Positions 1 to 64,000 of a stretch of 64,000 bases of DNA are shown one piece after another. How positions within the stretch are numbered: position 1 is the first letter of the stretch; every line of letters begins with the position of its first letter. The position numbers and the translations under genes were made by a program. The DNA is from Thermogladius calderae 1633 (GTDB lineage: Archaea > Thermoproteota > Thermoprotei_A > Sulfolobales > Desulfurococcaceae): contig NC_017954.1 of NCBI RefSeq assembly GCF_000264495.1, positions 1 to 64,000 of the forward strand, read 5' to 3'. The notes under the pieces are model-generated. The model saw only the letters and a list, made by a program, of their open reading frames with translations, ran no database searches and was not told the DNA's origin.

Positions 1-19
1 TAATTAGAAGTAATTAAAA

Positions 20-226
20 CTATTTAAATTTATCATTTAATCGGAAACAGCCTCTTATATCTAGAGTTGGCCTGTACAGCAACACCTCTGCACCAGGGTC
101 CAGGTTTACGACGGCGACCCTAGTTACCAGGCTCCTCTTCAACCACTTGTAGTACGATGCTATCAGAGTAGACTTGCCGGAACCAGCGACACCGGTAAAA
201 ACCGCTATCACCACCACGTCCTCCAC
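20..226 (-). pseudogene. Truncated GPN-loop GTPase N-terminus
   Basis: This 68-residue reading frame has the start of a GPN-loop GTPase: a P-loop (TGVAGSGKST, residues 11-20) followed by VAVVNLDPGAE and a YRPTLDIR segment. These line up with the first 60 residues of the complete GPN protein at 59970-60749. After the DIRG motif the homology stops; the DNA becomes very AT-rich and the frame closes 12 codons later. The GPN signature, G3 to G5 motifs and C-terminal half are missing. It is therefore a decayed or 3'-truncated paralogue rather than a working enzyme. The rest could lie outside the window if there is a frameshift, but the AT-rich composition at 1-50 argues against it. Confidence 0.6.
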
Positions 227-236
227 CCAGGGTTAG

Positions 237-244
237 GAAAAAAC
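237..244 (-). terminator. Oligo-T terminator of DNA ligase gene
   Basis: A run of six T residues on the minus strand lies a few bases past the ligase stop codon. Archaeal RNA polymerase terminates on oligo-T tracts without needing a hairpin, so this is a likely transcription end for the ligase mRNA. Confidence 0.5.
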
Positions 245-248
245 TGTT

Positions 249-2081
249 TTAAGTAGCTTCTCCTTCCCCGGGCTTCTCGGCGATCTTCTTTAACTGGTTC
301 TTGTACATCTCGAAGAGCTCGTTTGAAGTAGTAGCGTCCTCGGGGCTCTTGTCGTCTCTCCACCTGATAAAGCGTGGGAACCTTATAGAGATACCGGCAT
401 CACCCCTAACCTTGCCCACCGCACAAGTGTGGAGTGGTGAAAGGGTTAGCTCTGCACCTATTATCTCGGCGACCAACTTCGGTACAACCCAGACGTCTGG
501 CTGGATGTTAGATACCACTCGCGCCGGCTTTTTGTCCACAATGTAGGGCTTTAGTAGGTCGGGTAGCTGGTTCAGATCCTCGTCTGTGAAGCCACTCCCC
601 ACTTTGCAGACGGTCTCGAAGACGTCCTTCTCCTCGTTGTACGCTGCCATGAGCAGGGCACCGAATTTACCGCCCCTACGGCCCCTGCCGTAGAAAGCCC
701 CGACTACTACAAGGTCTACCGTGTCTATCATCTCGCTCCTGTAGTCCCTCTTGAACTTGATCCAAAGCCAACCACGTGTACCAGCCTGGTAGATCGAGTC
801 CTTGTGGATTGCTTTGACCATCACCCCCTCCGCACCGTCGCTTATAGCCCCCATGAAGAACTTCTCTAACTCGACTGGGTTCTTCGCTGTGATGTACTCT
901 GCTATGTCAAGACCCTCATTCTTCTCGATAACTTCTTCTAGAGCCTTTCTCCTCTCGGGCAACGGTTTAACAGTGTAGTCAACGCCGTTGAGGTAGAGTA
1001 AGTCGAACAAATAGACCCTAACGGGGATCTCCTTCACCACGGACATTACGTCGTGCTTCCTCTTCCTGTGCATTAGCTCCTGGAACGGTTTGAACTCGCC
1101 TGTATCTGGGTCTATTGCGACGATCTCGCCCTCGACTATGGCCTCTTCCGCCTTAACACCTCTTTTGACGTAGTCCACAACGTCGGGGTACTGGTGAGTG
1201 ATGTTCTCCAGCCTTCTCGAGAATATGACTACCTCGTCTCCTTTCTTGTGTATTTGTGCCCTCTCCCCGTCGTACTTGTACTCGACAAAGCCTACACCAC
1301 CTACCTTCTCCAGTATCTCCTTGGGGTTGTTGTGCCTCTCGGCGAGCATGGGCCTAATCGGTATTCCTACCACTGGTTTAAGAGCCTTCAGTTCCTCGAT
1401 GCCCTTCGTTGCTACTACTCTCGCGACTTCGCCTAAGTCTGCCCGGAGGTTGTATGCCCTTTCAATAATAGGCCTCGCAAAGGAGCCTCCCCCGAAGGCC
1501 ACCGCCAGGGCGTCCATTAAAGTTGCCTCGCCTACACCAAGCCTAAGCTTCCCCTCGGCGAACCTGACTATGTACCTCGCTTCCTTAGGAGACGCCTCCG
1601 CTAACAAGCCGGACAAAAGCCTAATCTTAATGTCTTTACTTCCTTCGCCCTGCGCCATTGCGATCCTGACAAACGTGTCGTAGACCCTAGACACCGTTAG
1701 CTCTCTCCTAGAAGTCACGAAAGACAGTAGCGAAGTGGTTCTCTTCTGCTTTTCTCTCACAGTTGAGATCAGGGACTCAGCGGCTTTGCCTAGGTCGCCT
1801 AAAGTCTTCGCAGTCCTCTCTACTACGTCGTCGCTCTGACCCGTCGCTACAGCAATAGCCCTGATGATCGACTTCTCGGCTACCCCCAGCTCGGGCAGGC
1901 CCTTCCAGTCGGGCCACAACCTCTCCTCGATTATGTACACGACCCGGTCGATGATCTCAGCGGGCGTCTTCTTCAAAAGGGCGACCAGGATATTGACCAT
2001 CTGAGTCCTGGCAGTAATGCTCTCTAGAGACTCAAAAGTGTCTGCAAGCACTTTGAAAGGTAAGTCACTCGTACTACTCAA
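249..2081 (-). CDS. lig: ATP-dependent DNA ligase
   Basis: The 610-residue product has the length and layout of archaeal ATP-dependent DNA ligases: an alpha-helical DNA-binding domain (about 1-240), the adenylation domain with motif I KYDGER (catalytic lysine near 269), [14 protein letters not shown] and WIKFKRDY motifs, then an OB-fold C-terminus. It seals nicks during replication and repair by forming an enzyme-AMP intermediate on the motif I lysine. It is the only ligase in the window. An oligo-T terminator follows, and the 5' side is a 212-base gap that carries a C/D RNA candidate on the other strand. Start is ATG. Confidence 0.97.
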
Positions 2082-2204
2082 GCAAAATCACCGTACCCGC
2101 TGTTTTCCGCAGTATAATATTCTCTAAAAGCCGTTAATAGATTTAAGCTGGTTACAACTCCCGTCTAAATGCCTCGACGACACTGTAACGTAAATAAAGA
2201 CTAA

Positions 2205-2292
2205 CACGCCCTTATGATATCTTGATGATGACTACCCGGCAAGATTGAGCCCATGCTATGATATGTCAGTGTTACTCTGATACCCGGGTAGG
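2205..2292 (+). ncRNA. Candidate C/D-box guide sRNA
   Basis: In the gap between the ligase start and the glycosylase stop are a perfect C box (TGATGATGA, 2223-2231), a D' box TTGA (2245-2248), a C'-like TATGATA (2257-2263) and a D box CTGA (2277-2280). The two guide spaces are 13 nt each, the usual archaeal spacing. A TATA-like AT-rich segment at 2190-2199 sits about 25 bases before the likely 5' end. The palindrome TACCCGGGTA (2281-2290) follows directly. The guide before D contains GTGTTACT, which can pair 8 nt with the AGUAACAC found in archaeal 16S rRNA; that target is only a suggestion. Confidence 0.6.
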
Positions 2293-2293
2293 G

Positions 2294-2935
2294 CTACTTT
2301 TTCATATACTTAAGAAGGCCTTCAGCCTGCTTACCGAAGGCCTCCTCGACCACTTGTTTGATCGACCCTTTAAAGTCCTTCTCGATCTCCTCGCGTAACC
2401 CAGGGTTGTATAAGGCTGATGCTGGATGGTACGTTGCCACTAGCTTCACCCTCAGACCTAGTATCTCGACCGACTTGACTTTACCGTGTTCACGCGTCAT
2501 GTTAGTCCACTTAAGGCCTGCTAACTGGTACAAGTACCTCGCCGAGTGCCTCCCCAACGCAATGATAGCCTTGGGCTTTAGTAGTTTGATCTGCCTTATG
2601 AGGTACGGCGAGCACGCTGCGATCTCCTCGTCGGTGGGATCCCTGTTTTCTGGTGGTCGGCATTTGATTACATTGGTTATGTATACCTTACTCCTGTCCA
2701 CACCTATGGAATAGAGTAGCTCTGTCAAAAATTGTCCAGCAGCACCCACAAAAGGCCTGCCAGTCTCGTCCTCTGTCTTACCAGGAGCTTCACCGACTAT
2801 GAGAACAGGGGAGTTCACGTCACCCTCTCCCGGAACGGGGTTTTTCCTGCTTAAGTGAAGCGGGCATTTTGTACAAGAGGCGATCTCGTGTATCAACCTC
2901 TCCCAACCGTCTTCCAAGCAGAACACCTTGTTCAT
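2294..2935 (-). CDS. udg: Family 4 uracil-DNA glycosylase (4Fe-4S)
   Basis: This 213-residue protein carries the family 4 (UDGa) signatures: the motif GEAPG (48-52), the TNVIKCRPPENRDP block, and four cysteines at about 21, 24, 92 and 108 that bind a 4Fe-4S cluster in this family. It removes uracil produced by cytosine deamination, a frequent lesion at high temperature. The ATG at 2935 has no Shine-Dalgarno motif. A TATA-like element on the minus strand at 2960-2966 would place transcription start within a few bases of the ATG, so the mRNA is probably leaderless. It is divergent from the GtrA-type gene. Confidence 0.95.
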   Translation of the reverse strand: MNKVFCLEDGWERLIHEIASCTKCPLHLSRKNPVPGEGDVNSPVLIVGEAPGKTEDETGRPFVGAAGQFLTELLYSIGVDRSKVYITNVIKCRPPENRDPTDEEIAACSPYLIRQIKLLKPKAIIALGRHSARYLYQLAGLKWTNMTREHGKVKSVEILGLRVKLVATYHPASALYNPGLREEIEKDFKGSIKQVVEEAFGKQAEGLLKYMKK

Positions 2936-2972
2936 GTTAAAATATCGGTGTCGACTGTTGATAAACTGTGGT

Positions 2973-3797
2973 GTGAGCGCTATAAGGGCCCCGATTAAGG
3001 TTGTGAAAGTCGACTGTTCGCAGAAGAGAGGATTAGACGGCCCCGAGGACGGTCAATCTAGTTTGTTCCATAGTGGGGGTGTCGCGGAAAAAGTCCTCCT
3101 CCTAGCTGAGTTCGTCAGCGAGAGAGACGCGGTGAAGATCGCTGAAATGCTTAGCACGATCACAGAGGACGCTACTATCATTGTAAGGGCTGTCTCCCCC
3201 TTGAAGCCGGTGTGCGACTCGCTTGGTGCGGGGAGCGTAAAAGGAGTAGTGGGGGTGTACGGTGACCCGCGCGATGTTTTCGGGTTTATAGGGAAGCCCG
3301 GCTCTGTGACAAAAAACCTTGGCGTCGTCTACGTAGACTACAAGGTTGACATGTCGACACTGTACAGCTACATCGTCGGTAAGCTCCCGAGTCCTCTTAA
3401 AATGCTCTTGAAAGAGCCGTTGAGGTTGTTTAAGTTCGGTTTTGTGGGGTTCACAGGTACTCTGGTAAACCTTCTTGTCGCCAGCCTACTATACTACCTG
3501 GGGATCGCTAACGCTATTTTATCGACGTTCGTTGGTTTCGAGGCTAGTACGCTGTGGAATTTCAATCTACACGAACACTGGACGTTTGGAGACCTAGCAA
3601 AGCAGAAACCCCACAGGGTCTTCGGCAGGCTCCTCAAATTCCACGTATCCTCAGTGGCGAGCTTGATTACCCAATTGTTTCTAGTTTACTTGGGGACGGT
3701 CGTGTTCGGTGTAAACTACACGGTGAGTCTATTGGCAGGCATTGTAACAGGCTTTGCAGCCAACTACATGATCAGCAGGTACTACGCCTGGAAGTAG
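2973..3797 (+). CDS. GtrA-like membrane protein with unassigned N-terminal part
   Basis: The C-terminal 120 residues have four hydrophobic helices and the GtrA pattern (FKFGFVGFTGTLVNLL, then WNFNLHEHWTF and ending in NYMISRYYAW). GtrA proteins are small membrane proteins linked to transfer of polyprenyl-linked sugars. In archaea GtrA is often fused to a GT2 dolichyl-phosphate sugar synthase, but the roughly 150-residue N-terminus here shows no DXD-type glycosyltransferase motif I can see and remains unassigned. The frame is open back to 2928, inside the divergent glycosylase gene. I prefer the GTG at 2973, because a TATA-like element at 2936-2946 puts transcription start near 2968. Start confidence is low. 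Confidence 0.75.
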   Translation: MSAIRAPIKVVKVDCSQKRGLDGPEDGQSSLFHSGGVAEKVLLLAEFVSERDAVKIAEMLSTITEDATIIVRAVSPLKPVCDSLGAGSVKGVVGVYGDPRDVFGFIGKPGSVTKNLGVVYVDYKVDMSTLYSYIVGKLPSPLKMLLKEPLRLFKFGFVGFTGTLVNLLVASLLYYLGIANAILSTFVGFEASTLWNFNLHEHWTFGDLAKQKPHRVFGRLLKFHVSSVASLITQLFLVYLGTVVFGVNYTVSLLAGIVTGFAANYMISRYYAWK

Positions 3798-3871
3798 GCG
3801 AGACCGTGGACTCGCCCAGTGGAGCCTGTTTAAAAGCCGTAAATATATCAACTACTTAAAGGTGCCTACCC

Positions 3872-4105
3872 ATGGGGCTGAAACACGGCAAGTTCATCTA
3901 CGTCGAAAGAGCCGACGGCTTCTACGTTAAGGTTAGACTACTCAAAGTAAGGTTTGGTAAGAAGGGTAAGAGTAGTGGCGACTTCAACAACCCGCAGAAC
4001 TACGTGGTCCTTCCGTTCAAGACGAGAAAACCTCCAGCCTCAGCCGTTGTCGTGAAGGGACAAGACCTGCCGGACGAAGTAAGGAGGCTTGTAGACGCAG
4101 TCTAG
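3872..4105 (+). CDS. Small conserved-looking hypothetical protein
   Basis: This gene encodes a 77-residue basic protein from an ATG, with many lysines in the middle (FGKKGKSS) and no membrane segment, signal peptide or cysteine. A TATA-like AT-rich patch (about 3840-3855) precedes it. The reading frame has the charged, aromatic-rich composition of a real small crenarchaeal protein and is followed after 9 bases by another small gene, so the two are probably co-transcribed. I do not recognise the family. The composition (basic, small, beta-rich) would fit an RNA- or DNA-binding role, which is inference only. Confidence 0.7.
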   Translation: MGLKHGKFIYVERADGFYVKVRLLKVRFGKKGKSSGDFNNPQNYVVLPFKTRKPPASAVVVKGQDLPDEVRRLVDAV

Positions 4106-4114
4106 GTGTAGTTC

Positions 4115-4417
4115 TTGTCCCTAAAGAGCAAGTTGAGCAGGTTTTTCGGCAAGGTTTACGAGGAGGATCAAGGAGAGTACAAGTTGTTTATCTTGTACGA
4201 GAGAGGGGAACCTAGATACATTCTTTGTTTCGAGATAGAGGACAACTTATTGGTCGGTAAGATAAGCCTGTTCTCGAAGGCCGCGTCGACGGACTGCTCA
4301 TCCCTAGAGTACCAGCCAGAAGGGTTGTACATCGTATCGACCGATTTGGACGACTTCGTGGAAAAACTGAGGAAGAAGGCCGCCAGATTAGCCTCTCTCG
4401 AGCACGTAGGCGTATAA
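4115..4417 (+). CDS. Hypothetical 100-residue protein
   Basis: The gene uses a TTG start 9 bases after the preceding small gene, so it is probably the second gene of a two-gene transcript. The product is a soluble alpha/beta protein: a basic N-terminus, a run of hydrophobic beta strands (KLFILYERG, RYILCFEIE, LLVGKISLF), and a charged C-terminal helix (DDFVEKLRKKAARL). No catalytic motif is visible and I cannot assign a family. Its last 30 bases overlap the 3' end of the convergent membrane-protein gene at 4388. Confidence 0.65.
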   Translation: MSLKSKLSRFFGKVYEEDQGEYKLFILYERGEPRYILCFEIEDNLLVGKISLFSKAASTDCSSLEYQPEGLYIVSTDLDDFVEKLRKKAARLASLEHVGV

Positions 4418-4714
4418 CCCAGAAAAGCCGAGCCCTGCGACAACTACAAGGGCCTTAGCTCTCATGTCCATAGGCAGGAGGCCCGCTATTGAAAGAGAGA
4501 ACAGTATAACACCGAGTGAGCCCCTAACGGTTCTCCGAGAGACGTACACGGAGGGCTCCTTCTCCAACAAAAGCCCGGTCAGTGCAAGCCACAAGGAGAG
4601 GACTAGTAGTCCAGCCTCCACAGACTGAGTCAGTGGCATTGTATACGATGAGACGATACCTACAATGAGGCTGAGCACGAGCGCCAGGAAGTCGTATAGG
4701 GGCTTGTACCTCAC
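4388..4714 (-). CDS. Small integral membrane protein
   Basis: The 108-residue product has about four hydrophobic stretches (near residues 8-25, 33-50, 66-83 and 86-103) with short charged loops, typical of a small four-helix membrane protein. The GTG start lies only 7 bases after the stop of the upstream zinc-ribbon gene, so it is the last gene of the minus-strand cluster that contains the SPFH protein. No family was recognised. Being co-transcribed with a membrane scaffold protein suggests a membrane role, perhaps as a partner or anchor; this is inference from position. Confidence 0.7.
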   Translation of the reverse strand: MRYKPLYDFLALVLSLIVGIVSSYTMPLTQSVEAGLLVLSLWLALTGLLLEKEPSVYVSRRTVRGSLGVILFSLSIAGLLPMDMRAKALVVVAGLGFSGLYAYVLERG

Positions 4715-4721
4715 AGGTATA

Positions 4722-6131
4722 CTAGACCACCACCTTATTCAGCATAGACGTGTCCCTTATAAAGAGTCTCATCACTCCACCGCACACTTCAATGTAGCTC
4801 TCTTTCAATACACCGGGGACGTATACCAAGTCACCGACCTCTACCGCTATATTGGTGGCCTTAAACTTAGGCCCCCACATTTTCCAATACTCGTAGTAGT
4901 ACCTCTCGGCGACACTCCTAGGCGTCAACGGCGGTAATACGCGGAGACTCGAGCTCAAGTAGTCGTCTCTCAGCCCTTTGACCACTGGCTCGACGCAGGA
5001 GGTGTTGAAGGCTTTTACCTTCTCTCTTAAGTCCTTGCCCTTAGCCTTGGACATGAAGTCAACGTCTACCACTGGTGGGTTGGTTAGGGGTGTAGAGGCT
5101 GGTACTAGAGTGTTGAAGTCTATAGCCTCCCCCCTCTTGCTTAAAAGCCCTCCCGACACGGCCGTGACAGTTACCTTTGAGAAGTAGAAGGGAACGAGGG
5201 CGTCTCCTGCCCCCTGCATGTAGCGGACTTTCCCCGCCCCTAATTTCGCGTAGTGTATCCTCGAGTACTCGCTTAACAGTTCGACGAAGTCCTCCCCGAT
5301 GGGCTTGCCACTCAGCCCCCTGTAGCTCTTGATAAACTCTACGGTCTTAATGTAGGGTTCAAACGGGTCTCTACCGTGCTGAAACCACGTATTCGACCAG
5401 TCCACTATAACCTTCACTACTTCAACACCAAGCCTATCGGAGGGGTCAACTGTGTCGAGACCTCTGATCAATGTGGAAGAAGCGGCGGGGTCTCTGCTCT
5501 TGACCTCCGCGAGGGCTCTATAGACCCCGCTCACGGCCTTGACTCTCTGGGCAATTCTGGGTTCACCTATAGAGTCCAACACCTTCGCTGCCTCCTCAAG
5601 GTTCCTCGCCGCCTCGGAGTAGTTCTCGCCTGCCGCGTTCACCAGGGCGTTGTTAAGGTGGGCGACCGCGCTGAAGTAGCCGGCCGCAGTGTTCACGAGG
5701 CTTAGGTCCTCGTCTGACCCCGCCAGCTCGCTCAAAGCAGAGAGCTTGAAGGACTCCTCGAAGTAGCGCTTGGGGTCACCGGGCTCCTGTCTTCTCAATA
5801 GACCTTTAACGTCTACCAGCCCAAGGCTTATAGTCCTGTAGAACTCCGCTTTAGCTGTTGCCAGTCTCGGGGTTAACCTCGGCTTAATGTAAGCTTGGAA
5901 CAAGTGGTGCCTCGCGACCATGTCTGCTGTAGAAGAAGAAACGACCTGCCTAGGGACCAGGCTGGAGATCCACTGTTTGACTTCTTCGAGTAGCCGCGAA
6001 GTATAGTTCTCCGTGTCTACGATCTTGTTCCAGTAACCACAGTACTCGCACCTAACATACTCCTCACCGGGCTTAGGCTGAGGGAGAGGAGCTCCACAAT
6101 TAGAGCATCTCAATTTAAATGTCTGGGCCAC
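4722..6131 (-). CDS. Zinc-ribbon protein of the SPFH cluster, unknown function
   Basis: This 469-residue protein opens with a rubredoxin-like zinc ribbon (CSNC at about 9-12 and CEYC at 28-31), followed by a long largely helical domain and a C-terminal third richer in beta strands. No transmembrane segment or enzyme motif is evident. It overlaps the upstream TPR/zinc gene by 17 bases and is followed at 7 bases by a membrane protein gene, so it is part of a tight operon. Zinc-ribbon proteins occur beside SPFH proteins in bacterial membrane-stress operons, and this may be a distant archaeal counterpart. The function is unknown. Confidence 0.85.
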   Translation of the reverse strand: MAQTFKLRCSNCGAPLPQPKPGEEYVRCEYCGYWNKIVDTENYTSRLLEEVKQWISSLVPRQVVSSSTADMVARHHLFQAYIKPRLTPRLATAKAEFYRTISLGLVDVKGLLRRQEPGDPKRYFEESFKLSALSELAGSDEDLSLVNTAAGYFSAVAHLNNALVNAAGENYSEAARNLEEAAKVLDSIGEPRIAQRVKAVSGVYRALAEVKSRDPAASSTLIRGLDTVDPSDRLGVEVVKVIVDWSNTWFQHGRDPFEPYIKTVEFIKSYRGLSGKPIGEDFVELLSEYSRIHYAKLGAGKVRYMQGAGDALVPFYFSKVTVTAVSGGLLSKRGEAIDFNTLVPASTPLTNPPVVDVDFMSKAKGKDLREKVKAFNTSCVEPVVKGLRDDYLSSSLRVLPPLTPRSVAERYYYEYWKMWGPKFKATNIAVEVGDLVYVPGVLKESYIEVCGGVMRLFIRDTSMLNKVVV

Positions 6132-7128
6132 TCCTCCTATACCCCACTCTAATAGAAGATACAGAGACCCTTAGCATTTCGATCTCTGCCCTTAAAGCCG
6201 ATATCTGTGCCATTAACCTCTCTTCAAGCCTCCTCATTTCCTCCATTGCTCTTTCGTAGTAACGTTTCGAGATCTTGTCGCTCAACATGTATATCGTGCC
6301 GTAGCACACTGCACAAACAGCGACCTTACCTTCGCGCATCATCAACTCGTCTTCGCCACTATATTTTTTGAGGATGTACTTCGTTGTGAAAGTGTCCAGA
6401 TATAGAAAATGAACCTCCTCGCCCTGAATAGGCCTACCGCAGATCCAGCAACGAGTGGCCTTGCTCAGCTTGTTTATCCTGTCATTCACTCTTTTAACAA
6501 ACTCGTCGACGTTAGCGGCTAATCCGAGATACCCTAGCGCCTCCGAGTAGACCTCTACGGCCTTGTCGGGGTCCTCCTCTTCCAGCTGCTTAGCGGTTAT
6601 CATCTTTGAGAAGGCAAGTAGCTTGTAGCCTATAGACTCAAAAGTGTCATGGATTTTTACCAAGTCCTCGATAACGAACTTCCTACTACCAGCAGAAACG
6701 AATACCTTACCTACTTCTTCGAGCTTAGACGCGTCCCCGGGACTGTAGTTGGACAGTTTTGACAGGTTGATCTCGGGCGTGCTGTAAAGTAGGGCTAGGT
6801 ACTTGAAGTCCTCGGCGAGCTCGCCCGCTTTCACCTTCTTGGGTAAAGCCAAGTCGAGCTCAGAGTCGGGCGGCAAAGACGAGACGGCCTTTCGGGCTTC
6901 TTCAATGTCACTCGGTCTGCCCGTGGACAACGCCTTGTAGACTAGCGCGTATGAAAGAGGTACGTTTACGATGCCTCTCAGATTTTCCTCTTTAGACTTA
7001 GCGGCGATCTCGTAGGCTTTCATGAAGTGCTCTATCGCGTCGTCGATCTTCCCCTTATTCCTAGCGTCGAATGCTTTACTCATTTCTTCCTCGAACTTTT
7101 CTCGGTCGCTCTTCCAGAACTTTAACAA
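6115..7128 (-). CDS. TPR-like helical protein with zinc-binding motif and coiled coil
   Basis: The 337-residue product has an N-terminal helical-repeat region resembling TPRs (for example DAIEHFMKAYEIA near 30-42 and AVEVYSEALGYLG near 200), two CxxC knuckles about 70 residues apart (CWIC, CAVC) that could bind one zinc, and a C-terminal coiled coil (EEMRRLEERLMAQISALRAEIEML). It lies 14 bases after the SPFH gene and overlaps the next zinc-ribbon gene by 17 bases. It looks like an adaptor or scaffold within the SPFH module. No named family was recognised. Confidence 0.85.
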   Translation of the reverse strand: MLKFWKSDREKFEEEMSKAFDARNKGKIDDAIEHFMKAYEIAAKSKEENLRGIVNVPLSYALVYKALSTGRPSDIEEARKAVSSLPPDSELDLALPKKVKAGELAEDFKYLALLYSTPEINLSKLSNYSPGDASKLEEVGKVFVSAGSRKFVIEDLVKIHDTFESIGYKLLAFSKMITAKQLEEEDPDKAVEVYSEALGYLGLAANVDEFVKRVNDRINKLSKATRCWICGRPIQGEEVHFLYLDTFTTKYILKKYSGEDELMMREGKVAVCAVCYGTIYMLSDKISKRYYERAMEEMRRLEERLMAQISALRAEIEMLRVSVSSIRVGYRRSGPDI

Positions 7129-7142
7129 GGTGGTACCTCACA

Positions 7143-8123
7143 CTACTCTCTCTTGAACTCCTCGAGAAGCTCTTTCTTCAGCCTCTCGTACTCTTCTTGA
7201 GTTATCAAGCCCTCGTCTAACATCTTCTTCAGCTCCCTCAACTTCTCTATAACGGGCTTGCCCTCCTTCGGTTGTTGTGCCTGTTGAGTCACCGGTTGCA
7301 TAACGCTCGGGAGAGCGACAAGTGCTCCGAGTACCCCGACACCCGGCGACCTTCCCAGGGCTCGCAGGCTCTCCACGGTCCTTATAATCTCCAGGACCTT
7401 GTCCTCGTCCCCTTTTTGTATCGCGATCAACAGTGGTAGCCCGTAGGTGGGGTCTTCTTTCTCCATCTTCTCCAACTGCGGTAGAGAGACCCCGGCTATC
7501 TTTACATCGACCAGTTCCAGCCCCCTACTCTTGAACGCCTCGTAGACGTTCCCCGACTTCACTTTCACCTCGATGTCCCTGAGACTAGTGTACACGTCTA
7601 TGGCTGTATACCTCGATATCTCCTGCATGAATAGCTCGACGAAGTAAGACCTCAAGAACTCTGTGACCGCGGGTGTCGTCAGAGAGGGGGCTGCCCCTGC
7701 TATCTGGGTCAAGAATAGAGCGGGGTCTACCACCCTAAACCAGTAGTCACCGTACATCTGAAGCTCGGTCATGTAGAGAGTGCGGGGGCCCAGCTTAACC
7801 CTCGTTGATAAGCCGAACCTACCCCTAAACTGCTTGGTCGAAACAAACACCACTCTAGCCTTGAAGGGTGTCTCCCCGTAGCCCATGACAAGGTTGTAGG
7901 CCTTTGTCAGCAACGGAATGTTCTGCGTCGTCAGAAAATGTCTCCCCGGGGGTAGCACGTCGTAGACCTTCCCGTCCCTCATAAAGACAGCTACTTCGTA
8001 CTCGTGGACCACGACTACGCTACCCCACCTAATGTCCTCGCTCGGGTACACCCAGAGGATGTCGTCAGGACCTGGGTTAACCCACTCTATTACATTGGTT
8101 TGCCTACCGGACACCGGGACCAC
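7143..8123 (-). CDS. SPFH/band-7 domain protein with C-terminal SHOCT domain
   Basis: This 326-residue protein has the beta-rich then helical core of SPFH/band-7 proteins: a strand with AVFMRDGKVYDVLPPGRHFL (about 45-65), then the EFLRSYFVELFMQEISRYTAIDVYTSL region and the VKSRGLEL-type strand. It ends in a SHOCT motif (LKKMLDEGLITQEEYERLKKELL). It has no N-terminal membrane anchor. SPFH proteins form oligomeric membrane-associated assemblies, and the SHOCT tail often mediates oligomerisation. It sits between a helical protein (3-base gap) and the TPR/zinc gene, so all are likely one transcript. The role is probably membrane integrity, but the substrate is unknown. Confidence 0.88.
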   Translation of the reverse strand: MVPVSGRQTNVIEWVNPGPDDILWVYPSEDIRWGSVVVVHEYEVAVFMRDGKVYDVLPPGRHFLTTQNIPLLTKAYNLVMGYGETPFKARVVFVSTKQFRGRFGLSTRVKLGPRTLYMTELQMYGDYWFRVVDPALFLTQIAGAAPSLTTPAVTEFLRSYFVELFMQEISRYTAIDVYTSLRDIEVKVKSGNVYEAFKSRGLELVDVKIAGVSLPQLEKMEKEDPTYGLPLLIAIQKGDEDKVLEIIRTVESLRALGRSPGVGVLGALVALPSVMQPVTQQAQQPKEGKPVIEKLRELKKMLDEGLITQEEYERLKKELLEEFKRE

Positions 8124-8125
8124 CT

Positions 8126-8638
8126 CTACAGTAGCAGGATGTAGTTCTCTCTGCTATTAACCAGGTCTTCTACTTCTTCTAGCTCGCCGGCGACGTAGTC
8201 GAATAGCCCTCGTACTTCGTCTAAGCTAGACGCCTTACCAGACCTCTCCTTCACTTCGTTTAGAAGCCTTATGACCCGCTCACCCAGAGACAGGTCGTAC
8301 TCCTGGAGCTTCCTTAGTTTCTCCTCGTCGACTTTCACTACATTGAACAACGGCTTGTACCCGTGAGGTGCGTGTCTGACCTTCTCTGCGACCGAGTCCA
8401 CTCTGTAGATGACGGACTCCATGAGGGTCGCGTCGCTAGGAGTAGCCTGTAGGAGCGCAGCCCTCGAGTAGAGCCTCTTGAGGTGTTCTTCGAGCTCTTT
8501 CAATAATATGTATATCCTCTCCCTAACAACCCTATCCGTCTCTCTCAGGAGCTCTTTCTCCTTGTACCCCCTGTACCCCGGGAAAATCGCCAGTAGCTTC
8601 TCGTATAACCTGGTGTCTGGTCCTGTCCCGCCAGACAT
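8126..8638 (-). CDS. Helical protein, first gene of the SPFH cluster
   Basis: The 170-residue product is almost entirely charged helices, with a distinctive N-terminal block (LLAIFPGYRGYKEKELLRETDRVV) and a heptad-rich remainder. I start it at the ATG at 8638 rather than further upstream: the 43 residues before it look non-coding, and a TATA-like GTTAATATT at about 8676-8684 puts transcription start roughly 15-20 bases before this ATG. It is the promoter-proximal gene of the operon with the SPFH protein. By position it could be the structural partner that the PspA-type coiled-coil protein is in bacterial SPFH operons; I see no direct PspA homology. Confidence 0.75.
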   Translation of the reverse strand: MSGGTGPDTRLYEKLLAIFPGYRGYKEKELLRETDRVVRERIYILLKELEEHLKRLYSRAALLQATPSDATLMESVIYRVDSVAEKVRHAPHGYKPLFNVVKVDEEKLRKLQEYDLSLGERVIRLLNEVKERSGKASSLDEVRGLFDYVAGELEEVEDLVNSRENYILLL

Positions 8639-8760
8639 AGGATTCACTTTCAACAAATTCAAGTGTATCCACCCAATATTAACTTTCCTACCTCGTCTAC
8701 GTAGCGGTCGCGTGAGGTTTAATAGGTGTAGGAGACCATAAGTCATACACGGAATTCGTA

Positions 8761-9324
8761 ATGACACCTCCCATTCACAGGATAAACGTAGTGTCGACGC
8801 TCGTGGAGGTAGACGACAGGAGATTTAATGCGACTCAACTGTCGGTGAAAGGTACTGGGAGCTTCACCGTCGAGATTGGGCCCGGCGTATTCAAGCTTAG
8901 CGGGCAGGTCTTCGGGGATTTGAGGGTTGTCGACGAGGGCGACTTGGTAACAGTCGAGTCCGGCGATATGACCGTTAACACGAGGATCGAGAGGGAGGAC
9001 TTCATCATAGAGGACAACGTACTGTACGGCTACTCGAAGCCCATGATAATCTCGGTCACTGTAAACAAAGACGTGATCACTAAGTTGAACTACAAGTACT
9101 CGTACAAGTCCGCGAACATCAAGATCAGAATAGACGGTTGCTCTGTATACTTCAACGCGATCACCTCCCCCTTCCTCTCGGCGTGGTTGTACATTAACGA
9201 GGGCGTGGTCTATGTAGAGAAGGAACTGGCCGGGCTCAACATCGCCGTACTGCGTAAGCAGGAGAGGAGAGAGGTAAGAGAGGTCATATCTCAGGAAGGG
9301 GGTCTTCAACCCAGCTTAACCTGA
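8761..9324 (+). CDS. Hypothetical beta-rich protein
   Basis: The 187-residue product alternates short hydrophobic strands and charged turns across its length, suggesting a beta-sandwich or beta-helix, with no signal peptide, membrane helix or cysteine cluster. A TATA-like GTTTAATAGG at about 8718-8727 lies about 40 bases before the ATG, consistent with a short leader. It is divergent from the SPFH cluster and overlaps the 3' end of the convergent nadE gene by 41 bases. An open frame on the opposite strand (8743-9309) is compositionally unlike a protein and is judged a shadow. The family is not recognised; it may be functionally tied to the SPFH cluster across the shared promoter region. Confidence 0.65.
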   Translation: MTPPIHRINVVSTLVEVDDRRFNATQLSVKGTGSFTVEIGPGVFKLSGQVFGDLRVVDEGDLVTVESGDMTVNTRIEREDFIIEDNVLYGYSKPMIISVTVNKDVITKLNYKYSYKSANIKIRIDGCSVYFNAITSPFLSAWLYINEGVVYVEKELAGLNIAVLRKQERREVREVISQEGGLQPSLT

Positions 9325-10129
9325 CGTACCTGAAACCCTGCCTCTTGTGCCTGGTCGACCTGTGAAGGCTTAGTACTCTCTCCACGACACTAACTGGCAA
9401 TCCTGTGGCGTTAGCTGCCTCCTCAACACCCATTCTCATGTCAAACAATGCGTACAACACCCTGTCAATGTCCTCGTACTTCATACCCAACTCCTCTTCG
9501 GCGTAGTGGTTCTCCCAAAGTGCCGGGCTACTCGGCTTACTGACTATTTTCTCGGGGAGACCCAGGTAGCGGGCGAGTCGCCTAAGTTGGGTCTTGTAAA
9601 GCGAGGCCTGCGGGAGGAAGTCGCTCGCCCCGTCGCCGTACTTCGTGAAATAGCCGATTAACAGCTCGCTTCTGTCGCTTGTTCCAATCACAACGCCGTT
9701 CAGAGCGTTGGCGTAGAGGTAGAGTATGCTCATTCTGATTCTAGCCCTGAGGTTTCCTAAGGGGACCCTCTCCCTCCCGCTAATACCGGGTAGTACGAGG
9801 TACGAGTCCACAATCGAGTCTATCGGGATAACCCTATAGCTCACACCGAGAGAGCCTGCTAGCTCCACGGCGTCTACTGTGTCACTCGGCTTGTTCACCC
9901 TGGTATCGGGCATTACAAGCGCTAGAATCCTGTCTCTAGGTACAGACTTTGCCAGTAGAGTTAACGCAACAGAGGAGTCTAGGCCCCCGCTCACCCCTAT
10001 TACCAACAGCCTTCTGCCCGTTTCGGCTAGAAACCCCCTTATCCCATCGGTTATTTCAGCGACCGTCTTCTCCAGGGGGAATTTCAGGAGGTCCTCAACG
10101 CTGATCGTAGGGACCCCTCTAGATACCAT
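9284..10129 (-). CDS. nadE: NAD+ synthetase (ammonia-dependent type)
   Basis: The 281-residue product has the N-type ATP pyrophosphatase P-loop SGGLDSS (47-53) and the NadE blocks LGNLRARIRMSILY, GTSDRSELLIGYFTKYGDGASDFLP and LYKTQLRRLARYLGLP. It amidates nicotinic acid adenine dinucleotide to NAD+. No glutaminase (nitrilase) domain is fused, so ammonia or a separate glutaminase must supply nitrogen. It is followed on the same strand (upstream side) by the AMMECR1 gene after 19 bases, and a common transcript with AMMECR1 and Mut7-C is likely. Confidence 0.95.
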   Translation of the reverse strand: MVSRGVPTISVEDLLKFPLEKTVAEITDGIRGFLAETGRRLLVIGVSGGLDSSVALTLLAKSVPRDRILALVMPDTRVNKPSDTVDAVELAGSLGVSYRVIPIDSIVDSYLVLPGISGRERVPLGNLRARIRMSILYLYANALNGVVIGTSDRSELLIGYFTKYGDGASDFLPQASLYKTQLRRLARYLGLPEKIVSKPSSPALWENHYAEEELGMKYEDIDRVLYALFDMRMGVEEAANATGLPVSVVERVLSLHRSTRHKRQGFRYVRLSWVEDPLPEI

Positions 10130-10148
10130 ATACTAGCAGCCACCTTTA

Positions 10149-10823
10149 CTAGAGCCGCTCTCTAAGGCAGTTCCTCGAGTACTCCTCCTCCAGGCTCCTC
10201 TCGACTACCTCTCCTCTCGGCGCCCTCTCCCTGAACACCCTGGCCTCGTAGGCGTAGACCTTCACCGCGGGGTTCAGCCAGCACGTCGGTCTCAAACCAG
10301 CCTTCAGGCACGTCTCGCTGAGAAACGTCTCCTCGTCCCAGCAGTACTCGATTGGTACCTCGGGCAGTAGAGTCCCCTGGTAGAACCTTCCGTACTCGAC
10401 TATCAGGCCGTGCCTGCCTATCTTTACTTGCTTAACGAGGTCTGCCCGGTTCCCCGCCTTTAGCTCTACCGGCGGGGACAGGACGGAGACTTCCACGACT
10501 ATGCTGTCCAGCTCCCACGGCTCGACGGGGTGGAAGCGTGGATCGTTTACCGCGGCACTGACAGCGCTCTCGATCAAGGAGTCTACAAGGCTATAGACGG
10601 GGGCCAAGAAGCCTATACAACCCCTCAGGCTGAACCTGCCCTGGCTATCCACGATCTCCAGGGTAGTGAAGGTCATACCAGGTCTACGGAATTTACCGGG
10701 GATATCTGTAGAGGGTTTGATCTTCTTGTTGAACCTGACAATGTTCTCAACTGCTTCCCTTGCGATCTTCACCAGCAGTACTCCTTCCTCGAAAGTCAGC
10801 TCGGACGGCGACACAACGCTCAT
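10149..10823 (-). CDS. AMMECR1 domain protein
   Basis: The 224-residue protein matches the archaeal AMMECR1 family: SLRGCIGFL (the LRGCIG hallmark), AVNDPRF, VEVSVLSPP, and the GRHGLIVEYGRFYQGTLLPEVP block. The biochemical role of the family is unknown, but AMMECR1 is often encoded with or fused to Memo and the AmrS radical SAM protein. An AmrS-type gene is present at 60764-61840, but no Memo gene is in this window. The start overlaps the Mut7-C stop by 4 bases, implying translational coupling. Confidence 0.92.
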   Translation of the reverse strand: MSVVSPSELTFEEGVLLVKIAREAVENIVRFNKKIKPSTDIPGKFRRPGMTFTTLEIVDSQGRFSLRGCIGFLAPVYSLVDSLIESAVSAAVNDPRFHPVEPWELDSIVVEVSVLSPPVELKAGNRADLVKQVKIGRHGLIVEYGRFYQGTLLPEVPIEYCWDEETFLSETCLKAGLRPTCWLNPAVKVYAYEARVFRERAPRGEVVERSLEEEYSRNCLRERL

Positions 10824-11344
10824 GGAGACACCTTGATCCTATATATCTTCGACAGCTCGTTATAGATTTCTCGCGCCCTGGTCAAGGTACTTTCGATCGT
10901 TCTCCAATGTGATCCAACCCAGTACACGTTACCGCACCTCGTGCAGACCCAGAAGTCGTTGTACAGGCTGTAAACCCTATCCGGCACCTTGCCCTTAACC
11001 CTCTCTTTGTTTACCTTGACCAACTCTCCGTTACAAAGAGGACACCTTGTTCTCTCGAAGTCTACCGCGAGCCTGATGTTTGTCAACAACGCTATTACAG
11101 CCAGGCTCTTGGGGATGTCTCCGGGGTTCTCTACGTAGACGCTCTTCAGACCGTTCTTTAGTGCCTTGTGGTGGAGTGCTCTATCTCTCGTGACCACTAC
11201 TCGGTCTTCGTCCCTGGCGATCTTTAGTATCTGCCAGTCTTCGTACCTCCTGTCGTACACGACATCGTATCCAAGTATCCTGAGCCACCTGGCAATACTG
11301 CCTAGCATTGTGTCAGCAATAAACCTCGGTTCGTCTTCACTCAA
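10820..11344 (-). CDS. Mut7-C RNase-like domain protein
   Basis: The 174-residue protein begins with the Mut7-C signature (RFIADTMLGSIARWLRILGYD, then an ILKIARDEDRVVVTRD strand-helix), a PIN-like fold proposed to be an RNase. A C-terminal zinc ribbon follows (CPLC near 121 and CTRC near 154, then GNVYWVGSHW). It probably cleaves or binds RNA, but no archaeal substrate is established. Its gene overlaps the AMMECR1 start by 4 bases, so the two proteins are probably made together. Confidence 0.9.
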   Translation of the reverse strand: MSEDEPRFIADTMLGSIARWLRILGYDVVYDRRYEDWQILKIARDEDRVVVTRDRALHHKALKNGLKSVYVENPGDIPKSLAVIALLTNIRLAVDFERTRCPLCNGELVKVNKERVKGKVPDRVYSLYNDFWVCTRCGNVYWVGSHWRTIESTLTRAREIYNELSKIYRIKVSP

Positions 11345-11414
11345 GCTCTATCACTGAGCTGATTCTAATAGGTTATATCCCACTACGTCTACCCAGCTTT
11401 ATTATTCTTGTGCC

Positions 11415-12362
11415 TCACCTTGCCGCAGTTATGGCGTAGAGTATGTCTCGCTCCGTGACAATCCCCTGTAAAACACCGTTCTTATCGACTATAAGAACGC
11501 TGCTGACGTTGTTTGCCTCCATCAACCTCACTACTTCGCTGAGGTCCGTGTAAGGCTCTGCCGCGACAATCTTCTCCCTCATCACCTCTCTTACCTCGAC
11601 CGAGTTGGCCTCTCTGATGTCCCCGGTTGTACTTCTCTTGAGAGCCTCGTGTCCTCCGTAGTACTTGATTATGTCCATTACTGTGACTATGCCGACTACA
11701 CTATTGCCCTCGAGCACGGGTAGACGCCTAAACCCAGCAGAGATCATTTTCTCCATGGCCTTCTTGAGAGTCTCGCGGGCACCTATAGTGAGGACGGGTG
11801 AGGACATTACCTGAGAAGCTCTTATACCGGACTCGTAGATCACCGATAGCCTCTTAACCAAGTCGTGTTCGGTCAGAACACCCACTACGCGCCCTTCTCT
11901 GTTCACAACGGGTAGAAAGCCGACGTTGTAGACCACCATCTTGTATAGGGCGTCGTATATCCTCTCGTCTGATCTCGCCGTGACGACGTTCCTCTCGTGG
12001 ATCGACTCCACAGGCTCCCTATTGAGAGCTGAGTAGATGTTGAAGCCATGCTTGTGCTCCACGATCTTGTGTAGGCTCCCGCCGCCCAGGTAGTTCACGA
12101 CATGAGTAGCCAACAATAACCCATCTACGGTGTCTCTCTGGGAGACTACCAGACCCCTGAAACCCTTTGACATCTCCTCGACTGCTTTAATAACTGGGGC
12201 TGTAGGAGGGATTTTGGCCACTGGTTTACTAGCGATGATCTCGAGTTCTCCCTCGACCTTGTATATCTTGTCCGAGAAGTTCGGGGATCCGTCGCTCCTG
12301 AGCCACCGGTAGTGGTCCTGTCTCCTCCTCGGCTTTACGGCCCGTACGCCTATGCTCTTCAC
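11415..12362 (-). CDS. Four-CBS-domain protein
   Basis: The 315-residue protein consists of an N-terminal basic stretch (about 40 residues) followed by four CBS motifs, with the VVGVLTEHDLV, VVGIVTVMDII and VLQGIVTERDIL signatures clearly visible. Paired CBS domains (Bateman modules) bind adenosine nucleotides or S-adenosylmethionine and regulate partner enzymes or channels. No effector domain is fused, so it presumably acts in trans. It lies between Mut7-C and an Lsm gene with 33-70 base gaps that could hold separate promoters. Confidence 0.9.
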   Translation of the reverse strand: MKSIGVRAVKPRRRQDHYRWLRSDGSPNFSDKIYKVEGELEIIASKPVAKIPPTAPVIKAVEEMSKGFRGLVVSQRDTVDGLLLATHVVNYLGGGSLHKIVEHKHGFNIYSALNREPVESIHERNVVTARSDERIYDALYKMVVYNVGFLPVVNREGRVVGVLTEHDLVKRLSVIYESGIRASQVMSSPVLTIGARETLKKAMEKMISAGFRRLPVLEGNSVVGIVTVMDIIKYYGGHEALKRSTTGDIREANSVEVREVMREKIVAAEPYTDLSEVVRLMEANNVSSVLIVDKNGVLQGIVTERDILYAITAAR

Positions 12363-12395
12363 CTAGAATATAGTCCGCTTTTCAAACAAATAACC

Positions 12396-12677
12396 TTAAA
12401 TTGCTACTCTCTCTGGTGCCACCTGCCCGTAGTTCACGCTTACGAATACGATGTGGCTACCTCTGATCAGTGCTTTACCGTAGCGCGCGATGGGCTTGCC
12501 GTCTGCTGATGTCTCCTCGCAGTCGCTTAACACCACGTTCATGGTTGGATCCACCATCTCCAGGTTCCCTATGTACTCGTTACCGTCCTTAACCCGGACG
12601 AGGACTATCTGGTTTATTGCGCTCCTCAACACCTTGAGTGGAGATGGGTTTCTTACGCCTCTTGGTTGGTTACTCAA
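12396..12677 (-). CDS. Lsm/Sm-like RNA-binding protein
   Basis: The 93-residue protein has the Sm1 motif (VLVRVKDGNEYIGNLEMVDPTMNVVLSDCEE) and the Sm2 motif (ALIRGSHIVFVSV). Archaeal Lsm proteins form heptameric rings that bind U-rich RNA and contribute to RNA metabolism, including tRNA and small-RNA processing. The insert between the Sm motifs (ETSADGKPIARYG) is a little long. The window also contains guide-RNA proteins and candidate guide RNAs, but those genes are not close enough to suggest an operon. Confidence 0.92.
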   Translation of the reverse strand: MSNQPRGVRNPSPLKVLRSAINQIVLVRVKDGNEYIGNLEMVDPTMNVVLSDCEETSADGKPIARYGKALIRGSHIVFVSVNYGQVAPERVAI

Positions 12678-12735
12678 TCGACCACCTCGTTGACAAGGCC
12701 ATCAAAGACATTATTCACTATTGCGGCGTTTTAAA

Positions 12736-13245
12736 CTATCTGTCGCCTGAGGCAACGTAGAAGTAGTCGACCCTGAAACCTATTTCGCGGATAGCCCCAT
12801 CCAAAGCCGGGGGCGGCTCCGAGCGAGACTTGTGGTGCCGGGTCACGACCACGACTTTCGCCACCCTTCTCAGCTCGCTCAACGCCCTACTCCTGTCCTC
12901 CAAGTTGTCCCACACGGTGACCGAGTAGGCGACGTCAAAGTACTTGTCTACCGCGGGGGTGTTTTCTATGTAGGCCACGACAGGTATAAACCTCGGGTCG
13001 CTTGACCGGGAAGCCGCTATTCTAATCATGCCCTCGCTTGCGTCTAGGCATACATAGATTCTGAAGTCGTCTAGGCCCCTCTCCACCATGTAGCTGTACA
13101 GTAGGCCAGTGCCGCACCCTGCGTCCAACACTCTCTTGTAGCCGCCGAGTAGCCCCTTCTCTTCGATGAACCCGTACTTCGAGTACTGCTCTTCTCTATA
13201 TAGAGTGTCGTAAGATTGCGCGGTCAAATCGTACAGCTCAGCCAC
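12736..13245 (-). CDS. Class I SAM-dependent methyltransferase
   Basis: The product (169 residues from the GTG at 13245; the frame is open to a TTG at 13269) has the Rossmann motif I LDAGCGTGLLY, the acidic loop VCLDASEGM and the SVTVWDNLED motif. A short C-terminal part follows, so it is a minimal methyltransferase without an obvious substrate domain. The preferred start gives an 8-base overlap with the nucS stop (GTGGCTGA), a common coupling arrangement. The substrate is unknown. Being tied to NucS may hint at DNA or nucleotide metabolism, but that is position only. Confidence 0.8.
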   Translation of the reverse strand: MAELYDLTAQSYDTLYREEQYSKYGFIEEKGLLGGYKRVLDAGCGTGLLYSYMVERGLDDFRIYVCLDASEGMIRIAASRSSDPRFIPVVAYIENTPAVDKYFDVAYSVTVWDNLEDRSRALSELRRVAKVVVVTRHHKSRSEPPPALDGAIREIGFRVDYFYVASGDR

Positions 13246-14011
13246 TGAGGTACTTCGACAGCCCTCCAAGCCTACCCCGCCTCTTGAGGTACTCTAAGAC
13301 CTTCTTCGCGTCGATGTACCTCCACTCGAGCCCCAGCCTACTGAGCAGCTCGATCGCTGCGGGGGTAAAGGACTGGGCCACCAGTATTCCGCGAGGCCTG
13401 CTGCCTCTCTCGTTCTCGAGGGCCGCAACATACTTGTATAGTTGGTAAACAGCGTCCTTAGTGGCCGTGCCGCGCTTGACCTCGACAACCACGTACCTAC
13501 CCTCTGCGTCTCTGGCCAATATGTCGACCACCCCCATGCCAGTCCTGACCTCCCTCGCCAACACCTCTATGGTCTCCCCGAGAACACTCGGGTTCTCGAA
13601 CAGGTAGTCCCTGACCTCCGCCTCGTCGAAGTACGCTAAGAACTCCCCTCTATCCGCCAGCCTACCTCTTACCAGTACGTCGACTTTGGTGAAAGTTACT
13701 TTCAATACTTCTCTGGGCTTATCTCTCACTGCGACCAACGAGAGCCTCCCATCCGGCTCGATCCAAGCCTCTACGAGGTCGGTTCTAGGCTGGTAATTGA
13801 CCGGTTGGAAACCAGTTGGCCGGTGGACTATTAGAGACCCGTCACTCTTGACTACGACCACTCTCTCCCCCGCAGAGAGCCTCGTATAACCCCTGCCCTC
13901 GTACTCGACCTCGCACTCGCCGATAAGGAGGAGCACCTCCTTAGACCTAAGAGCGTCGACTACTTCTTTCAACGCGGACTCCAAGTCTGGCTCTTTAATC
14001 GCCTTTATCAA
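13238..14011 (-). CDS. nucS: Mismatch endonuclease NucS/EndoMS
   Basis: The 257-residue protein matches NucS: an N-terminal beta-rich DNA-binding and dimerisation domain (HRPTGFQPVNYQP), a linker, and a RecB-like nuclease domain with GMGVVDILARD and VVEVKRG catalytic motifs and a QLYKYV helix. NucS/EndoMS makes double-strand cuts at mismatches and replaces MutS-MutL mismatch repair in many archaea and actinobacteria. No MutS or MutL gene is seen in the window. It is the first gene of a pair with the methyltransferase. Confidence 0.95.
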   Translation of the reverse strand: MIKAIKEPDLESALKEVVDALRSKEVLLLIGECEVEYEGRGYTRLSAGERVVVVKSDGSLIVHRPTGFQPVNYQPRTDLVEAWIEPDGRLSLVAVRDKPREVLKVTFTKVDVLVRGRLADRGEFLAYFDEAEVRDYLFENPSVLGETIEVLAREVRTGMGVVDILARDAEGRYVVVEVKRGTATKDAVYQLYKYVAALENERGSRPRGILVAQSFTPAAIELLSRLGLEWRYIDAKKVLEYLKRRGRLGGLSKYLSG

Positions 14012-14062
14012 TCCAGGCGACCAGAATAGAGTATCGTGAGTGTGCTTATTTAAGTGGTCTAG

Positions 14063-14950
14063 ATGAAGGTGCGGCTCATAGGCTTCGATAGTATGGGAAC
14101 AAGGGGTATGGCGACATTTATCGACGTGAACGGCGTTACGATATTTGTTGACCCCGGCGCGAACCTGGCACCCCGCAGATTTGGTCTACCGCCACACGGG
14201 GTCGAGCTGGAAGCCTTAGACAGGGCTCTACACGAAATAAGGAGTCTAATGATAGAAGCGGAGTACGTCGTCGTGAGCCATTACCACAGAGACCACTTCT
14301 TGTACAGGAAGGGCGAGGAAGACCTCTACAACGGTAAAGTCGTCCTAGCAAAAGACTTCACGAGGAATGTCAACTTCAGCCAAAGAGCGAGGGCGTACGG
14401 TTTGTTCGTGACGAGAGGGGTATCAGGCAAGGTCAGAAGCCTCGAGATCGCCGACGGCAGGTCTTTCAGGATCGATCGAGACCTAACCATAGAGTTCTCG
14501 CCTCCACTTCCACACGGGTCGGAGAACACGAGACTAGGTTACTTGGTCTACACAGTTGTAAGAGCGGGCGGGAAAGTCCTTGTACACGCGAGCGACGCGC
14601 AGGGCCCGATGTCCAACGCGGGTGTCGAGTTCCTAAAAAAGGCGAGGCCCGACGTTCTAATTATTAGCGGGCCCCCCACCTATTTGAGAGACCTGAAAAC
14701 GCCCGAGCCCGAAATAGAGAAAGGCGTCCGGGGACTGCTCGAAGTGGCCTCCTCATTGCCGGATGAGTCCACGATCATAGTTGACCACCACCTCCTCAGA
14801 GACCTTGACTACAGGTGGGTTTTTGAGACGGTAGAGAGAGCATTATCGTTGAGAGGCGTGCGTGTCAGGCTAACAACGGCCGCAGAGTACATGAACCAAC
14901 CTGTAAACCAGCTTGAAGCGAGGAGGAGGGAGCTGTGGGGTCGCCGGTAA
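14063..14950 (+). CDS. UPF0282 family metallo-beta-lactamase-fold hydrolase
   Basis: The 295-residue protein has the MBL-fold metal motif HYHRDH, an N-terminal SMGTRGMATFIDVNGVTIFVDPG block and later single acidic/His ligands (HASDAQG, VDHH). The pattern of a long insertion between strand and HxHxDH is typical of UPF0282, an archaeal family of unknown substrate. Its 3' end overlaps the next gene (SPOUT protein) by 16 bases, and RqcH follows, so it is the first gene of a likely three-gene transcript. Confidence 0.88.
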   Translation: MKVRLIGFDSMGTRGMATFIDVNGVTIFVDPGANLAPRRFGLPPHGVELEALDRALHEIRSLMIEAEYVVVSHYHRDHFLYRKGEEDLYNGKVVLAKDFTRNVNFSQRARAYGLFVTRGVSGKVRSLEIADGRSFRIDRDLTIEFSPPLPHGSENTRLGYLVYTVVRAGGKVLVHASDAQGPMSNAGVEFLKKARPDVLIISGPPTYLRDLKTPEPEIEKGVRGLLEVASSLPDESTIIVDHHLLRDLDYRWVFETVERALSLRGVRVRLTTAAEYMNQPVNQLEARRRELWGRR

Positions 14951-15570
14951 TAGTGATTGAACACCTCGAGGAAGCCCTGAGCCCATGGCTGATCTTAGAG
15001 TACAGGCACGCCAGTGCTATCGCTGGAAGGGAGAACTTGGTCTTCACGAACGTGCCCCCAAACTACACAAGACTGCTCAGCAGGTATGGAAGGGTCGTCA
15101 ACGAGAGCGTGGTGAGACTGGTAAAGAGCGGCGTCCTAAAAGCGAGCGAGGTGATCATACTGGACCCCAGAGCGTCTCGAAGAATCGAATACGAGGACTT
15201 CCTACGCGCTCGGTACTTCGTAGTGGGCGGTATCCTCGGCGATCACCCGCCCCGGAGGAGAACTTATACCTATATTACGTCGAAGCTCCCCGAATGCGAG
15301 GCTAGAAACATTGGTGAGCAACAGTTCAGCATAGACGGCACTGTTTACTACATCATGTATTTGTTCAGGAACAGGGGGCTTACGGGGCTGGGGTTCGTCG
15401 ACGGCGTCACCGTGGAAACCGACCACGGCTATGTGTACCTCCCATACCGCTACCCGCTAGTTGAAGGCAGGCCTCTCCTGGCGCCCGGGCTGGAGTACTA
15501 CATTAGGTACAGACGTTTACCCCCAGAGATCGTGGAGGAGGTATACGGTGAGGGGTCTAGAGAAAAATAG
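14935..15570 (+). CDS. SPOUT-type methyltransferase (DUF431/Sfm1-like)
   Basis: The 211-residue protein starts at a GTG and carries the N-terminal IEHLEEALSPWLILEY pattern, LVFTNVPP and later IILDPRASR and FVVGGILGDHPP segments. These match the DUF431/COG2428 family, which has a SPOUT fold; yeast Sfm1 of this family methylates an arginine of ribosomal protein uS3. The archaeal substrate is not established. It overlaps the UPF0282 gene by 16 bases, and its stop lies within a few bases of the RqcH start, so all three are probably translated from one mRNA. Confidence 0.85.
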   Translation: MGSPVIVIEHLEEALSPWLILEYRHASAIAGRENLVFTNVPPNYTRLLSRYGRVVNESVVRLVKSGVLKASEVIILDPRASRRIEYEDFLRARYFVVGGILGDHPPRRRTYTYITSKLPECEARNIGEQQFSIDGTVYYIMYLFRNRGLTGLGFVDGVTVETDHGYVYLPYRYPLVEGRPLLAPGLEYYIRYRRLPPEIVEEVYGEGSREK

Positions 15571-17506
15571 CATGGATGTCATAGACGTGTATGTTGCGGC
15601 CAGGCTCTACAACGACAGGCTCAAGGACTGCTACCTCGACAACTTCTACAGGGTTCAGTTCTACTGGTTGGCGAAGGTCAGGTGCAGGGAGGGTGTGGTG
15701 AACATTAAGCTGGAACCAGGCGTTAGGTTCCACCTGTCGAATATAGTGCCCTCTGAAAAGAAGGTAGACCCTCTAGCAATATTCGTGAGGAAGCATCTCG
15801 ACAACGTTAAGGTCCTCGGTGTCAGACAGGTTGGTTGGGAGAGGGTACTAAGAGTAGAGCTCGCCAGGGGGTCTGAAAAGTACAGCATGTTTATTGAGCT
15901 TCTACCACGAGGCGTTGTCGTAATAGCGAACTACGAGGAGAGGATCTTGTTCGCATCTAAACAAATGGAGCTTAGGGACAGAGTTGTAAAGCGGGGTGTA
16001 AAGTACCAACCTCCTCCCGCACGAGGGCTGCCCCCCTACTCCGAGAGGCTCGTGGAGGTTCTCCTAGAGCACGACACCCTAGTCAAAGGGCTGACCCGTG
16101 GTTGGGGTCTACCAGGCTACGTCGCCGAAGAACTTGCTTTCAGGTCCGGGCTATTCGAGTCAAAAAACACGAAGCCTGCCAACATCGCGCACAAGGACCT
16201 CGAGAACTTAACCGAATCGTACAACGAGGTAGTAAAAGAGGCCGAGAACGGCAACGGCTTCCTGGTTTATGCCACGTCCAATGAGCCTCTCCTGTACACT
16301 TCTTTCAAGCCAAGCGTCCTCATCGAGGAGTACAAGCTGAGCGTCAAAGGCGTAGACTTCAACACTGCTGTTGACACGTTCTTCGGACACTACGAGAGGA
16401 GGGTTGCTAGAGAGACTACGTTGAGGAGAGCCGGCGAGAAAGCGGCTGAACTAAAGAAGGCCATAGACGAGATCCAGCAACGCATCTCGGCTTTCCAAAA
16501 AGACTTAGATGGGTACAGGAGCATCCTGAACACTATTTACGAAAACTACGCGCAGGTTGAGCAAGTACTCCTTTGCGCCCAAGAAGTCAGAAGGGCTGCA
16601 GGCTGGGAGTCGGTACCGGAGAGGTGTAGTGGCGTGGAGTCCTACCAGGCCGACAAGGGGTTAGTCCTCGTAAAAGTCGGGGACTCTACTGTATGGCTCG
16701 ACATAAGGCTAGACCTCAAAAGGAACGTCATCGAGATTAAAAAGAAGATCGGCGAGTTGGAGAGAAAGCTCGAAACCGCCCTGAACAAAAAGCGTGAAAT
16801 GGAGGAGGAGCTGAAACAAATTGGAGAGGCCTCACTGGAGGAGCCCAGACTGGTGATAAGGCCTAGAGAGTGGTATGAGAGGTTTCACTGGACGATTACG
16901 AGTAACGGGTTCCTGGCTATAGGTGGGCGCGACGCCGACCAGAACGAGACTATATACAGGAAGTACATGGAGGAGAGCGACATATTCCTCCACGCCGATG
17001 TACACGGGGCACCGGTGGTTGTAGTGAAGACCCGTGGCGAGGACGTGCCCGAGACTGATATCCGCGAAGCAGCGTATCTGACCGCCTGCTACTCGAGGGC
17101 TTGGAAGGCCGGTCTAGCGTCTATAGAGGTGTTCTGGGTGAGGGGGGGCCAGGTCTCCAAGTCGCCCCCGAGCGGGGAGTACCTGTCAAAAGGCTCGTTC
17201 ATGGTCTACGGTAAGAGAAACTACCTGAGTATACCCCTCGAATTGGCACTGGGGGTCGAGAAGGTAGAGAGTAGCGTCTACGGGGTCTACTACAGGTTGT
17301 TCGCGGGCCCCGAGGATCTTGTCAAGCGCAGAACAGTGTCATACGTGGTTCTGAGACCGTCCAACCAGCCCGTCGAGACTGTTGCGAGGGAGGTCTACGG
17401 CTCGATCGTGAGGGGGCTAGCCAGCGAGTTTATCTCGGTCAACGACATAATTGAGCGCCTACCGGGTCCCTCCGTGGTAGTAAAAACGGTCAAGATCGGG
17501 GGTTAA
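15548..17506 (+). CDS. rqcH: RqcH/NEMF-family ribosome quality control factor
   Basis: The product (652 residues from the GTG at 15548) has the NFACT-N domain, a central coiled-coil region (about 280-430, with KKIGELERKLETALNKKREM) and the NFACT-R domain (WYERFHWTITSNGFLAIGGRDADQNE, DIFLHADVHGAP). RqcH binds peptidyl-tRNA on split 50S subunits and in bacteria adds alanine tails; archaeal members are thought to do similar work. I chose GTG 15548 because GGAGG (about 15535-15540) is correctly spaced; ATG 15572 is the alternative. The longer open frame from 15461 overlaps the preceding gene and is not used. Confidence 0.93.
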   Translation: MRGLEKNSMDVIDVYVAARLYNDRLKDCYLDNFYRVQFYWLAKVRCREGVVNIKLEPGVRFHLSNIVPSEKKVDPLAIFVRKHLDNVKVLGVRQVGWERVLRVELARGSEKYSMFIELLPRGVVVIANYEERILFASKQMELRDRVVKRGVKYQPPPARGLPPYSERLVEVLLEHDTLVKGLTRGWGLPGYVAEELAFRSGLFESKNTKPANIAHKDLENLTESYNEVVKEAENGNGFLVYATSNEPLLYTSFKPSVLIEEYKLSVKGVDFNTAVDTFFGHYERRVARETTLRRAGEKAAELKKAIDEIQQRISAFQKDLDGYRSILNTIYENYAQVEQVLLCAQEVRRAAGWESVPERCSGVESYQADKGLVLVKVGDSTVWLDIRLDLKRNVIEIKKKIGELERKLETALNKKREMEEELKQIGEASLEEPRLVIRPREWYERFHWTITSNGFLAIGGRDADQNETIYRKYMEESDIFLHADVHGAPVVVVKTRGEDVPETDIREAAYLTACYSRAWKAGLASIEVFWVRGGQVSKSPPSGEYLSKGSFMVYGKRNYLSIPLELALGVEKVESSVYGVYYRLFAGPEDLVKRRTVSYVVLRPSNQPVETVAREVYGSIVRGLASEFISVNDIIERLPGPSVVVKTVKIGG

Positions 17507-17563
17507 TTATAAAATCTTTGGTTTATTAAATTAAGGAAACAACCTGGGCTATTGGTGATCAAA

Positions 17564-18796
17564 GTGGCGAGAAACATAGTCGTTGAACCGATAAAATTTC
17601 AAAGCGTTAGAGACATGCGTGTAGAACTTGTTGAAAGGAAGGGGTTGGGGCACCCCGACTATATAGCAGACTCGGCTAGCGAAGTTGCCTCGAGGGCTCT
17701 CTGCCAGTACTACTTAAAGGAGTTCGGGACGATACTACACCACAACCTCGACAAAACACTGCTTGTGGGCGGTCAGGCCAACCCCCGTTTCGGTGGAGGC
17801 GAGGTGATCGAACCTATTTACATTATCGTGGCTGGTAGAGCTACTACAGAGGTTAGAACTGAGAGCGGCGTCGAGAGAGTGCCGTTTGGCAGTATCATCG
17901 TCAAGGCGGTGAGGGACTGGATCAGAGAGAACATGAGGTATCTAGACCCGGACTCACACGTAGTAGTAGACTACATGGTCAGGAAGGGGAGCGCCGACCT
18001 TGTCGCAGTGTTCGAGGCGGGTACACGGAGTATACCCCTGGCCAACGACACCAGTATCGGGGTCGGCTTCTACCCGCTTACACCACTAGAGCAGTTAGTC
18101 CGCGAGACCGAGAGGCTTCTCAACTCACGCGATTACAAGAAGAAGCTCCCAGCGGTGGGAGAGGACATCAAGGTAATGGGTCTAAGGGTGGACAAGAAGG
18201 TGAGGCTGACTATAGCCGTCGCGTTCATCGACAGCCAGGTCAAGGACGTGGGCGAGTACTTGAACTACAAACAGCAGGTAGTCGAGGACGTCTTGAACCT
18301 CGCCTCGAAAGTCATGCCAGATTACAATGTGGAGGTACACGTCAACACAGCAGACATGCCCGAAAAAGGCGTAGTGTACCTAACAGTCACGGGGACTAGC
18401 GCTGAGCACGGTGACGACGGGGCAACGGGACGGGGCAATAGGGCTAACGGGCTGATAACGCCTATGAGGCCTATCAGCTTGGAGGCTACGGCTGGTAAGA
18501 ACCCGGTTAACCACGTCGGCAAGATATACAACGTGTTGGCGGAGCTCCTAGCAAAGAAGATCTACGAGGTGTCTAGTGAGTACGTGAAAGACGTCTACGT
18601 CGAGATCTTGAGTCAGATAGGTAAGCCCATAGACAGACCCCAAGTAGTCAGCGTTAAGATGATCCCGCTAGACTTCTCTAAGACCGACCTGCCCTCCCAT
18701 GTAGTCAGCGAGATCGAGGGTGTAGTTAACAACGAGCTAGACAACATCAGGGACGTCACCAGGTTGATACTCGAGGGTAAAGTTTCACTATATTGA
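17564..18796 (+). CDS. mat: Archaeal S-adenosylmethionine synthetase
   Basis: The 410-residue protein matches the archaeal MAT family: [39 protein letters not shown], the [16 protein letters not shown] block and the [13 protein letters not shown]-terminal motif. It condenses ATP and methionine to S-adenosylmethionine, the methyl donor for the several methyltransferases in this window. The start is the GTG at 17564: the preceding GGTGATC (17554-17560) is a perfect match to the 16S anti-Shine-Dalgarno end, 4 bases upstream. TTG 17552 and GTG 17555 lie inside that motif and are unlikely starts. Confidence 0.96.
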
Positions 18797-20821
18797 CCTG
18801 TCGAAGCGCTTGACACCGAGTTTTTTCATGCGCTCGGTTTGATACTCCTCAATTAGTTTGAGCACGCGATTAAGCTCGTCCTCTCTCTCCTGTTTCTCGA
18901 TGTCACTCCAAATCTTCTGGCCTTCGCTGATAACTCTCTTCTCGACTATAACGACCTCGTTAAATTCCACGACAGGACTGTACTCTATGACTGCTGCCGG
19001 CGTGTAGCCAATGCCCTTCTTACGGGTCAATACAACGATCTTATTCGACTTCAAGTACTTGAGAGTCTCATCATCCAATACCCCAACCTCGTCCACGAAG
19101 ACGACGGGCTGTGGTGGAGTAACCTTTAGCGCGTCGGGGAGTTTCTTAAACCTTGGGACAACCAACAAATTACCCTCGGATACTTCCTTGAGGGCTTTAG
19201 ACAACCTGTTCAAAGTTTCGACCAGTTCGTTGATCCTCCTCTCCTTGTCCTCCACGCTCTTCCTGAGCTCGCCGATTTCGTTTGTTAGCATGTAGATTCT
19301 TCTCTCGCACTCCTCGTCCAGCTTTTTACCGCTTAAGAGCTTTATTTCGAGCTCGAGGTTTCTTAGAGCCTCCTCTTTCTCTGCTAGCTTGTTCTCCAGG
19401 TGCTTGACTAGAGCCTCCAGCTCCACGAGCCTCTGTTTTAACGCTAGAGTGTCGCTTGACTCCTGTGTTCCTGGTCGCTCGGTGAGAGCTACTGGCTTAG
19501 TGGGTGTCGTGGATTTCTTGAGCTCTATCTCGATATACTTTTCCACCACCTCGTTTACAGGTCTTCCCTTCAGGATTTCCCTCAGTATGAAGGGCAGGCT
19601 GTTTTTAAGTCTGTAGTGTCTCGCGTACCTCCTGACAACCAGAAGCTTTTCCGAGATCATGTTCAACGCCTTGTAGGCCGCTGCCACCGCGTCTTTGACA
19701 TGAGAGTCTTTTAGCTCCAGGTTCTTGTTCAGGCTGACGGCTTTCTCGAGTAGCCTTTGTTTTTCGCTCGCCTCCAGATCCCTCGGGGGCGATATGAGGA
19801 CTGAGCCTGTCTGGGCCGCGATCTTCTCGACGAGGTCTGGCGGGCTATTGACGTCGCTGGTGATCACAACAGGTATACCATACTCAGATATGATGTTTAC
19901 TATAGCAGACCTGTCTATACCCCTGTAGGACGAGGCGTGTAGAACCCTACCGTCGAGGTCTATAATGGCTAAGCCCGTGGTCATGCCTGGGTCTATTCCA
20001 ACGATTACGGGCCTGAGCGGGGTTTCTTTGTCCTCTTCCCCGACGAAGATGTCTGCTAGGGGTTTTACTACTACTTTCACCCCCTTGCTCTTAATAGGTC
20101 TCACCAGCCCGTACAACTCATCGCGCGGGGCGTAGACTATGAAGACGCTCCTCTCTAGACCCCCTTTACTCCTCCTGATATAGAGGTCGTAGTCTAACCC
20201 TTTCTCGTCTAGCACCTTCTTTATGTCTTTTGTGACCGAGAGTATCCCGGCCCTAATACTCCTCAGATACCTGTTCAGGCTCATACCTCCGTGACTTACA
20301 CTTCTACCTCGCGTAACAACAATTTTCGTCTTAGTGACTCGCCTCCCGATCCTAAGACCCACGCCTCTACTCGCGGCACACGCTATTATGCGAGCCGAGG
20401 ACAGCGGGTCTGACGTGTTCAGACTATCTAAGCCTATACTCCTCTTGATCTCCTCGAGGCTCCTGAATCCTTCTACCCCTGCCGTGACCTGAACTATCTC
20501 TGTGGACTCCGGAAACATCTCGAAGAGCTTCAGCAGACTCTTTTTATCGGGCGCAAGCTCGTAGATGTTGTCGACGGCGACGATCGCCTTATCGCACTCC
20601 CAAGCAAGCCTAATTATCTTACCTAGAGTCGCGTCTCTCAGTTCCTGTTTAACCTCGTTATTTCTCAGAACGACAACAGAGTACTTAGCCACCTGAGTGG
20701 ACGAGGGTGAGTGACCTGGCTGGATGTCCACGCCTATTACACAAACGTCCTCCGAGCCTTTGTTAATTGGACCCTCGAACTGGGACAAAATGCCAGCCCT
20801 TGGCGCACTGTCAGCCAACAA
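18788..20821 (-). CDS. DUF460 protein (RNase H-fold plus coiled coil)
   Basis: The 677-residue protein is of the archaeal DUF460/COG2433 family. Its parts are an N-terminal domain (about 25-240), an RNase H-like fold domain with the motif [19 protein letters not shown] (about 272-290), an acidic strand and helix region, a long coiled coil (about 450-560, with [19 protein letters not shown]), and a C-terminal alpha/beta domain. The RNase H-type fold resembles RuvC-like and YqgF-like proteins, but function is undetermined. Start is a TTG close to a TATA-like TTATTAAATAAG (about 20838-20850), so the mRNA leader would be very short. Its 3' end overlaps mat by 9 bases (convergent). Confidence 0.88.
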
Positions 20822-20884
20822 ACATGCAAGTATTTCACACCTTATTTAATAATTCTCGAAGCCTCGTGCCCCTCCCCCTCGTAA

Positions 20885-21763
20885 TTAGGACGTGATATAC
20901 TTAACGACTTCGCCTGGGTCCCCGCCGACACCGTATACTTTACCGAAGAACCGTAGGATGTACTTGACATCCCTGCTGAGTAGGGGAAGAGCGTTGGGCT
21001 CCTCCTTGTACACGAATTGTGGCCAGTCGATGATGTAGGGCCTCTCGTCATTTTTTGACACGATTATGTTGTACTCGCTCAGATCCCCGTGGACAATGCC
21101 TACTTTCGAGTAGGCTATCCTCAGCGTCTCGAAGATCTGCTCTAAGACCTTCCACGGGTCTCTAAGTGTCGGCCTGCGGTACAGCTCGACGCCGTCGATG
21201 AACTCCATTACTGTCGCGTGTCTGTTGAACCCGTAGGGCCTAGGTACGTTCGCCTTATTGCTATAGAGGTCGACCAACGCCTTGTACTCTCTCTCGGCCG
21301 CGGCCTTGGACTGCTCGAACCATGTAGTTGTCGGCGACTGGGCCCAGCTCCTCAGAAGTCTCGTCCTCCTAAAGCTGGAGCGGCCGATCCTCAAGAACTT
21401 TATAATCAGTGCTTCCCCGCTGGGTGACATGGCTTTGTACAGGTCGCTCTCCTTACCGACGCCCACCTTATCGCCTATGGCGGATACGATGTTCTGGTCA
21501 ACGAGACTCTTCAACGCTAGCATATCGAGGGCCAAGTACGTCAGCCTAAAAGACCTGGAGGGCCCCGTCAAAGCCGACTTTACTAGTTTGAGTTTGTGGA
21601 GCTTGTGTAGCACCAACGAGGCTTTCTCCTCGTATATCCTGGTCTCCCTGACGATGTCTTCTAGCGGGATAAAATCCCGCCTCTTTGAAAGCCTCTCCAT
21701 CGCCCTGAGAACCTTGAAGTCGTCCTCGTTCAGCGATCTATAGATGAGGCCGAGATTAGGCAT
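20885..21763 (-). CDS. rio2: RIO2-type atypical kinase
   Basis: The 292-residue protein has an N-terminal winged helix (about 1-85), then the RIO kinase domain with a flexible loop and ATP-binding VGVGKESDLYKA, LIIKF (lysine about 122), the catalytic HGDLSEYNII (Asp about 227) and the metal-binding IIDWPQ (Asp about 246). RIO2 acts in the final steps of 40S/30S subunit maturation. It is encoded with an 8-base overlap to the decarboxylase gene upstream, which is probably coincidental clustering within one transcript. Confidence 0.96.
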   Translation of the reverse strand: MPNLGLIYRSLNEDDFKVLRAMERLSKRRDFIPLEDIVRETRIYEEKASLVLHKLHKLKLVKSALTGPSRSFRLTYLALDMLALKSLVDQNIVSAIGDKVGVGKESDLYKAMSPSGEALIIKFLRIGRSSFRRTRLLRSWAQSPTTTWFEQSKAAAEREYKALVDLYSNKANVPRPYGFNRHATVMEFIDGVELYRRPTLRDPWKVLEQIFETLRIAYSKVGIVHGDLSEYNIIVSKNDERPYIIDWPQFVYKEEPNALPLLSRDVKYILRFFGKVYGVGGDPGEVVKYITS

Positions 21764-22913
21764 CAGGAGTATTCCTCGCTACTTCGTCTAGGGCGTCCAG
21801 GAACCTACCGATCAAATGCTCGTTGAAGTGGGGCATTACTACGACTCTCAACCCGCGAATACTAGGCGCCTTGTAGACAAACAGGCCTCTCTCGGCCAGG
21901 TACCTGAGGAGAGCCAGGCTGTCCACCCTCCTATGCCTGAAAGCCACAATGGTGGTTTGAGGCTTGACAACCTCGAATCCGCGTAGTGAACTAATCCTTT
22001 CGTAGAGGTCTGCGGCCACTCTATACGCCCATAGCGCCCTCTCCCTTAGACGTGCTGCTCCTACCGCTTTGACGACAGCCCAGATGCCTGCTAGACTACC
22101 CCCGGGTCTAGTGCCCAGTATACCGCACGTTCTCCCCGAGAGCGTGTAGGAGTACTCGATGCAGCTCTTATCCAGGTATTCGTCGCTAGAGAACAGTATG
22201 AGCCCGGCTGGTGGAGGGGCTGCCGCGAACTTGTGGAAGTCCACCGCGATGCTCGAGACACCTGGGTAGAAGTAGACGTTGTCTCTAAGAAGCCCCTCCT
22301 CGTACAGGAACGGGACGATCAAGCCTCCGTAAGCTGCGTCCACGTGGAGGTAAATACCGTACTCTGAAGCTATTCTGGCGACCTCTCTCAACGGGTCCAC
22401 TAGACCGAGCTCTGTGGTACCTGCTGTCACGACAATCGCGAAAGGCCTGTGAGCTCGAACGTAGTCCTCGAGCAACCCCGGGTCGACTGGTTTATTACCT
22501 GTCGGGACTTTCACGAGTTTACAGCCTAACAGCCAGCAACCCTTCTCTACGGACAAGTGGACGGTGTCGGGTGCTAGAACAACACTACTCTCCCTCCCGT
22601 GGACTTCCCTGGCGACTAAGAGCGCCACTATATTGGACTCGGTGGCGCCTGCCGTGACGTACCCCTTTCTAGACCCATACAAAGTAGCTGTGAACTCGAG
22701 GACGTCTCTGTACATGTCTTTGAGTGGCGGGAAGAGCTCGATATCTGCCAGGTTCGTGTGCGAGAAAACACTGAAAGCGTAAAGTGCTAAGGGGTCTGGT
22801 GGAGTGGTCATCGAGCCGAGTATAGACAACTCGTGTCTAGGGGTCTTGCTGCTTAGGACGTAGAGATCCCTCAGTAGACCGGCTACTCTGTTCTTCTCGA
22901 GAGCCGTCATCAA
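21756..22913 (-). CDS. mfnA: PLP-dependent decarboxylase (MfnA type)
   Basis: The 385-residue protein has the group II decarboxylase fold with HVDAAYGG (190-197), PLP lysine in VDFHKFAAAP (Lys about 228), and GATESNIVALL. It matches archaeal MfnA proteins, which decarboxylate L-tyrosine in methanogens or L-aspartate. In a non-methanogen the likely reaction is aspartate to beta-alanine for coenzyme A synthesis. The sequence alone cannot separate the two substrates. It sits in a tight minus-strand row between TIP49 (3-base gap) and rio2. Confidence 0.9.
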   Translation of the reverse strand: MMTALEKNRVAGLLRDLYVLSSKTPRHELSILGSMTTPPDPLALYAFSVFSHTNLADIELFPPLKDMYRDVLEFTATLYGSRKGYVTAGATESNIVALLVAREVHGRESSVVLAPDTVHLSVEKGCWLLGCKLVKVPTGNKPVDPGLLEDYVRAHRPFAIVVTAGTTELGLVDPLREVARIASEYGIYLHVDAAYGGLIVPFLYEEGLLRDNVYFYPGVSSIAVDFHKFAAAPPPAGLILFSSDEYLDKSCIEYSYTLSGRTCGILGTRPGGSLAGIWAVVKAVGAARLRERALWAYRVAADLYERISSLRGFEVVKPQTTIVAFRHRRVDSLALLRYLAERGLFVYKAPSIRGLRVVVMPHFNEHLIGRFLDALDEVARNTPDA

Positions 22914-22916
22914 CTC

Positions 22917-24272
22917 TCACTTTAAGAACTTGGACTCGAACTCTTTCAAGTACTTAACGCTGGCCGACAAGTCTATGAATAGCTGCCTCGCCCTCCTCAC
23001 CTCTTCGACCCCCACCTGCTCTCTACCGTTCTCGCCGGCTATTATGTAGGCGGGCTCCAGAAGCTGAACAGCGTACCTCAAGCTCGTCTCGGTCGCGAGC
23101 TTGACCAGCTCCTCTAGAGCTTCGTCGCTCAGCTTGATGTCCTCCTCCTCGGCTCTGATCTTGATTATCTCCCTCATCTCTTCAGAGGTGTAAGGTCTCG
23201 TTGGTATTATCAGCAACCTGTCAAGTAGGTCTAGGGGGATACCGTGCGGTGACTCGATGTCCGTACCCCTTATCTTGGCCATCCCCCTATTGGTCGCTAG
23301 GATGATCAAGGGGGAAAACTCGCTCTCCATCGCCCTCGTCAAGAAGCTGAAAGCCTCGATATCAAGCATGTGGGCATCGTCTATGAACAAGACTCCGGGG
23401 ACTATCTCGCCCTTATTGCTCTCGATCCACTTCCTGACAGTCTCGTCGACCTCTTTCCTGACCTCCGGCGGTATCTCCTTCTCGAAGGCAAAACCGAAGA
23501 AGCTTATTAACGCTCTCTGGGAGGCAACGATCGTGTCCAGCTCGTGCAGCGTGAGGGTTCTGACAATCTCTTTCTCCTTCTTGACCGGGCCGCGAGGTAT
23601 CTCGACAAGCCTCTTGGTCTCCACGTCGTACGTCTTCACCTCGGCGAAGTCCTTCGCCTTGCCCTCCCTAAAGACCTTGCCCGTCTCAGCGTCGATCCAT
23701 ATGACGTCACCCCTCCTAATCCCCATCTCGATTATCTGCTCGGTAATCTCCTCGCCGACCGTCAGCGGTACTTCCTCGTCCTTCGTAGCTAGCACTATGC
23801 GCGCTTCACGGGGTATGGTGAGGTAAGGTGCCAGGGGATGCCTTACTCTCTTGACTTTGACGTCCTTGACAACACCTTCGTAGACAAGCCTTCTCTCCCT
23901 TATCCTGACACCCAGAGACCTGCGTAGGGCCTCCATGAGTATTTCTGTCTTTTTCTTCTCACTACTGTAAATCTCGCTGCCGCTCATTATGACGAACGGT
24001 GTGTCTTCACCGAGCTCTCTCGCGATCGCGATGGCCAGCGCCGTCTTGCCGGTACCAGGGGGGCCGACGAAGAGGATGCCCCTGCCACTCATCCTGCCTG
24101 ACTTTATTATTTGTACTATTATACCGGCCGCCTCCCTAGCTTCTCTCTGCCCCACTAACCCGTCCGCGACAGGTAAGGCCCTGCCCTTCTCGTCTAGTCC
24201 CAGCCCCCTTATGTGGCTGTGGGTGCTGATCCTCGCCCTCCTCCTGATAGTCTCCACTTTGATCTCTGGCAT
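22917..24272 (-). CDS. TIP49/RuvBL-family AAA+ ATPase
   Basis: The 451-residue protein has the TIP49 N-terminus (ETIRRRARISTHSHIRGLGLD), Walker A GPPGTGKT (70-77), a large insertion domain between Walker A and B (about 120-285), Walker B GVLFIDDAHMLD, and sensor motifs ATNRG and GIPLDLLDRLLII. These are hallmarks of eukaryotic RuvBL1/RuvBL2. In eukaryotes RuvBL proteins also help assemble box C/D snoRNPs. The same window contains the archaeal C/D RNP proteins Nop5 and fibrillarin, although not adjacent. Start is supported by an AAGGTGG motif upstream. Confidence 0.95.
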   Translation of the reverse strand: MPEIKVETIRRRARISTHSHIRGLGLDEKGRALPVADGLVGQREAREAAGIIVQIIKSGRMSGRGILFVGPPGTGKTALAIAIARELGEDTPFVIMSGSEIYSSEKKKTEILMEALRRSLGVRIRERRLVYEGVVKDVKVKRVRHPLAPYLTIPREARIVLATKDEEVPLTVGEEITEQIIEMGIRRGDVIWIDAETGKVFREGKAKDFAEVKTYDVETKRLVEIPRGPVKKEKEIVRTLTLHELDTIVASQRALISFFGFAFEKEIPPEVRKEVDETVRKWIESNKGEIVPGVLFIDDAHMLDIEAFSFLTRAMESEFSPLIILATNRGMAKIRGTDIESPHGIPLDLLDRLLIIPTRPYTSEEMREIIKIRAEEEDIKLSDEALEELVKLATETSLRYAVQLLEPAYIIAGENGREQVGVEEVRRARQLFIDLSASVKYLKEFESKFLK

Positions 24273-24345
24273 TGCTTACACCACCTTTCACACTGGGTAG
24301 CTCAAAACCTATAATCAATACTCTCTATAATTAGGAGTGGTCGTT

Positions 24346-25185
24346 TTATTCCTTGTATCTATCGAGTAGGGCCCTAATCCTCCTCGTTATCTCGTCACTC
24401 GAGAGCCCTGTGGCCTTTAACGCGTTGATCTTGTAGACCAGTAGGTCCTTGCCTATCTCTCCGTAGTTTCTTGCGAACAGCTTTAAGACCTCCTCGTCGA
24501 CCTCCACGATACCGACGTCTACGAAGAATAGATCCGCCTTTTCGAGCACGTAGCTGGAGACAAGCCTTGCGTAAGCGCTTCCTCCGGACTTGGCTGCCTC
24601 GAATAGTACTAGGTATGTAGCGTTGGTGACCACGATCAAGGTGTACAGCGTGATCGTGAGGGGGTCGTACCCTTGTTCAAACGAGGTAGAAAGGCCCAAT
24701 AGCCCTGCTAGTATGTCCAACAGGTATGAAGACGTTGCGGAGAAAGCGAAGAGGGGTACTGCAATAGCCCCCAGTACAAACGAGAGTAGCGTGACGAGTA
24801 GACCGGAACTCGTGTAGCATAGGAGAAACGCTATCGAAGACAGCATAACGGGGGCGGCGAGTTGTAATCTCTGCAACCTACTACTCCTGAGAGCGCGAGC
24901 ATACGTCTCCTCCAGGGTGTTCCCAAGGTCCCTCAACAGGGACGCTATAGCTACGCTATCGAAACCCCTCTCGACAGCGTAGGCTAATTGCATCACCCTG
25001 TAGAGGAGGAGGTAGACCCCGAGAACTACCTCCTGGTTCAAACCGTATAGTTGGAGTCTACTAAGCCTATCATAAACTTCCTTGACTCTGTCGACCTCAC
25101 TTCTGAGACTAGGGTTTTTCGCCGCTACGATATCTAGGGTCCGGGTCACGTCTAGTCTTTCCAGCTCTCCTCTAAGCTCTCTCAA
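24346..25185 (-). CDS. Hypothetical membrane protein with cytosolic helical ends
   Basis: The 279-residue product has a charged N-terminal helical region (about 1-105), four hydrophobic helices in the middle (about 109-128, 131-151, 155-170, 180-200), then a soluble C-terminal tail with a DITRR-type helix. The start codon is a TTG just after an in-frame TGA. It may be a four-helix membrane protein with its soluble ends in the cytosol, resembling type II secretion/pilus TadC-like topology in outline, but I see no family motif. It is divergent from the small winged-helix gene. Confidence 0.7.
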   Translation of the reverse strand: MRELRGELERLDVTRTLDIVAAKNPSLRSEVDRVKEVYDRLSRLQLYGLNQEVVLGVYLLLYRVMQLAYAVERGFDSVAIASLLRDLGNTLEETYARALRSSRLQRLQLAAPVMLSSIAFLLCYTSSGLLVTLLSFVLGAIAVPLFAFSATSSYLLDILAGLLGLSTSFEQGYDPLTITLYTLIVVTNATYLVLFEAAKSGGSAYARLVSSYVLEKADLFFVDVGIVEVDEEVLKLFARNYGEIGKDLLVYKINALKATGLSSDEITRRIRALLDRYKE

Positions 25186-25321
25186 ACCTGACCATCACGC
25201 AACTACTTCTCTGCCCAGACTATTAGAGATGACGAATCGGCTCAAATACTTCGCTGACGAAATGTTGCGACTCAATTTTATAGGGCGTGATAACGTAATA
25301 GGTACAAGGCGGGTGTGGCGA

Positions 25322-25795
25322 GTGTCTAAACCGCAACAACCACAAACCTCCAAGAGCAAGGAGCTAAAGATCGTTACAAGGCATGTCGTGTCCTTGAGCG
25401 ACGTCGAGAAGAACCCTAGACTGATAAAGCTCCTATACATTACCTCCCAATTCAAGGACATAAGCGAAAAAGCACTGATACACCTCCTCTACTACATGCG
25501 ACAAAACGGGTACGACCTCGGCTACAACTTCGTCGTCATAGGGCAGACCCCAACGAGTAAGGACGTGTCAAGCGACCTCTCAGTTCTCAAGTACCTCGGC
25601 TTACTAGAGGTGAACGAGAAGAAGAAACTGTCTGTGAGCAGCCTAGGCAGGGAGTTCTTAGGGAAACACCTCGAGACGTCCCTTAAGAACGACAAGGAGG
25701 CCATAGAGAAACTCGTCAACGAGCTTAAGACCAGAATCGCCCCAATTGATACGGAAGTCGAGATTAAGGTCAAGAGAAGGGCGTCCAAAGCGTAA
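25322..25795 (+). CDS. Small winged-helix-like hypothetical protein
   Basis: The product (157 residues from the GTG at 25322) is basic at both ends and has a central helical part with a probable winged helix (SDLSVLKYLGLLEVNEKKKLSVSSLGREFL). The frame is open much further upstream, but those codons overlap the divergent membrane gene and lie before a TATA-like TTTTATAG (25276-25283). GTG 25322 is preceded by GGCGGGTG at suitable spacing; GTG 25313 is the alternative. It is probably a DNA-binding regulator, by fold only. Confidence 0.65.
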   Translation: MSKPQQPQTSKSKELKIVTRHVVSLSDVEKNPRLIKLLYITSQFKDISEKALIHLLYYMRQNGYDLGYNFVVIGQTPTSKDVSSDLSVLKYLGLLEVNEKKKLSVSSLGREFLGKHLETSLKNDKEAIEKLVNELKTRIAPIDTEVEIKVKRRASKA

Positions 25796-25826
25796 CCGAG
25801 AGCTCTAGACCTCTGTTTCAAGAACG

Positions 25827-26234
25827 CTATATTTGGAGCTGTACCCTCTTGGGCTCCTTCTCGCCTTTCTCGTAGAACAGCAGCGGGTTTAGTTTACCCT
25901 CCGCCGACAGTTTCTTCAAGAACTCGTTGTACCTGCTCGTGTGCTCTATGTCGAGGTCTATGAGGCCGTAGAGTAGTACCCTCAACTTCTCCCACAGGTC
26001 CACCAGCATCTCCCTCGGCATGTGTGCTGTGATAGCCGGGTCTTTCAACCACTGGTCGAAGGCCTCTATAGTCCTCATCATGTGCTGGAAGGCCATTCTA
26101 GACAGCAGTATAAGGGCGAGTCTATCGGCCTCTCTGTAGTCCACCTCAGCCTTCTTGAACCCCTCCTTGACCTCCTGTTGCCTCTTAACCCATGCCTCTA
26201 GGTTTGCGAAGATGTCCCCCATTACAGCCCACAT
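25827..26234 (-). CDS. DUF2153-like archaeal protein
   Basis: The 135-residue protein is all-helical, with blocks WVKRQQEVKEGFKK, DRLALILLSRMAFQHMMRTIEAFDQWL and HMPREMLVDLWEKL that I associate with archaeal family DUF2153, of unknown function. There is no membrane segment or cysteine motif. It is transcribed on the same strand as the Trm112-like gene and the phosphohexomutase, 45 bases after the former. Confidence 0.75.
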   Translation of the reverse strand: MWAVMGDIFANLEAWVKRQQEVKEGFKKAEVDYREADRLALILLSRMAFQHMMRTIEAFDQWLKDPAITAHMPREMLVDLWEKLRVLLYGLIDLDIEHTSRYNEFLKKLSAEGKLNPLLFYEKGEKEPKRVQLQI

Positions 26235-26279
26235 CCAAGTTGATTGTTAAGGTGTAATAGGTAGCTACCCTAATAAGCT

Positions 26280-26681
26280 CTAGCCCCCACTTGTCTTGGA
26301 CAAATTGAACGGCTTCCCCTCGTAGACTACGTGGCTGGGGAGCTTGTCTCTATAGGTCTCCAGGAATTTGAGGTCTGACTCGGCCTTCCTCTTCTTGTCC
26401 GGCAACAAGTAGACTATACCGTTCTTGATCGGGTACCACCTGCCACAGCTAGGACAGTAAAGAACGCCCGTCTTGATGCCTACTCTTAAACACTTGTCGC
26501 ACGGGTACTGCTCTCCTTTGACTACGGGCTTGTTCAAGTAGGCACAGTAATTACGGCATATAGGGAACTCCAGCCCCGTGGTGTCGACGTCTTGCTCCTC
26601 CGTCTCTATTACCACTAGCTGGAGAGGGTGGTGTTTACACTCGACGCACCGTATAAAGTCTACGCCCCAGTAACGCATCAT
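26280..26681 (-). CDS. Trm112-like zinc protein
   Basis: The 133-residue protein has CVEC near the N-terminus, CDKC and CPSC knuckles, and ends in the Trm112 pattern CPSCGRWYPIKNGIVYLLP. In eukaryotes and haloarchaea Trm112 activates several SAM-dependent methyltransferases that modify tRNA, rRNA and release factor. An insertion between the knuckles (about 30-75) makes it longer than the typical 60-residue archaeal form. Its ATG overlaps the TGA of the phosphohexomutase (ATGA), so the pair is translationally coupled. Confidence 0.8.
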   Translation of the reverse strand: MMRYWGVDFIRCVECKHHPLQLVVIETEEQDVDTTGLEFPICRNYCAYLNKPVVKGEQYPCDKCLRVGIKTGVLYCPSCGRWYPIKNGIVYLLPDKKRKAESDLKFLETYRDKLPSHVVYEGKPFNLSKTSGG

Positions 26682-28054
26682 GTTCTCTCGCCCGCTACCT
26701 CGCCGATGATCTTCTCTATCCTCTCAACTATCTCCCTAGCTTTACTCTCGCTTTCCGCCTCGAGCATTACTCTGAGGAGGGGCTCTGTGCCGCTTGGACG
26801 GACGAGAACCCAGTAGCCTCTGCTAATCACCTTGACGCCGTCTACGGTTATCTGCCTCTCGTTCTTGAACTCCTCCTTCACCCTTTCAACTACTTTCAGA
26901 GCAGTCTCTCTGTCCATACTGTACTTTTTCTTCAAGACGTAGACCTTGGGAAGCATGCCGTACAGCTCGCTAGGTTTAGCCCTGAGCCTCGCGAGCATCT
27001 CGAGGAACAACGCCATAGTCATCCCACCGTCCCTAACGTACTGGTGCGGGGGGTACATGAACCCGCCGTTCTCCTCGAACCCGCACAACACGTCCTGGTG
27101 CTTCTTCATCTCGTGGGCTATGTCGACACTCCCAACCTTCAACCACACCACACTGACGCCCAGGGGCCTAAGCACGTCTTCGATCATGGTACTACTAGAG
27201 ACCGCCGTGAAGACCTTAGACCCCTTCTCGCCCCGCTCCTTCTTCAGGTAGTAGGCTAAGAGCGTGGCCGTCCTGTCCCCCCACTGCACCACCCCGTTTT
27301 CGCCTATTACTATGACCCTGTCCGCGTCGGCGTCGTGTGCAAACCCTGCTACGGCCCCGTAGTCCTTTACCAGCTTCGCAGTCTCCACGAGCGTCTCAGG
27401 CGTGGGCTCCGGGTTCCTGGCAGGGAAGAGGGGGTCTAGCGTGCCGTTTACGACCACGGCCTTGACGCCGAGCTTCATAGCGATCTTGGGGGTAGTCAAG
27501 GCGCCAACGCTGTTGACGGGGTCTACGACGATTTTGAAACCCGCCTTTGCTATGAGGTCTCTGTCAACGAGTTTGACGACACCATCCACGTATATGTCGT
27601 TACACACCCTGAACTCAACAACGTCGTTCACAACGCTCCTCCAGCTAGAGACCCTGAACTTGCTACTCAGGTAGATTTCTTCGATTTCGTCTTCGTGTTC
27701 CCTGGGTATCTCGACGCCGTCCGGCCCGATCACTTTTATCCCGTTGTACTCCGGTGGGTTGTGGCTAGCTGTGATCATCACGCCGCCGTCAAAACCCTCT
27801 TTTTTAACACAGTACTGGAGCGCTGGTGTCGGAGTGTAAGCGGCGTCGTATACTTTAACGCCCGCAGACAACAGACCCCCTATCACAATACTCTTGATCA
27901 TGTCGCCTCCAGCCCTAGAGTCCCTGCCGATGACGACTCTAGACCCCTCTCCAAAGTAGCTGCCGATAGCCTGGGCCATCTTCAAGACGAACTCGGGTGT
28001 TAACGTCTCGTTGACTACGCCTCTAATCCCATCTGTACCGAAGTACCTGCCCAA
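26678..28054 (-). CDS. glmM: Phosphohexomutase (phosphoglucosamine/phosphomannomutase family)
   Basis: The 458-residue protein has the alpha-D-phosphohexomutase motifs: the N-terminal GTDGIRG, active-site TASHNP (Ser about 97), metal-binding DADADR, GFEENGGF sugar-binding loop and RPSGTEPLLRVMLEAE phosphate-binding motif. It isomerises hexose or hexosamine 1- and 6-phosphates for nucleotide-sugar synthesis. Archaeal members can be GlmM, Pgm or ManB; the sequence is closest in overall form to archaeal GlmM/ManB proteins, so the exact substrate is uncertain. The upstream 87-base gap holds divergent promoters. Confidence 0.9.
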   Translation of the reverse strand: MGRYFGTDGIRGVVNETLTPEFVLKMAQAIGSYFGEGSRVVIGRDSRAGGDMIKSIVIGGLLSAGVKVYDAAYTPTPALQYCVKKEGFDGGVMITASHNPPEYNGIKVIGPDGVEIPREHEDEIEEIYLSSKFRVSSWRSVVNDVVEFRVCNDIYVDGVVKLVDRDLIAKAGFKIVVDPVNSVGALTTPKIAMKLGVKAVVVNGTLDPLFPARNPEPTPETLVETAKLVKDYGAVAGFAHDADADRVIVIGENGVVQWGDRTATLLAYYLKKERGEKGSKVFTAVSSSTMIEDVLRPLGVSVVWLKVGSVDIAHEMKKHQDVLCGFEENGGFMYPPHQYVRDGGMTMALFLEMLARLRAKPSELYGMLPKVYVLKKKYSMDRETALKVVERVKEEFKNERQITVDGVKVISRGYWVLVRPSGTEPLLRVMLEAESESKAREIVERIEKIIGEVAGERT

Positions 28055-28141
28055 GACCTACACCTAATGTTCAACCACTAATAAGAGGTGTTACCAAGTA
28101 TTTTAATAAACTCTGATAGAACCCTAGGCTAGGAGTCCCCG

Positions 28142-28456
28142 ATGTACGTGGTAGTGCTAGCGTCGCAGGGTTGCGGCGACCTAGCCGAGATAAAGAGGTA
28201 CAAGAGCGCTAGGAAAGTACTCATGTATACTAGGGGCGTCGAGAGGCTTGTTAGGGGGTTGACGCGAAGTATAGACGAGGAGGTCGTGCTGGTGAAAGTT
28301 GGCGATTTTAGCGAGGAGAACATGCTCAAGCTCTACGTAATGTACCCACCGGAACTCGTTTTAAACTGCGATTGTTCATTTAAATTCACAGGCTACACCG
28401 AGCTCGTTAAATCAAGTGGTGTAGAAGAGGTCAATATCTGTCTTGACAATGCATAG
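28142..28456 (+). CDS. Hypothetical 104-residue protein preceding RNase HII
   Basis: The product begins with a strand-helix unit (MYVVVLASQGCGDLAEI), continues with basic helices and ends with a cysteine-containing segment. It has no membrane helix. It starts at an ATG, and its TAG overlaps the rnhB start by 8 bases, so it is co-translated with RNase HII. No family is recognised. A TTTTAATAAA patch at about 28099-28108 is the likely promoter for this small operon with rnhB and the GTPase. Confidence 0.7.
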   Translation: MYVVVLASQGCGDLAEIKRYKSARKVLMYTRGVERLVRGLTRSIDEEVVLVKVGDFSEENMLKLYVMYPPELVLNCDCSFKFTGYTELVKSSGVEEVNICLDNA

Positions 28457-29144
28457 ACTCGTCATAGGGATAGACGAGGCGGGTAGAGGACCCTTAATCG
28501 GGGACATGGTCGTTACCGGCGTAGCCGTGTCTAGTAGTGTGATAAGTAGACTCGAGCAGCTCGGTGTCAGGGATAGCAAGACCTTGTCTCCTGGAGCAAG
28601 GTCCAAGGCGAGGGCCGCGGTCTTAAGCGAAGTTCCGGTGTCTTTCGTCTCGATCTACGTCCACGCCGCCGAAATAGATTCGAAGAACTTAAACACGGCT
28701 ACGTTGGAAGCCGCCAAGAGAGTACTTCTCCTGGTCCGCGAGTTGGCGTGGAGAGGCGGGGAGGTCGAGATCTATGTCGACGAGATAAAAGGCGCGGAGT
28801 CCAAGCTGAGGCGTTTTTCCATGGAGCTCTACGGGGACAAGCTAGTGGTATTTGTCATGGAGCCGGAGGCCGACTCAAAGTACCCGGCGGTCTCCCTGGC
28901 GAGCATAATAGCCAAAACGCTTAGAGACGAGAGTATCCAGCCCGGTAGAGTCCTCTTCGGCGATTACGGTTCAGGTTACTCCGCTGACCCGAAGACGGTT
29001 AAGTGGGTGACCGAGTACTCTAAGGTAAGCCCGCCACCGCTCATAGTGAGAAGGAAGTGGAGGAACTTGGAGAGGCTCGCCCCCTCATGGTGGAAGAAGA
29101 GTGCTAGAAGCCTCCTCGACTACGTTAAGAGGGGTGAGGCCTAG
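28449..29144 (+). CDS. rnhB: Ribonuclease HII
   Basis: The 231-residue protein has the RNase HII catalytic block GIDEAGRGPLIGDMV (with the DE pair at residues 9-10 of the chosen start), VRDSKTLS, the second acid EIYVDEIKG, and SLASIIAKTLRD. It removes RNA from RNA-DNA hybrids, including single ribonucleotides. The ATG at 28449 overlaps the preceding gene by 8 bases; a TTG at 28443 is possible but less likely. The stop TAG runs directly into the ATG of the GTPase gene. Confidence 0.95.
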   Translation: MHRLVIGIDEAGRGPLIGDMVVTGVAVSSSVISRLEQLGVRDSKTLSPGARSKARAAVLSEVPVSFVSIYVHAAEIDSKNLNTATLEAAKRVLLLVRELAWRGGEVEIYVDEIKGAESKLRRFSMELYGDKLVVFVMEPEADSKYPAVSLASIIAKTLRDESIQPGRVLFGDYGSGYSADPKTVKWVTEYSKVSPPPLIVRRKWRNLERLAPSWWKKSARSLLDYVKRGEA

Positions 29145-30308
29145 ATGGTGACGAACCTCCCAGCCGAGGCCAAGGCCAAGTGGCTGAAAGTACTCGAGGC
29201 TAGAACCCTAGAGGAAAAGATCAAAGCCCTCGAAGAGTTCCTGTCCGCTGTTCCTAAGCACAAGGGGACCGAGAACCTAAGGGAGTGGGCTACTAAAAGA
29301 CTGGCCGAGCTGAGAGACGAGCTCGAGGAGAGGAAGAGAAAGGCGACCAGGCGGGGGGTAAGCTTCCTCGTAGAGAAGGAGGGGGCTGCCCAGGTAGTAC
29401 TCGTTGGGCTGCCTAACTCAGGTAAGAGCCTTTTAGTCCACAAACTGACAGGTGCTAGAACAAGAGTCTCCGAAGTACCCTTCTCTACAACGTTCCCCCA
29501 GGTAGGCATGTTGAGGTACGAAGACATATACTTCCAGCTGGTCGATACCCCACCGGTATTACCGGGTAAAGGCCCGTACAACACCAAGGTCATGGGCCTC
29601 TGCCGAAACGCTGACTTGATCCTACTGGTTCTAGACGCTACTAGGGACGTCGTAGGCGACTACCTGACGTTGAGAAAGGAGCTGGAGTCGGCTGGGATAC
29701 TCCTTTCGAGGCCTAGGGGGAGGGTGGAGATCGAGAGGTTCAAGACCGGGAAAGTAGGTATAAGGGTGACCATGATGGGCGAACTAGTTAACGCCACCGT
29801 CGAGGACGTAAAGAAACTCCTGGCGTCCTACAACATCTACAACGCACACGTCAAGATCATGGGTAGCGTAAGCCTTGACGACGTCGAGCACGCGATCTTC
29901 GGAAACGTCCTATATAAGCCCTCGGTCACCGTGGTTAACAAGATCGATCTCGGCGGTAATGCAGTCGTCCAGGAGCTGGTGAGCAAGGCCGGCGTTCCAG
30001 GCGTAGTCGTAGGGGTGTCAGCACTGACCGGTGAGGGCCTCGACAAGCTGGGCGAGCTGATCTTCAGGGAGCTAGAGATAATCCGCGTCTACACAAAGTC
30101 TCCTCATGGAGGGGTCTCGAATAAACCGCTCATCCTCAAGAGAGGGGCGACAGTACTAGACGTCGCCAGGCGTGTCCACGAGGACTTTGTTAAGAACTTC
30201 CACTACGCCAGAATATGGGGTCCCTCATCTAAGTACCCCGGCGAGAAAGTCGGGCTCGACCACGTATTAATGGACAAGGACGTGGTCGAGATCCACCTCA
30301 AAGACTGA
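29145..30308 (+). CDS. DRG/OBG-family GTP-binding protein with TGS domain
   Basis: The 387-residue protein has an N-terminal helical part (about 1-75), the G domain with GLPNSGKS (88-95), DTPP, NKID and SALTG motifs, a DRG-specific insert, and a C-terminal TGS domain (about 315-387, VLDVARRVHEDFVKNFHYARIWG). Archaeal DRG proteins associate with ribosomes. The gene starts immediately after the RNase HII stop codon. Function is probably in translation or ribosome biogenesis. Confidence 0.93.
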   Translation: MVTNLPAEAKAKWLKVLEARTLEEKIKALEEFLSAVPKHKGTENLREWATKRLAELRDELEERKRKATRRGVSFLVEKEGAAQVVLVGLPNSGKSLLVHKLTGARTRVSEVPFSTTFPQVGMLRYEDIYFQLVDTPPVLPGKGPYNTKVMGLCRNADLILLVLDATRDVVGDYLTLRKELESAGILLSRPRGRVEIERFKTGKVGIRVTMMGELVNATVEDVKKLLASYNIYNAHVKIMGSVSLDDVEHAIFGNVLYKPSVTVVNKIDLGGNAVVQELVSKAGVPGVVVGVSALTGEGLDKLGELIFRELEIIRVYTKSPHGGVSNKPLILKRGATVLDVARRVHEDFVKNFHYARIWGPSSKYPGEKVGLDHVLMDKDVVEIHLKD

Positions 30309-30435
30309 TATCGGAGACGTTGCGCTGTCCTGGGTCATCGGCTCGTCTACCCCTGAGCCGATCACGAGCTCAAGAGGCATGACTCGCTTCATCGCCTCAC
30401 CAATAATTCTCTGCAAGGGGGTTTATGAACTAAGC
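30309..30435. other. Intergenic region between convergent genes with inverted repeat
   Basis: This 127-base gap separates the converging GTPase and cdvC genes. It contains the perfect inverted repeat ATCGGCTC (30337-30344) and GAGCCGAT (30355-30362) around a 10-base loop. It could form an RNA hairpin on either strand, for example a transcript end or a short structured RNA. I see no convincing C/D boxes and no reading frame of coding character. Confidence 0.4.
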
Positions 30436-31590
30436 TCACGTGGCTCCGTGTTGCTCATACCATATCTTGTAGGCCTCGATCATCTTCGGCGATATGCTTG
30501 GCTTCCTTCTGTTGATCACCTGCACGAAGTCCTCCATAGTGAGCCTCCTCTCGACACTGCCCGAGGCCTTCCCGTCTTGTCTCTCGTTCAGCTCCTCCGC
30601 GATGTTGTTCTGAACCTCTTTCACGATAGAGGCAATATCAGCGGAGCTGTATCCCTCGGTCATTTCGGCCAGCTTGTCTAAGTCCAGCTCGTCGGCTTTG
30701 TAAACGCTAGAGAGCTTGTCGATATAGTACTTGAAGAGTGCCTTCCTGACTTCCCTATCCGGCGGCGGGACGTATACCCTCTTCTCGAACCTCCTGATGA
30801 AGCCTATGTCGAGTTTCCACGGCTTGTTCGTGGCACCAATCACAAACAGGGGTAGCTTACTGTTTTCTTTCTCCTTTAAACCGTCCATCTCCATCAAGAA
30901 CTGGTTCCGCATCCTCTTCTCGCCGCCGACCTCGTCGCTGTACTCTTGGAACAGACCGTCTACTTCGTCGATGAAGATGATAACCGGGGTACCGCTAGAG
31001 GCGATCTCCCTAGCCTTATTGAATACCTTAGCTACGTTCTTCTCCGACTCTCCGAGCCACTTGCTCATGATTGTCGCAGGGCTCACGTTTATGAGCGCCG
31101 CGTTTATCTCGTTGGCTAGCGCAATGGATATCTCGGTCTTCCCACAGCCAGGGGGGCCGAATAGGAGTATGCCTTTAGGCCACCCAAGCGGGTACAGGTG
31201 TGGCGTCTTTACAGGGTAGATGACAGCCCTCTTCAAGGCCTTCTTCACGTCTTCCAGGTCGACTAGGTCGTCGAACTTCTTCTTGTTACTCCTCTTGTCC
31301 GGCATCAAGATTTCTACGTCGTCTTTAGAGACGTCTCCAGGTGAGCCCCCAGCAGCGCTAGCCTTTTCCATGTGCTTCTCCAGTATCTCGATCCTAAGCT
31401 TGTACTTGGCGATCAAGTCCTTGTAGAAGTCTGCAAGCGAGTTGTCCGGGTAGAGCGATAAGTACTTGGAGAAGAGCTCGATAGCGGCCTTGTAATACTT
31501 TATAGCCTTCTCGTACTCCCCCTTCTTGTCCAGCTCGACCGCGAGCCTAGCGTACTCGGTGCCTTTCTCGACTAAGTAGTGCATGGCCAT
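30436..31590 (-). CDS. cdvC: CdvC, Vps4-like AAA ATPase
   Basis: The product (384 residues from the ATG at 31590) has an N-terminal MIT domain (about 1-75, three helices) and a type I AAA module with Walker A GPPGCGKT (about 145-152), Walker B IIFIDEVDG and arginine-finger helix, ending in a Vps4-like C-terminus. CdvC disassembles ESCRT-III filaments in crenarchaeal division. The start was chosen because the GGGGGTGG motif lies directly upstream; the GTG at 31599 sits inside that motif. It follows cdvB by 32 bases. Confidence 0.96.
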   Translation of the reverse strand: MAMHYLVEKGTEYARLAVELDKKGEYEKAIKYYKAAIELFSKYLSLYPDNSLADFYKDLIAKYKLRIEILEKHMEKASAAGGSPGDVSKDDVEILMPDKRSNKKKFDDLVDLEDVKKALKRAVIYPVKTPHLYPLGWPKGILLFGPPGCGKTEISIALANEINAALINVSPATIMSKWLGESEKNVAKVFNKAREIASSGTPVIIFIDEVDGLFQEYSDEVGGEKRMRNQFLMEMDGLKEKENSKLPLFVIGATNKPWKLDIGFIRRFEKRVYVPPPDREVRKALFKYYIDKLSSVYKADELDLDKLAEMTEGYSSADIASIVKEVQNNIAEELNERQDGKASGSVERRLTMEDFVQVINRRKPSISPKMIEAYKIWYEQHGAT

Positions 31591-31622
31591 CGAGGCCACC
31601 CCCGATGAAAAAGGGAGTCAAC

Positions 31623-32429
31623 TTAATATCGCTTAACCTTGATTATCCCCTTCTCCTCTAGGTACCTCAGTGCTTCGAAGACCTTTTCCTTGCTCACCCT
31701 AAACTTAGACGTAAAGGAGGACAGGTCTAAGATCCCGCCGCTACCCCTCAACTCGTCGAGCACCCACTGAGCAACAACGTTTGTAGGGACAGGCGCCTCC
31801 ACGGCCACGTCTCTTTTTTCTACGCGACCTTGCCTACTTGGGAGAGGCGTCTCCGTGGGTGGGAGAGGCGGTAACTGAGCGGGAGCGGCCGTTTTCGCGT
31901 CCGCTTGCACCTCCTGAACTTGCTTCTTAGGTAACGGTAAGGTTAGCGTAGATGTTCCCAGGTTGGAAACCGCTATTATACTGGAGACCTTCCTTTCGAC
32001 CTCGTTGAGCATGGTCGTCAGTTCGGGCGCTATCCTCTCTACTTCGGGCCTTAAGTCTTGTAACTCCCTTATGACCTCTGGCAACATCTTCATGGGCTCT
32101 TCGACGAGTGTTAGTGTCTCAAGCCTATACCTCACCCTGAGGAGGTCGTAGGTGACCTTCTCGAATATGGCCATTAGACTAGATATATGCTTTATTTCCT
32201 CGTCGAAAATCGCTTGGAACTCTGTCTTCCCGTCCTGGGCTGCCATCTTAGACCTCTTCGCGTGCTCGTCTACGACAGCTTTAAGGCTCCTCTTCGAGGA
32301 CTCCAGGCTGTTGATCATCCTCTCTAGTATGACTATGGCGTCGTACAGATTTTTGGTTGTGGGGTCTTTGGGTTTCAAGGCCCATATTATCCTAGACAGC
32401 AAGCCTCCCCGGGCCACAGCACTAGACAT
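31623..32429 (-). CDS. cdvB: CdvB, ESCRT-III-like division protein
   Basis: The product (268 residues from ATG 32429; TTG 32435 is possible) has the ESCRT-III helical core (about 10-160), a proline-rich linker (about 190-215, LPPLPPTETPLP) that matches the MIM2 element bound by the CdvC MIT domain, and a C-terminal winged helix (about 225-268) that binds CdvA in Sulfolobales. This is the full CdvB layout. The AGGGTG motif at the upstream GTG indicates that translation begins after it. Confidence 0.95.
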   Translation of the reverse strand: MSSAVARGGLLSRIIWALKPKDPTTKNLYDAIVILERMINSLESSKRSLKAVVDEHAKRSKMAAQDGKTEFQAIFDEEIKHISSLMAIFEKVTYDLLRVRYRLETLTLVEEPMKMLPEVIRELQDLRPEVERIAPELTTMLNEVERKVSSIIAVSNLGTSTLTLPLPKKQVQEVQADAKTAAPAQLPPLPPTETPLPSRQGRVEKRDVAVEAPVPTNVVAQWVLDELRGSGGILDLSSFTSKFRVSKEKVFEALRYLEEKGIIKVKRY

Positions 32430-32510
32430 GGACAAGCTTAACACCCTGCCGTTGAAGATATGGCTTTAGGAAGGCTTTTAAAAAACCGTCGGAGTCTTAT
32501 CCCGTTATTA

Positions 32511-33206
32511 CTAGCCGCTCTCGATCACTACAACTGGCATGGGCTGGCCAGAGGGCTGTTGCTGGGGTTGGGGAACAGGGGTCGTCTTAATGGAGAGGTC
32601 TACGGGCTGGCTCTCTAACGCCTCTATCTTGTCCAAGTGTTGCTTGACGCTCTCCTTCTCCATATCGCAACTTTCTAGGTGTCTCCTGATCTGCTCGCTC
32701 GCGGCCTTGTAGGCTTTCTCAGGTATCTCACCCGAGAGGTAGCTCACCTTGATACTCGTCATGGCCTTCTCTAGCTCGAGTATCGTGTCCTCTAGCTCGT
32801 GTATCCTCTTTCTGAGCATTTCCTTCACGTTCTTGGCGTCTTCCTTCACCTTCATCAGGCTCTCGTCAAGGGACTTCTTGAAAGAGTCGTAGGCGTGTTT
32901 CGGTAAGTCCTTCCTAGCGTTGAGCTCCTCAAGTGCCGCTATCCTTTTCTTAAGCCTCAAAATCCTGTTCTCGAGCTGAACGGCCATGAACTCCCACTCA
33001 GGTACTAGGACTATGTTTCCGTTCTCGAACCTGAACCTCTCTATGTCTACCTGCTTGAACTCCACATCGCCGAGGCTAACCTCCAGCGACTTCACTTTAC
33101 CGTCCGCGTCACTGTAGAAACCGATTACGTAACCAAGCCTTCTACCATAAGGGTCTACAACCGGCTTACCTAGGTACTCGTCGATCTGGTCCACTGTTAT
33201 CTCCAT
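32511..33206 (-). CDS. cdvA: CdvA cell-division protein
   Basis: The product (231 residues) has an N-terminal PRC-barrel-like beta domain (VDQIDEYLGKPVVDPYGRRLGYVIGF, about 4-60), a long coiled coil (about 80-190) and a proline/glutamine-rich C-terminus ending in MPVVVIES, the extreme tail that binds CdvB winged helix in relatives. CdvA recruits ESCRT-III to the membrane at the division site. ATG 33206 is preceded by an AGAGGTG Shine-Dalgarno and a TATA-like GTTTATAA (33248-33255), so the longer frame from 33257 is rejected. Confidence 0.95.
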   Translation of the reverse strand: MEITVDQIDEYLGKPVVDPYGRRLGYVIGFYSDADGKVKSLEVSLGDVEFKQVDIERFRFENGNIVLVPEWEFMAVQLENRILRLKKRIAALEELNARKDLPKHAYDSFKKSLDESLMKVKEDAKNVKEMLRKRIHELEDTILELEKAMTSIKVSYLSGEIPEKAYKAASEQIRRHLESCDMEKESVKQHLDKIEALESQPVDLSIKTTPVPQPQQQPSGQPMPVVVIESG

Positions 33207-33245
33207 ACTAACACCTCTCGACCGACCAGTTATCCTTATGAGATC

Positions 33246-33258
33246 CGTTATAAACAAC
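33246..33258 (-). promoter_or_regulatory. TATA-type promoter of cdvA
   Basis: The minus strand reads GTTTATAACG about 45 bases before the cdvA ATG. Archaeal start sites lie about 25 bases downstream of the TATA centre, which predicts transcription start near 33226 and a leader of about 20 bases carrying the AGAGGTG ribosome-binding site. cdvB and cdvC follow on the same strand with gaps of 81 and 32 bases and may use this or their own promoters. Confidence 0.5.
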
Positions 33259-33296
33259 CGGGCTGAAAGGGGGCTAGAGCGGTAATAGAACCCGAG

Positions 33297-33366
33297 GCCC
33301 CTTCAGAAGCCTGGTGCCTGGCATCGCCGCTCGGCGTCCCACGCTTTTAACCGTCATCATCAAAAT
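33297..33366 (-). ncRNA. Candidate C/D-box guide sRNA beside cdvA
   Basis: On the minus strand a perfect C box (TGATGATGA, plus-strand TCATCATCA 33354-33362) is followed 47 nt later by a D box CTGA (plus-strand TCAG 33303-33306). The internal C'/D' boxes are degenerate (GCGATGCC and CGAG) and a small CGCC/GGCG hairpin lies between them. The guide before D reads GGCACCAGGCTT, complementary to AAGCCUGGUGCC, which resembles the archaeal 16S rRNA segment just before the 530 loop. The latter match needs the organism's own 16S to confirm. Confidence 0.45.
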
Positions 33367-33383
33367 AGCGTAAGAGCCTCCCT

Positions 33384-33393
33384 CTTTTTAAAT
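33384..33393 (+). promoter_or_regulatory. TATA box of the small membrane protein gene
   Basis: The sequence CTTTTTAAAT about 35-40 bases before the ATG at 33425 is a good archaeal TATA box. Transcription would start near 33414, giving a leader of roughly 10 bases that begins with the GGAGGGG ribosome-binding site. Confidence 0.5.
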
Positions 33394-33424
33394 CTAACAA
33401 CCCGACTCTATGGAGGGGATTGGC

Positions 33425-33670
33425 ATGGGGCTAGGAGTAGCGTCCCAGGTATTCAGTGGTGTAGCTAACGCGCTATCAGGAGCCGGAGGAGTAGGGGCAG
33501 TACTGTTCTTCGTAGGGCTGGCAATAATACTGGTCATAGCACTGTCACTGCTAGTAGTAGGAATCGTGAGACTAATCAAGGCACTACCAAACATGACCGT
33601 GAGCGGGTTCCTCAAACTAATGGTGGTAACAGCCGCTGTCTTGATCGTCCTAGGGCTAATCCTACCATGA
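33425..33670 (+). CDS. Small two-helix membrane protein divergent from cdvA
   Basis: The 81-residue product has a glycine/alanine-rich N-terminus (GVASQVFSGVANALSGAGGVG), a hydrophobic helix (about 23-48), a basic loop with RLIKALP and a second helix (about 60-80). The ATG at 33425 is preceded by GGAGGGG at ideal spacing, so the ATG at 33410 is not used. A TATA box lies upstream, and the stop codon is immediately followed by six T residues. Codons ending in A (cta, gta, gca, ata) are more frequent than in neighbouring genes. No family is recognised. Confidence 0.75.
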   Translation: MGLGVASQVFSGVANALSGAGGVGAVLFFVGLAIILVIALSLLVVGIVRLIKALPNMTVSGFLKLMVVTAAVLIVLGLILP

Positions 33671-33676
33671 TTTTTT
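33671..33676 (+). terminator. T6 terminator of small membrane protein gene
   Basis: Six consecutive T residues directly follow the TGA at 33668-33670, a typical archaeal oligo-T transcription end. It suggests that the small gene is a single-gene transcript and does not run into the convergent enolase gene. Confidence 0.55.
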
Positions 33677-33680
33677 ACAG

Positions 33681-34997
33681 CTAGGGCTTCCTCGGAAATA
33701 CAGTGAAGCCCGGGTATTCCGGCTTTTCGACCTCTTCTTCTATCTCCAGTAACCTGTTATACTTGGCTGTCCTTTCACCTCTGGCTGGCGCTCCCGTCTT
33801 TATAAGCCCGGCTCTTACGCCAACAGCGATATCGGAGATGGTCGTGTCCTCGGTCTCTCCACTCCTGTGGCTTATTATAGTCCTGTAGCCCGCAGTCTTC
33901 GCCATGTCCACAACCGTGAATGTCTCGCTCAGTGTACCCACTTGGTTTACTTTGACTAATATGGCGTTAGCGGCTCTTGTAGCAATACCCCTGCTGAGCC
34001 TTTCCGGGTTTGTCACGAACAGGTCGTCGCCGACGATTAGGATCTTAGAGCCAAACTCGCTCGTAAACCTCGCGAACGTCTCGAAATCCTCCTCGTGGAA
34101 CGGGTCCTCGATGCTGACTATCGGGTAGTCGCTTACCAGCCCAGCATAGTACTCTAGCAGCTTATCGCTCGTGAGCTCGACTCCCTCAACAACATAAACG
34201 CCCTTGCCCTGCTTGAACAGCCTAGAGCTCGCCACGTCGAGGGCCAGGGCGATCTGGTCGCCTGGGCTGTAGCCTGCTGCTTTTATGGCCTCTATTAAGA
34301 GGTCTAGCGCGTCTCTAGTCCTCTCTAGTGGTGGCGCGAAACCGCCCTCGTCTCCCACGTTTATAGCCAACGGCCCGAACTTGTTCTTCAGTATGTTCTT
34401 AAGCTCGTGGTATACCTCAACGCTCGCTCTAAGAGCGTCACTGAAGCTGGTGAACCCGGCGGGGACGATCATGAACTCCTGGAAGTCGAGTTTGTTACCG
34501 GCGTGAACTCCTCCGTTTATTATGTTGAGCATGGGGACCGGGAGTACGTTCGCCTGCTTACCACCAATGTACTGGTAGAGGGGTACTTCCATGGTGTGAG
34601 CTGCCGCCTTCGCGACCGCTATACTGGTAGCGACTATAGCGTTGCCGCCAATTCTCGCTTTGTTCTTCGTACCGTCGATCTCGACCATCTTCATGTCGAT
34701 CTCGTACTGTTTTCTAGAGTCCATCCCTATGATCACGGGGGCTATCATCTTGTTGACGTTCTCGACCGCTCTCTTAACGCCTTTACCGTGGAACTCCTTA
34801 CCGCCGTCTCTTAGCTCGAGAGCCTCGTGTGTCCCGGTGGACGCGCCGCTGGGCGCGTAACCCACGCCTACGCCAAGGCCCTCTGTTACAACCTTCACCT
34901 GGACTGTTGGGTTCCCCCTGCTGTCGAGGACCCACCTACCCCTGACACTCTTTATTAGGAACGCCTCGTCATACTCTGAGTGGTAAACTAAGTGCAC
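33681..34997 (-). CDS. eno: Enolase
   Basis: The product (438 residues from the GTG at 34997) has the enolase signatures: SVRGRWVLDSRGNPTVQ, GASTGTHEALELRDG, GNAIVATSIAVAKAAA, VGDEGGFAPP, VSIEDPFHEEDFE, VGDDLFVTNP and ISHRSGETEDTTI. It converts 2-phosphoglycerate to phosphoenolpyruvate. GTG 34997 is placed after a GGGGTGA motif (35003-35009); the GTG at 35006 lies inside that motif and gives only three extra residues. Confidence 0.97.
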   Translation of the reverse strand: MHLVYHSEYDEAFLIKSVRGRWVLDSRGNPTVQVKVVTEGLGVGVGYAPSGASTGTHEALELRDGGKEFHGKGVKRAVENVNKMIAPVIIGMDSRKQYEIDMKMVEIDGTKNKARIGGNAIVATSIAVAKAAAHTMEVPLYQYIGGKQANVLPVPMLNIINGGVHAGNKLDFQEFMIVPAGFTSFSDALRASVEVYHELKNILKNKFGPLAINVGDEGGFAPPLERTRDALDLLIEAIKAAGYSPGDQIALALDVASSRLFKQGKGVYVVEGVELTSDKLLEYYAGLVSDYPIVSIEDPFHEEDFETFARFTSEFGSKILIVGDDLFVTNPERLSRGIATRAANAILVKVNQVGTLSETFTVVDMAKTAGYRTIISHRSGETEDTTISDIAVGVRAGLIKTGAPARGERTAKYNRLLEIEEEVEKPEYPGFTVFPRKP

Positions 34998-35022
34998 TAC
35001 ACTCACCCCAGAGGAGTACGCT

Positions 35023-35331
35023 ATGTTTCCAGCTATGGTCTTAGAAGTAATAACTTTAACTCTAGTAATGGTAGCTTACGTCCTGTTCACCATTTACTCC
35101 TACGAGAAGATAAAGAACAGGGCTATCTACGTGGCATACCCGTCTACTCTCCTGTACCTAGCACTTGTCGTGGTGTCGGCCAGGAGAGGGGAAGTTGCCT
35201 TCCCCGTCCTAGTGGGCCTCGCTGTAGTCATGGTCTACTTGTTATCGGTTAAGCTGACCCGAGGGTTGGCATCACTGTTATTAACTCCATTACTCCTATA
35301 CTTAGCATTAATCCTAGCATTAAGGGGTTAG
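35023..35331 (+). CDS. Small hydrophobic membrane protein
   Basis: The 102-residue product consists of four hydrophobic helices (about 5-25, 38-52, 59-75, 82-100) with short basic loops (YEKIKNR, SVKLTRG). It is transcribed divergently from enolase and is followed after 2 bases by a zinc-ribbon gene and then signal peptidase, so it probably belongs to a three-gene transcript linked to membrane or secretion functions. The family is not recognised. Confidence 0.7.
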   Translation: MFPAMVLEVITLTLVMVAYVLFTIYSYEKIKNRAIYVAYPSTLLYLALVVVSARRGEVAFPVLVGLAVVMVYLLSVKLTRGLASLLLTPLLLYLALILALRG

Positions 35332-35333
35332 TT

Positions 35334-35627
35334 ATGAGTAAGCAGTTGACATGCCCCAGGTGCGGGAGCACTGACGTCGTGGTCGAGAAGACGTGGCAAC
35401 TGGTATCACCGTTACCGGACAGCGCTGGTAGGATAACGATAACCGTCATGGGCATGGTCAAGTGTAATAGGTGTGGGCACAGGTGGAGGGCAACGATCAG
35501 CAAGCTGAAGGTCGGTGGGAGTAGTGTCGAGATCGAGGGCGGTAAGAGGTTCGAGGAGAAAGAGGAGAGGAAACCCAAAGAGATAGTGCTCGACATAGAC
35601 GAAATCCTCCGCGAGGAAGGGCCTTGA
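35334..35627 (+). CDS. Zinc-ribbon protein with acidic tail
   Basis: The 97-residue protein has a treble-type zinc ribbon with CPRC (about 7-10) and CNRCGHRW (about 45-52), similar in form to TFIIS-type ribbons, then a lysine/glutamate-rich tail (FEEKEERKPKEIVLDIDEIL). It is likely nucleic-acid or protein binding. Its TGA overlaps the TTG start of signal peptidase (TTGA), so the genes are translationally coupled. The family is not recognised. Confidence 0.75.
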   Translation: MSKQLTCPRCGSTDVVVEKTWQLVSPLPDSAGRITITVMGMVKCNRCGHRWRATISKLKVGGSSVEIEGGKRFEEKEERKPKEIVLDIDEILREEGP

Positions 35628-36091
35628 GAGGTCTAGCCCGAGCTGTTCTTAAAGCCCTGACACTTGTACTGGTAGTCGCCGTCTTCACACAACTACTCCT
35701 GTACTTGATGAACAACTCGCAGACTACGGTAGCCGTTGTAGAAGGCTCGAGCATGTACCCTCTTATGAGAGAAGGTGACCTCGTATTCGCCTACCGCCCA
35801 CCGCCCAAAGACATCAGGGTCGGCGACGTCGTCATCTACAGGGTTTACAACAAGCTGATTATACACAGGGTGATAGATGTCAGAGTAAAGAACGGGGAGT
35901 ACTACTACGTTACACAGGGCGATAACAATCCTATACCAGACTACATATACTTCGACGTCGTCGACGGGGTCCCTGTAGGAGTGTCCTACAGCAGGATCGT
36001 CGGGGTGGTCCTCTCAGTGGAAGGGCACACGTTTAAGATCCCGTACTTGGGTTACCTCGCGATATGGTACCACGAGCTAGTCAAGTACTAG
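35624..36091 (+). CDS. Signal peptidase I, archaeal/ER type
   Basis: The 155-residue protein has one N-terminal membrane helix (about 10-30) and the S26B motifs: box B with GSSMYPLMREGD (nucleophile Ser about 43), IIHRVID (His about 81) and TQGDNNP (Asp about 100). Archaeal and Sec11-type signal peptidases use a Ser-His-Asp arrangement in place of the bacterial Ser-Lys dyad. It removes signal peptides from secreted proteins. The TTG start overlaps the previous stop. Its 3' end overlaps the convergent topoisomerase gene by 15 bases. Confidence 0.94.
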   Translation: MRGLARAVLKALTLVLVVAVFTQLLLYLMNNSQTTVAVVEGSSMYPLMREGDLVFAYRPPPKDIRVGDVVIYRVYNKLIIHRVIDVRVKNGEYYYVTQGDNNPIPDYIYFDVVDGVPVGVSYSRIVGVVLSVEGHTFKIPYLGYLAIWYHELVKY

Positions 36092-38134
36092 GACACTCCC
36101 TTTAAGGACGGCCTCGGCTACCTCCTTAACCCACTTACCGGTAGACCTAGACTCCGCCACCCGCTTCAAGTAGTCGCGGAAGGAGACGCCCTCTCTCCTC
36201 GACCACTCTTGGTAGCCTTCCTTTAACCTCCTATACGCCTCGAAGTGGTATCTACACATGTTGCCGGACAACGCCTGCCTACCGCATATTACGCACTTGC
36301 TGGCCGGGGCGATCATGCCGAGCCTTATTGCCAGCTCCTTTCCGACACCGCTTTTCCTCGGCTCGAATTTCTCGATCAGCGAAGACAGCGTCTGTTTGGC
36401 CTTCTCGACCACAAGGCTGCGAGAAGTCTTACCTACTCTTATGTCCTCAAGGGACTTCTCGAACTCCCTTGTCAGCTCTACTTTAGTCAGCTCGGGGAAG
36501 AACTCCCCTATGACTTCGATCACCCCGAGGCCCAAGTCTGTTATCTCGACCCCCCTGGAGCTCATCTTTAAGTAACCCCTGTAAAATAGCGTCTCGATAA
36601 TTCTAGCCCTTGTAGACTCGGTCCCTATCTCAACAGACTCCATCCACTTGAGAATGCTCATCTTTGTAGGCCTATTGGGGGGCTTACTCGACATTTTCTT
36701 CAAGTCGACTTCGACAACTCTCACCAACTCCCCTTTCCTGAATGAGGGGATCCTCGTCTCCCTGGGTGTGTGGAAGTAGTAGTACAATAGCCACCCTTTC
36801 CTGACGAGGTACTGTCCCTCGCTATAGAACGTCTCGCCCGGGACGCCGGCGGAGAAAACGACCCGCTGCCTCACAATCTCGTAGGGGCGGCTGAAAACCG
36901 CCAGGAACCTCCTGACAACCAGGTCGTAAACTTTGAGCATGTCTGGAGGTAGGTTGTGCGGGGGCTTGACACCTGTCGGGTATATTGCAGGGTGTGCCGG
37001 GTCTTCTTTAGGGCCCTCTCTCGGTTTCAGGCGACCGCCTGTCTCGGATAAGAGCTGGGCTACTAGGTACCTGTAAGCAGGGTTCTCGGCCAGTTGGTTT
37101 AGTATCATCCCGTAGTTCAGTGTAGGCGGGAGTTTCTGGCTGTTTGTACGGGGATAACTTATCAACGCCTCTAAGTACAGCCTCTCGGCGATCTCCTGTG
37201 TTTTGTACGGGCTGAAACCGTATATCCTGTACGCCTCCCCCTGTAGGTCGCCTAAGTTAAACGGGAACGGGGGAGGTACCGAGACCTTTTCCTCTACGTA
37301 GTCCTCGACTTGGACGTATTTCTTTTCTTTTATTATAGAGGCTACCCGGAGGGCTTCACTCTGGGTCTCGAATACTCCCTTCTCCCTCGAAGCACCGACT
37401 CTCGCGCTGTCTTTCTCGACTACTAGGCTGAGCGAGAAGATTGGGTACGGTATATGGAGGTTTCTCTCGGTCAACTGCTGGGCGACGTATGCTAGTGTTG
37501 GTGTCTGTACTCTTCCAGCACTAAGTATCACCCTTTTGCCCACAGCTCTCTCGACAGCTGACATCAGAGCCCTGCTTATGTTCACCCCCCACAGCCAGTC
37601 AAGTTCGTGCCTTGCTAGACCCGCCTCTATCATCTCGTAGTCCAGCCTAGTCAGCCTCTTAAACGACTCTCTTAGCTCCGCGGGTGTCAAGGACGAGAAC
37701 TTCGCTCTGAGAGCCTTCTTTGGGTCCCCCAGGAACTTTATTATGAGGAAGCCTATGACCGAGCCCTCGATGTCGTAGTCACACGCATTGATGTAGTAGT
37801 CCCTACCCCTACAAGCCTCTATGAGCGCCTGGTAGAACTTCTTTATGTGGAGAGACCTCCTGTCTACCTCGAATGAAGGTGCCCACTCGTATGAGAAAAC
37901 AGGGTAGCCGGAGAGCTTCGTTGATAGGTTGAAGATGTGCCCCGCCGCGCTTGCGACCGTCACCTCGAGACCGTTGCCCTTGTACACGTATAGGGGGACC
38001 CCCTGAACTGTTATCTTACGGTAGCTAGGCAGGACGGCCGACGCGATCTTGCTGGCCGCTTTAGGCTTCTCGGCTATGATGACTACCCTGCCTCTCAGCG
38101 ACCACAGGTCTACGAACGACGTCACATAGTCCAC
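36077..38134 (-). CDS. topA: Type IA DNA topoisomerase
   Basis: The 685-residue protein has the TOPRIM motif (VVIIAEKPKAASKIA, ACDYDIEGSVIGF), the catalytic tyrosine in LISYPRTNSQ (about 335), the KPPHNLPPDM loop and a C-terminal single zinc motif (CVICGRQALSGNMC). It relaxes negative supercoils and resolves single-stranded entanglements. No helicase domain is fused, so it is not a reverse gyrase; it belongs to the archaeal TopA/Topo III group. The gene is followed downstream by convergent signal peptidase. Confidence 0.94.
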   Translation of the reverse strand: MDYVTSFVDLWSLRGRVVIIAEKPKAASKIASAVLPSYRKITVQGVPLYVYKGNGLEVTVASAAGHIFNLSTKLSGYPVFSYEWAPSFEVDRRSLHIKKFYQALIEACRGRDYYINACDYDIEGSVIGFLIIKFLGDPKKALRAKFSSLTPAELRESFKRLTRLDYEMIEAGLARHELDWLWGVNISRALMSAVERAVGKRVILSAGRVQTPTLAYVAQQLTERNLHIPYPIFSLSLVVEKDSARVGASREKGVFETQSEALRVASIIKEKKYVQVEDYVEEKVSVPPPFPFNLGDLQGEAYRIYGFSPYKTQEIAERLYLEALISYPRTNSQKLPPTLNYGMILNQLAENPAYRYLVAQLLSETGGRLKPREGPKEDPAHPAIYPTGVKPPHNLPPDMLKVYDLVVRRFLAVFSRPYEIVRQRVVFSAGVPGETFYSEGQYLVRKGWLLYYYFHTPRETRIPSFRKGELVRVVEVDLKKMSSKPPNRPTKMSILKWMESVEIGTESTRARIIETLFYRGYLKMSSRGVEITDLGLGVIEVIGEFFPELTKVELTREFEKSLEDIRVGKTSRSLVVEKAKQTLSSLIEKFEPRKSGVGKELAIRLGMIAPASKCVICGRQALSGNMCRYHFEAYRRLKEGYQEWSRREGVSFRDYLKRVAESRSTGKWVKEVAEAVLKGSVLVLD

Positions 38135-38181
38135 CGTTCGGGTCGTCGGGGGGCTCCTGATCGCATCAGTACATGGTTATT

Positions 38182-39300
38182 TTATGGGATAGGGGCTGTT
38201 AAAGCGAGTAAGACCAGGTAGAGCGCTAGGTAGATGAAGTTGTGAGACTCGCTATACTGGTTAGCCGAGCCGGGGTGCTGGTACCTGCCGAAGAGGAGCT
38301 TGAACAGTAGGGCGATGATCCCTATCCACAGGTATATCCCGTAGAAGATTCCAAGCGTCATCAATAACGCGATGCTAGCCCAACCGACAAGGTCGTATAG
38401 AGAGGGCGACAAGTAGCTCCTGAGAACGTATCCGCCGTCTAATTGCCCTATTGGGATGAGGTTCAGGAACGTCACCAAGAAGACGATGTAGCTTATGAAC
38501 GCGAGCGGGTGGACGAGTATAGTGTAGCCCTGGGGGACCATGAAGTACTCGAGTACCTGGAAGACCAGCGGGACCCCTGCGAGCGGGGAGGCCAAGCCTG
38601 CCTCGACCATTGACTGTGCTTGTTGAACGGTTAAGGGTTGCGATAAGAGGATTCCAAATGGTGCTATGACTAGGCCTGCTAAAAACCCGAAGAGGGGGCC
38701 TGAGATCCCTATTTGGGACAGGCTTTTCTTATCGGGTGGTATAGTCTTCATGTTTATGACGGCCCCAAAAGTGCCTATGAAGCCTAGTTGTATCGGGGGA
38801 GCCGGAATGAAGAACGGCCCCTCGATCAGCACACCGCTCCTCCTGCTCGCTAGAATGTGGCCGAACTCGTGAACAGCCAGGGCGACTATGAATATGATGG
38901 TGTAGGCAATACTCCAAGCGACAACGTCAGCCGTGACGGTGTAGAAGGACGCCGATAGACCGAGACCTGTAGCGAAGACTGTGACTACGGTAGCGAGCAA
39001 GAGAGGGATTTTCCACCTAGACCGCTTCCTGCTGAACGGTATAATCCTGAAAACCGGCTTCTCGGACTTCAACTGGACTGCCATGTAGCCTTTCTTTACC
39101 AGTTCACGGTATACCCTGTTAAAGAGCTCTTCGCTCAAGGGTTCTACAAGGATTACGTCTGCTACTTCGCCTAGACCGGGCGAGTAGTACGTGCTATAGC
39201 CTTCTACTCTGACTCCAGCTGTCGAGAATAGATTCAAGATATCGCTTAATGTCGTCTGTAATAAGCTTGTTGACTGGTACGAGCTCTGTGCTTCCATCAA
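38182..39300 (-). CDS. Site-2 protease family (M50) membrane metalloprotease
   Basis: The 372-residue protein has several membrane helices, the zinc motif HEFGH (about 144-148) in a transmembrane helix and the NLIPIGQLDGGYVLRS motif that supplies the third ligand Asp. A soluble N-terminal domain (about 1-95) precedes the membrane part. S2P enzymes cut within the membrane to release regulators or clear signal peptides. The start is uncertain: the longest frame overlaps rpo6 by 107 bases, while an internal TTG (DILNLF region) would reduce the overlap. Confidence 0.9.
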   Translation of the reverse strand: MMEAQSSYQSTSLLQTTLSDILNLFSTAGVRVEGYSTYYSPGLGEVADVILVEPLSEELFNRVYRELVKKGYMAVQLKSEKPVFRIIPFSRKRSRWKIPLLLATVVTVFATGLGLSASFYTVTADVVAWSIAYTIIFIVALAVHEFGHILASRRSGVLIEGPFFIPAPPIQLGFIGTFGAVINMKTIPPDKKSLSQIGISGPLFGFLAGLVIAPFGILLSQPLTVQQAQSMVEAGLASPLAGVPLVFQVLEYFMVPQGYTILVHPLAFISYIVFLVTFLNLIPIGQLDGGYVLRSYLSPSLYDLVGWASIALLMTLGIFYGIYLWIGIIALLFKLLFGRYQHPGSANQYSESHNFIYLALYLVLLALTAPIP

Positions 39301-39508
39301 TGCCCCTCCTCTTAATAGACATTGGCAACAGTCCTCTTATTAACTCAGCTATGGCAATCGCGACAGGGTCTTTTATGGGGAAAGATGAAATGTCGAAAAG
39401 AGGAGGGGCGCCGTAGGCTAGCTGGAGCGCTCTAGCCCCTACAACGCGTGCCACTTCAAACCGCGTGAGCTTACTGTAGTAGAGCTTCTCCGTCTCAGAC
39501 GTAGACAT
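39194..39508 (-). CDS. rpo6: RNA polymerase subunit Rpo6 (RpoK)
   Basis: The product (104 residues from ATG 39508) has the Rpo6/RPB6 core LTRFEVARVVGARALQLAYGAPPLFD, then KDPVAIAIAELIRGLLPMSIKRRG. It is the archaeal omega/RPB6 counterpart that stabilises the polymerase clamp. It carries a longer charged C-terminal extension (about 35 residues) than the usual 85-95 residue form. ATG 39508 is preceded by GGTG at good spacing. It is overlapped at its 3' end by the M50 protease gene. Confidence 0.92.
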   Translation of the reverse strand: MSTSETEKLYYSKLTRFEVARVVGARALQLAYGAPPLFDISSFPIKDPVAIAIAELIRGLLPMSIKRRGIDGSTELVPVNKLITDDIKRYLESILDSWSQSRRL

Positions 39509-39583
39509 GTAGAAACACCGTATTTCCAATAAGCACTCAGCATAGAGAACTGGGATTGGTTATTTGGTTAAAAAATGTTTCCC

Positions 39584-41239
39584 TTAAAAGCTGGTCTTAC
39601 CAGGCGAGGTCTCTTCCTCTTCTTTCTTCTCCTTCTTCTCTTCTTTCTTCAACGGGCTGGCGGCAATTATGTCGTCTATCTTCAGGATTGTCACCGCGGC
39701 TTCGGCAGCCGTCTTGATCATCGAGTTCTTCACGAGTAGCGGCTCAACGACGCTGATGGAGCTCATGTCCTCTCTCACGACGCCATTTATGACGTCAATC
39801 CCAGCGTTAACTTTGCCCTCGCTGTGGTATTGTCTCAGTTTCATTAGGGTCTCCAGCGGGTCTAGGCCGGCAGTCTCTGCTAGTATCAAAGGTATCTCCT
39901 CGAGGGCCGAGGCAAAAGCCTCTATAGCTAGTTGCTCCTTGCCCCCGATCTTGGCGGCGTAGTCCCTCAGCTTTAGAGCGACAGCTATCTCTGTGGCTCC
40001 GCCGCCTGGGACTATCTTAGGCACCCTCAACACGTTCCTCAGGACGTTGAGGGCGTCCTTCAAGCTCCTCTCTATCTCGTCGAGCACCATGTCGCTGGCT
40101 CCTCTTACCAGTATAGTGACCGCCTTCGGGTTCTTGCAGCCCTCTACGAACACCATCTTGTCGTTGCCCACTCTCCTCTCCTCTACTAGCGCGGCGTAGC
40201 CTAGGTCTTCGGGCTTCAGGTCCCTCACGCTACTGACGATCTTACCGCCCGTAGCTCTCTCGAGCTTCTCGAGGTCGCTCCTCTTCACCCTCCTGACTGC
40301 TAGTATACCCTTCTTAGCAAGGAAGTGCTGGGCAACCTCGTCAATACCCTTCTGAGTAATAACAACGTTAGCACCGGTAGACGCGATCTTCTCCACCATG
40401 TCTCTCAGTATCCTGGCCTCCTCCTCGATGAAAGCGTTCATGAGCTCGGGGCTAGTGATGTTTATCTTGGCGGTGATCTCGGGCTTCTCCACCTCGAGAG
40501 CTGCGTCTAGAAGGGCTATCTTCGCGTTCTCCACTCTCCTAGGCATACCAGGGTGTACGACCTCCTTGTCGAGGACGATACCGTACACCAGCTGGGTGTC
40601 GAGGACATTCCCGCCCTTCTTCTTCTCTATCTTGACGTCGTCGACCCTGAACTCGTATATCCCGTCGGGCTTCTTCTCTGCGACGGTCAAGGCCGCGTCT
40701 ATCGCCATGTTCGTCAGCTTCTCGCTTACTAGTGGCCCACCAATGTACTTGCTTGCTATAGTGGTGGTGACCACCTTCTTGAGCGTCTCTCTATCAGAGG
40801 GGTCTACCTTGAGGGCGATCTCGTCTAGTATTCTGAGGGCCTCCTTGAGGGCCTTGGTGTATCCCTCAATTATAATTGTGGGGTGGATGTTCTGGTCTAG
40901 CAACTCCTCGGCCTTCCTAAGGAGTGCGCCTGCCAAGACGACCGCCGATGTCGTCCCGTCACCAACCTCGGCGTCCTGCGCTTTCGCGACCTCTACCAAA
41001 AGCTTAGCCGCTGGGTGCTGAACCTCCATTTCCTTCACTATTGTCGCGCCGTCGTTAGTGACGGTGACGTCGCCAAAGCTGTCCACGAGCATTTTGTCTA
41101 GTCCTCTCGGGCCCAGGCTAGTCTTCAGGACCTCGGCTAGAGCCCTAGCAGCCATGATGTTTGCTCTCAATGCCTCCCTTCCAACAGTCCTCTGCGAGCC
41201 CTCCTTCAGTATTAAGACTGGAATACCATACATTGCCAT
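39584..41239 (-). CDS. ths: Thermosome (group II chaperonin) subunit
   Basis: The 551-residue protein has group II chaperonin signatures: [61 protein letters not shown] and a KEE-rich C-terminal tail. It forms ring complexes that refold proteins and is strongly heat-inducible in archaea. The TATA box and a perfect inverted repeat at the promoter (41269-41298) point to a dedicated regulator. It is the only chaperonin gene in the window; other subunits may exist elsewhere. Confidence 0.97.
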
Positions 41240-41268
41240 ACTAGACTACCACCTGGGAACCAGTTCGC

Positions 41269-41298
41269 ATAGAAGTGATGATATTACTTCTATATAAA
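41269..41298 (-). promoter_or_regulatory. Thermosome promoter with operator-like inverted repeat
   Basis: On the minus strand TTTATATA (41291-41298) is a consensus TATA box about 55 bases before the thermosome start. The perfect inverted repeat ATAGAAGT-N9-ACTTCTAT (41269-41276 and 41286-41293) overlaps its downstream edge and reaches the predicted transcription start near 41268-41270. That position suits a repressor that blocks polymerase recruitment. Confidence 0.6.
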
Positions 41299-41356
41299 CC
41301 TTTCTCAGCGAGTTAATAAAGGTGGCGAAGGAGAGTAGAAACCAAGGGATTAAGCG

Positions 41357-41710
41357 TTGAGCGTCGAGCTGACGACCAGAGAGGAGCTCGAGCGGGCGCT
41401 ATCCATTGAAGAGCCTGTGATTGTCGAGTACTACGACCCCGACGTAGAGGAGAGCAGGTTCTTCTCAGAGGTAATAAAGGAGTTGGGGAGAGTAGCCGAC
41501 CCTAGGTTGCTTTTCTGCCGTGTGAACGTTAAACAGCACGAGGAGCTCGCCGACGGCATAGGAAGCGTGCCGGCAGTGAGAGTGTTTTACAAGAAGAGCG
41601 TCATCTTCGAACAGAAAGGGTGTTTCGGAGACCTCAAGCTCGACTTGATGGTTTTGAGGCGCGGGATTAGAGCCGTGTTCGAGAAGATCGACCTGCGTTT
41701 CAGGATCTAG
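41357..41710 (+). CDS. Thioredoxin-fold protein lacking the CxxC motif
   Basis: The 117-residue product looks like a thioredoxin-fold protein: EPVIVEYYDPDVEESRFFSEV, a strand RLLFCRVNVKQHEELADGIGSVPAVRVFYKK (thioredoxin-like cis-Pro region GSVPAV), and a C-terminal helix. The redox CxxC is absent, so it probably binds or holds partners rather than exchanging disulfides. It starts at a TTG and is divergent from the thermosome, with a TATA-like GTTAATAAAG at 41312-41321. Its proximity to the chaperonin suggests a folding role, as inference. Confidence 0.75.
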   Translation: MSVELTTREELERALSIEEPVIVEYYDPDVEESRFFSEVIKELGRVADPRLLFCRVNVKQHEELADGIGSVPAVRVFYKKSVIFEQKGCFGDLKLDLMVLRRGIRAVFEKIDLRFRI

Positions 41711-41717
41711 AGGTCTC

Positions 41718-42536
41718 CTATATAGGTTGGCTTCTACCCTCGATCTCCTCCACGATCAGCGCGACCTCGTCCGACTTTAAGTATACCTGGAAGAGAACAG
41801 AGGGCTTGGAGGGCCTGTACAAGGGGTGGTAGACCCCGTCCTCCCCGACTAGCACGTATCCACGCTCGACAGCTAACCTGAGCTCGCCTACGCTCGCCGT
41901 CTTAACGAAGCTATTGAGTTTATTAGTGAAGTCAAGGGCGTCTCTAACGTACTTCTCTGTTACGACAGCCCCGCAGACAAGACAGGAATAGTCCGGCATT
42001 ACAGAGTTAAAACCGCACTTAGGGCACTGTACTGGTGACCTGATCCCATACTTAGTCCAAAGGTACTGGAGGGTGGCGATCAGGTCCTCCCTCCCATACT
42101 CTTTAGCCAACTTGTATAGCCTGCTGACCTCGGCGACGGCCGCCCTGCCCCCACTGTAGACGATGTACTCGAGCTGCTCGCGTGTAGGTCTCTTTATCAG
42201 CTCAAGCATCTTTGCCGAAACGAGCTCGTCGACCTGGGGCTTAAACCTCTTGATCCTCCTGAGAACCGTGTCCACGTCTGGTTTAGAGGAGAGACCCTGT
42301 GTAACGAAGTCGAGCACTTCTAACACGATCTTCTTGGAGACTTCCTCGTCTAGGCCTAGTTGAGATAGCCCTAATGCATCGTTAACGTACCCGTACATCT
42401 TATCCAGCAGATCGCTCGCTTCGAAAGTCTTCTTCCTGGTAGCCTTACGCCTGGTCTTGGTTTCGGTCTTTTTCTTTTTTCCCTCCTCTTCCTCTGCAGA
42501 CTCCTTTTTACGAGTTCTACGAGGAATGAGTACCCC
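41718..42536 (-). CDS. Zinc-ribbon protein with lysine-rich N-terminal linker
   Basis: From the first ATG (42398) the product is 226 residues: a helical region, then a zinc ribbon (CPKC and CLVC near 125-140), then a beta-rich tail. The same frame stays open upstream to 42536, encoding a K/E/R-rich stretch of about 46 residues (KKKKTETKTRRKATRKK) that looks coding yet has no ATG, GTG or TTG. It opens immediately after the TAG of the preceding gene, in the same frame. Either an unusual start (for example ATT near 42530), readthrough, or the ATG at 42398 is used. No known family. Confidence 0.65.
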   Translation of the reverse strand, partial: GVLIPRRTRKKESAEEEEGKKKKTETKTRRKATRKKTFEASDLLDKMYGYVNDALGLSQLGLDEEVSKKIVLEVLDFVTQGLSSKPDVDTVLRRIKRFKPQVDELVSAKMLELIKRPTREQLEYIVYSGGRAAVAEVSRLYKLAKEYGREDLIATLQYLWTKYGIRSPVQCPKCGFNSVMPDYSCLVCGAVVTEKYVRDALDFTNKLNSFVKTASVGELRLAVERGYVLVGEDGVYHPLYRPSKPSVLFQVYLKSDEVALIVEEIEGRSQPI

Positions 42537-42863
42537 CTACGAGTACTCCCTACTTGAAGACCGGCTCTCGAGGGCCCCGGAGTCTCTCTCCTCTATGTAC
42601 TCGGAGATCAGGTAGCTGAGTATCAGCTTGGCTACTGAAGACCTCTTCCTAAGCTTCTCCAGTATTTTCAGGTATTTTTCTGTCCTGTTCTTTTTACCGG
42701 CTTTACGAGCGAGCCTCTTCACAATGAAGTTCAGTATGTCCTCGTACTCGGACTCTATGTCCACCTTGTCCTCGTAGTACTCCTCGATGATCTCCTCGAT
42801 CATGTCGCCTAGGAGCTCATCGGTCATGTCCATCAAAGTGTCAAGAACCGATTGTCCGACCAC
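42537..42863 (-). CDS. Acidic helical protein ending at an in-frame TAG
   Basis: The 108-residue product begins with an acidic helical stretch (MTDELLGDMIEEIIEEYYEDKVDIESEYEDIL) followed by a basic region (KRLARKAGKKNRTEKYLKILEKLRKR) and a Ser/Arg tail. The TAG at 42537-42539 is in the same frame as the downstream zinc-ribbon gene. A GAGTAC...GTACTC hairpin spans the stop. The gene has a promoter-like AT-rich patch (about 42900-42920) upstream. Function unknown; it may be the N-terminal half of a single protein whose ORF is interrupted. Confidence 0.65.
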   Translation of the reverse strand: MVGQSVLDTLMDMTDELLGDMIEEIIEEYYEDKVDIESEYEDILNFIVKRLARKAGKKNRTEKYLKILEKLRKRSSVAKLILSYLISEYIEERDSGALESRSSSREYS

Positions 42864-42925
42864 TTCAATTGCGCCCCTGCTTCATAACACGATATAAGGT
42901 AGCATTCCTTATAAATTAAACTCCG

Positions 42926-43876
42926 TTAATAGGACTCGAACTCTAGTTTGTCGATCACCCTCCTAGATATCACACCAAGCCTCATCAGCTCGTACTTAAA
43001 CCCGACACTTGTTTTGACGATCCTCAGCAAACCGGTGGTCCCCAAGTGGTATGGGGTAGGCGCGCTGAAGACCGTTATAACTCTCCTCTCGTGGTTGACC
43101 TTGTAACCCTCTACAGCCTCATGCCCTCGAATTATGAGCTTGACTCCAGCTATCTTAAGGAACTTATCGGTAAACTTCTGTCCGTAGAAGAAGCCAGCCC
43201 CTCTCACAGACTCCACTAGATACGTCTCCTCGTCTACCGGGTCACTCCAGAGCACTGTCTCCAAGTCCAGGTCGTCTAACATTGGGTCTCCTACGGAGAA
43301 GGCCTCCTCGAGAGTGCTCGCGTAGAGCGCCCTGTACGGGGGTCCGCCATGTAATAGCACAGCCTCGCCTGGCAGGACGGCTACTACCGGTAACTTATCG
43401 AAGAACTTGTACAGGAGGCGGACGGCTTCGTCCGACTTCTCGGGCCCGAAGTACTGTGAGACCCTGTAAGGTAGGTCGTGAGGGTAGGGTAGCAGCCACC
43501 TCGGAGGTTCATGGTTACCTCGCAACAGGATAACGTCGTCCGGGTACTTGTCTTTCAACTCGAGCAATAACGCGAGTGTTTCTATCTGGTAAGACCCTCT
43601 ATCGACGTAGTCCCCGAGGAAGACCAGTTTAACCCCGGTACCGAGTTTCTCCAGAATACCGCTGGTCTCGAAAACCAGCTTGACGCTCGAGTAGTCTCCA
43701 TGTACGTCTCCGAGCACGTAGAGCTCGTTGAAGGAGTTCTCGTCTATTTCTACGACTCCGGGGATCCTGTACCTCACACCGCTCCCCGTGTAGTCTAGTT
43801 TACTGGCTACCCGTCTGAGGGTCTCTGCGAACTCGCTGTATGAGAGCTTAACGTCCCTGTACGACTTTAAAACCAA
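42926..43876 (-). CDS. PPP-family serine/threonine phosphatase
   Basis: The 316-residue protein has the PPP metallophosphatase signatures GDVHGD (56-61), FLGDYVDRG (87-94), LLRGNHEPP (117-125) and later HGGPP and RGHEAVEG. These are the PP1/PP2A-type motifs that bind two metal ions. Archaeal PPP enzymes dephosphorylate Ser/Thr residues. A kinase partner is not adjacent, although RIO2 is the only eukaryote-like kinase in the window. It follows a 9-base gap after the next gene, so the two may be one transcript. Confidence 0.95.
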   Translation of the reverse strand: MVLKSYRDVKLSYSEFAETLRRVASKLDYTGSGVRYRIPGVVEIDENSFNELYVLGDVHGDYSSVKLVFETSGILEKLGTGVKLVFLGDYVDRGSYQIETLALLLELKDKYPDDVILLRGNHEPPRWLLPYPHDLPYRVSQYFGPEKSDEAVRLLYKFFDKLPVVAVLPGEAVLLHGGPPYRALYASTLEEAFSVGDPMLDDLDLETVLWSDPVDEETYLVESVRGAGFFYGQKFTDKFLKIAGVKLIIRGHEAVEGYKVNHERRVITVFSAPTPYHLGTTGLLRIVKTSVGFKYELMRLGVISRRVIDKLEFESY

Positions 43877-43885
43877 ACTCAGCCC

Positions 43886-44779
43886 CTACGCTCTTATCAA
43901 GTAGATCTCATAACTGGTGAAATTAAAAACGTCATGACCGATATCGGCAGCGTATAAGTGTTGGGGGCTGACCCAGACGTGAGACACCGATATGAGCGGG
44001 GATTCCTCGATAACGTTCACCTGATCCACGCCTGTAACCACGTTTATCTTGGCTAACTCGTTTAGCAGTTCTCGCAAGGTGGAGAGATTCGGTGCCGAAG
44101 AGACCATGATAGCGTAGCTTCCTCCCTGCCTGAAGACCAGCCTTTTCTTTGCGAGCTTTCCATCCACATGCCTGTAGTAGTGGTTGAGGAAACTGGAGAA
44201 GGTGACTCCTATCCCGACAAAGTCGTACAGCTTGGCCATGGTGAGCGGTGATAAAGGCGGGTTGTAGTGTCTGAAGAGCGTTAGGAGCGTTACTTCGTCT
44301 ACCTTGTCTAGCTCGGGCGCCGGCTCTTCTTCCGCGACCTCGTCGAGCCTCAGTAGCTCTATTTTTTCACCGTCCTCTACCGGGACAAGTACGTCTCTAA
44401 CTCTGCCGTTTATCACTGGCTTACAAACGTACCTCACACCGCTCTCCAGCCTCTCTACTAGACCCCTACCATAGACCAAGATAGTAGGCCTCGAGGTGAA
44501 AGAGTAGTAAGCGATGTCGGGTTTTACGCCTCCTAAACAAAACTTGGGAGGGATTTTCTGCGAGACGCTTATTACTGCGAAATCCAGGAACCCTATTCTA
44601 TGCAACGCTACGTGGTAGTACTCTCTCAGTAAACCGAGTTTAAGACCCCGCCTAACGATCCTCGTCAGCTTCTCGTACGGAACGTTGATCTCGGCACTCA
44701 TCTCTTTCAGAGAGCGATACCTCAGCGACGCGAATGACACTTCTCTCAAGATGCCGACTACGTCGCCTGGCCCTGCCAT
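43886..44779 (-). CDS. Putative HTH protein upstream of the PPP phosphatase
   Basis: The 297-residue protein begins with a helix-turn-helix-like segment (YRSLKEMSAEINVPYEKLTRIVRRGLKLGLL, about 20-52), then an alpha/beta region, an acidic linker (EEEPAPELDK, about 150-165) and a second wing-like domain. The first half resembles winged-helix regulators with an effector domain, but no ligand-binding motif is obvious. It is transcribed into the phosphatase gene 9 bases later. No family was recognised. Confidence 0.7.
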   Translation of the reverse strand: MAGPGDVVGILREVSFASLRYRSLKEMSAEINVPYEKLTRIVRRGLKLGLLREYYHVALHRIGFLDFAVISVSQKIPPKFCLGGVKPDIAYYSFTSRPTILVYGRGLVERLESGVRYVCKPVINGRVRDVLVPVEDGEKIELLRLDEVAEEEPAPELDKVDEVTLLTLFRHYNPPLSPLTMAKLYDFVGIGVTFSSFLNHYYRHVDGKLAKKRLVFRQGGSYAIMVSSAPNLSTLRELLNELAKINVVTGVDQVNVIEESPLISVSHVWVSPQHLYAADIGHDVFNFTSYEIYLIRA

Positions 44780-44888
44780 GGAATCACCCTAGAAGGCTGG
44801 TGACCAACACGTGTACGCAGGCCCTGTTCTCGAGCAAGTCTTGAAGCGGCTAGTACACAGCCTCTCCGCGGGTTATGGGAACTAGTGT

Positions 44889-44956
44889 ACGTGGGCTCAG
44901 TGGCTACCATTCAGATCATCCACGGTCAACAGCGGCCAAGGTTCTTCACAGCCCTG
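44889..44956 (-). ncRNA. Candidate C/D-box guide sRNA (second in pair)
   Basis: On the minus strand: C box GTGAAGA (44943-44949), 13-nt guide, D' box TTGA (44926-44929), 3-nt spacer, C' box TGGATGA (44916-44922), 15-nt guide and D box CTGA (44897-44900). The flanks GGGC (44951-44954) and GCCC (44893-44896) can form the terminal stem of a kink-turn. The spacing matches archaeal C/D sRNAs. Guide targets are not identified: the D guide is complementary to UGGCUACCAUUC and the D' guide to CAGCGGCCAAGG. Confidence 0.6.
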
Positions 44957-45008
44957 TCAGCACGCTCGTGTGTCTTCACCGATCGTTCGATGGACCTCAT
45001 CACATGTG
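44953..45008 (-). ncRNA. Candidate C/D-box guide sRNA (first in pair)
   Basis: On the minus strand: perfect C box GTGATGA (44997-45003), degenerate D' region, C' box GTGAAGA (44973-44979), exactly 12 nt of guide, and D box CTGA (44957-44960). The C-to-D distance of 36 nt is typical of archaeal C/D sRNAs. The guide before D (CACACGAGCGTG) pairs with CACGCUCGUGUG; it shares GCUCGUGU with the conserved 16S segment near position 1055-1065, but the pairing is incomplete next to the D box. Confidence 0.58.
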
Positions 45009-45079
45009 GAGCGCTCGGCCAAATGCCTTCAAATCATTGACCTATCATAGACGGGAGTACTCCTCATCGCTAGCAGTTC

Positions 45080-47011
45080 TCACATTATGTCTAATTCCCT
45101 GAGCCTCCTTTTAACGATATCCGCTACAAGGGAGCCCTCGACTCTACCCCTAAGAACCTTCATCGCCTCGCTCATAACTATATTGAAGGCTTTATCGCGC
45201 CTCGACTTCAATTTTTCCAAGTTCTCTTTCACGATTTTGTCTACCAGGTCGAGTACGTCGCTCTCGGAAATCCTGCTCAAGCCTAGTTCTCTCACGACCT
45301 CCTCGACGTCCCGTTCGGGTTCTTTAGAGACCTCTCTTAGCACGTCCGGTATGGCGTCTTTTACCAACTTACCCGCGGCTACGAGGTCTATTACTTTCTC
45401 TATATGCTCGTCCTCTATGTTCTCGACGCGGACTCCCTCGTTCTCGAGCATCCTCAACGTGTTCGCTATCGTCGAGGCGATCAAGACCGGCGGTACCTTC
45501 CCCCTCCACTTCTCTACAAGCCTCTCGTAAAGGTCGAGCCTTATGTCGTTTATGACGCTAGTGGCGAGCTCTCTACTCAACCCGTGATCGCGAACAAACC
45601 TCTCTAGCTTTGCTTCAAACGGCTCGGGGACAAGACGCTTCGCCGACTCGATCAGATCGCCCGTTATCAGTATAGGCGGGATGTCTGTTTCAGGGTACAT
45701 TCTCGCCCCTCCAGGCCTAGGTCTCATGTACCTAGTTGTGCCATCTGGGTTCGCAGCCCGAGTCTCCTCGGGGACACCGTCGAGGGCTACTTTAACCCTT
45801 TCTAGGACTATCTCGAGAGCCCTCAACGCCTTGCTTCTCTCGTCGACCACTAGTACGAATGCGTCTCTCTCGGGGTTAGCACCCAATCTCCTGTAGACCT
45901 CGTTGACTTCTTCCACTGTTATTCCATACCCCGGTAGCTCGTCGCTGTGGATCAAGCCGCCGACCCCCGCCCACACCCTCGCATAGTCGGCTAGCTCTGT
46001 ACCGAATCTTCTACCGGGCTGTAACTCGAGGCCGAGTAGACCCTTGAATTCAGCGAGCTTGAGCCCGTAGACCACGGCGTTCTTCTCGGTTAGGAGCCTC
46101 TTTATCAGCTTCGACTGAGTATTCCTGAACAGGTCGGTCAAGTCTACGAATACTGCTCTGAGACTCTCTTTGACAACCCCCCTCCTACGTAGCTCCTCTC
46201 TTATCTCCAGGAGCCTTAACTGCCTCAACGTCTCGTACTCTATCACCCTGGGAATCATGTAAAGGTGTTGAATACCCTTGATCTCGACCTTACCCCCACC
46301 GGTGATACTTATGTTCACGTCCTGCCTGATCGAGCCCAAACCACGCTTAGCTCTACCCGTCAACCTGACTAGCTGACCTATCTTGAACGCGACTCTCCGA
46401 GCCTGCTCTGGGCTGTGAATATCTGGCGCTGTTGCTATTTCGACCAGCGGGATACCTAGCCTGTCAAGCTTGTATTCAACCTCATACTCCGACTCGCCCA
46501 TTTTCCTAGCCGCGTCCTCCTCTAGGCAAAGGGTCTGGATGCGCACCCTCCCATCTTCGTCTTCGAGCCAGCCATTCATTGCGATCAAACTGGTCCTCTG
46601 GAATCCGCTGACGTTGCTACCGTCTATCACTATTTTCCTCATGACGTAGACTTCGTCTACGATCCTCATGTTAAGCGATAATGCTACAGCTAGAGCTACC
46701 TCGAGGGCCTCTCTGTTCATCTGGTGAGGGGGTTCTTCGTCGGCCTCAACAAGGCAAGAGGCTGAGCGGGGGGAATCGTACTTGAACCTCCTGCCCTTCT
46801 TCCACTCGAGGACGGCTGCCTGGTCGACCTCGCCCATCTCGCTTCTGCTAGGCCTCAACTCCCTGTAGAAGACGTCTACCGAGTCCTCCTCCACTAGCTT
46901 GGTGGGACAACTGCAAAACAGCTTCTCCCGCGTGTCCAACTGGACGTGAATCTCCAGTCCAACCCTTAGACCGAGCTTCTCGTAGTCGAGGCCTTGAACC
47001 GCTCTACTCAT
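45080..47011 (-). CDS. gatE: Glu-tRNA(Gln) amidotransferase subunit E
   Basis: The 643-residue protein has the GatB/GatE amidotransferase fold ([49 protein letters not shown]) and a GatE-specific AspRS-like insertion with a YqeY-like C-terminal tail. With GatD it converts Glu-tRNA(Gln) to Gln-tRNA(Gln), which archaea need because they generally lack GlnRS. Its start overlaps the gatD stop by 8 bases, so translation is coupled. Confidence 0.96.
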
Positions 47012-48356
47012 ACAACCACCTCGGGTACAGGTCTAGCGTGTGCCTGTAGTTTATCTCCCCCTCTAGATTGGTCAACATCCACTTCCTGACCTCCGCGATG
47101 TCCCTCGTCTTGCTGGCTAGAACCCACGAAAGCTTTACGTAGGCTACCTCCGGCAACATGTCCTCTGCTGGTATAACCCCGGCTTCTAGGAGCCTGCGCC
47201 CCGTGGAGTAGACGTTCAAGTTTACCCTGCCGAAGAGGCACTGACTTGTCATTACAACGGGGACTCCACTCTCGACAGCCCTCTTAATCGAGTCTAAGAG
47301 CCTGTTCGATATGTGTCCTAGCCCGCTCCCCTCGATGACTATGCCGTGGAAACCCTTGTCGACGAGCATGTCGATTATCTCGTTCTGTACCCCGGGGTAG
47401 GCCTTAACCAAGGCTACCTTGTCATCGAACCTCGCCTCCAGAGAGGGCGTTCTCGTAGGATCCCTAGTCTTTAAAATCTTCCCGACCTGTTTGACCTCCG
47501 AGGTGTAGGGGTTCACTAGGAATATAGGCTTGTCGTTAATAGACTGAAAAGCGTCCCTCCTGCTCGTGTGCATCTTCCTCACCTTAACCCCTCTGTGGAC
47601 GGCTATCAGGTCGTCAGAAGTAGAGGCGTGCATTGCGATAAGGGACTCCGCTATTGGTGCTCTTGATGCGGTTATAAAGGCTCCCTTAAGGTTCAGTATG
47701 GAGTCGCTGCTTGGCCTGTCACTACTCCTCTGAGAACCAACGAACACTATGGGGACGGGCTTGTCCCTTATAGCGAAGGCCAACGCTGCGGCGGAGTAGG
47801 ACATCATGTCGGTGCCGTGAGCTATGACAGCCCCGTTCACGCCTCGCTTCATTTCTCTGTAAACTTCGTTCGCAAGCCTCTCCCAGTCGCTTGGAGTTAT
47901 GTCCTCGCTGAACACCCTCATGACCTCTCTTGCCTCGAACACGGCTATGTCAGTCAGGTCGGGGGCCCACTCCGTGATCTCCCTAGTCGAAAGCGCCGGG
48001 ACGACCGCGCCCGTCTCGTAGTCTATCTTAGAGGCTATCGTACCCCCTGTACTCAACAGTACGATCTTAGCCTTGCTCTCCACGGCCTCCTCCGGCTCTG
48101 CTACTCTCTCTAGCCTGGACTTCTTGGAGGCCAGGGATACCTGTGTCCTCTCGTCGACTTTAATTCCTATGTTATAGCCGTTTTCTAGCTTTATGACCAG
48201 TATATCCTCGCTCGCTCTAACGGTGTACCTCGGCATTAATACTCCTTCGAATACCTCGCCGTCCTTCACTACTCTGACCCTGTCACCTGGCTCGACCCCT
48301 ATGCCCGACAACAACGCGGCTAGTCTACCCGTGTACCCGTGGTAGACAAGTACCAT
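47004..48356 (-). CDS. gatD: Glu-tRNA(Gln) amidotransferase subunit D
   Basis: The 450-residue protein has an N-terminal beta-barrel domain (about 1-90) and a type I asparaginase domain with the catalytic [12 protein letters not shown] threonine and [14 protein letters not shown]. It releases ammonia from asparagine or glutamine and passes it to GatE. It heads the gatD-gatE pair. Upstream is a 16-base palindrome at 48428-48443. Confidence 0.96.
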
Positions 48357-48448
48357 TTCCTAGCTCCCTAGCCAGAAAAACAATAGAGTTTCATAGAGTA
48401 AATAACTGTTGTCTAACAAGTCCAGGGTTCCTAGCTCTAGGAAAAACC
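48357..48448. promoter_or_regulatory. gatD upstream region with palindrome and repeated motif
   Basis: The gap holds the perfect 16-base palindrome TTCCTAG-CT-CTAGGAA (48428-48443), directly past the eS30 stop, and its first ten bases (TTCCTAGCTC) recur at 48357-48366 by the gatD start. A TATA-like TTATTTAC (about 48403-48410, minus strand) lies between. Five T residues (48442-48446, minus strand) could end the eS30 transcript. Confidence 0.4.
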
Positions 48449-48607
48449 TTACATTACAGTAGGCTTAGAAGCTGGAGCTAAGACTCTCCTTGCGTACTCC
48501 ACCCTGTTCCTGACTCTCGGCGGCTTGTTCTTCCTACCCTTGGGTGGGATCTTGGGTGTTTGGCTTCTGACCTTGCCCGCCTTTGTAAGTGAGCCGTGGC
48601 TTGGCAT
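48449..48607 (-). CDS. rps30e: Ribosomal protein eS30
   Basis: This short gene (52 residues) reads [19 protein letters not shown] at the N-terminus and continues with [16 protein letters not shown]. It is rich in Lys and Arg, with the pattern of archaeal/eukaryotic eS30 (H-G-S-L-x-x-A-G-K-V-R-x-Q-T-P-K). eS30 binds the small subunit near the mRNA entry site. ATG 48605-48607 is preceded by the ribosome-binding site GGTGGTC. It is divergent from nop5 and shares the AT-rich promoter region at 48652-48666. Confidence 0.95.
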
Positions 48608-48651
48608 ACGTGACCACCGTTGTTTTACGCTACTAGAACTATTTGTTTTGG

Positions 48652-48666
48652 GGATATTTAAATAAG
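48652..48666. promoter_or_regulatory. Symmetric TATA element between eS30 and nop5
   Basis: The only strongly AT-rich stretch in the 97-base divergent gap is GATATTTAAATAAG, whose ATTTAAAT core is self-complementary. Its centre (about 48660) is 45 bases before the nop5 ATG and 53 bases before the eS30 ATG. With start sites about 25 bases away on each side, both leaders would contain the AGGTGA or GGTGGTC ribosome-binding site. Confidence 0.5.
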
Positions 48667-48704
48667 AGTGTTCTTAAAGTAGAATTAGAAGGCCAGGTGA
48701 AAGA

Positions 48705-49916
48705 ATGGCCGCAGTTTACTTTACGCAGAACGTGCTAGGGGCGTTTTTGCTCGACGAGGAGGGGAAAAGGCTAGCAGAGAGCCTGGCGCCTTTCAAGACC
48801 AACGAGATAATAGACTACCTCATAGACCTCGAGGAGGGCAAGGTTACACAGCAAGCGAGAGAGGTGCTCGAGAAGGCGAAGTCTATGGGGTTCAACGAGG
48901 TAGTCGTCGAGACTATAGAGGACGGGAAGATCGCCAGCTCTCTCGGCTTAACTCCGAGAGTCGACGTGAGAGCTAGTGTGATAAGCAGGTTTAGGGAGAG
49001 ACTACAAGACTTGGCCGTAGAGCTGGGTTTATGTAGTTCCAAGGACGAGTTCTACACGAAGTTGCACGAGATATCGCTAGAGCTGTCCCGTAGGAAGCTC
49101 AGGAAAGAAGCCCAGAAAAGAGACCTGCTCGCGATCCAAGCTATAAGGGCTATAGACGACATCGACAAGACCATAAACCTGTACGTGTCCAGGCTGAGGG
49201 AGTGGTATAGCATACACTTCCCCGAGCTAGACGAGCTCGTCAAAGACCACCACGACTACGCCAGGATAGTCTACGAGCTTGGGGACAGGGAGAACATCAG
49301 CTACGAGAAGCTAAAGAGGCTTGGCTTTAGCGAGGAGCTGTCCACGAAAATATCCGAAGCTTCGAGAAAGAGCATTGGCGCGGACCTGAGCGATTTCGAC
49401 ATTGAGTACATTAAGACCCTCGCAGGAATTATACTAGACCTCTACGAGCTCAGAGAGACTCTCGAGGGATATATCGACGCAGTAATGAAAGAGGTTTCAC
49501 CCAACGTCACCGCTATCGTGGGGAGTAAGCTGGGCGCGAGACTTCTCAGCCTGGCAGGTAGCCTCGAGAACTTGGCTAAGCTACCCGCCAGCACAATACA
49601 GGTGCTCGGGGCCGAGAAAGCCCTGTTCAGGGCTCTTAGAACCGGCGGTAAACCGCCGAAGCACGGCGTGATATTCCAATACCCTGCCATACACAAGAGC
49701 CCGAGGTGGCAGAGAGGCAAGATCGCCAGAGCACTCGCAGCAAAGCTCGCTATTGCGGCCAAGATAGACTTCTACACTGGCAGGTTTGTAGGGGACAAGC
49801 TGGTTAAAGAGCTCCAGGAAAGGATTGAGGAGGTTAAAAAGCTGTACGCGAAGCCGCCTGCTAAGAAGCCGGAAGAGGTTAAACCGAGCAAGAAGGGTAG
49901 AGAGAAGAGGAGGTGA
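48705..49916 (+). CDS. nop5: Nop5 (Nop56/58-like) C/D RNP core protein
   Basis: The 403-residue protein has an N-terminal domain (about 1-120), a coiled coil (about 120-240) and the NOP domain with the highly conserved GAEKALFRALRTGGKPPKHGVIFQYPAIH and GKIARALAAKLAIAAKIDFYTG. It holds L7Ae-bound C/D RNA and fibrillarin to form methylation complexes. ATG 48705 is preceded by AGGTGA at 4 bases. Fibrillarin follows 6 bases later. Confidence 0.97.
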   Translation: MAAVYFTQNVLGAFLLDEEGKRLAESLAPFKTNEIIDYLIDLEEGKVTQQAREVLEKAKSMGFNEVVVETIEDGKIASSLGLTPRVDVRASVISRFRERLQDLAVELGLCSSKDEFYTKLHEISLELSRRKLRKEAQKRDLLAIQAIRAIDDIDKTINLYVSRLREWYSIHFPELDELVKDHHDYARIVYELGDRENISYEKLKRLGFSEELSTKISEASRKSIGADLSDFDIEYIKTLAGIILDLYELRETLEGYIDAVMKEVSPNVTAIVGSKLGARLLSLAGSLENLAKLPASTIQVLGAEKALFRALRTGGKPPKHGVIFQYPAIHKSPRWQRGKIARALAAKLAIAAKIDFYTGRFVGDKLVKELQERIEEVKKLYAKPPAKKPEEVKPSKKGREKRR

Positions 49917-49922
49917 AGGGAG

Positions 49923-50624
49923 TTGAGCGAAGTGGTCGCTATTAAACCCCACGAGAAGTACTACGGAGTCTACGTGGTCGAGCTCGAAGACGGGAGCATG
50001 AGGCTGGCTACTAAGAACCTCGTCCCAGGCCACAGGGTCTACGGCGAGAGGCTCTTCAGGTACGAGAACGTCGAGTACAGGGAGTGGAACATGTACAGGA
50101 GCAAGCTAGCTGGCGCCCTCGCAAATGGTTTGAGCGAGCAGCCGATTAGGGAAAGCGACTCGATCCTGTACCTCGGAGTCGCTACAGGCACTACCGCCAG
50201 CCACATCTCTGACATAATAGGACTGAAAGGCAGGATCTACGGTGTGGAGTTCGCGCCCAGGGTCATGAGAGAGTTCGTTGCACTCGCAGACGTGAGGAAA
50301 AACCTCTACCCGATACTCGCCGACGCCAGGAAGCCACAGCTGTATAGGCACGTGGTGGAGCTAGTCGACGGAGTATACGCTGACATCGCCCAGCCAGAGC
50401 AAGCATCCGTTGTAGCGGACAACGCGGATTACTTCCTGAAGCACAACGGGTATCTGCTACTAGCCATTAAAGCAAGGAGCATCGACGTGACGAAAGAGCC
50501 CAGCGAGGTCTACAGGAGAGAGATCGAGACGCTGAAGAACAGGGGTTTCGAGATAGTGGACGTAGTCCACTTAGAGCCCTACGACAAAGACCACGCCATG
50601 GTCTACGCGAGGTTCAAGAGGTAA
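49923..50624 (+). CDS. flpA: Fibrillarin-like rRNA 2'-O-methyltransferase
   Basis: The 233-residue protein has the archaeal fibrillarin fold: [35 protein letters not shown] (SAM motif I), [28 protein letters not shown] and [12 protein letters not shown] (the conserved K-D pair). It transfers the methyl group to sites selected by C/D guide RNAs. It uses a TTG start that overlaps nothing but follows nop5 by 6 bases, with the ribosome-binding site inside the nop5 tail. At least three candidate guide RNAs are in the window. Confidence 0.97.
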
Positions 50625-50660
50625 AAGTTAAGTGTCCCGTCGGGCTTTAGCCCGGTGTAG

Positions 50661-51557
50661 GTGATGAAAAGCAGAGTACTAGAGGAGCTCACCGAGGAAA
50701 CGGTTGGAACTCTCGGCCGCGCCGGCTTTATTGTAGAGGAGATAGACTACCCCGAGGAGGGCCGTAGTGTAGACGTTGTTGGTAGGTCTGGAGACAAGAA
50801 GGTAATTCTGAAAGTGGTTTACGACTCTGCGAGAGTGAGCAAGAGGGAGATAGAGGACCTGAAGAAGCTCTCCGCAACATACAGAGCGTCGGTTCTAATA
50901 GTGTCGGAGAAGTACTGGAAGACCGAGATGGAAGACGACGTCGTCTACGTTAGAAACGACATCTACGTCGTCAACAAAAACCTCCTCCGGGACTACCTGC
51001 TGAAAAGCAGTAAGCCCATAGTGCTCAATGTGAGGGGGAACTACCTGGTCAGAATAAGCAGTAAAGGGTTTGCGAAGAGGAGGCTGGAGCTGGGCCTTTC
51101 GAGGAGCGAAGTCGCTAACAGGCTCAACATATCTAGGGAGGCGGTGTACCAGTACGAGACCAGGCGTTCGATGACATCTGTCCAGACGGCTATCAAGATA
51201 GCCGATCTATTGGGCGAGGAGGTGTTCGAGGAGATAGACCTGCTAAACGAGAGCATGTTCGACCAGTACGAGAGCCGTGCTGAGAGCCCGCTCCTAAACG
51301 AGTTACTCAGTCTCGTGAACGTCAGGGATGCCAAGTTCTTCTCCTTCACAACGACACCTGTAGACGCTGCTATCGTCAAGGACGAAAAGACGGTCTCGAT
51401 TGTGAGGTTGACCGGGTTCAGCAGAAGTGAAGTCGAGCTCAAGGCGGATAACGCCGTGAAGCTGACTAGCATTACAAGGTCTACGCCGCTGTTCATACAC
51501 GACGAGAGGAGGATTGAAAGGATCGGGGAGGCTTTGAGAGAGATATTCGGTGAGTAG
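50661..51557 (+). CDS. Archaeal HTH regulator (COG1395-like)
   Basis: The 298-residue protein has an N-terminal restriction-endonuclease-like alpha/beta part (SVDVVGRSGDKKVILKVVYD, about 30-55), a central HTH of the Xre type (LELGLSRSEVANRLNISREAVYQYETRRS, about 138-168) and a C-terminal domain. It matches the archaeal family of putative HTH-type transcriptional regulators (COG1395). It is the third gene after nop5-flpA and could regulate RNA-modification genes, but no target is known. Start GTG 50661 or ATG 50664. Confidence 0.85.
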   Translation: MMKSRVLEELTEETVGTLGRAGFIVEEIDYPEEGRSVDVVGRSGDKKVILKVVYDSARVSKREIEDLKKLSATYRASVLIVSEKYWKTEMEDDVVYVRNDIYVVNKNLLRDYLLKSSKPIVLNVRGNYLVRISSKGFAKRRLELGLSRSEVANRLNISREAVYQYETRRSMTSVQTAIKIADLLGEEVFEEIDLLNESMFDQYESRAESPLLNELLSLVNVRDAKFFSFTTTPVDAAIVKDEKTVSIVRLTGFSRSEVELKADNAVKLTSITRSTPLFIHDERRIERIGEALREIFGE

Positions 51558-51563
51558 CCGAGG

Positions 51564-52115
51564 ATGAGATACACCCTCGTGATAACAGGTAGACCCGGAG
51601 TAGGGAAGTCCACACTTTTCAACAAGATCGTAGAGGCGTTGAGGAGTAGTGGACTAGCCGTCGCGGGATTCGTAACCTTCGAAGAGAGAGATTCCACGGG
51701 TCTGAGAGTGGGGTTCAAGATCCTCGACTTGAAGACGAGGTCGTGGGCTTGGCTTGCCAGGAGAGATAGCCCGTCTCCTGTACGGGTCGGCTCCTATGGC
51801 GTATTCGTCGAAGAAGCAAACAAGGTCGTCGAGATGGCCCTAAACAAAGATGCTGTGGTAAACAGTGACGTCATATGCGTGGACGAGGTAGGCCCCATGG
51901 AGCTAAAGCTCCCGAGCTTTAAACCCCTGCTCATAAGTGCTCTCAAACTGGGAAAGCCGACAATCCTCGTGGTTCATTACAGGCTCTCCGACCCCGACAT
52001 ACTGAGGTTAATTGACAAGTCCGAGAGGGTGACGCTCACTCTCGAGAATAGGGACGAGCTAAACCGAGTATTACCTGGAGTCGTCTTAGAGAAAATCAGG
52101 GGGAAGAGACCGTAA
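51564..52115 (+). CDS. THEP1-family nucleoside-triphosphatase
   Basis: The 183-residue protein has the P-loop TGRPGVGKSTLFNKI (about 8-22), GFVTFEERDSTGLRVGFKI, and the Walker B VICVDEVGPMELK typical of THEP1 (NTPase from Aquifex). Members hydrolyse nucleoside triphosphates in vitro; the cellular role is unknown. The start follows the regulator stop by 6 bases with a GAGG motif. Confidence 0.92.
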   Translation: MRYTLVITGRPGVGKSTLFNKIVEALRSSGLAVAGFVTFEERDSTGLRVGFKILDLKTRSWAWLARRDSPSPVRVGSYGVFVEEANKVVEMALNKDAVVNSDVICVDEVGPMELKLPSFKPLLISALKLGKPTILVVHYRLSDPDILRLIDKSERVTLTLENRDELNRVLPGVVLEKIRGKRP

Positions 52116-52119
52116 GGTC

Positions 52120-53313
52120 ATGACTAGCAGGCTGTTAAGCAAAACCATTGTAGTAGAAGAGGGCCTAGCAAAAGTATACGTGCCAGACATCTCGGAGTAC
52201 ATAAGAGAGGACGGGGTAGTAGAGCCTTCCTGGATGCCCGTATTTTACAACCCGTCAGCTAAGTTCTCTAGGGATGTAACCGTACTCGTTGCGAGGACGT
52301 ACTTTAGTAGTAGGGAGTTCTTCTTCCTCGACCTTCTCTCGGGTACAGGTGTGAGAGGGATCAGGCTGTCGCTCGAGGCGGGAGGCGTAGGGATATTAAA
52401 CGACGTAGACCCTCGGGCATACGACTACATAACCGAGAACATCAAGTTCAACAAGCTAGACGACAGGCTAACAGCGTTCAATATGGAGGCTAACGCCCTG
52501 GCCAACCTTTTGACCTTCACAGGTGTAGTCGTCGACTACGCCGATGTAGACCCTTACGGCTCGCCAATACCCTTCTTCGAGAGCGCTCTAAAGCCGTTGG
52601 GGAAGAAGGCACTACTAGGCGTCACAGCCACGGATAGGGGGCCTTTGAATTGCGTGAACAAGGAGAAGACTCTCAAGAGGTACTGGTTGGAGTGTCACAG
52701 TGTCGACTTCGCGAACGAACTTGGGATTAGAGTTTTGACTTACGTTACAGCCCTGAGGGCGTCAGCCCTCAACTACGCTATCACACCCCTACTGTACCTC
52801 AGTAAGGCCCACTACTTCCGCGTCTTCTATCTGGTCGAGCGTAGGAACCCCTACGAGGAGATTTCTAGGTGTAAAGGGTACATATGGTACTGCAGGGATA
52901 CCCTCGAAAGAGGACTCTCAAAGACTGGCGAGCCGGATGTGTCTTGCAAAGGGGGGAAGAGGCCCATAGTGATTGGCCCCCTATGGGTGTGCCCGCTGGG
53001 TAGCAAGGAGTTCGTTGACCGAGTAGCCGAGAACCTCGAGAAGACGCCTTATCTCAAGAATAGGGACGTGCTGAAGTACGTCAACTTATTGAAGAGCGAG
53101 GTAGATGTGAACGTCCCATACATAAGGCTGGATCTCCTCTGCAAGAAGATTGGAGCCAACATGCCGAACATGGATTCGCTTGTTGAAAGGCTGAGAAGCA
53201 TGGGTTTTAGGGCCTCGAGAACACACCTGGACTACAGGGGTGTGAAGACCGATGCTCCTCTAGATGTTCTGACAAGCGCCATACGAGAGACTGGTGGAGC
53301 CGGCTCCTCGTGA
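52120..53313 (+). CDS. trm1: tRNA (guanine26-N2)-dimethyltransferase Trm1
   Basis: The 397-residue protein matches Trm1: EGLAKVYVP, MPVFYNPSAKFSRDVTV, LDLLSGTGVRGIR (motif I), VDYADVDPYGSPIPFFESAL, GVTATDRGPLN and a C-terminal zinc/THUMP-less extension with the KGYIWYC and CKGGKRP pattern. It methylates G26 of tRNA. The start codon (ATG 52120) is 4 bases after the THEP1 stop, so it is the last gene of the nop5 operon. Confidence 0.96.
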   Translation: MTSRLLSKTIVVEEGLAKVYVPDISEYIREDGVVEPSWMPVFYNPSAKFSRDVTVLVARTYFSSREFFFLDLLSGTGVRGIRLSLEAGGVGILNDVDPRAYDYITENIKFNKLDDRLTAFNMEANALANLLTFTGVVVDYADVDPYGSPIPFFESALKPLGKKALLGVTATDRGPLNCVNKEKTLKRYWLECHSVDFANELGIRVLTYVTALRASALNYAITPLLYLSKAHYFRVFYLVERRNPYEEISRCKGYIWYCRDTLERGLSKTGEPDVSCKGGKRPIVIGPLWVCPLGSKEFVDRVAENLEKTPYLKNRDVLKYVNLLKSEVDVNVPYIRLDLLCKKIGANMPNMDSLVERLRSMGFRASRTHLDYRGVKTDAPLDVLTSAIRETGGAGSS

Positions 53314-53318
53314 CTACC

Positions 53319-53741
53319 TTAACGCGTTCTTTTGGTTTGTCCGTGTCTCAAGACCCACTCGTTTATGAACTGGCAGTTCACCGGGTCGTAGAACCCGCCT
53401 TCATAGCACCTGTTGATGAATGGGCAGGATACACACGGTATGTCGAGTACCTCGTCAACTAATTTACTCACAACTAGTTTCCCAAGACGCCCAGCCTGGA
53501 GACCTGTTTTCTGTACTCTAGCTAAAGTGTCCGCCACGAGTGTAATTCTGTAGGTCCTCTTACCCTTGTATGTAACGGGCTCTCTCTTAATGACTCCTTC
53601 CTCCTCGAGCTTCTTCAAAGCCTTTGACAACTCCTTACTGGTCAACCCGAGCTCTTTCCACAACTCGCTTTGCAGAACATCCTTGCCCTCGTTTGAGAGC
53701 AAGAACCCGATTATCCTCTCGCTTACTGAGTCCTTCGACAT
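53319..53741 (-). CDS. TFE-beta (Rpc34-like) transcription factor
   Basis: The 140-residue protein has an N-terminal winged helix (about 5-70) and a C-terminal cysteine cluster (C103, C106, C112, C123) of the type that holds a 4Fe-4S cluster in archaeal TFE-beta and eukaryotic RPC6. TFE-beta pairs with TFE-alpha to help open promoter DNA. It is near TFB (same strand, 100 bases away), which fits a role in initiation, but the two are separate transcripts. Confidence 0.82.
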   Translation of the reverse strand: MSKDSVSERIIGFLLSNEGKDVLQSELWKELGLTSKELSKALKKLEEEGVIKREPVTYKGKRTYRITLVADTLARVQKTGLQAGRLGKLVVSKLVDEVLDIPCVSCPFINRCYEGGFYDPVNCQFINEWVLRHGQTKRTR

Positions 53742-53840
53742 GAAAATTCGACCTGTCGCTGAAGTCGCTGTTGAGCCAATATTTTATTCTATCATTAGAG
53801 GCTTATAATTTGACATGAGAAAAACACGAAACCGTTAGAA

Positions 53841-54734
53841 CTACATGGTGATCACTATGTCCAGGTTTCTGACTATCTCGCTATAGGAATTCCTGATCGC
53901 TACATCAGTCAACCCTACTGTTTTAGCGATGTCTAGTTGAGTCCTCCTATTCCCCGTCAGGATAGCGGCCACGTAAACGGCTGAGGCTGCGAGGCTTGAA
54001 AGCCCCTTTCCGCTCACTAGCCCCGTGCTCGTGACTTCTGCCACGATCTTATTGGCTACGAACTCGACCTCCGGGGGTAGGCCAGAGCTCTTCACTATGT
54101 AGGAGATGATCGTTTGGGGCTCGTTCCTCGCCAGTTTCTTGTTCAGGTTCTTGACAGACTCGCTCACCATCTTAATAGCATTCCAAACCTCCTGCGGTTC
54201 GAGCCCGAGCTCGCTAGCAAACTGCTTGAAGGGTCTTGGGTAGCCGTGGATCTTGTAAGACAGGTACAGCGAGGCTGCGGCCAGCCGCTTGAGCGTCTTC
54301 TCCTTGAAGTTCTTGCCTGCGACCGCCTCCCTGAGAATTTCGCCCGCCGTCTCGGCTACTGCGGTTGGCGGCTTTATCAGCTTGACTAGGTCGTTGAGGT
54401 GCTTGAGCGCCTTCTCAACGATCCTCTCGCTCTTGCTGACCCTGACGTCTTTCTGCCTCGCGACCCAGCCCCTGCCCTCTTTCACGTGGTTGACAATCCT
54501 ACCGGCTATCTCTGTCCCCCCGATACCCCTGTCGTGAACCCTGTTAGTGAAGGAGCCGCTTACTCTAGGGGTGGTCTCGTCCTTTATCAGAGTCTCAATA
54601 CCGTAGTCGATTGGTCTCTCCTCTAGGACTGTCCCGCAAACAGGGCAAACGTACGCGTTCTCGGAGTAGTCGAAGACTATGTTTTGATTACCGCATACCG
54701 GGCATCTCAGGACAGCCGTCTCTATCTTCATCAC
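53841..54734 (-). CDS. tfb: Transcription initiation factor B
   Basis: The 297-residue protein has the N-terminal zinc ribbon (C11, C14, C30, C33), the B-reader/linker with DETTPRVSGSFTNRVHDRGIGGTEI, and two cyclin folds ending near residue 295. It is a TFIIB homologue that loads RNA polymerase onto TBP-bound promoters. Its start overlaps the gar1 stop by 4 bases, so the two are coupled. The length is normal for archaeal TFB. Confidence 0.96.
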   Translation of the reverse strand: MMKIETAVLRCPVCGNQNIVFDYSENAYVCPVCGTVLEERPIDYGIETLIKDETTPRVSGSFTNRVHDRGIGGTEIAGRIVNHVKEGRGWVARQKDVRVSKSERIVEKALKHLNDLVKLIKPPTAVAETAGEILREAVAGKNFKEKTLKRLAAASLYLSYKIHGYPRPFKQFASELGLEPQEVWNAIKMVSESVKNLNKKLARNEPQTIISYIVKSSGLPPEVEFVANKIVAEVTSTGLVSGKGLSSLAASAVYVAAILTGNRRTQLDIAKTVGLTDVAIRNSYSEIVRNLDIVITM

Positions 54735-55009
54735 TGTGTCTCTCCCCCTTGCTTTCTAGTCCCCTTTCTCTTAACTGGCTCGTAATACACGTTGTAGTCG
54801 CGTATTGTAGAGGCCAAGTCCCTAGACTCCAGTTTAACGATAATCCTGGGGTCGTCAACTCTCCCAATTATATCGACTATTTTTCCAAGCCTCCGAAGAT
54901 TGGAGTCGTACACGAGGCTACCTATAAGATCCTCCCGGACGTTCACGGATGGTCTAACCACCAGGATCCCATTCTTACCCACGACTTCTACGAAACCCAA
55001 GCGCCTCAA
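54731..55009 (-). CDS. gar1: H/ACA RNP protein Gar1
   Basis: The 92-residue protein has the Gar1/Naf1 beta-barrel: RLGFVEVVGKNGILVVRP, LIGSLVYDSNLRRLGKIVDIIGRVDDP, VKLES, and a basic tail. Gar1 is the H/ACA RNP subunit that helps pseudouridylation of rRNA. It starts at a TTG with GGAGG 13 bases upstream. It is co-translated with tfb. C/D parts (nop5-flpA) are 5 kb away. Confidence 0.92.
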   Translation of the reverse strand: MRRLGFVEVVGKNGILVVRPSVNVREDLIGSLVYDSNLRRLGKIVDIIGRVDDPRIIVKLESRDLASTIRDYNVYYEPVKRKGTRKQGGETQ

Positions 55010-55280
55010 ACCCTGACTTAACCTCCTGTGGTATTACCTTGTTGACACAGTATTTAACCAGAGACCCTATAATACCTACGACACTACCGTTTTTTGTATT
55101 ATTGCTTCTCTCAAACAGGTGTTGAAACAAGAACGTAATACACTATTGGTGAGATATACTCACGTAATACAGCCTAGTCGGGAGGTAGAGACGATTTACG
55201 CGGTTACAACCCGAGTTTCAAATAGAACTCCCTCCGGTGGACTGAATTGAGCGTACTAGGAACTGGGGTATTGAAAGCCC
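55010..55280. other. 271-base non-coding region with repeats
   Basis: The region contains ACGTAATACA twice as a direct repeat (55133-55142 and 55162-55171) around the palindrome GTGAG-ATATA-CTCAC (55149-55163), and a GGGAG...CTCCC long-range inverted repeat (55180 to about 55237). The TATA for gar1 is probably the ATTTAACC complement near 55050-55060. There is no clear reading frame; the repeats could be a regulator site or a small RNA. Confidence 0.45.
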
Positions 55281-55571
55281 CTAGCCCCTAGTCTTCTTCA
55301 ACTCCATGGATATGAGCTTGAGAAGCCTCGTCTTGCTAAAAACTTTGTTTACAACGACTCTACCAGCCTTCCTCCACATTCGAGGGTACTTCTTGTCTGC
55401 CTCAACCTCCACCTCAAACCCTAGGCGCCGGGCTGCTTTCTCGATCTCCTCTAACGTGGGGTTCGGCACGCAGAGCGACTTTGGAACTCTCCTACCCTCG
55501 CTACGAGTACTCGAACAATCGATGTAGTGAGGGTATATGACGACCTTTCTTTTCTCGTACTCCCTACTCAC
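55281..55571 (-). CDS. srp19: SRP19, signal recognition particle protein
   Basis: The 96-residue protein matches archaeal SRP19: KVVIYPHYIDCSSTRSEGRRVPKSLCV, then NPTLEEIEKAARRLGFEVEVE. It binds SRP RNA helices 6 and 8 and helps SRP54 assembly for co-translational targeting. The stop of the upstream eS8 gene is 16 bases away, so it may be co-transcribed with rps8e. SRP RNA itself is not in the window. Confidence 0.95.
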   Translation of the reverse strand: MSREYEKRKVVIYPHYIDCSSTRSEGRRVPKSLCVPNPTLEEIEKAARRLGFEVEVEADKKYPRMWRKAGRVVVNKVFSKTRLLKLISMELKKTRG

Positions 55572-55587
55572 TACGACACCGTGTACT

Positions 55588-55971
55588 CTACTTTACTAAG
55601 ACCCCGTTCAAAACTCCGTCTTGCCCTGGCCTCGAAAGGATTTTGACCAACCCTACCTCCGTCTTGACGATCGCGCCTTTAACGATTATCTTGGACCTCG
55701 CTAACTGGGGGTTAGACGGGACGTTCACGACGTCTAGGATCTTGACTCTCTTGACACGCTTCTCTTCTGGCAAGTAGACGTTGACATAGGTTACTCTCTT
55801 CAGCTTTACCTTAGTGTTCCCGCCCACCGTCCTAACGATTTTCCTCTCCTCCTCTCCCGCCAGGGTCGTATTGATGGGCGAGCCCCCTAACTCGTATTTC
55901 CTCTTGTCCCTGCGTCGTCCTTTCTTACCCCCCGTTATCTTTTTGAAGTCGTTACCTTGGTAGTACGACAT
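55588..55971 (-). CDS. rps8e: Ribosomal protein eS8
   Basis: The 127-residue protein has the eS8 pattern: SYYQGNDFKKITGGKKGRRRDKRKYELGG and VLNGVLVK at the end, with basic strands between. It binds the 5' domain of 16S rRNA. ATG 55971 is preceded by GGTG at good spacing. The longer frame starting at 55980 adds three residues and is not used. Confidence 0.95.
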   Translation of the reverse strand: MSYYQGNDFKKITGGKKGRRRDKRKYELGGSPINTTLAGEEERKIVRTVGGNTKVKLKRVTYVNVYLPEEKRVKRVKILDVVNVPSNPQLARSKIIVKGAIVKTEVGLVKILSRPGQDGVLNGVLVK

Positions 55972-56072
55972 TAACAGCACCTTCCTCTTTCTAGAGTTTG
56001 AAGCCGCCTTATAAACTTCTTTAAGTTGTAAACCTATGTATAAAATCTGGCAAAGTCCAGGGAAGCAGAGGC

Positions 56073-56903
56073 ATGCGCGGATTACTCGCCTCTTCTCAGA
56101 GAAAGCTCGAGAGGTTCGCTTTCAGGGTACTAAGCTTCTTCGAGAAGAGAGTTCTTGAAGACATCTACGAGAGGTGGCTGTGGCTCCAGATCAAAGACGG
56201 CCCGTTTCCTACGCACATAGGCATAATCCCAGACGGGAACCGTAGGTGGGCCAAAAAGTTCGGTTTAGACCCTTTGACAGGGCACGAGACCGGCTACGAG
56301 AGGATTAAAGAGGTCTTGAACTGGATCTGGGAGCTAGGTGTGAGGTACGTAACGATCTACGCTATGAGTAGCGAGAACTGCAGGTTCAGGAACCGCGAGG
56401 AGTTCTATCACCTGCTCTCCCTGCTCAGGAGAGGAATTAGAGAAATACTGGAGTCGGGCGAGATCGATAAGAAGAGGATCCGAGTCAGGGTGATTGGGGA
56501 CTTAGACATGCTCCCGCCGGACCTCGTCGACGAGATCAAGAAGCTGGAGGAGAGGAGTAGCTCGTACAAGGACAGGACGTTGATGATCGCCGTATGTTAT
56601 GGCGGTAGACATGAGATAGTCGAGGCCGTTAAGAAGATTATTAAAGAGTACGAGGAGGGAAAAGTCGGCTTGGACGACATAAACGAAGAGACTTTCTCAA
56701 AATACTTGATGACGAGCGATATCCCAGACCCTGACTTGATCATAAGGACAAGCGGGGAGGTGAGGATAAGTAACTTCTTGTTATGGCAGTCCGCCTACAG
56801 CGAGCTCTACTTCTGCGACGCTTACTGGCCTGAATTCAGGAAAATAGACTTCTGGAGAGCTATAAGGAGCTATCAGGCCCGCGAAAGAAGGTTCGGGAGG
56901 TGA
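56073..56903 (+). CDS. uppS: Cis-prenyltransferase (UppS family)
   Basis: The 276-residue protein has the cis-prenyltransferase signatures HIGIIPDGNRRWAKKFG, TIYAMSSENCRFR, and ending IIRTSGEVRISNFLLWQSAYSELYFCDAYWPEF. It makes long-chain polyprenyl diphosphates used in N-glycosylation or cell-surface synthesis. It is divergent from rps8e and its 3' end is adjacent to the convergent coiled-coil gene (no gap). Confidence 0.95.
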   Translation: MRGLLASSQRKLERFAFRVLSFFEKRVLEDIYERWLWLQIKDGPFPTHIGIIPDGNRRWAKKFGLDPLTGHETGYERIKEVLNWIWELGVRYVTIYAMSSENCRFRNREEFYHLLSLLRRGIREILESGEIDKKRIRVRVIGDLDMLPPDLVDEIKKLEERSSSYKDRTLMIAVCYGGRHEIVEAVKKIIKEYEEGKVGLDDINEETFSKYLMTSDIPDPDLIIRTSGEVRISNFLLWQSAYSELYFCDAYWPEFRKIDFWRAIRSYQARERRFGR

Positions 56904-57812
56904 TCACGCTTCCTCGCTTAACTCGTCGGGGTTCGAGTAGAGCAACTTTAGATCCTCGAACGTGAGCTTCTTAACACCAGACTTCAACTTCTCTTCGACC
57001 TGCTTCTTCTTTTCCTCGATTATCTTAGAGGTCTTCGTCCTCCTCAGCTCTTCTAGCTTCTTGTTATACAGCTCCCTTAACTCCCCTAGTCTAGACCTGT
57101 ACTTATCGATCTCGCCGTTAATTTCGTCCAGCCTCTTCTGCTTCTCGTTTATCGTGTTCGTTAGGTCGTTAACAGCCTTCGTCTTCTCGGTCAGCTCCTG
57201 CCTCATCTTCGTAAGGCTCTCTTTGGCTTTCCCAACCTCCTCCGTCAACACGCCTATGTTGTTCTTCAGGTCGCTTATCTGTACACGCAGTGATGTTATG
57301 TACGCTCTCAGTTCCAGGTACTGGTTCTTCTCGTTTACAGCCCTACGAGCCTTCTCGAGCAGCCTCTCGTAGCGTTTTATCTTGTTGATGATCTCGTTCT
57401 CCTGCTCGAGTGATAGAACTCTCGTCTGCAGACTCCACTCGAGCCTGTTTATCTCGTCGACGATGGCGCTTATAGGTATCCTGACCTCCTTGTTTAGGTT
57501 CTCTACCTCGATCTTCTTACTCCTAGCTAGCTCTATAAGAGAAGAGTACTCCTCCTTCTTCGACTTCAGCTCCCCGATCAGCCTTCGCCTCTCCTCCACC
57601 AGCTTCTTGTACTTCTCCTTCAGGCCCTTGTACTCCTCTCTTAGCTTTTTGATGCTCTCGATCAGCCCTCTACGCTGGGTCCTTAGAGTTTTCAGCTCTG
57701 CTACTAACCCGGCTCTCTGCTCTTTAAGCTGAGAAATCAAAGCCCTCGTCTTGGACATCTCGTCTCCTATTGCCGTAAGAGACGGGTCCTCGTTAAAGCC
57801 GTTCTCGGCCAC
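56904..57812 (-). CDS. Archaeal coiled-coil protein (COG1340-like)
   Basis: The 302-residue product is almost entirely coiled coil (LKEQRAGLVAELKTLRTQRRGL, KKLREEYKGLKEKYKKL and so on), with an exact helix-breaker spacing typical of the COG1340 archaeal coiled-coil family. It starts at a GTG directly after the stop of acdB. The function is unknown; the length and structure suggest a scaffold. Confidence 0.85.
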   Translation of the reverse strand: MAENGFNEDPSLTAIGDEMSKTRALISQLKEQRAGLVAELKTLRTQRRGLIESIKKLREEYKGLKEKYKKLVEERRRLIGELKSKKEEYSSLIELARSKKIEVENLNKEVRIPISAIVDEINRLEWSLQTRVLSLEQENEIINKIKRYERLLEKARRAVNEKNQYLELRAYITSLRVQISDLKNNIGVLTEEVGKAKESLTKMRQELTEKTKAVNDLTNTINEKQKRLDEINGEIDKYRSRLGELRELYNKKLEELRRTKTSKIIEEKKKQVEEKLKSGVKKLTFEDLKLLYSNPDELSEEA

Positions 57813-58526
57813 TCAACGATTCACCACACCAGCTCTGCTAACTATGACTCTAGCGTCGACGACGACCGCCCCACGGCTATAGGCTATTATGGGATTTAAA
57901 TCGACCGAGATAATATAAGGATTATCCTCCATTAATTTAGAGAGCGACACGATCATGCCGGCGATAGCCTCCTTGTCCACAGGGGGTTGCGACCTGTACC
58001 CTTCGAGTATTCTACTCGCCTTGATCTCCCCTAGCATCTCGATAGCTTCCTGGTAACTCACGGGAGCCACTCTAAAGGTGACGTCTTTTAACACTTCCAC
58101 GAATATACCGCCGAGCCCGAACATGATGACGGGGCCGAACACCTGGTCGCGTGTAGCGCCAATAATTACCTCCACGCCTGGCGGCATCATTTTTTGTACG
58201 AGGAAGCCCGTCAGCCTAGCCCCGGGTTGCCTCTCCTTGACGTTCTTCGTTATAGCCTCGCAAGCACGCTCGACTTCCTCGCCACTCTTCAAGCCTAGTA
58301 CAACACCGCCGACGTCTGTCTTGTGGCTGATATCGGGTGAGACGACCTTTACAACAACCGGGTAACCTATTTTGTCTGCGACCTCCCTGGCCTTACGGCC
58401 GGTCTCCGCGAAGCCGTAGTCGGCGACTTTGATACCGTACAGCTCCATTAACCTCATTGCTTCGTGCTCGAGTAGCTTGGACCTCCCCTCTCTCAACGCC
58501 GCCTCTATAATACTGCCAGCGTTCAA
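57813..58526 (-). CDS. acdB: Acetyl-CoA synthetase (ADP-forming) beta subunit
   Basis: The 237-residue protein has the ATP-grasp domain of ADP-forming acyl-CoA synthetases: VVKVVSPDISHKTDVGGV (His near position 70 is the beta-site phosphorylation residue), GFLVQKMMPPGVEVIIGATRDQVFGPVIMFGLGG, and DLNPIIAY. With AcdA it turns acetyl-CoA into acetate plus ATP, the energy-conserving step of peptide and sugar fermentation in hyperthermophilic archaea. Its start overlaps the acdA stop by 4 bases. Confidence 0.95.
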   Translation of the reverse strand: MNAGSIIEAALREGRSKLLEHEAMRLMELYGIKVADYGFAETGRKAREVADKIGYPVVVKVVSPDISHKTDVGGVVLGLKSGEEVERACEAITKNVKERQPGARLTGFLVQKMMPPGVEVIIGATRDQVFGPVIMFGLGGIFVEVLKDVTFRVAPVSYQEAIEMLGEIKASRILEGYRSQPPVDKEAIAGMIVSLSKLMEDNPYIISVDLNPIIAYSRGAVVVDARVIVSRAGVVNR

Positions 58527-59908
58527 GACACGCCACCTTGCATTCTAATTCGCGAGTAAGTATATAAAGCACTCAAAGCCCTCGCAAGTCTCTCGGGGGA
58601 CTCGAACACCGGTATACCGTTCTCCTCGAGGAACTTTTTGTACTCCAGCGTGAGCCCTCCTCCTATTAGGACTACGAGCATAGGTTTACCGTACCTCTTG
58701 GCCGTCACAAGGTACTCGAAGAGCTCGCCTCTCAGGCCCGGAACCTGGGGTAGGGCCACTACGACGACTGCGTCCACGTCGTTTCTCGGCAGCAGCTCGT
58801 TCAACACGGTCATGAACCTCTGGTCGTCTGTGTCACCCGTCAAGTCTATCGGGTTCTCGACTATACAGTGAGGCGGGAGGACACTCCTCAGTCTCTCCTT
58901 GAGATCGGCGGGTGTCTCTGGTACCTCGAGGCCGTTGAGCTCGATGGCGTCTGTTAACATCACTCCTACACCCCCAGCGTCGGTCACGATGTAGACCCTC
59001 CTACCCTTCATCAATGGCTGAGTGGACAAGACCTTGACGAGGTCCATAATCTCGTCGAAGCTGACAGCCTCTAGAAGCCTGCTCTGCTTGAAGACCGTTG
59101 TGTAAAGAGTGTAGTCGCCGGCTAAGGCGGCCGTGTGGCTGGCTGCGGCGATACCTCCCCTCTTGGTCTTACCCGCCTTGTAGACAACGACGGGCTTAAC
59201 CCTTGAAACCTTTCTCGCGGTGTCGATGAAGTCTCTACCCCGCCCTTCTCTGACGCCCTCTAAGTAGAGGAAGATAACGTTCGTGGTGGGGTCTTCCACT
59301 AGGTAGTTCAGCAGCTCGACCTCGTCTACGTCGATCTTGTTCCCGAAGCTTATGGCCTTCGAGAGGCCGTAGCCGTGGTGCGCCATCCAGTCGAGTAACG
59401 CCGACGCGAAAGCGCCGCTCTGGCTTATCACACTCACGTAACCCTTGGGCGGTCTCTTCATTTTGTCCTCTGGGAGGAAGAAGGTGTCAACACCGCTCCA
59501 GTTGTCTAGCACCCCTATACAGTTGGGCCCTATCACCCTAATACCGTGTTTAGCTGCGACCCGCTTTACCTCGTCCTCTAGCATAGCACCCTCTTGAGTA
59601 CCGGTCTCCCTGAACCCCCCGCTTATTATTATAGCGCCCTTCACGCCTTTGACGCCCGCGTCTTCCAGTACCCCAGGGACTGTCCTAGCGGGGGTGGCTA
59701 TCACTACTAGGTCCACTCGCCCCGGTATCTCCTGTACACTCGCGTAGGCCTTTAGCCCGAGGATCTCCTGGTAGTGCGGGTTAACCGGGTATATCTCGCC
59801 CTTGAACTTGTTCTTGAAGTTCTCCAGTATTACCCTGCCTACCTTACCCTCCTTCGGGGTCGCCCCCACGACCGCTACGCTCGAGGGGTTAAAGAAGAAC
59901 TCGAGCAC
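58523..59908 (-). CDS. acdA: Acetyl-CoA synthetase (ADP-forming) alpha subunit
   Basis: The 461-residue protein has the CoA-binding domain (SVAVVGATPKEGKVGRVILEN), a succinyl-CoA-ligase-like part, and SHTAALAGDYTLY, which holds the phosphorylated His. The alpha subunit binds CoA and forms the acyl-phosphate step. It heads the acdA-acdB pair. A TATA-like TTATTTTACC (59940-59948, minus strand) is upstream. Confidence 0.95.
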   Translation of the reverse strand: MLEFFFNPSSVAVVGATPKEGKVGRVILENFKNKFKGEIYPVNPHYQEILGLKAYASVQEIPGRVDLVVIATPARTVPGVLEDAGVKGVKGAIIISGGFRETGTQEGAMLEDEVKRVAAKHGIRVIGPNCIGVLDNWSGVDTFFLPEDKMKRPPKGYVSVISQSGAFASALLDWMAHHGYGLSKAISFGNKIDVDEVELLNYLVEDPTTNVIFLYLEGVREGRGRDFIDTARKVSRVKPVVVYKAGKTKRGGIAAASHTAALAGDYTLYTTVFKQSRLLEAVSFDEIMDLVKVLSTQPLMKGRRVYIVTDAGGVGVMLTDAIELNGLEVPETPADLKERLRSVLPPHCIVENPIDLTGDTDDQRFMTVLNELLPRNDVDAVVVVALPQVPGLRGELFEYLVTAKRYGKPMLVVLIGGGLTLEYKKFLEENGIPVFESPERLARALSALYTYSRIRMQGGVS

Positions 59909-59969
59909 CTAGAGCACCACTATCACGTAATTTAGGCGAGGTAAAATAAGTTTTGTCTACCAATCACGC

Positions 59970-60749
59970 TCAGAGAACGGGGTTGGGCTCCTCTGTGTAG
60001 TAGTCCTCGCCGCCCGCCAGTACCCTCTGTAGGGCCGCGTATAGCTCGTCGAGACCCTCTCCCGACACGTTCGAGACTTTCACTACATCAAAGAGCATGA
60101 GCTTCTCGAGCAGTAGCTCTATCTCGTCTTTACTCCATATGAGGTAACCCGGCGAGTTTAGTGCCTCGGCCAGACTGTAGGGGTCTTCAAAGTACTCGTC
60201 TATTTTACCCAGCTCGTCGCCGGGTATCAAGTCCGTCTTCGTCACCACGTTGATCTGCGGGTATGCCAACCTAGCGTGAACAGAGGCCGACAAGAGGAGC
60301 GACGACAACAGGTTGTTTGGGTTCACGACCTGGAGACCGTCTATCAGGAAGAGGGAGGCTCTCCTGTTCTCACCTATTATCGAGTTGAGTATAATCGGCC
60401 CCGTCTCCCTGAACGCGAACACCTCCATCTGACCCGGGGTGTCTATGATGAAGTAGTTCGGGCGGAGCCCCTCGATCTCCTCTCTGAGGTCGTTTATTTT
60501 CAGAGCCAACATATCCATCGAGGCTATGAGAGCCCCGTTAGGCCCAAGCCCGTACTTCTCCATGACCTCTCGCGCGTCGACGTAGTCTCTCACGTCTACG
60601 TCCGGGTCATAAGGTAGTTTTTCTACGGCTGGATCGAGGTTCACAATCGCCGCGTCTAGGCTGTGGTCTTCCAGGTACTCGCGTAAACTCCCAGACAAGG
60701 TCGTCTTGCCACTGCCTGCTGTACCCAGCACCACGATGTAGTATGGCAT
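59970..60749 (-). CDS. GPN-loop GTPase (complete)
   Basis: The 259-residue protein has the P-loop GTAGSGKTT (9-17), the NLDPA block (38-42), the GPN signature at 69-71 (YGLGPNGALI), DTPGQ, TKTD and a C-terminal helix. GPN GTPases function as dimers; eukaryotic forms assemble RNA polymerase. It is the intact relative of the truncated copy at 20-226. The radical SAM gene amrS is just upstream on the same strand (14-base gap). Confidence 0.93.
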   Translation of the reverse strand: MPYYIVVLGTAGSGKTTLSGSLREYLEDHSLDAAIVNLDPAVEKLPYDPDVDVRDYVDAREVMEKYGLGPNGALIASMDMLALKINDLREEIEGLRPNYFIIDTPGQMEVFAFRETGPIILNSIIGENRRASLFLIDGLQVVNPNNLLSSLLLSASVHARLAYPQINVVTKTDLIPGDELGKIDEYFEDPYSLAEALNSPGYLIWSKDEIELLLEKLMLFDVVKVSNVSGEGLDELYAALQRVLAGGEDYYTEEPNPVL

Positions 60750-60763
60750 GAGCTACACCTGCA

Positions 60764-61840
60764 TTATATGTAGAATAGCCTTCTACCAGTACTACCCCAG
60801 TACCTCCCTTTGAAGTTCAGCTTGTACCCGCACTTCGGGCAGGTCAAGTCTTCTCTCAAGCCCCACTTGGTGATGAAGAACCCCTCTCTTTCGACAACCA
60901 GGGTGCCACACCTAGGACAGTAAGTGTTCTCTAGGGGGTGCCCCCACACGTTGCCTATATACACGTGCTTCAAGCCATGCTCTCTGGCCAGTTTCGCTAG
61001 TCTCTCCAGCGTCTGAACAGGCGTAGGGGGCACGTCGGACATGAGGTAGTCCGGGTGGAACCTCAAGAGGTGGAACGGCGTCTCGTCTCCAAGGTTCTCC
61101 ACTATCCACTTGCTCAACCTCGCAACGTCCTCTTCTCGATCCCCGTAGACCGGCACCACCAGGTTTGTGATCTCGATCCACCAGCCTTGCCTCTTCATCT
61201 CGAGGATTGTGGAGTATATGGGGGTGGGGTCCCACACCCCCATGAACTTCCTGTAGAACTCAACGTTACCCCCAGCCTTGAAGTCCACAGTAGCGGCGTC
61301 CATGTAAGGTCCGATCTCCCTAACAGCCTCTTCAGTCATATACCCGTTTGTTACCATCGTGTTGAACAGCCCGTGCTTCTTCGCCAGTTTAGCAGTATCG
61401 TACATGAACTCGTAGAACACCGTTGGCTCGTTGTACGTGTAGCTTATACCCTGACAACCCAGTTGTAGAGCCCTCTCCACAACATCCTCGGGTTCAAACG
61501 GCTCTCCGTAGAGCCTATCTCTCCTAGACTGGCTCAAAACCCAGTTCTGACAAAACCTGCAATAGAAGTTGCAACCGACGGTCGATATCGAGAAAACACA
61601 GGCACCAGGGTTGAAATGCATAAGGGGCTTTTTCTCTATCGGGTCGGGGTTCGCGGCTGTCAGTAGACCGTAGACTAGCGTGTACAGAACACCGTCCTTG
61701 TTATATCTAACACCGCAAGCCCCGTACGCTCCCGGTACTATCACGCACCTCTTGTGGCAAAGATTGCACTTGACACGCCCTCCCTCGAGTCGCTGGTAAA
61801 ACATCGCCTCTCTTACACCAGGTCTCTCGAGCAAATACAC
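60764..61840 (-). CDS. amrS: AmrS-type radical SAM protein
   Basis: The 358-residue protein has cysteine pairs at both ends (C25/C28/C32 near the N-terminus; CPRC and CPKC near the C-terminus), the radical SAM motif CNFYCRFC (90-97, CxxxCxxC) and YNEPTVFYEF. It belongs to the AmmeMemoRadiSam group. An AMMECR1 gene is about 50 kb away (10149-10823) in the window; Memo was not seen. GTG 61840 is preceded by GGAGGG, and a TATA-like GTTTATGAG (61873-61881) is upstream. Confidence 0.9.
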   Translation of the reverse strand: MYLLERPGVREAMFYQRLEGGRVKCNLCHKRCVIVPGAYGACGVRYNKDGVLYTLVYGLLTAANPDPIEKKPLMHFNPGACVFSISTVGCNFYCRFCQNWVLSQSRRDRLYGEPFEPEDVVERALQLGCQGISYTYNEPTVFYEFMYDTAKLAKKHGLFNTMVTNGYMTEEAVREIGPYMDAATVDFKAGGNVEFYRKFMGVWDPTPIYSTILEMKRQGWWIEITNLVVPVYGDREEDVARLSKWIVENLGDETPFHLLRFHPDYLMSDVPPTPVQTLERLAKLAREHGLKHVYIGNVWGHPLENTYCPRCGTLVVEREGFFITKWGLREDLTCPKCGYKLNFKGRYWGSTGRRLFYI

Positions 61841-61894
61841 TCAAACACCCTCCAATGTGTATTGATTAGAGAGTCTCATAAACGTGTGGTTACG

Positions 61895-61904
61895 GTTTAT
61901 TATT
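61895..61904 (+). promoter_or_regulatory. TATA box of prs
   Basis: GTTTATTATT lies about 40 bases before TTG 61938. Predicted transcription start is near 61924, which leaves a leader beginning at the GGTGAG ribosome-binding site (61925-61930). This rules out the upstream GTG codons (61884, 61908) as starts. Confidence 0.5.
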
Positions 61905-61937
61905 CCCGTGCGTTATTCCTCTCTTGGTGAGACCTCT

Positions 61938-62837
61938 TTGCTGATCGTGCCTGGCTCCAACTTTACTAGACAATCGATGGAACTGGCTAAGCTCCTCGCG
62001 GCAGAAGTGGTCGAAGTCGAGAAGAAGGTCTTCCCCGACGGAGAGGTCTACGTGAGGCTCAAGGGCTTGCCGTCCGACCTCGGCTCCACCTGTGTCACAG
62101 TGGCGAACACCATGTACCCGAACCAGGACACCGCTCTCGTCGAGACGCTCTTGCTACTAAACGCGGTCCACAAGGCGGGTGGGAGAAACGTTGTTCTCGT
62201 CGCACCATACCTCCCGTACATGAGGCAAGATAAGGTGTTTCTCCAAGGAGAGCCCGTATCGGCGGAGGTGGTCCTAGAGGTGCTAACAAGGACAATAAAA
62301 CGGGGTCTGGTAGTCGATGTACACAACCCGGGCATTCTCGGGAGTAGACCCTGGATCAATATACTAGTATCCGACATATTGGTAGCCCAGGCTTTGAAGT
62401 ACGTCGCCGACCCCATTGTCATGGCCCCAGACAGGGGGGCCTTGGAGAGAGCCAGTTTTGCCGCCAGCAAGTTGAACCTAGAGTTCGACTACTTGATAAA
62501 AGAGAGAGACAGAGTGACTGGTGAAGTTACTGTGAAACCGAAGAGCGTGAGCGTGGCGGGGAGAGACGTGGTGATCGTAGACGACATAATAAGTACCGGC
62601 GGGACGTTGGCGGAGGCTGCTAAGTTCCTGCGTTCGCAGGGAGCACGCAGGATCGTCGTGGCGGCCACGCACGGTCTACTAGTTGGTGGAGCCATGAAGA
62701 AAATCTATGAGGCCGGGTTCTCTAAAATAATACTCGCAGACACTCTGGGGGTCACTCACAACAGCCCGAGTATCAACTACGTAAGCGTTGCGGAGAGGAT
62801 TAGCGGTTTCCTGAAAGAGGTCTGTTTAGAGCAATGA
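61938..62837 (+). CDS. prs: Ribose-phosphate pyrophosphokinase
   Basis: The product (299 residues) has the PRPP synthetase pattern: LLIVPGSNFTRQSMELAKLL, KVFPDGEVYVRL, NTMYPNQDTALVE, PYLPYMRQDKVF and the PRPP loop VVIVDDIISTGGTLAEAA. It makes PRPP for nucleotide, histidine and tryptophan pathways. I chose the TTG at 61938 because GGTGAG is correctly placed 7 bases upstream and the family begins at this point. The next gene overlaps by 4 bases. Confidence 0.94.
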   Translation: MLIVPGSNFTRQSMELAKLLAAEVVEVEKKVFPDGEVYVRLKGLPSDLGSTCVTVANTMYPNQDTALVETLLLLNAVHKAGGRNVVLVAPYLPYMRQDKVFLQGEPVSAEVVLEVLTRTIKRGLVVDVHNPGILGSRPWINILVSDILVAQALKYVADPIVMAPDRGALERASFAASKLNLEFDYLIKERDRVTGEVTVKPKSVSVAGRDVVIVDDIISTGGTLAEAAKFLRSQGARRIVVAATHGLLVGGAMKKIYEAGFSKIILADTLGVTHNSPSINYVSVAERISGFLKEVCLEQ

Positions 62838-63832
62838 GTACTCTCTACTACATCTTGTCGGGCGAGAATGAGGACATCTCGGAAAGCGAGCTTAAGACAC
62901 TCCTGGAGCTCTACGACAGGGGGCACAGCGTCTTCTGCTGGCCGATGATATGCGTGGTGAGGCACTCTAACGAGAGTGCTTGGAAGAGGGTTGCCGAGAG
63001 AGCTAGTAATGTGCGAGAGGTTGGTCAGGTGTATGACCTCGGATCTCTAGCGGGCTGGGAGGACGTAAACGTACTAGCTGGTAAGCTCAGGGACCTGGCA
63101 AAGGGCTCCGAGTGGATCCACGTAACACAGCTCCACAGTTACTGGGGGGGCGAGGAGCTGAAGAGGCTAGCGGGGGTGTTAGAGGAGAAAACCGGGCTAA
63201 CGACCAGGTACCGTCGAGGGCCTTCACTCAGGCTGATTTTCTCGGGCGGGATTGTAGTAGTGGGTAGGACGCTGTTCAGAGCTAAACGTAGACCGGTCTA
63301 CACGAAGGTCTTCGACAGGAGTTTCGCGATTACTCCGTCGCTCGCGAGAACTCTGGTAAACCTATCAGCGGTTAAAGAAGGTGGAGTCCTACTAGACCCC
63401 TTCGTTGGAACAGGGACGATAATCCTGGAGGCGCGCTCGATCGGGGTGATCGGAATAGGGGTGGACATAGACTGGAGTATTATAAACGGGCTCGCGAGGA
63501 ACCTGAGGCACAACAAGAACCCTTCTATACCTGTTTTGTCAGACGGGAGTCGCGCCTCCTTCGCGAACATCGACGCTGTCGTCACAGACCCTCCCTACGG
63601 TAGAGGTGCTAGCACCAGGGGGGTCGAGCTACGGGAGCTCCTCGAGAACTTCTTATCCAGGGCTCTCGAGAGTGTGGTTAAGTGGGGGCGGGTCGTGTTC
63701 ATGGTCCCAGCGGAGGTCGAGCTCGAAGTAGACGACGTTATCACACGTGTAGGTGGTTTAATAAAGAGTAAACACTATATGTACGTTCACAGTAGTCTAG
63801 CCCGAGTAATATACGTGGTCGTACCGGTTTGA
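62834..63832 (+). CDS. tRNA m2G10 methyltransferase (TrmG10 type)
   Basis: The 332-residue protein has an N-terminal THUMP-like region (about 1-140), a C-terminal Rossmann methyltransferase with LLDPFVGTGTIILEA (motif I) and VVTDPPYGRGAST (DPPY active site). It methylates the N2 of G10 in tRNA. It overlaps the prs stop by 4 bases, and its own stop overlaps the TTG start of RNase Z. Confidence 0.9.
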   Translation: MSTLYYILSGENEDISESELKTLLELYDRGHSVFCWPMICVVRHSNESAWKRVAERASNVREVGQVYDLGSLAGWEDVNVLAGKLRDLAKGSEWIHVTQLHSYWGGEELKRLAGVLEEKTGLTTRYRRGPSLRLIFSGGIVVVGRTLFRAKRRPVYTKVFDRSFAITPSLARTLVNLSAVKEGGVLLDPFVGTGTIILEARSIGVIGIGVDIDWSIINGLARNLRHNKNPSIPVLSDGSRASFANIDAVVTDPPYGRGASTRGVELRELLENFLSRALESVVKWGRVVFMVPAEVELEVDDVITRVGGLIKSKHYMYVHSSLARVIYVVVPV

Positions 63833-64000
63833 ACAGTAGGATCGTTTTCCTAGGGACGGGGGCGGCCATACCTATCAATAGGGGTTTACCCTGCGTAGCC
63901 CTCAAAGTAGACTCATCCATCTACTTGCTAGACGCAGGTGAGGGGTGCCAACACAGGCTGTTCAAAGCAGGGCTCAGCCCGCTCAAGGTCAAGACTGTCT
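63829..64000 (+). CDS. rnz: Ribonuclease Z, N-terminal part (cut by window end)
   Basis: The frame from TTG 63829 reads RIVFLGTGAAIP, then LLDAGEGCQHRLFKAGLSPLKV, the classic opening of RNase Z (tRNase Z, metallo-beta-lactamase fold) that trims the 3' end of precursor tRNA. The HxHxDH metal motif would be past the window end. It overlaps the previous stop (TTGA) and so is coupled to the tRNA methyltransferase gene. Confidence 0.9.
   Translation, partial: MNSRIVFLGTGAAIPINRGLPCVALKVDSSIYLLDAGEGCQHRLFKAGLSPLKVKTV

Follow-up and report, generated by a model that had tools for sequence, protein, structure and literature searches.

Genes with weak start codons are already known in bacteria. The infC gene, which encodes bacterial IF3, begins with AUU or AUC and is autoregulated, and Streptomyces sigR begins with GTC and is repressed by IF3 (PMC5472188). 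For archaea, the in vitro work described in PMC6237735 and PMC8211752 indicates that aIF1 of Sulfolobus solfataricus discriminates against non-canonical starts. Pyrrolysine and UAG readthrough have been described in these organisms as well (PMC8211752), and according to a 2021 review demonstrations of non-canonical translation in archaea had been confined to elongation and termination (PMC8211752). No earlier report of a conserved AUU or AUA start in archaea was found in the open-licence PMC literature; a start of this kind is proposed here for an archaeal gene.

The gene pair lies within a window of 64,000 nucleotides (positions 1–64,000 of contig NC_017954.1) of Thermogladius calderae 1633, whose genome is a single contig of 1.36 Mb and carries the pair in one copy. 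The upstream gene, up (42537–42863, minus strand), encodes an acidic helical protein of 108 amino acids, starts with GTG at 42863 and terminates with TAG at 42537–42539. As the first-pass annotation had noted, a second ORF, dn, follows in the same frame from the very next codon and opens with a lysine-rich stretch devoid of ATG, GTG and TTG; we confirmed each of these features and placed them on the minus strand. The dn ORF is open from 42536 to its stop at 41718–41720, a total of 272 codons beginning with GGG, and its first canonical start is an ATG at 42396–42398, reached after 46 codons. Among the 58 long ORFs of the window, the median number of codons ahead of the first ATG, GTG or TTG was 6, and a start-free run of at least 40 codons was found in only three, the dn ORF included, which makes this run unusual. 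Two long ORFs on the minus strand, at 13238–14185 and 55588–56121, have 58 and 47 codons, respectively, ahead of their first such codon and are probably shadow or extended ORFs.

The first-pass annotation had offered three explanations for this junction: a stop codon that is read through, initiation at an unusual codon such as ATT, or a gene split by a recent nonsense mutation. We searched 61 genomes for the up and dn parts and found that they are separate neighbouring genes in most relatives, with the up homologue adjoining dn. In the Desulfurococcaceae-type relatives, the dn start lies −23 to +105 nt from the up stop, in any of the three relative frames. Among the loci compared, the same frame combined with just 9 nt between the TAG and an ATT (42525–42527 in the window, minus strand) was seen only in three Thermogladius genomes; the nearest relatives of the window are Thermogladius MAGs. 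The two other Thermogladius genomes, at ∼70% protein identity, likewise have a TAG in this frame and lack a canonical start downstream of it, and the junction is therefore not a sequencing error. A same frame interrupted by a single stop is what one gene split by an error or by a recent nonsense mutation would leave behind; with the TAG common to three species, and with up and dn occurring as two genes in varied frames and at varied distances elsewhere, we rejected the nonsense mutation and regard a split gene of either origin as having practically no probability.

The same comparison bears on readthrough that would fuse the two ORFs into one protein. One frame across a single TAG is kept in the three Thermogladius species, as such a fusion would have it; against this, the relatives in general show neither a fused product nor a kept frame. 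The GAGTAC (42543–42548) and GTACTC (42528–42533) segments that flank the TAG on the minus strand can indeed pair, as the first-pass annotation stated, but the potential hairpin (42528–42548) has an unremarkable folding energy (z = −1.05) and is not formed in the two closest relatives, L002 and L003. It is probably coincidental, and thus the stop codon lacks a conserved stimulatory structure in these genomes. The genome contains no match to PylS above the TIGR02367 cut-off. The locus therefore resembles pyrrolysine and UAG readthrough systems in its in-frame UAG and differs from them in having no PylS above the cut-off and relatives with separate genes. A Shine-Dalgarno motif and the ATT also account for the sequence beyond the TAG, and we consider readthrough very unlikely.

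We then aligned the dn protein with 31 relatives, assigning the start positions by eye from the N-terminal motif. Homology begins at the sequence I-P-R-K, the isoleucine of which is encoded by the ATT at 42525–42527. In two relatives, L025 and L034, this I-P-R is replaced by M-P-R with an ATG codon, and in most other families of the order the aligned codon is ATG, GTG or TTG; the ATT thus occupies the position of an ordinary start codon. Across the 32 genomes of the window's family, the aligned codon was ATT in 15, ATA in 7, GTT in 5, GTC in 1, ATG in 3 (L009, L025 and L060) and GTG in 1, so that a non-canonical codon is present in 28 of the 32 genomes and in 10 of the 13 genera. One genus, g5, may use AUA/GUA or GUU/GUC. 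ATC was never found at this position, although it accounts for 101 of the 462 isoleucine codons (22%) elsewhere in the same ORFs. Three changes between canonical and non-canonical codons suffice to explain the distribution on the family tree. Of the 28 genomes with a non-canonical codon, 17 have no ATG, GTG or TTG in the interval from the preceding in-frame stop to the aligned codon. In most of these 17 the next such codon lies 24–106 codons downstream, and in several the following 50–100 codons are free of them. The other 11 have an in-frame ATG or GTG upstream of the aligned codon that might be used; in several relatives, the in-frame GTG is itself part of a Shine-Dalgarno GGGGTG.

These alignments also bear on the possibility that dn begins at the ATG at 42396–42398, which would leave the lysine-rich stretch as untranslated sequence or a fossil. 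This codon is the first canonical start and would be the choice of automatic gene callers. It corresponds to residue 44 of the dn protein counted from the ATT, and in the AlphaFold2 model of dn (pLDDT 86.6) it would sit inside a predicted helix at residues 37–51 and cut it. The basic tail and the first helix, which lie upstream of the ATG or span it, are conserved; many relatives have no ATG, GTG or TTG nearby, and several have none before the end of the helix. The first-pass annotation had named initiation at this ATG as an outcome that would overturn its proposal, and the comparison makes that outcome very improbable; we reject this ATG as the start.

A GGGGGU sequence at 42532–42537 (minus strand), whose first G is shared with the TAG, lies 4 nt upstream of the AUU and matches the 16S 3′ end, for which the sequence GGCTGGATCACCTC is present in the genome. 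Relatives have their motifs at a matching distance: GGGGGT, GGGGTG, GAGGTG, GGTGAT or GGGGAT was found 3–9 nt upstream of the proposed dn starts, and the pairing energy peaks around these starts and falls to background at distances of at least 12 nt. Pairing was stronger at non-canonical starts (mean −8.97 kcal/mol, n = 41) than at ATG (−4.66 kcal/mol, n = 30) or GTG/TTG starts (−5.23 kcal/mol, n = 40), with Mann-Whitney p = 1.5e-9 and 6e-8, respectively, when related genomes are counted as independent. In the window, the energy before the ATT is modest (−5.3 kcal/mol) and no better than that before the ATG at 42398 (−5.6 kcal/mol), and the case for AUU hence rests on the comparison among genomes, the window alone being indecisive.

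Taken together, the start of homology, the conserved non-canonical codons and the upstream Shine-Dalgarno motif indicate that dn most likely begins at the ATT at 42525–42527 and encodes 269 amino acids (41718–42527). Judged from the sequences compared, up and dn are very probably two separate genes, the second of which starts at AUU, and the weak start appears to be an old and conserved property of the family, with AUU or AUA in most members and GUU/GUC in one genus. We infer that initiation at the AUU is with methionine. Of the possibilities raised at the outset, the non-standard start is thus strongly favoured and assigned to one codon. A near-cognate start that is conserved for one specific gene is what dn would share with infC; like sigR, it would combine a gene-specific non-canonical codon with a two-gene cluster, and in g5 dn may even use GTT/GTC. 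As in these systems, the codon is of a conserved non-canonical type and a Shine-Dalgarno motif stands at initiation distance. Unlike infC, dn is archaeal and shows no homology to IF3 by any search run; the dn protein is unrelated to that of sigR, and in sigR the weak gene is the first of the operon, whereas dn is the second.

In the mechanism that we propose, the UAG would end up in the normal way, and the adjacent Shine-Dalgarno motif would place a 30S subunit, perhaps one just released, at the AUU. The initiator Met-tRNA would then read this near-cognate codon with a mismatch at the third position. The weak codon may well have been retained because it limits dn output or makes dn responsive to the stringency of initiation imposed by aIF1. 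Since aIF1 discriminates against non-canonical starts, the output of a gene with a weak start should be sensitive to initiation stringency. The machinery known from S. solfataricus is thus expected to disfavour the dn AUU; the difference is that this discrimination is known from in vitro work, and the literature searched contained no example of a natural target gene with a conserved AUU/AUA start.

To see how specific the weak start is to dn, we used 28 neighbouring gene families at 20 loci of the window's family as a control. Homology extending at least 8 residues ahead of the first ATG, GTG or TTG was found in many members (7 of 20) only for dn; in a few other families it occurred in one or two members. 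In the order as a whole, dn was found in 147 of 157 genomes and is missing in family f9. The window's family is probably Desulfurococcaceae-type and family f11 (loci among L095–L133) probably Sulfolobaceae. All 16 dn homologues of f11 start with GTG or TTG and none with ATG. In family f6 the aligned codons are ACG, CTG and TCG, the last in four genomes. TCG is not near-cognate, and the alignment-based assignment of the start in f6 may therefore be wrong. An SD-like sequence precedes the ACG or TCG at seven f6 loci (L097, L116, L118, L119, L123, L138 and L139); close relatives in f6 alternate between ACG and TCG, and for some of these loci translation may truly begin at a GTG or ATG further upstream. 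On these counts of dn starts, AUG may be avoided beyond the window's family.

The similarly weak starts of the relatives suggest that dn production is held down or regulated at initiation, and by analogy with the bacterial genes we give regulation through the dn start codon about an even chance. A serious rival to this regulatory part, and to this part only, is that ribosomes do initiate at the AUU but nothing is regulated through it, the codon having drifted from AUG and been tolerated thanks to a strong Shine-Dalgarno motif and coupling to the upstream gene. The stronger pairing at weak starts is in keeping with such drift, as is the ATG at the dn start of three genomes of the same family; the persistence of the weak start across genera at ∼40% protein identity with only three changes, the lack of ATG in the Sulfolobaceae homologues (0 of 16) and the absence of this pattern from the neighbouring genes argue against it. 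We judge tolerated drift to be somewhat less probable than an even chance. A broader possibility, regulation of the infC kind, is that dn is a core archaeal gene, present almost throughout the order, whose weak start and Shine-Dalgarno motif are preserved by selection, and whose output reports the stringency of aIF1 or acts back on initiation. The weak starts would then comprise AUU/AUA, GUU/GUC, ACG, CUG and GUG/UUG, and only a minority of lineages would have AUG. We put this reading forward as a whole, codon range included, only tentatively and think it rather unlikely.

If the conserved AUU/AUA gene family is real, it would offer a natural, testable example of archaeal non-canonical translation at the initiation step, and the gene could readily serve to report on the fidelity of aIF1. 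It would also mean that gene callers limited to ATG, GTG and TTG must truncate or misplace dn in many genomes, with loss of the basic tail.

The dn protein consists of a lysine-rich disordered tail (residues 1–33), a helical domain, a CxxC..CxxC zinc ribbon and a C-terminal alpha/beta part. Its occurrence in single copy in nearly all genomes points to a core role. Searches of Pfam, NCBIfam and PDB sequences, and of the AlphaFold2 model against the PDB, recognised only the zinc ribbon. Eight of the 31 relatives match the TFIIB-type ribbon (PF08271) at E values up to 0.05, the best being 2.5e-5, and the dn protein of the window itself did not exceed the curated cut-off of this family (11.6 bits vs 29). 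No solved relative was found by sequence, and no fold match to the model reached E 0.001. Matches to histone H2B (E 0.16 and above) are probably an effect of the lysine-rich tail and were discarded. The up protein had no Pfam or NCBIfam match above cut-off.

The surroundings of dn were recorded as well. On the plus strand, convergent with dn, lies a small thioredoxin-like ORF (41357–41710) with weak Pfam and NCBIfam matches, a homologous family of which recurs near dn in 20 relatives. In f11, the place upstream of dn is mostly taken by the gene for another small protein, which contains cysteine and has L-P-(L/M)-D-F-x-D-L as its C-terminal sequence. In family f2 (L067, L069, L087, L088, L091, L098, L126, L129, L131 and L134), up is replaced by a GTPase-like protein of ∼400 residues with a TGS-like C-terminal end, ..EIRT(T/K)(I/V)KG(I/V).
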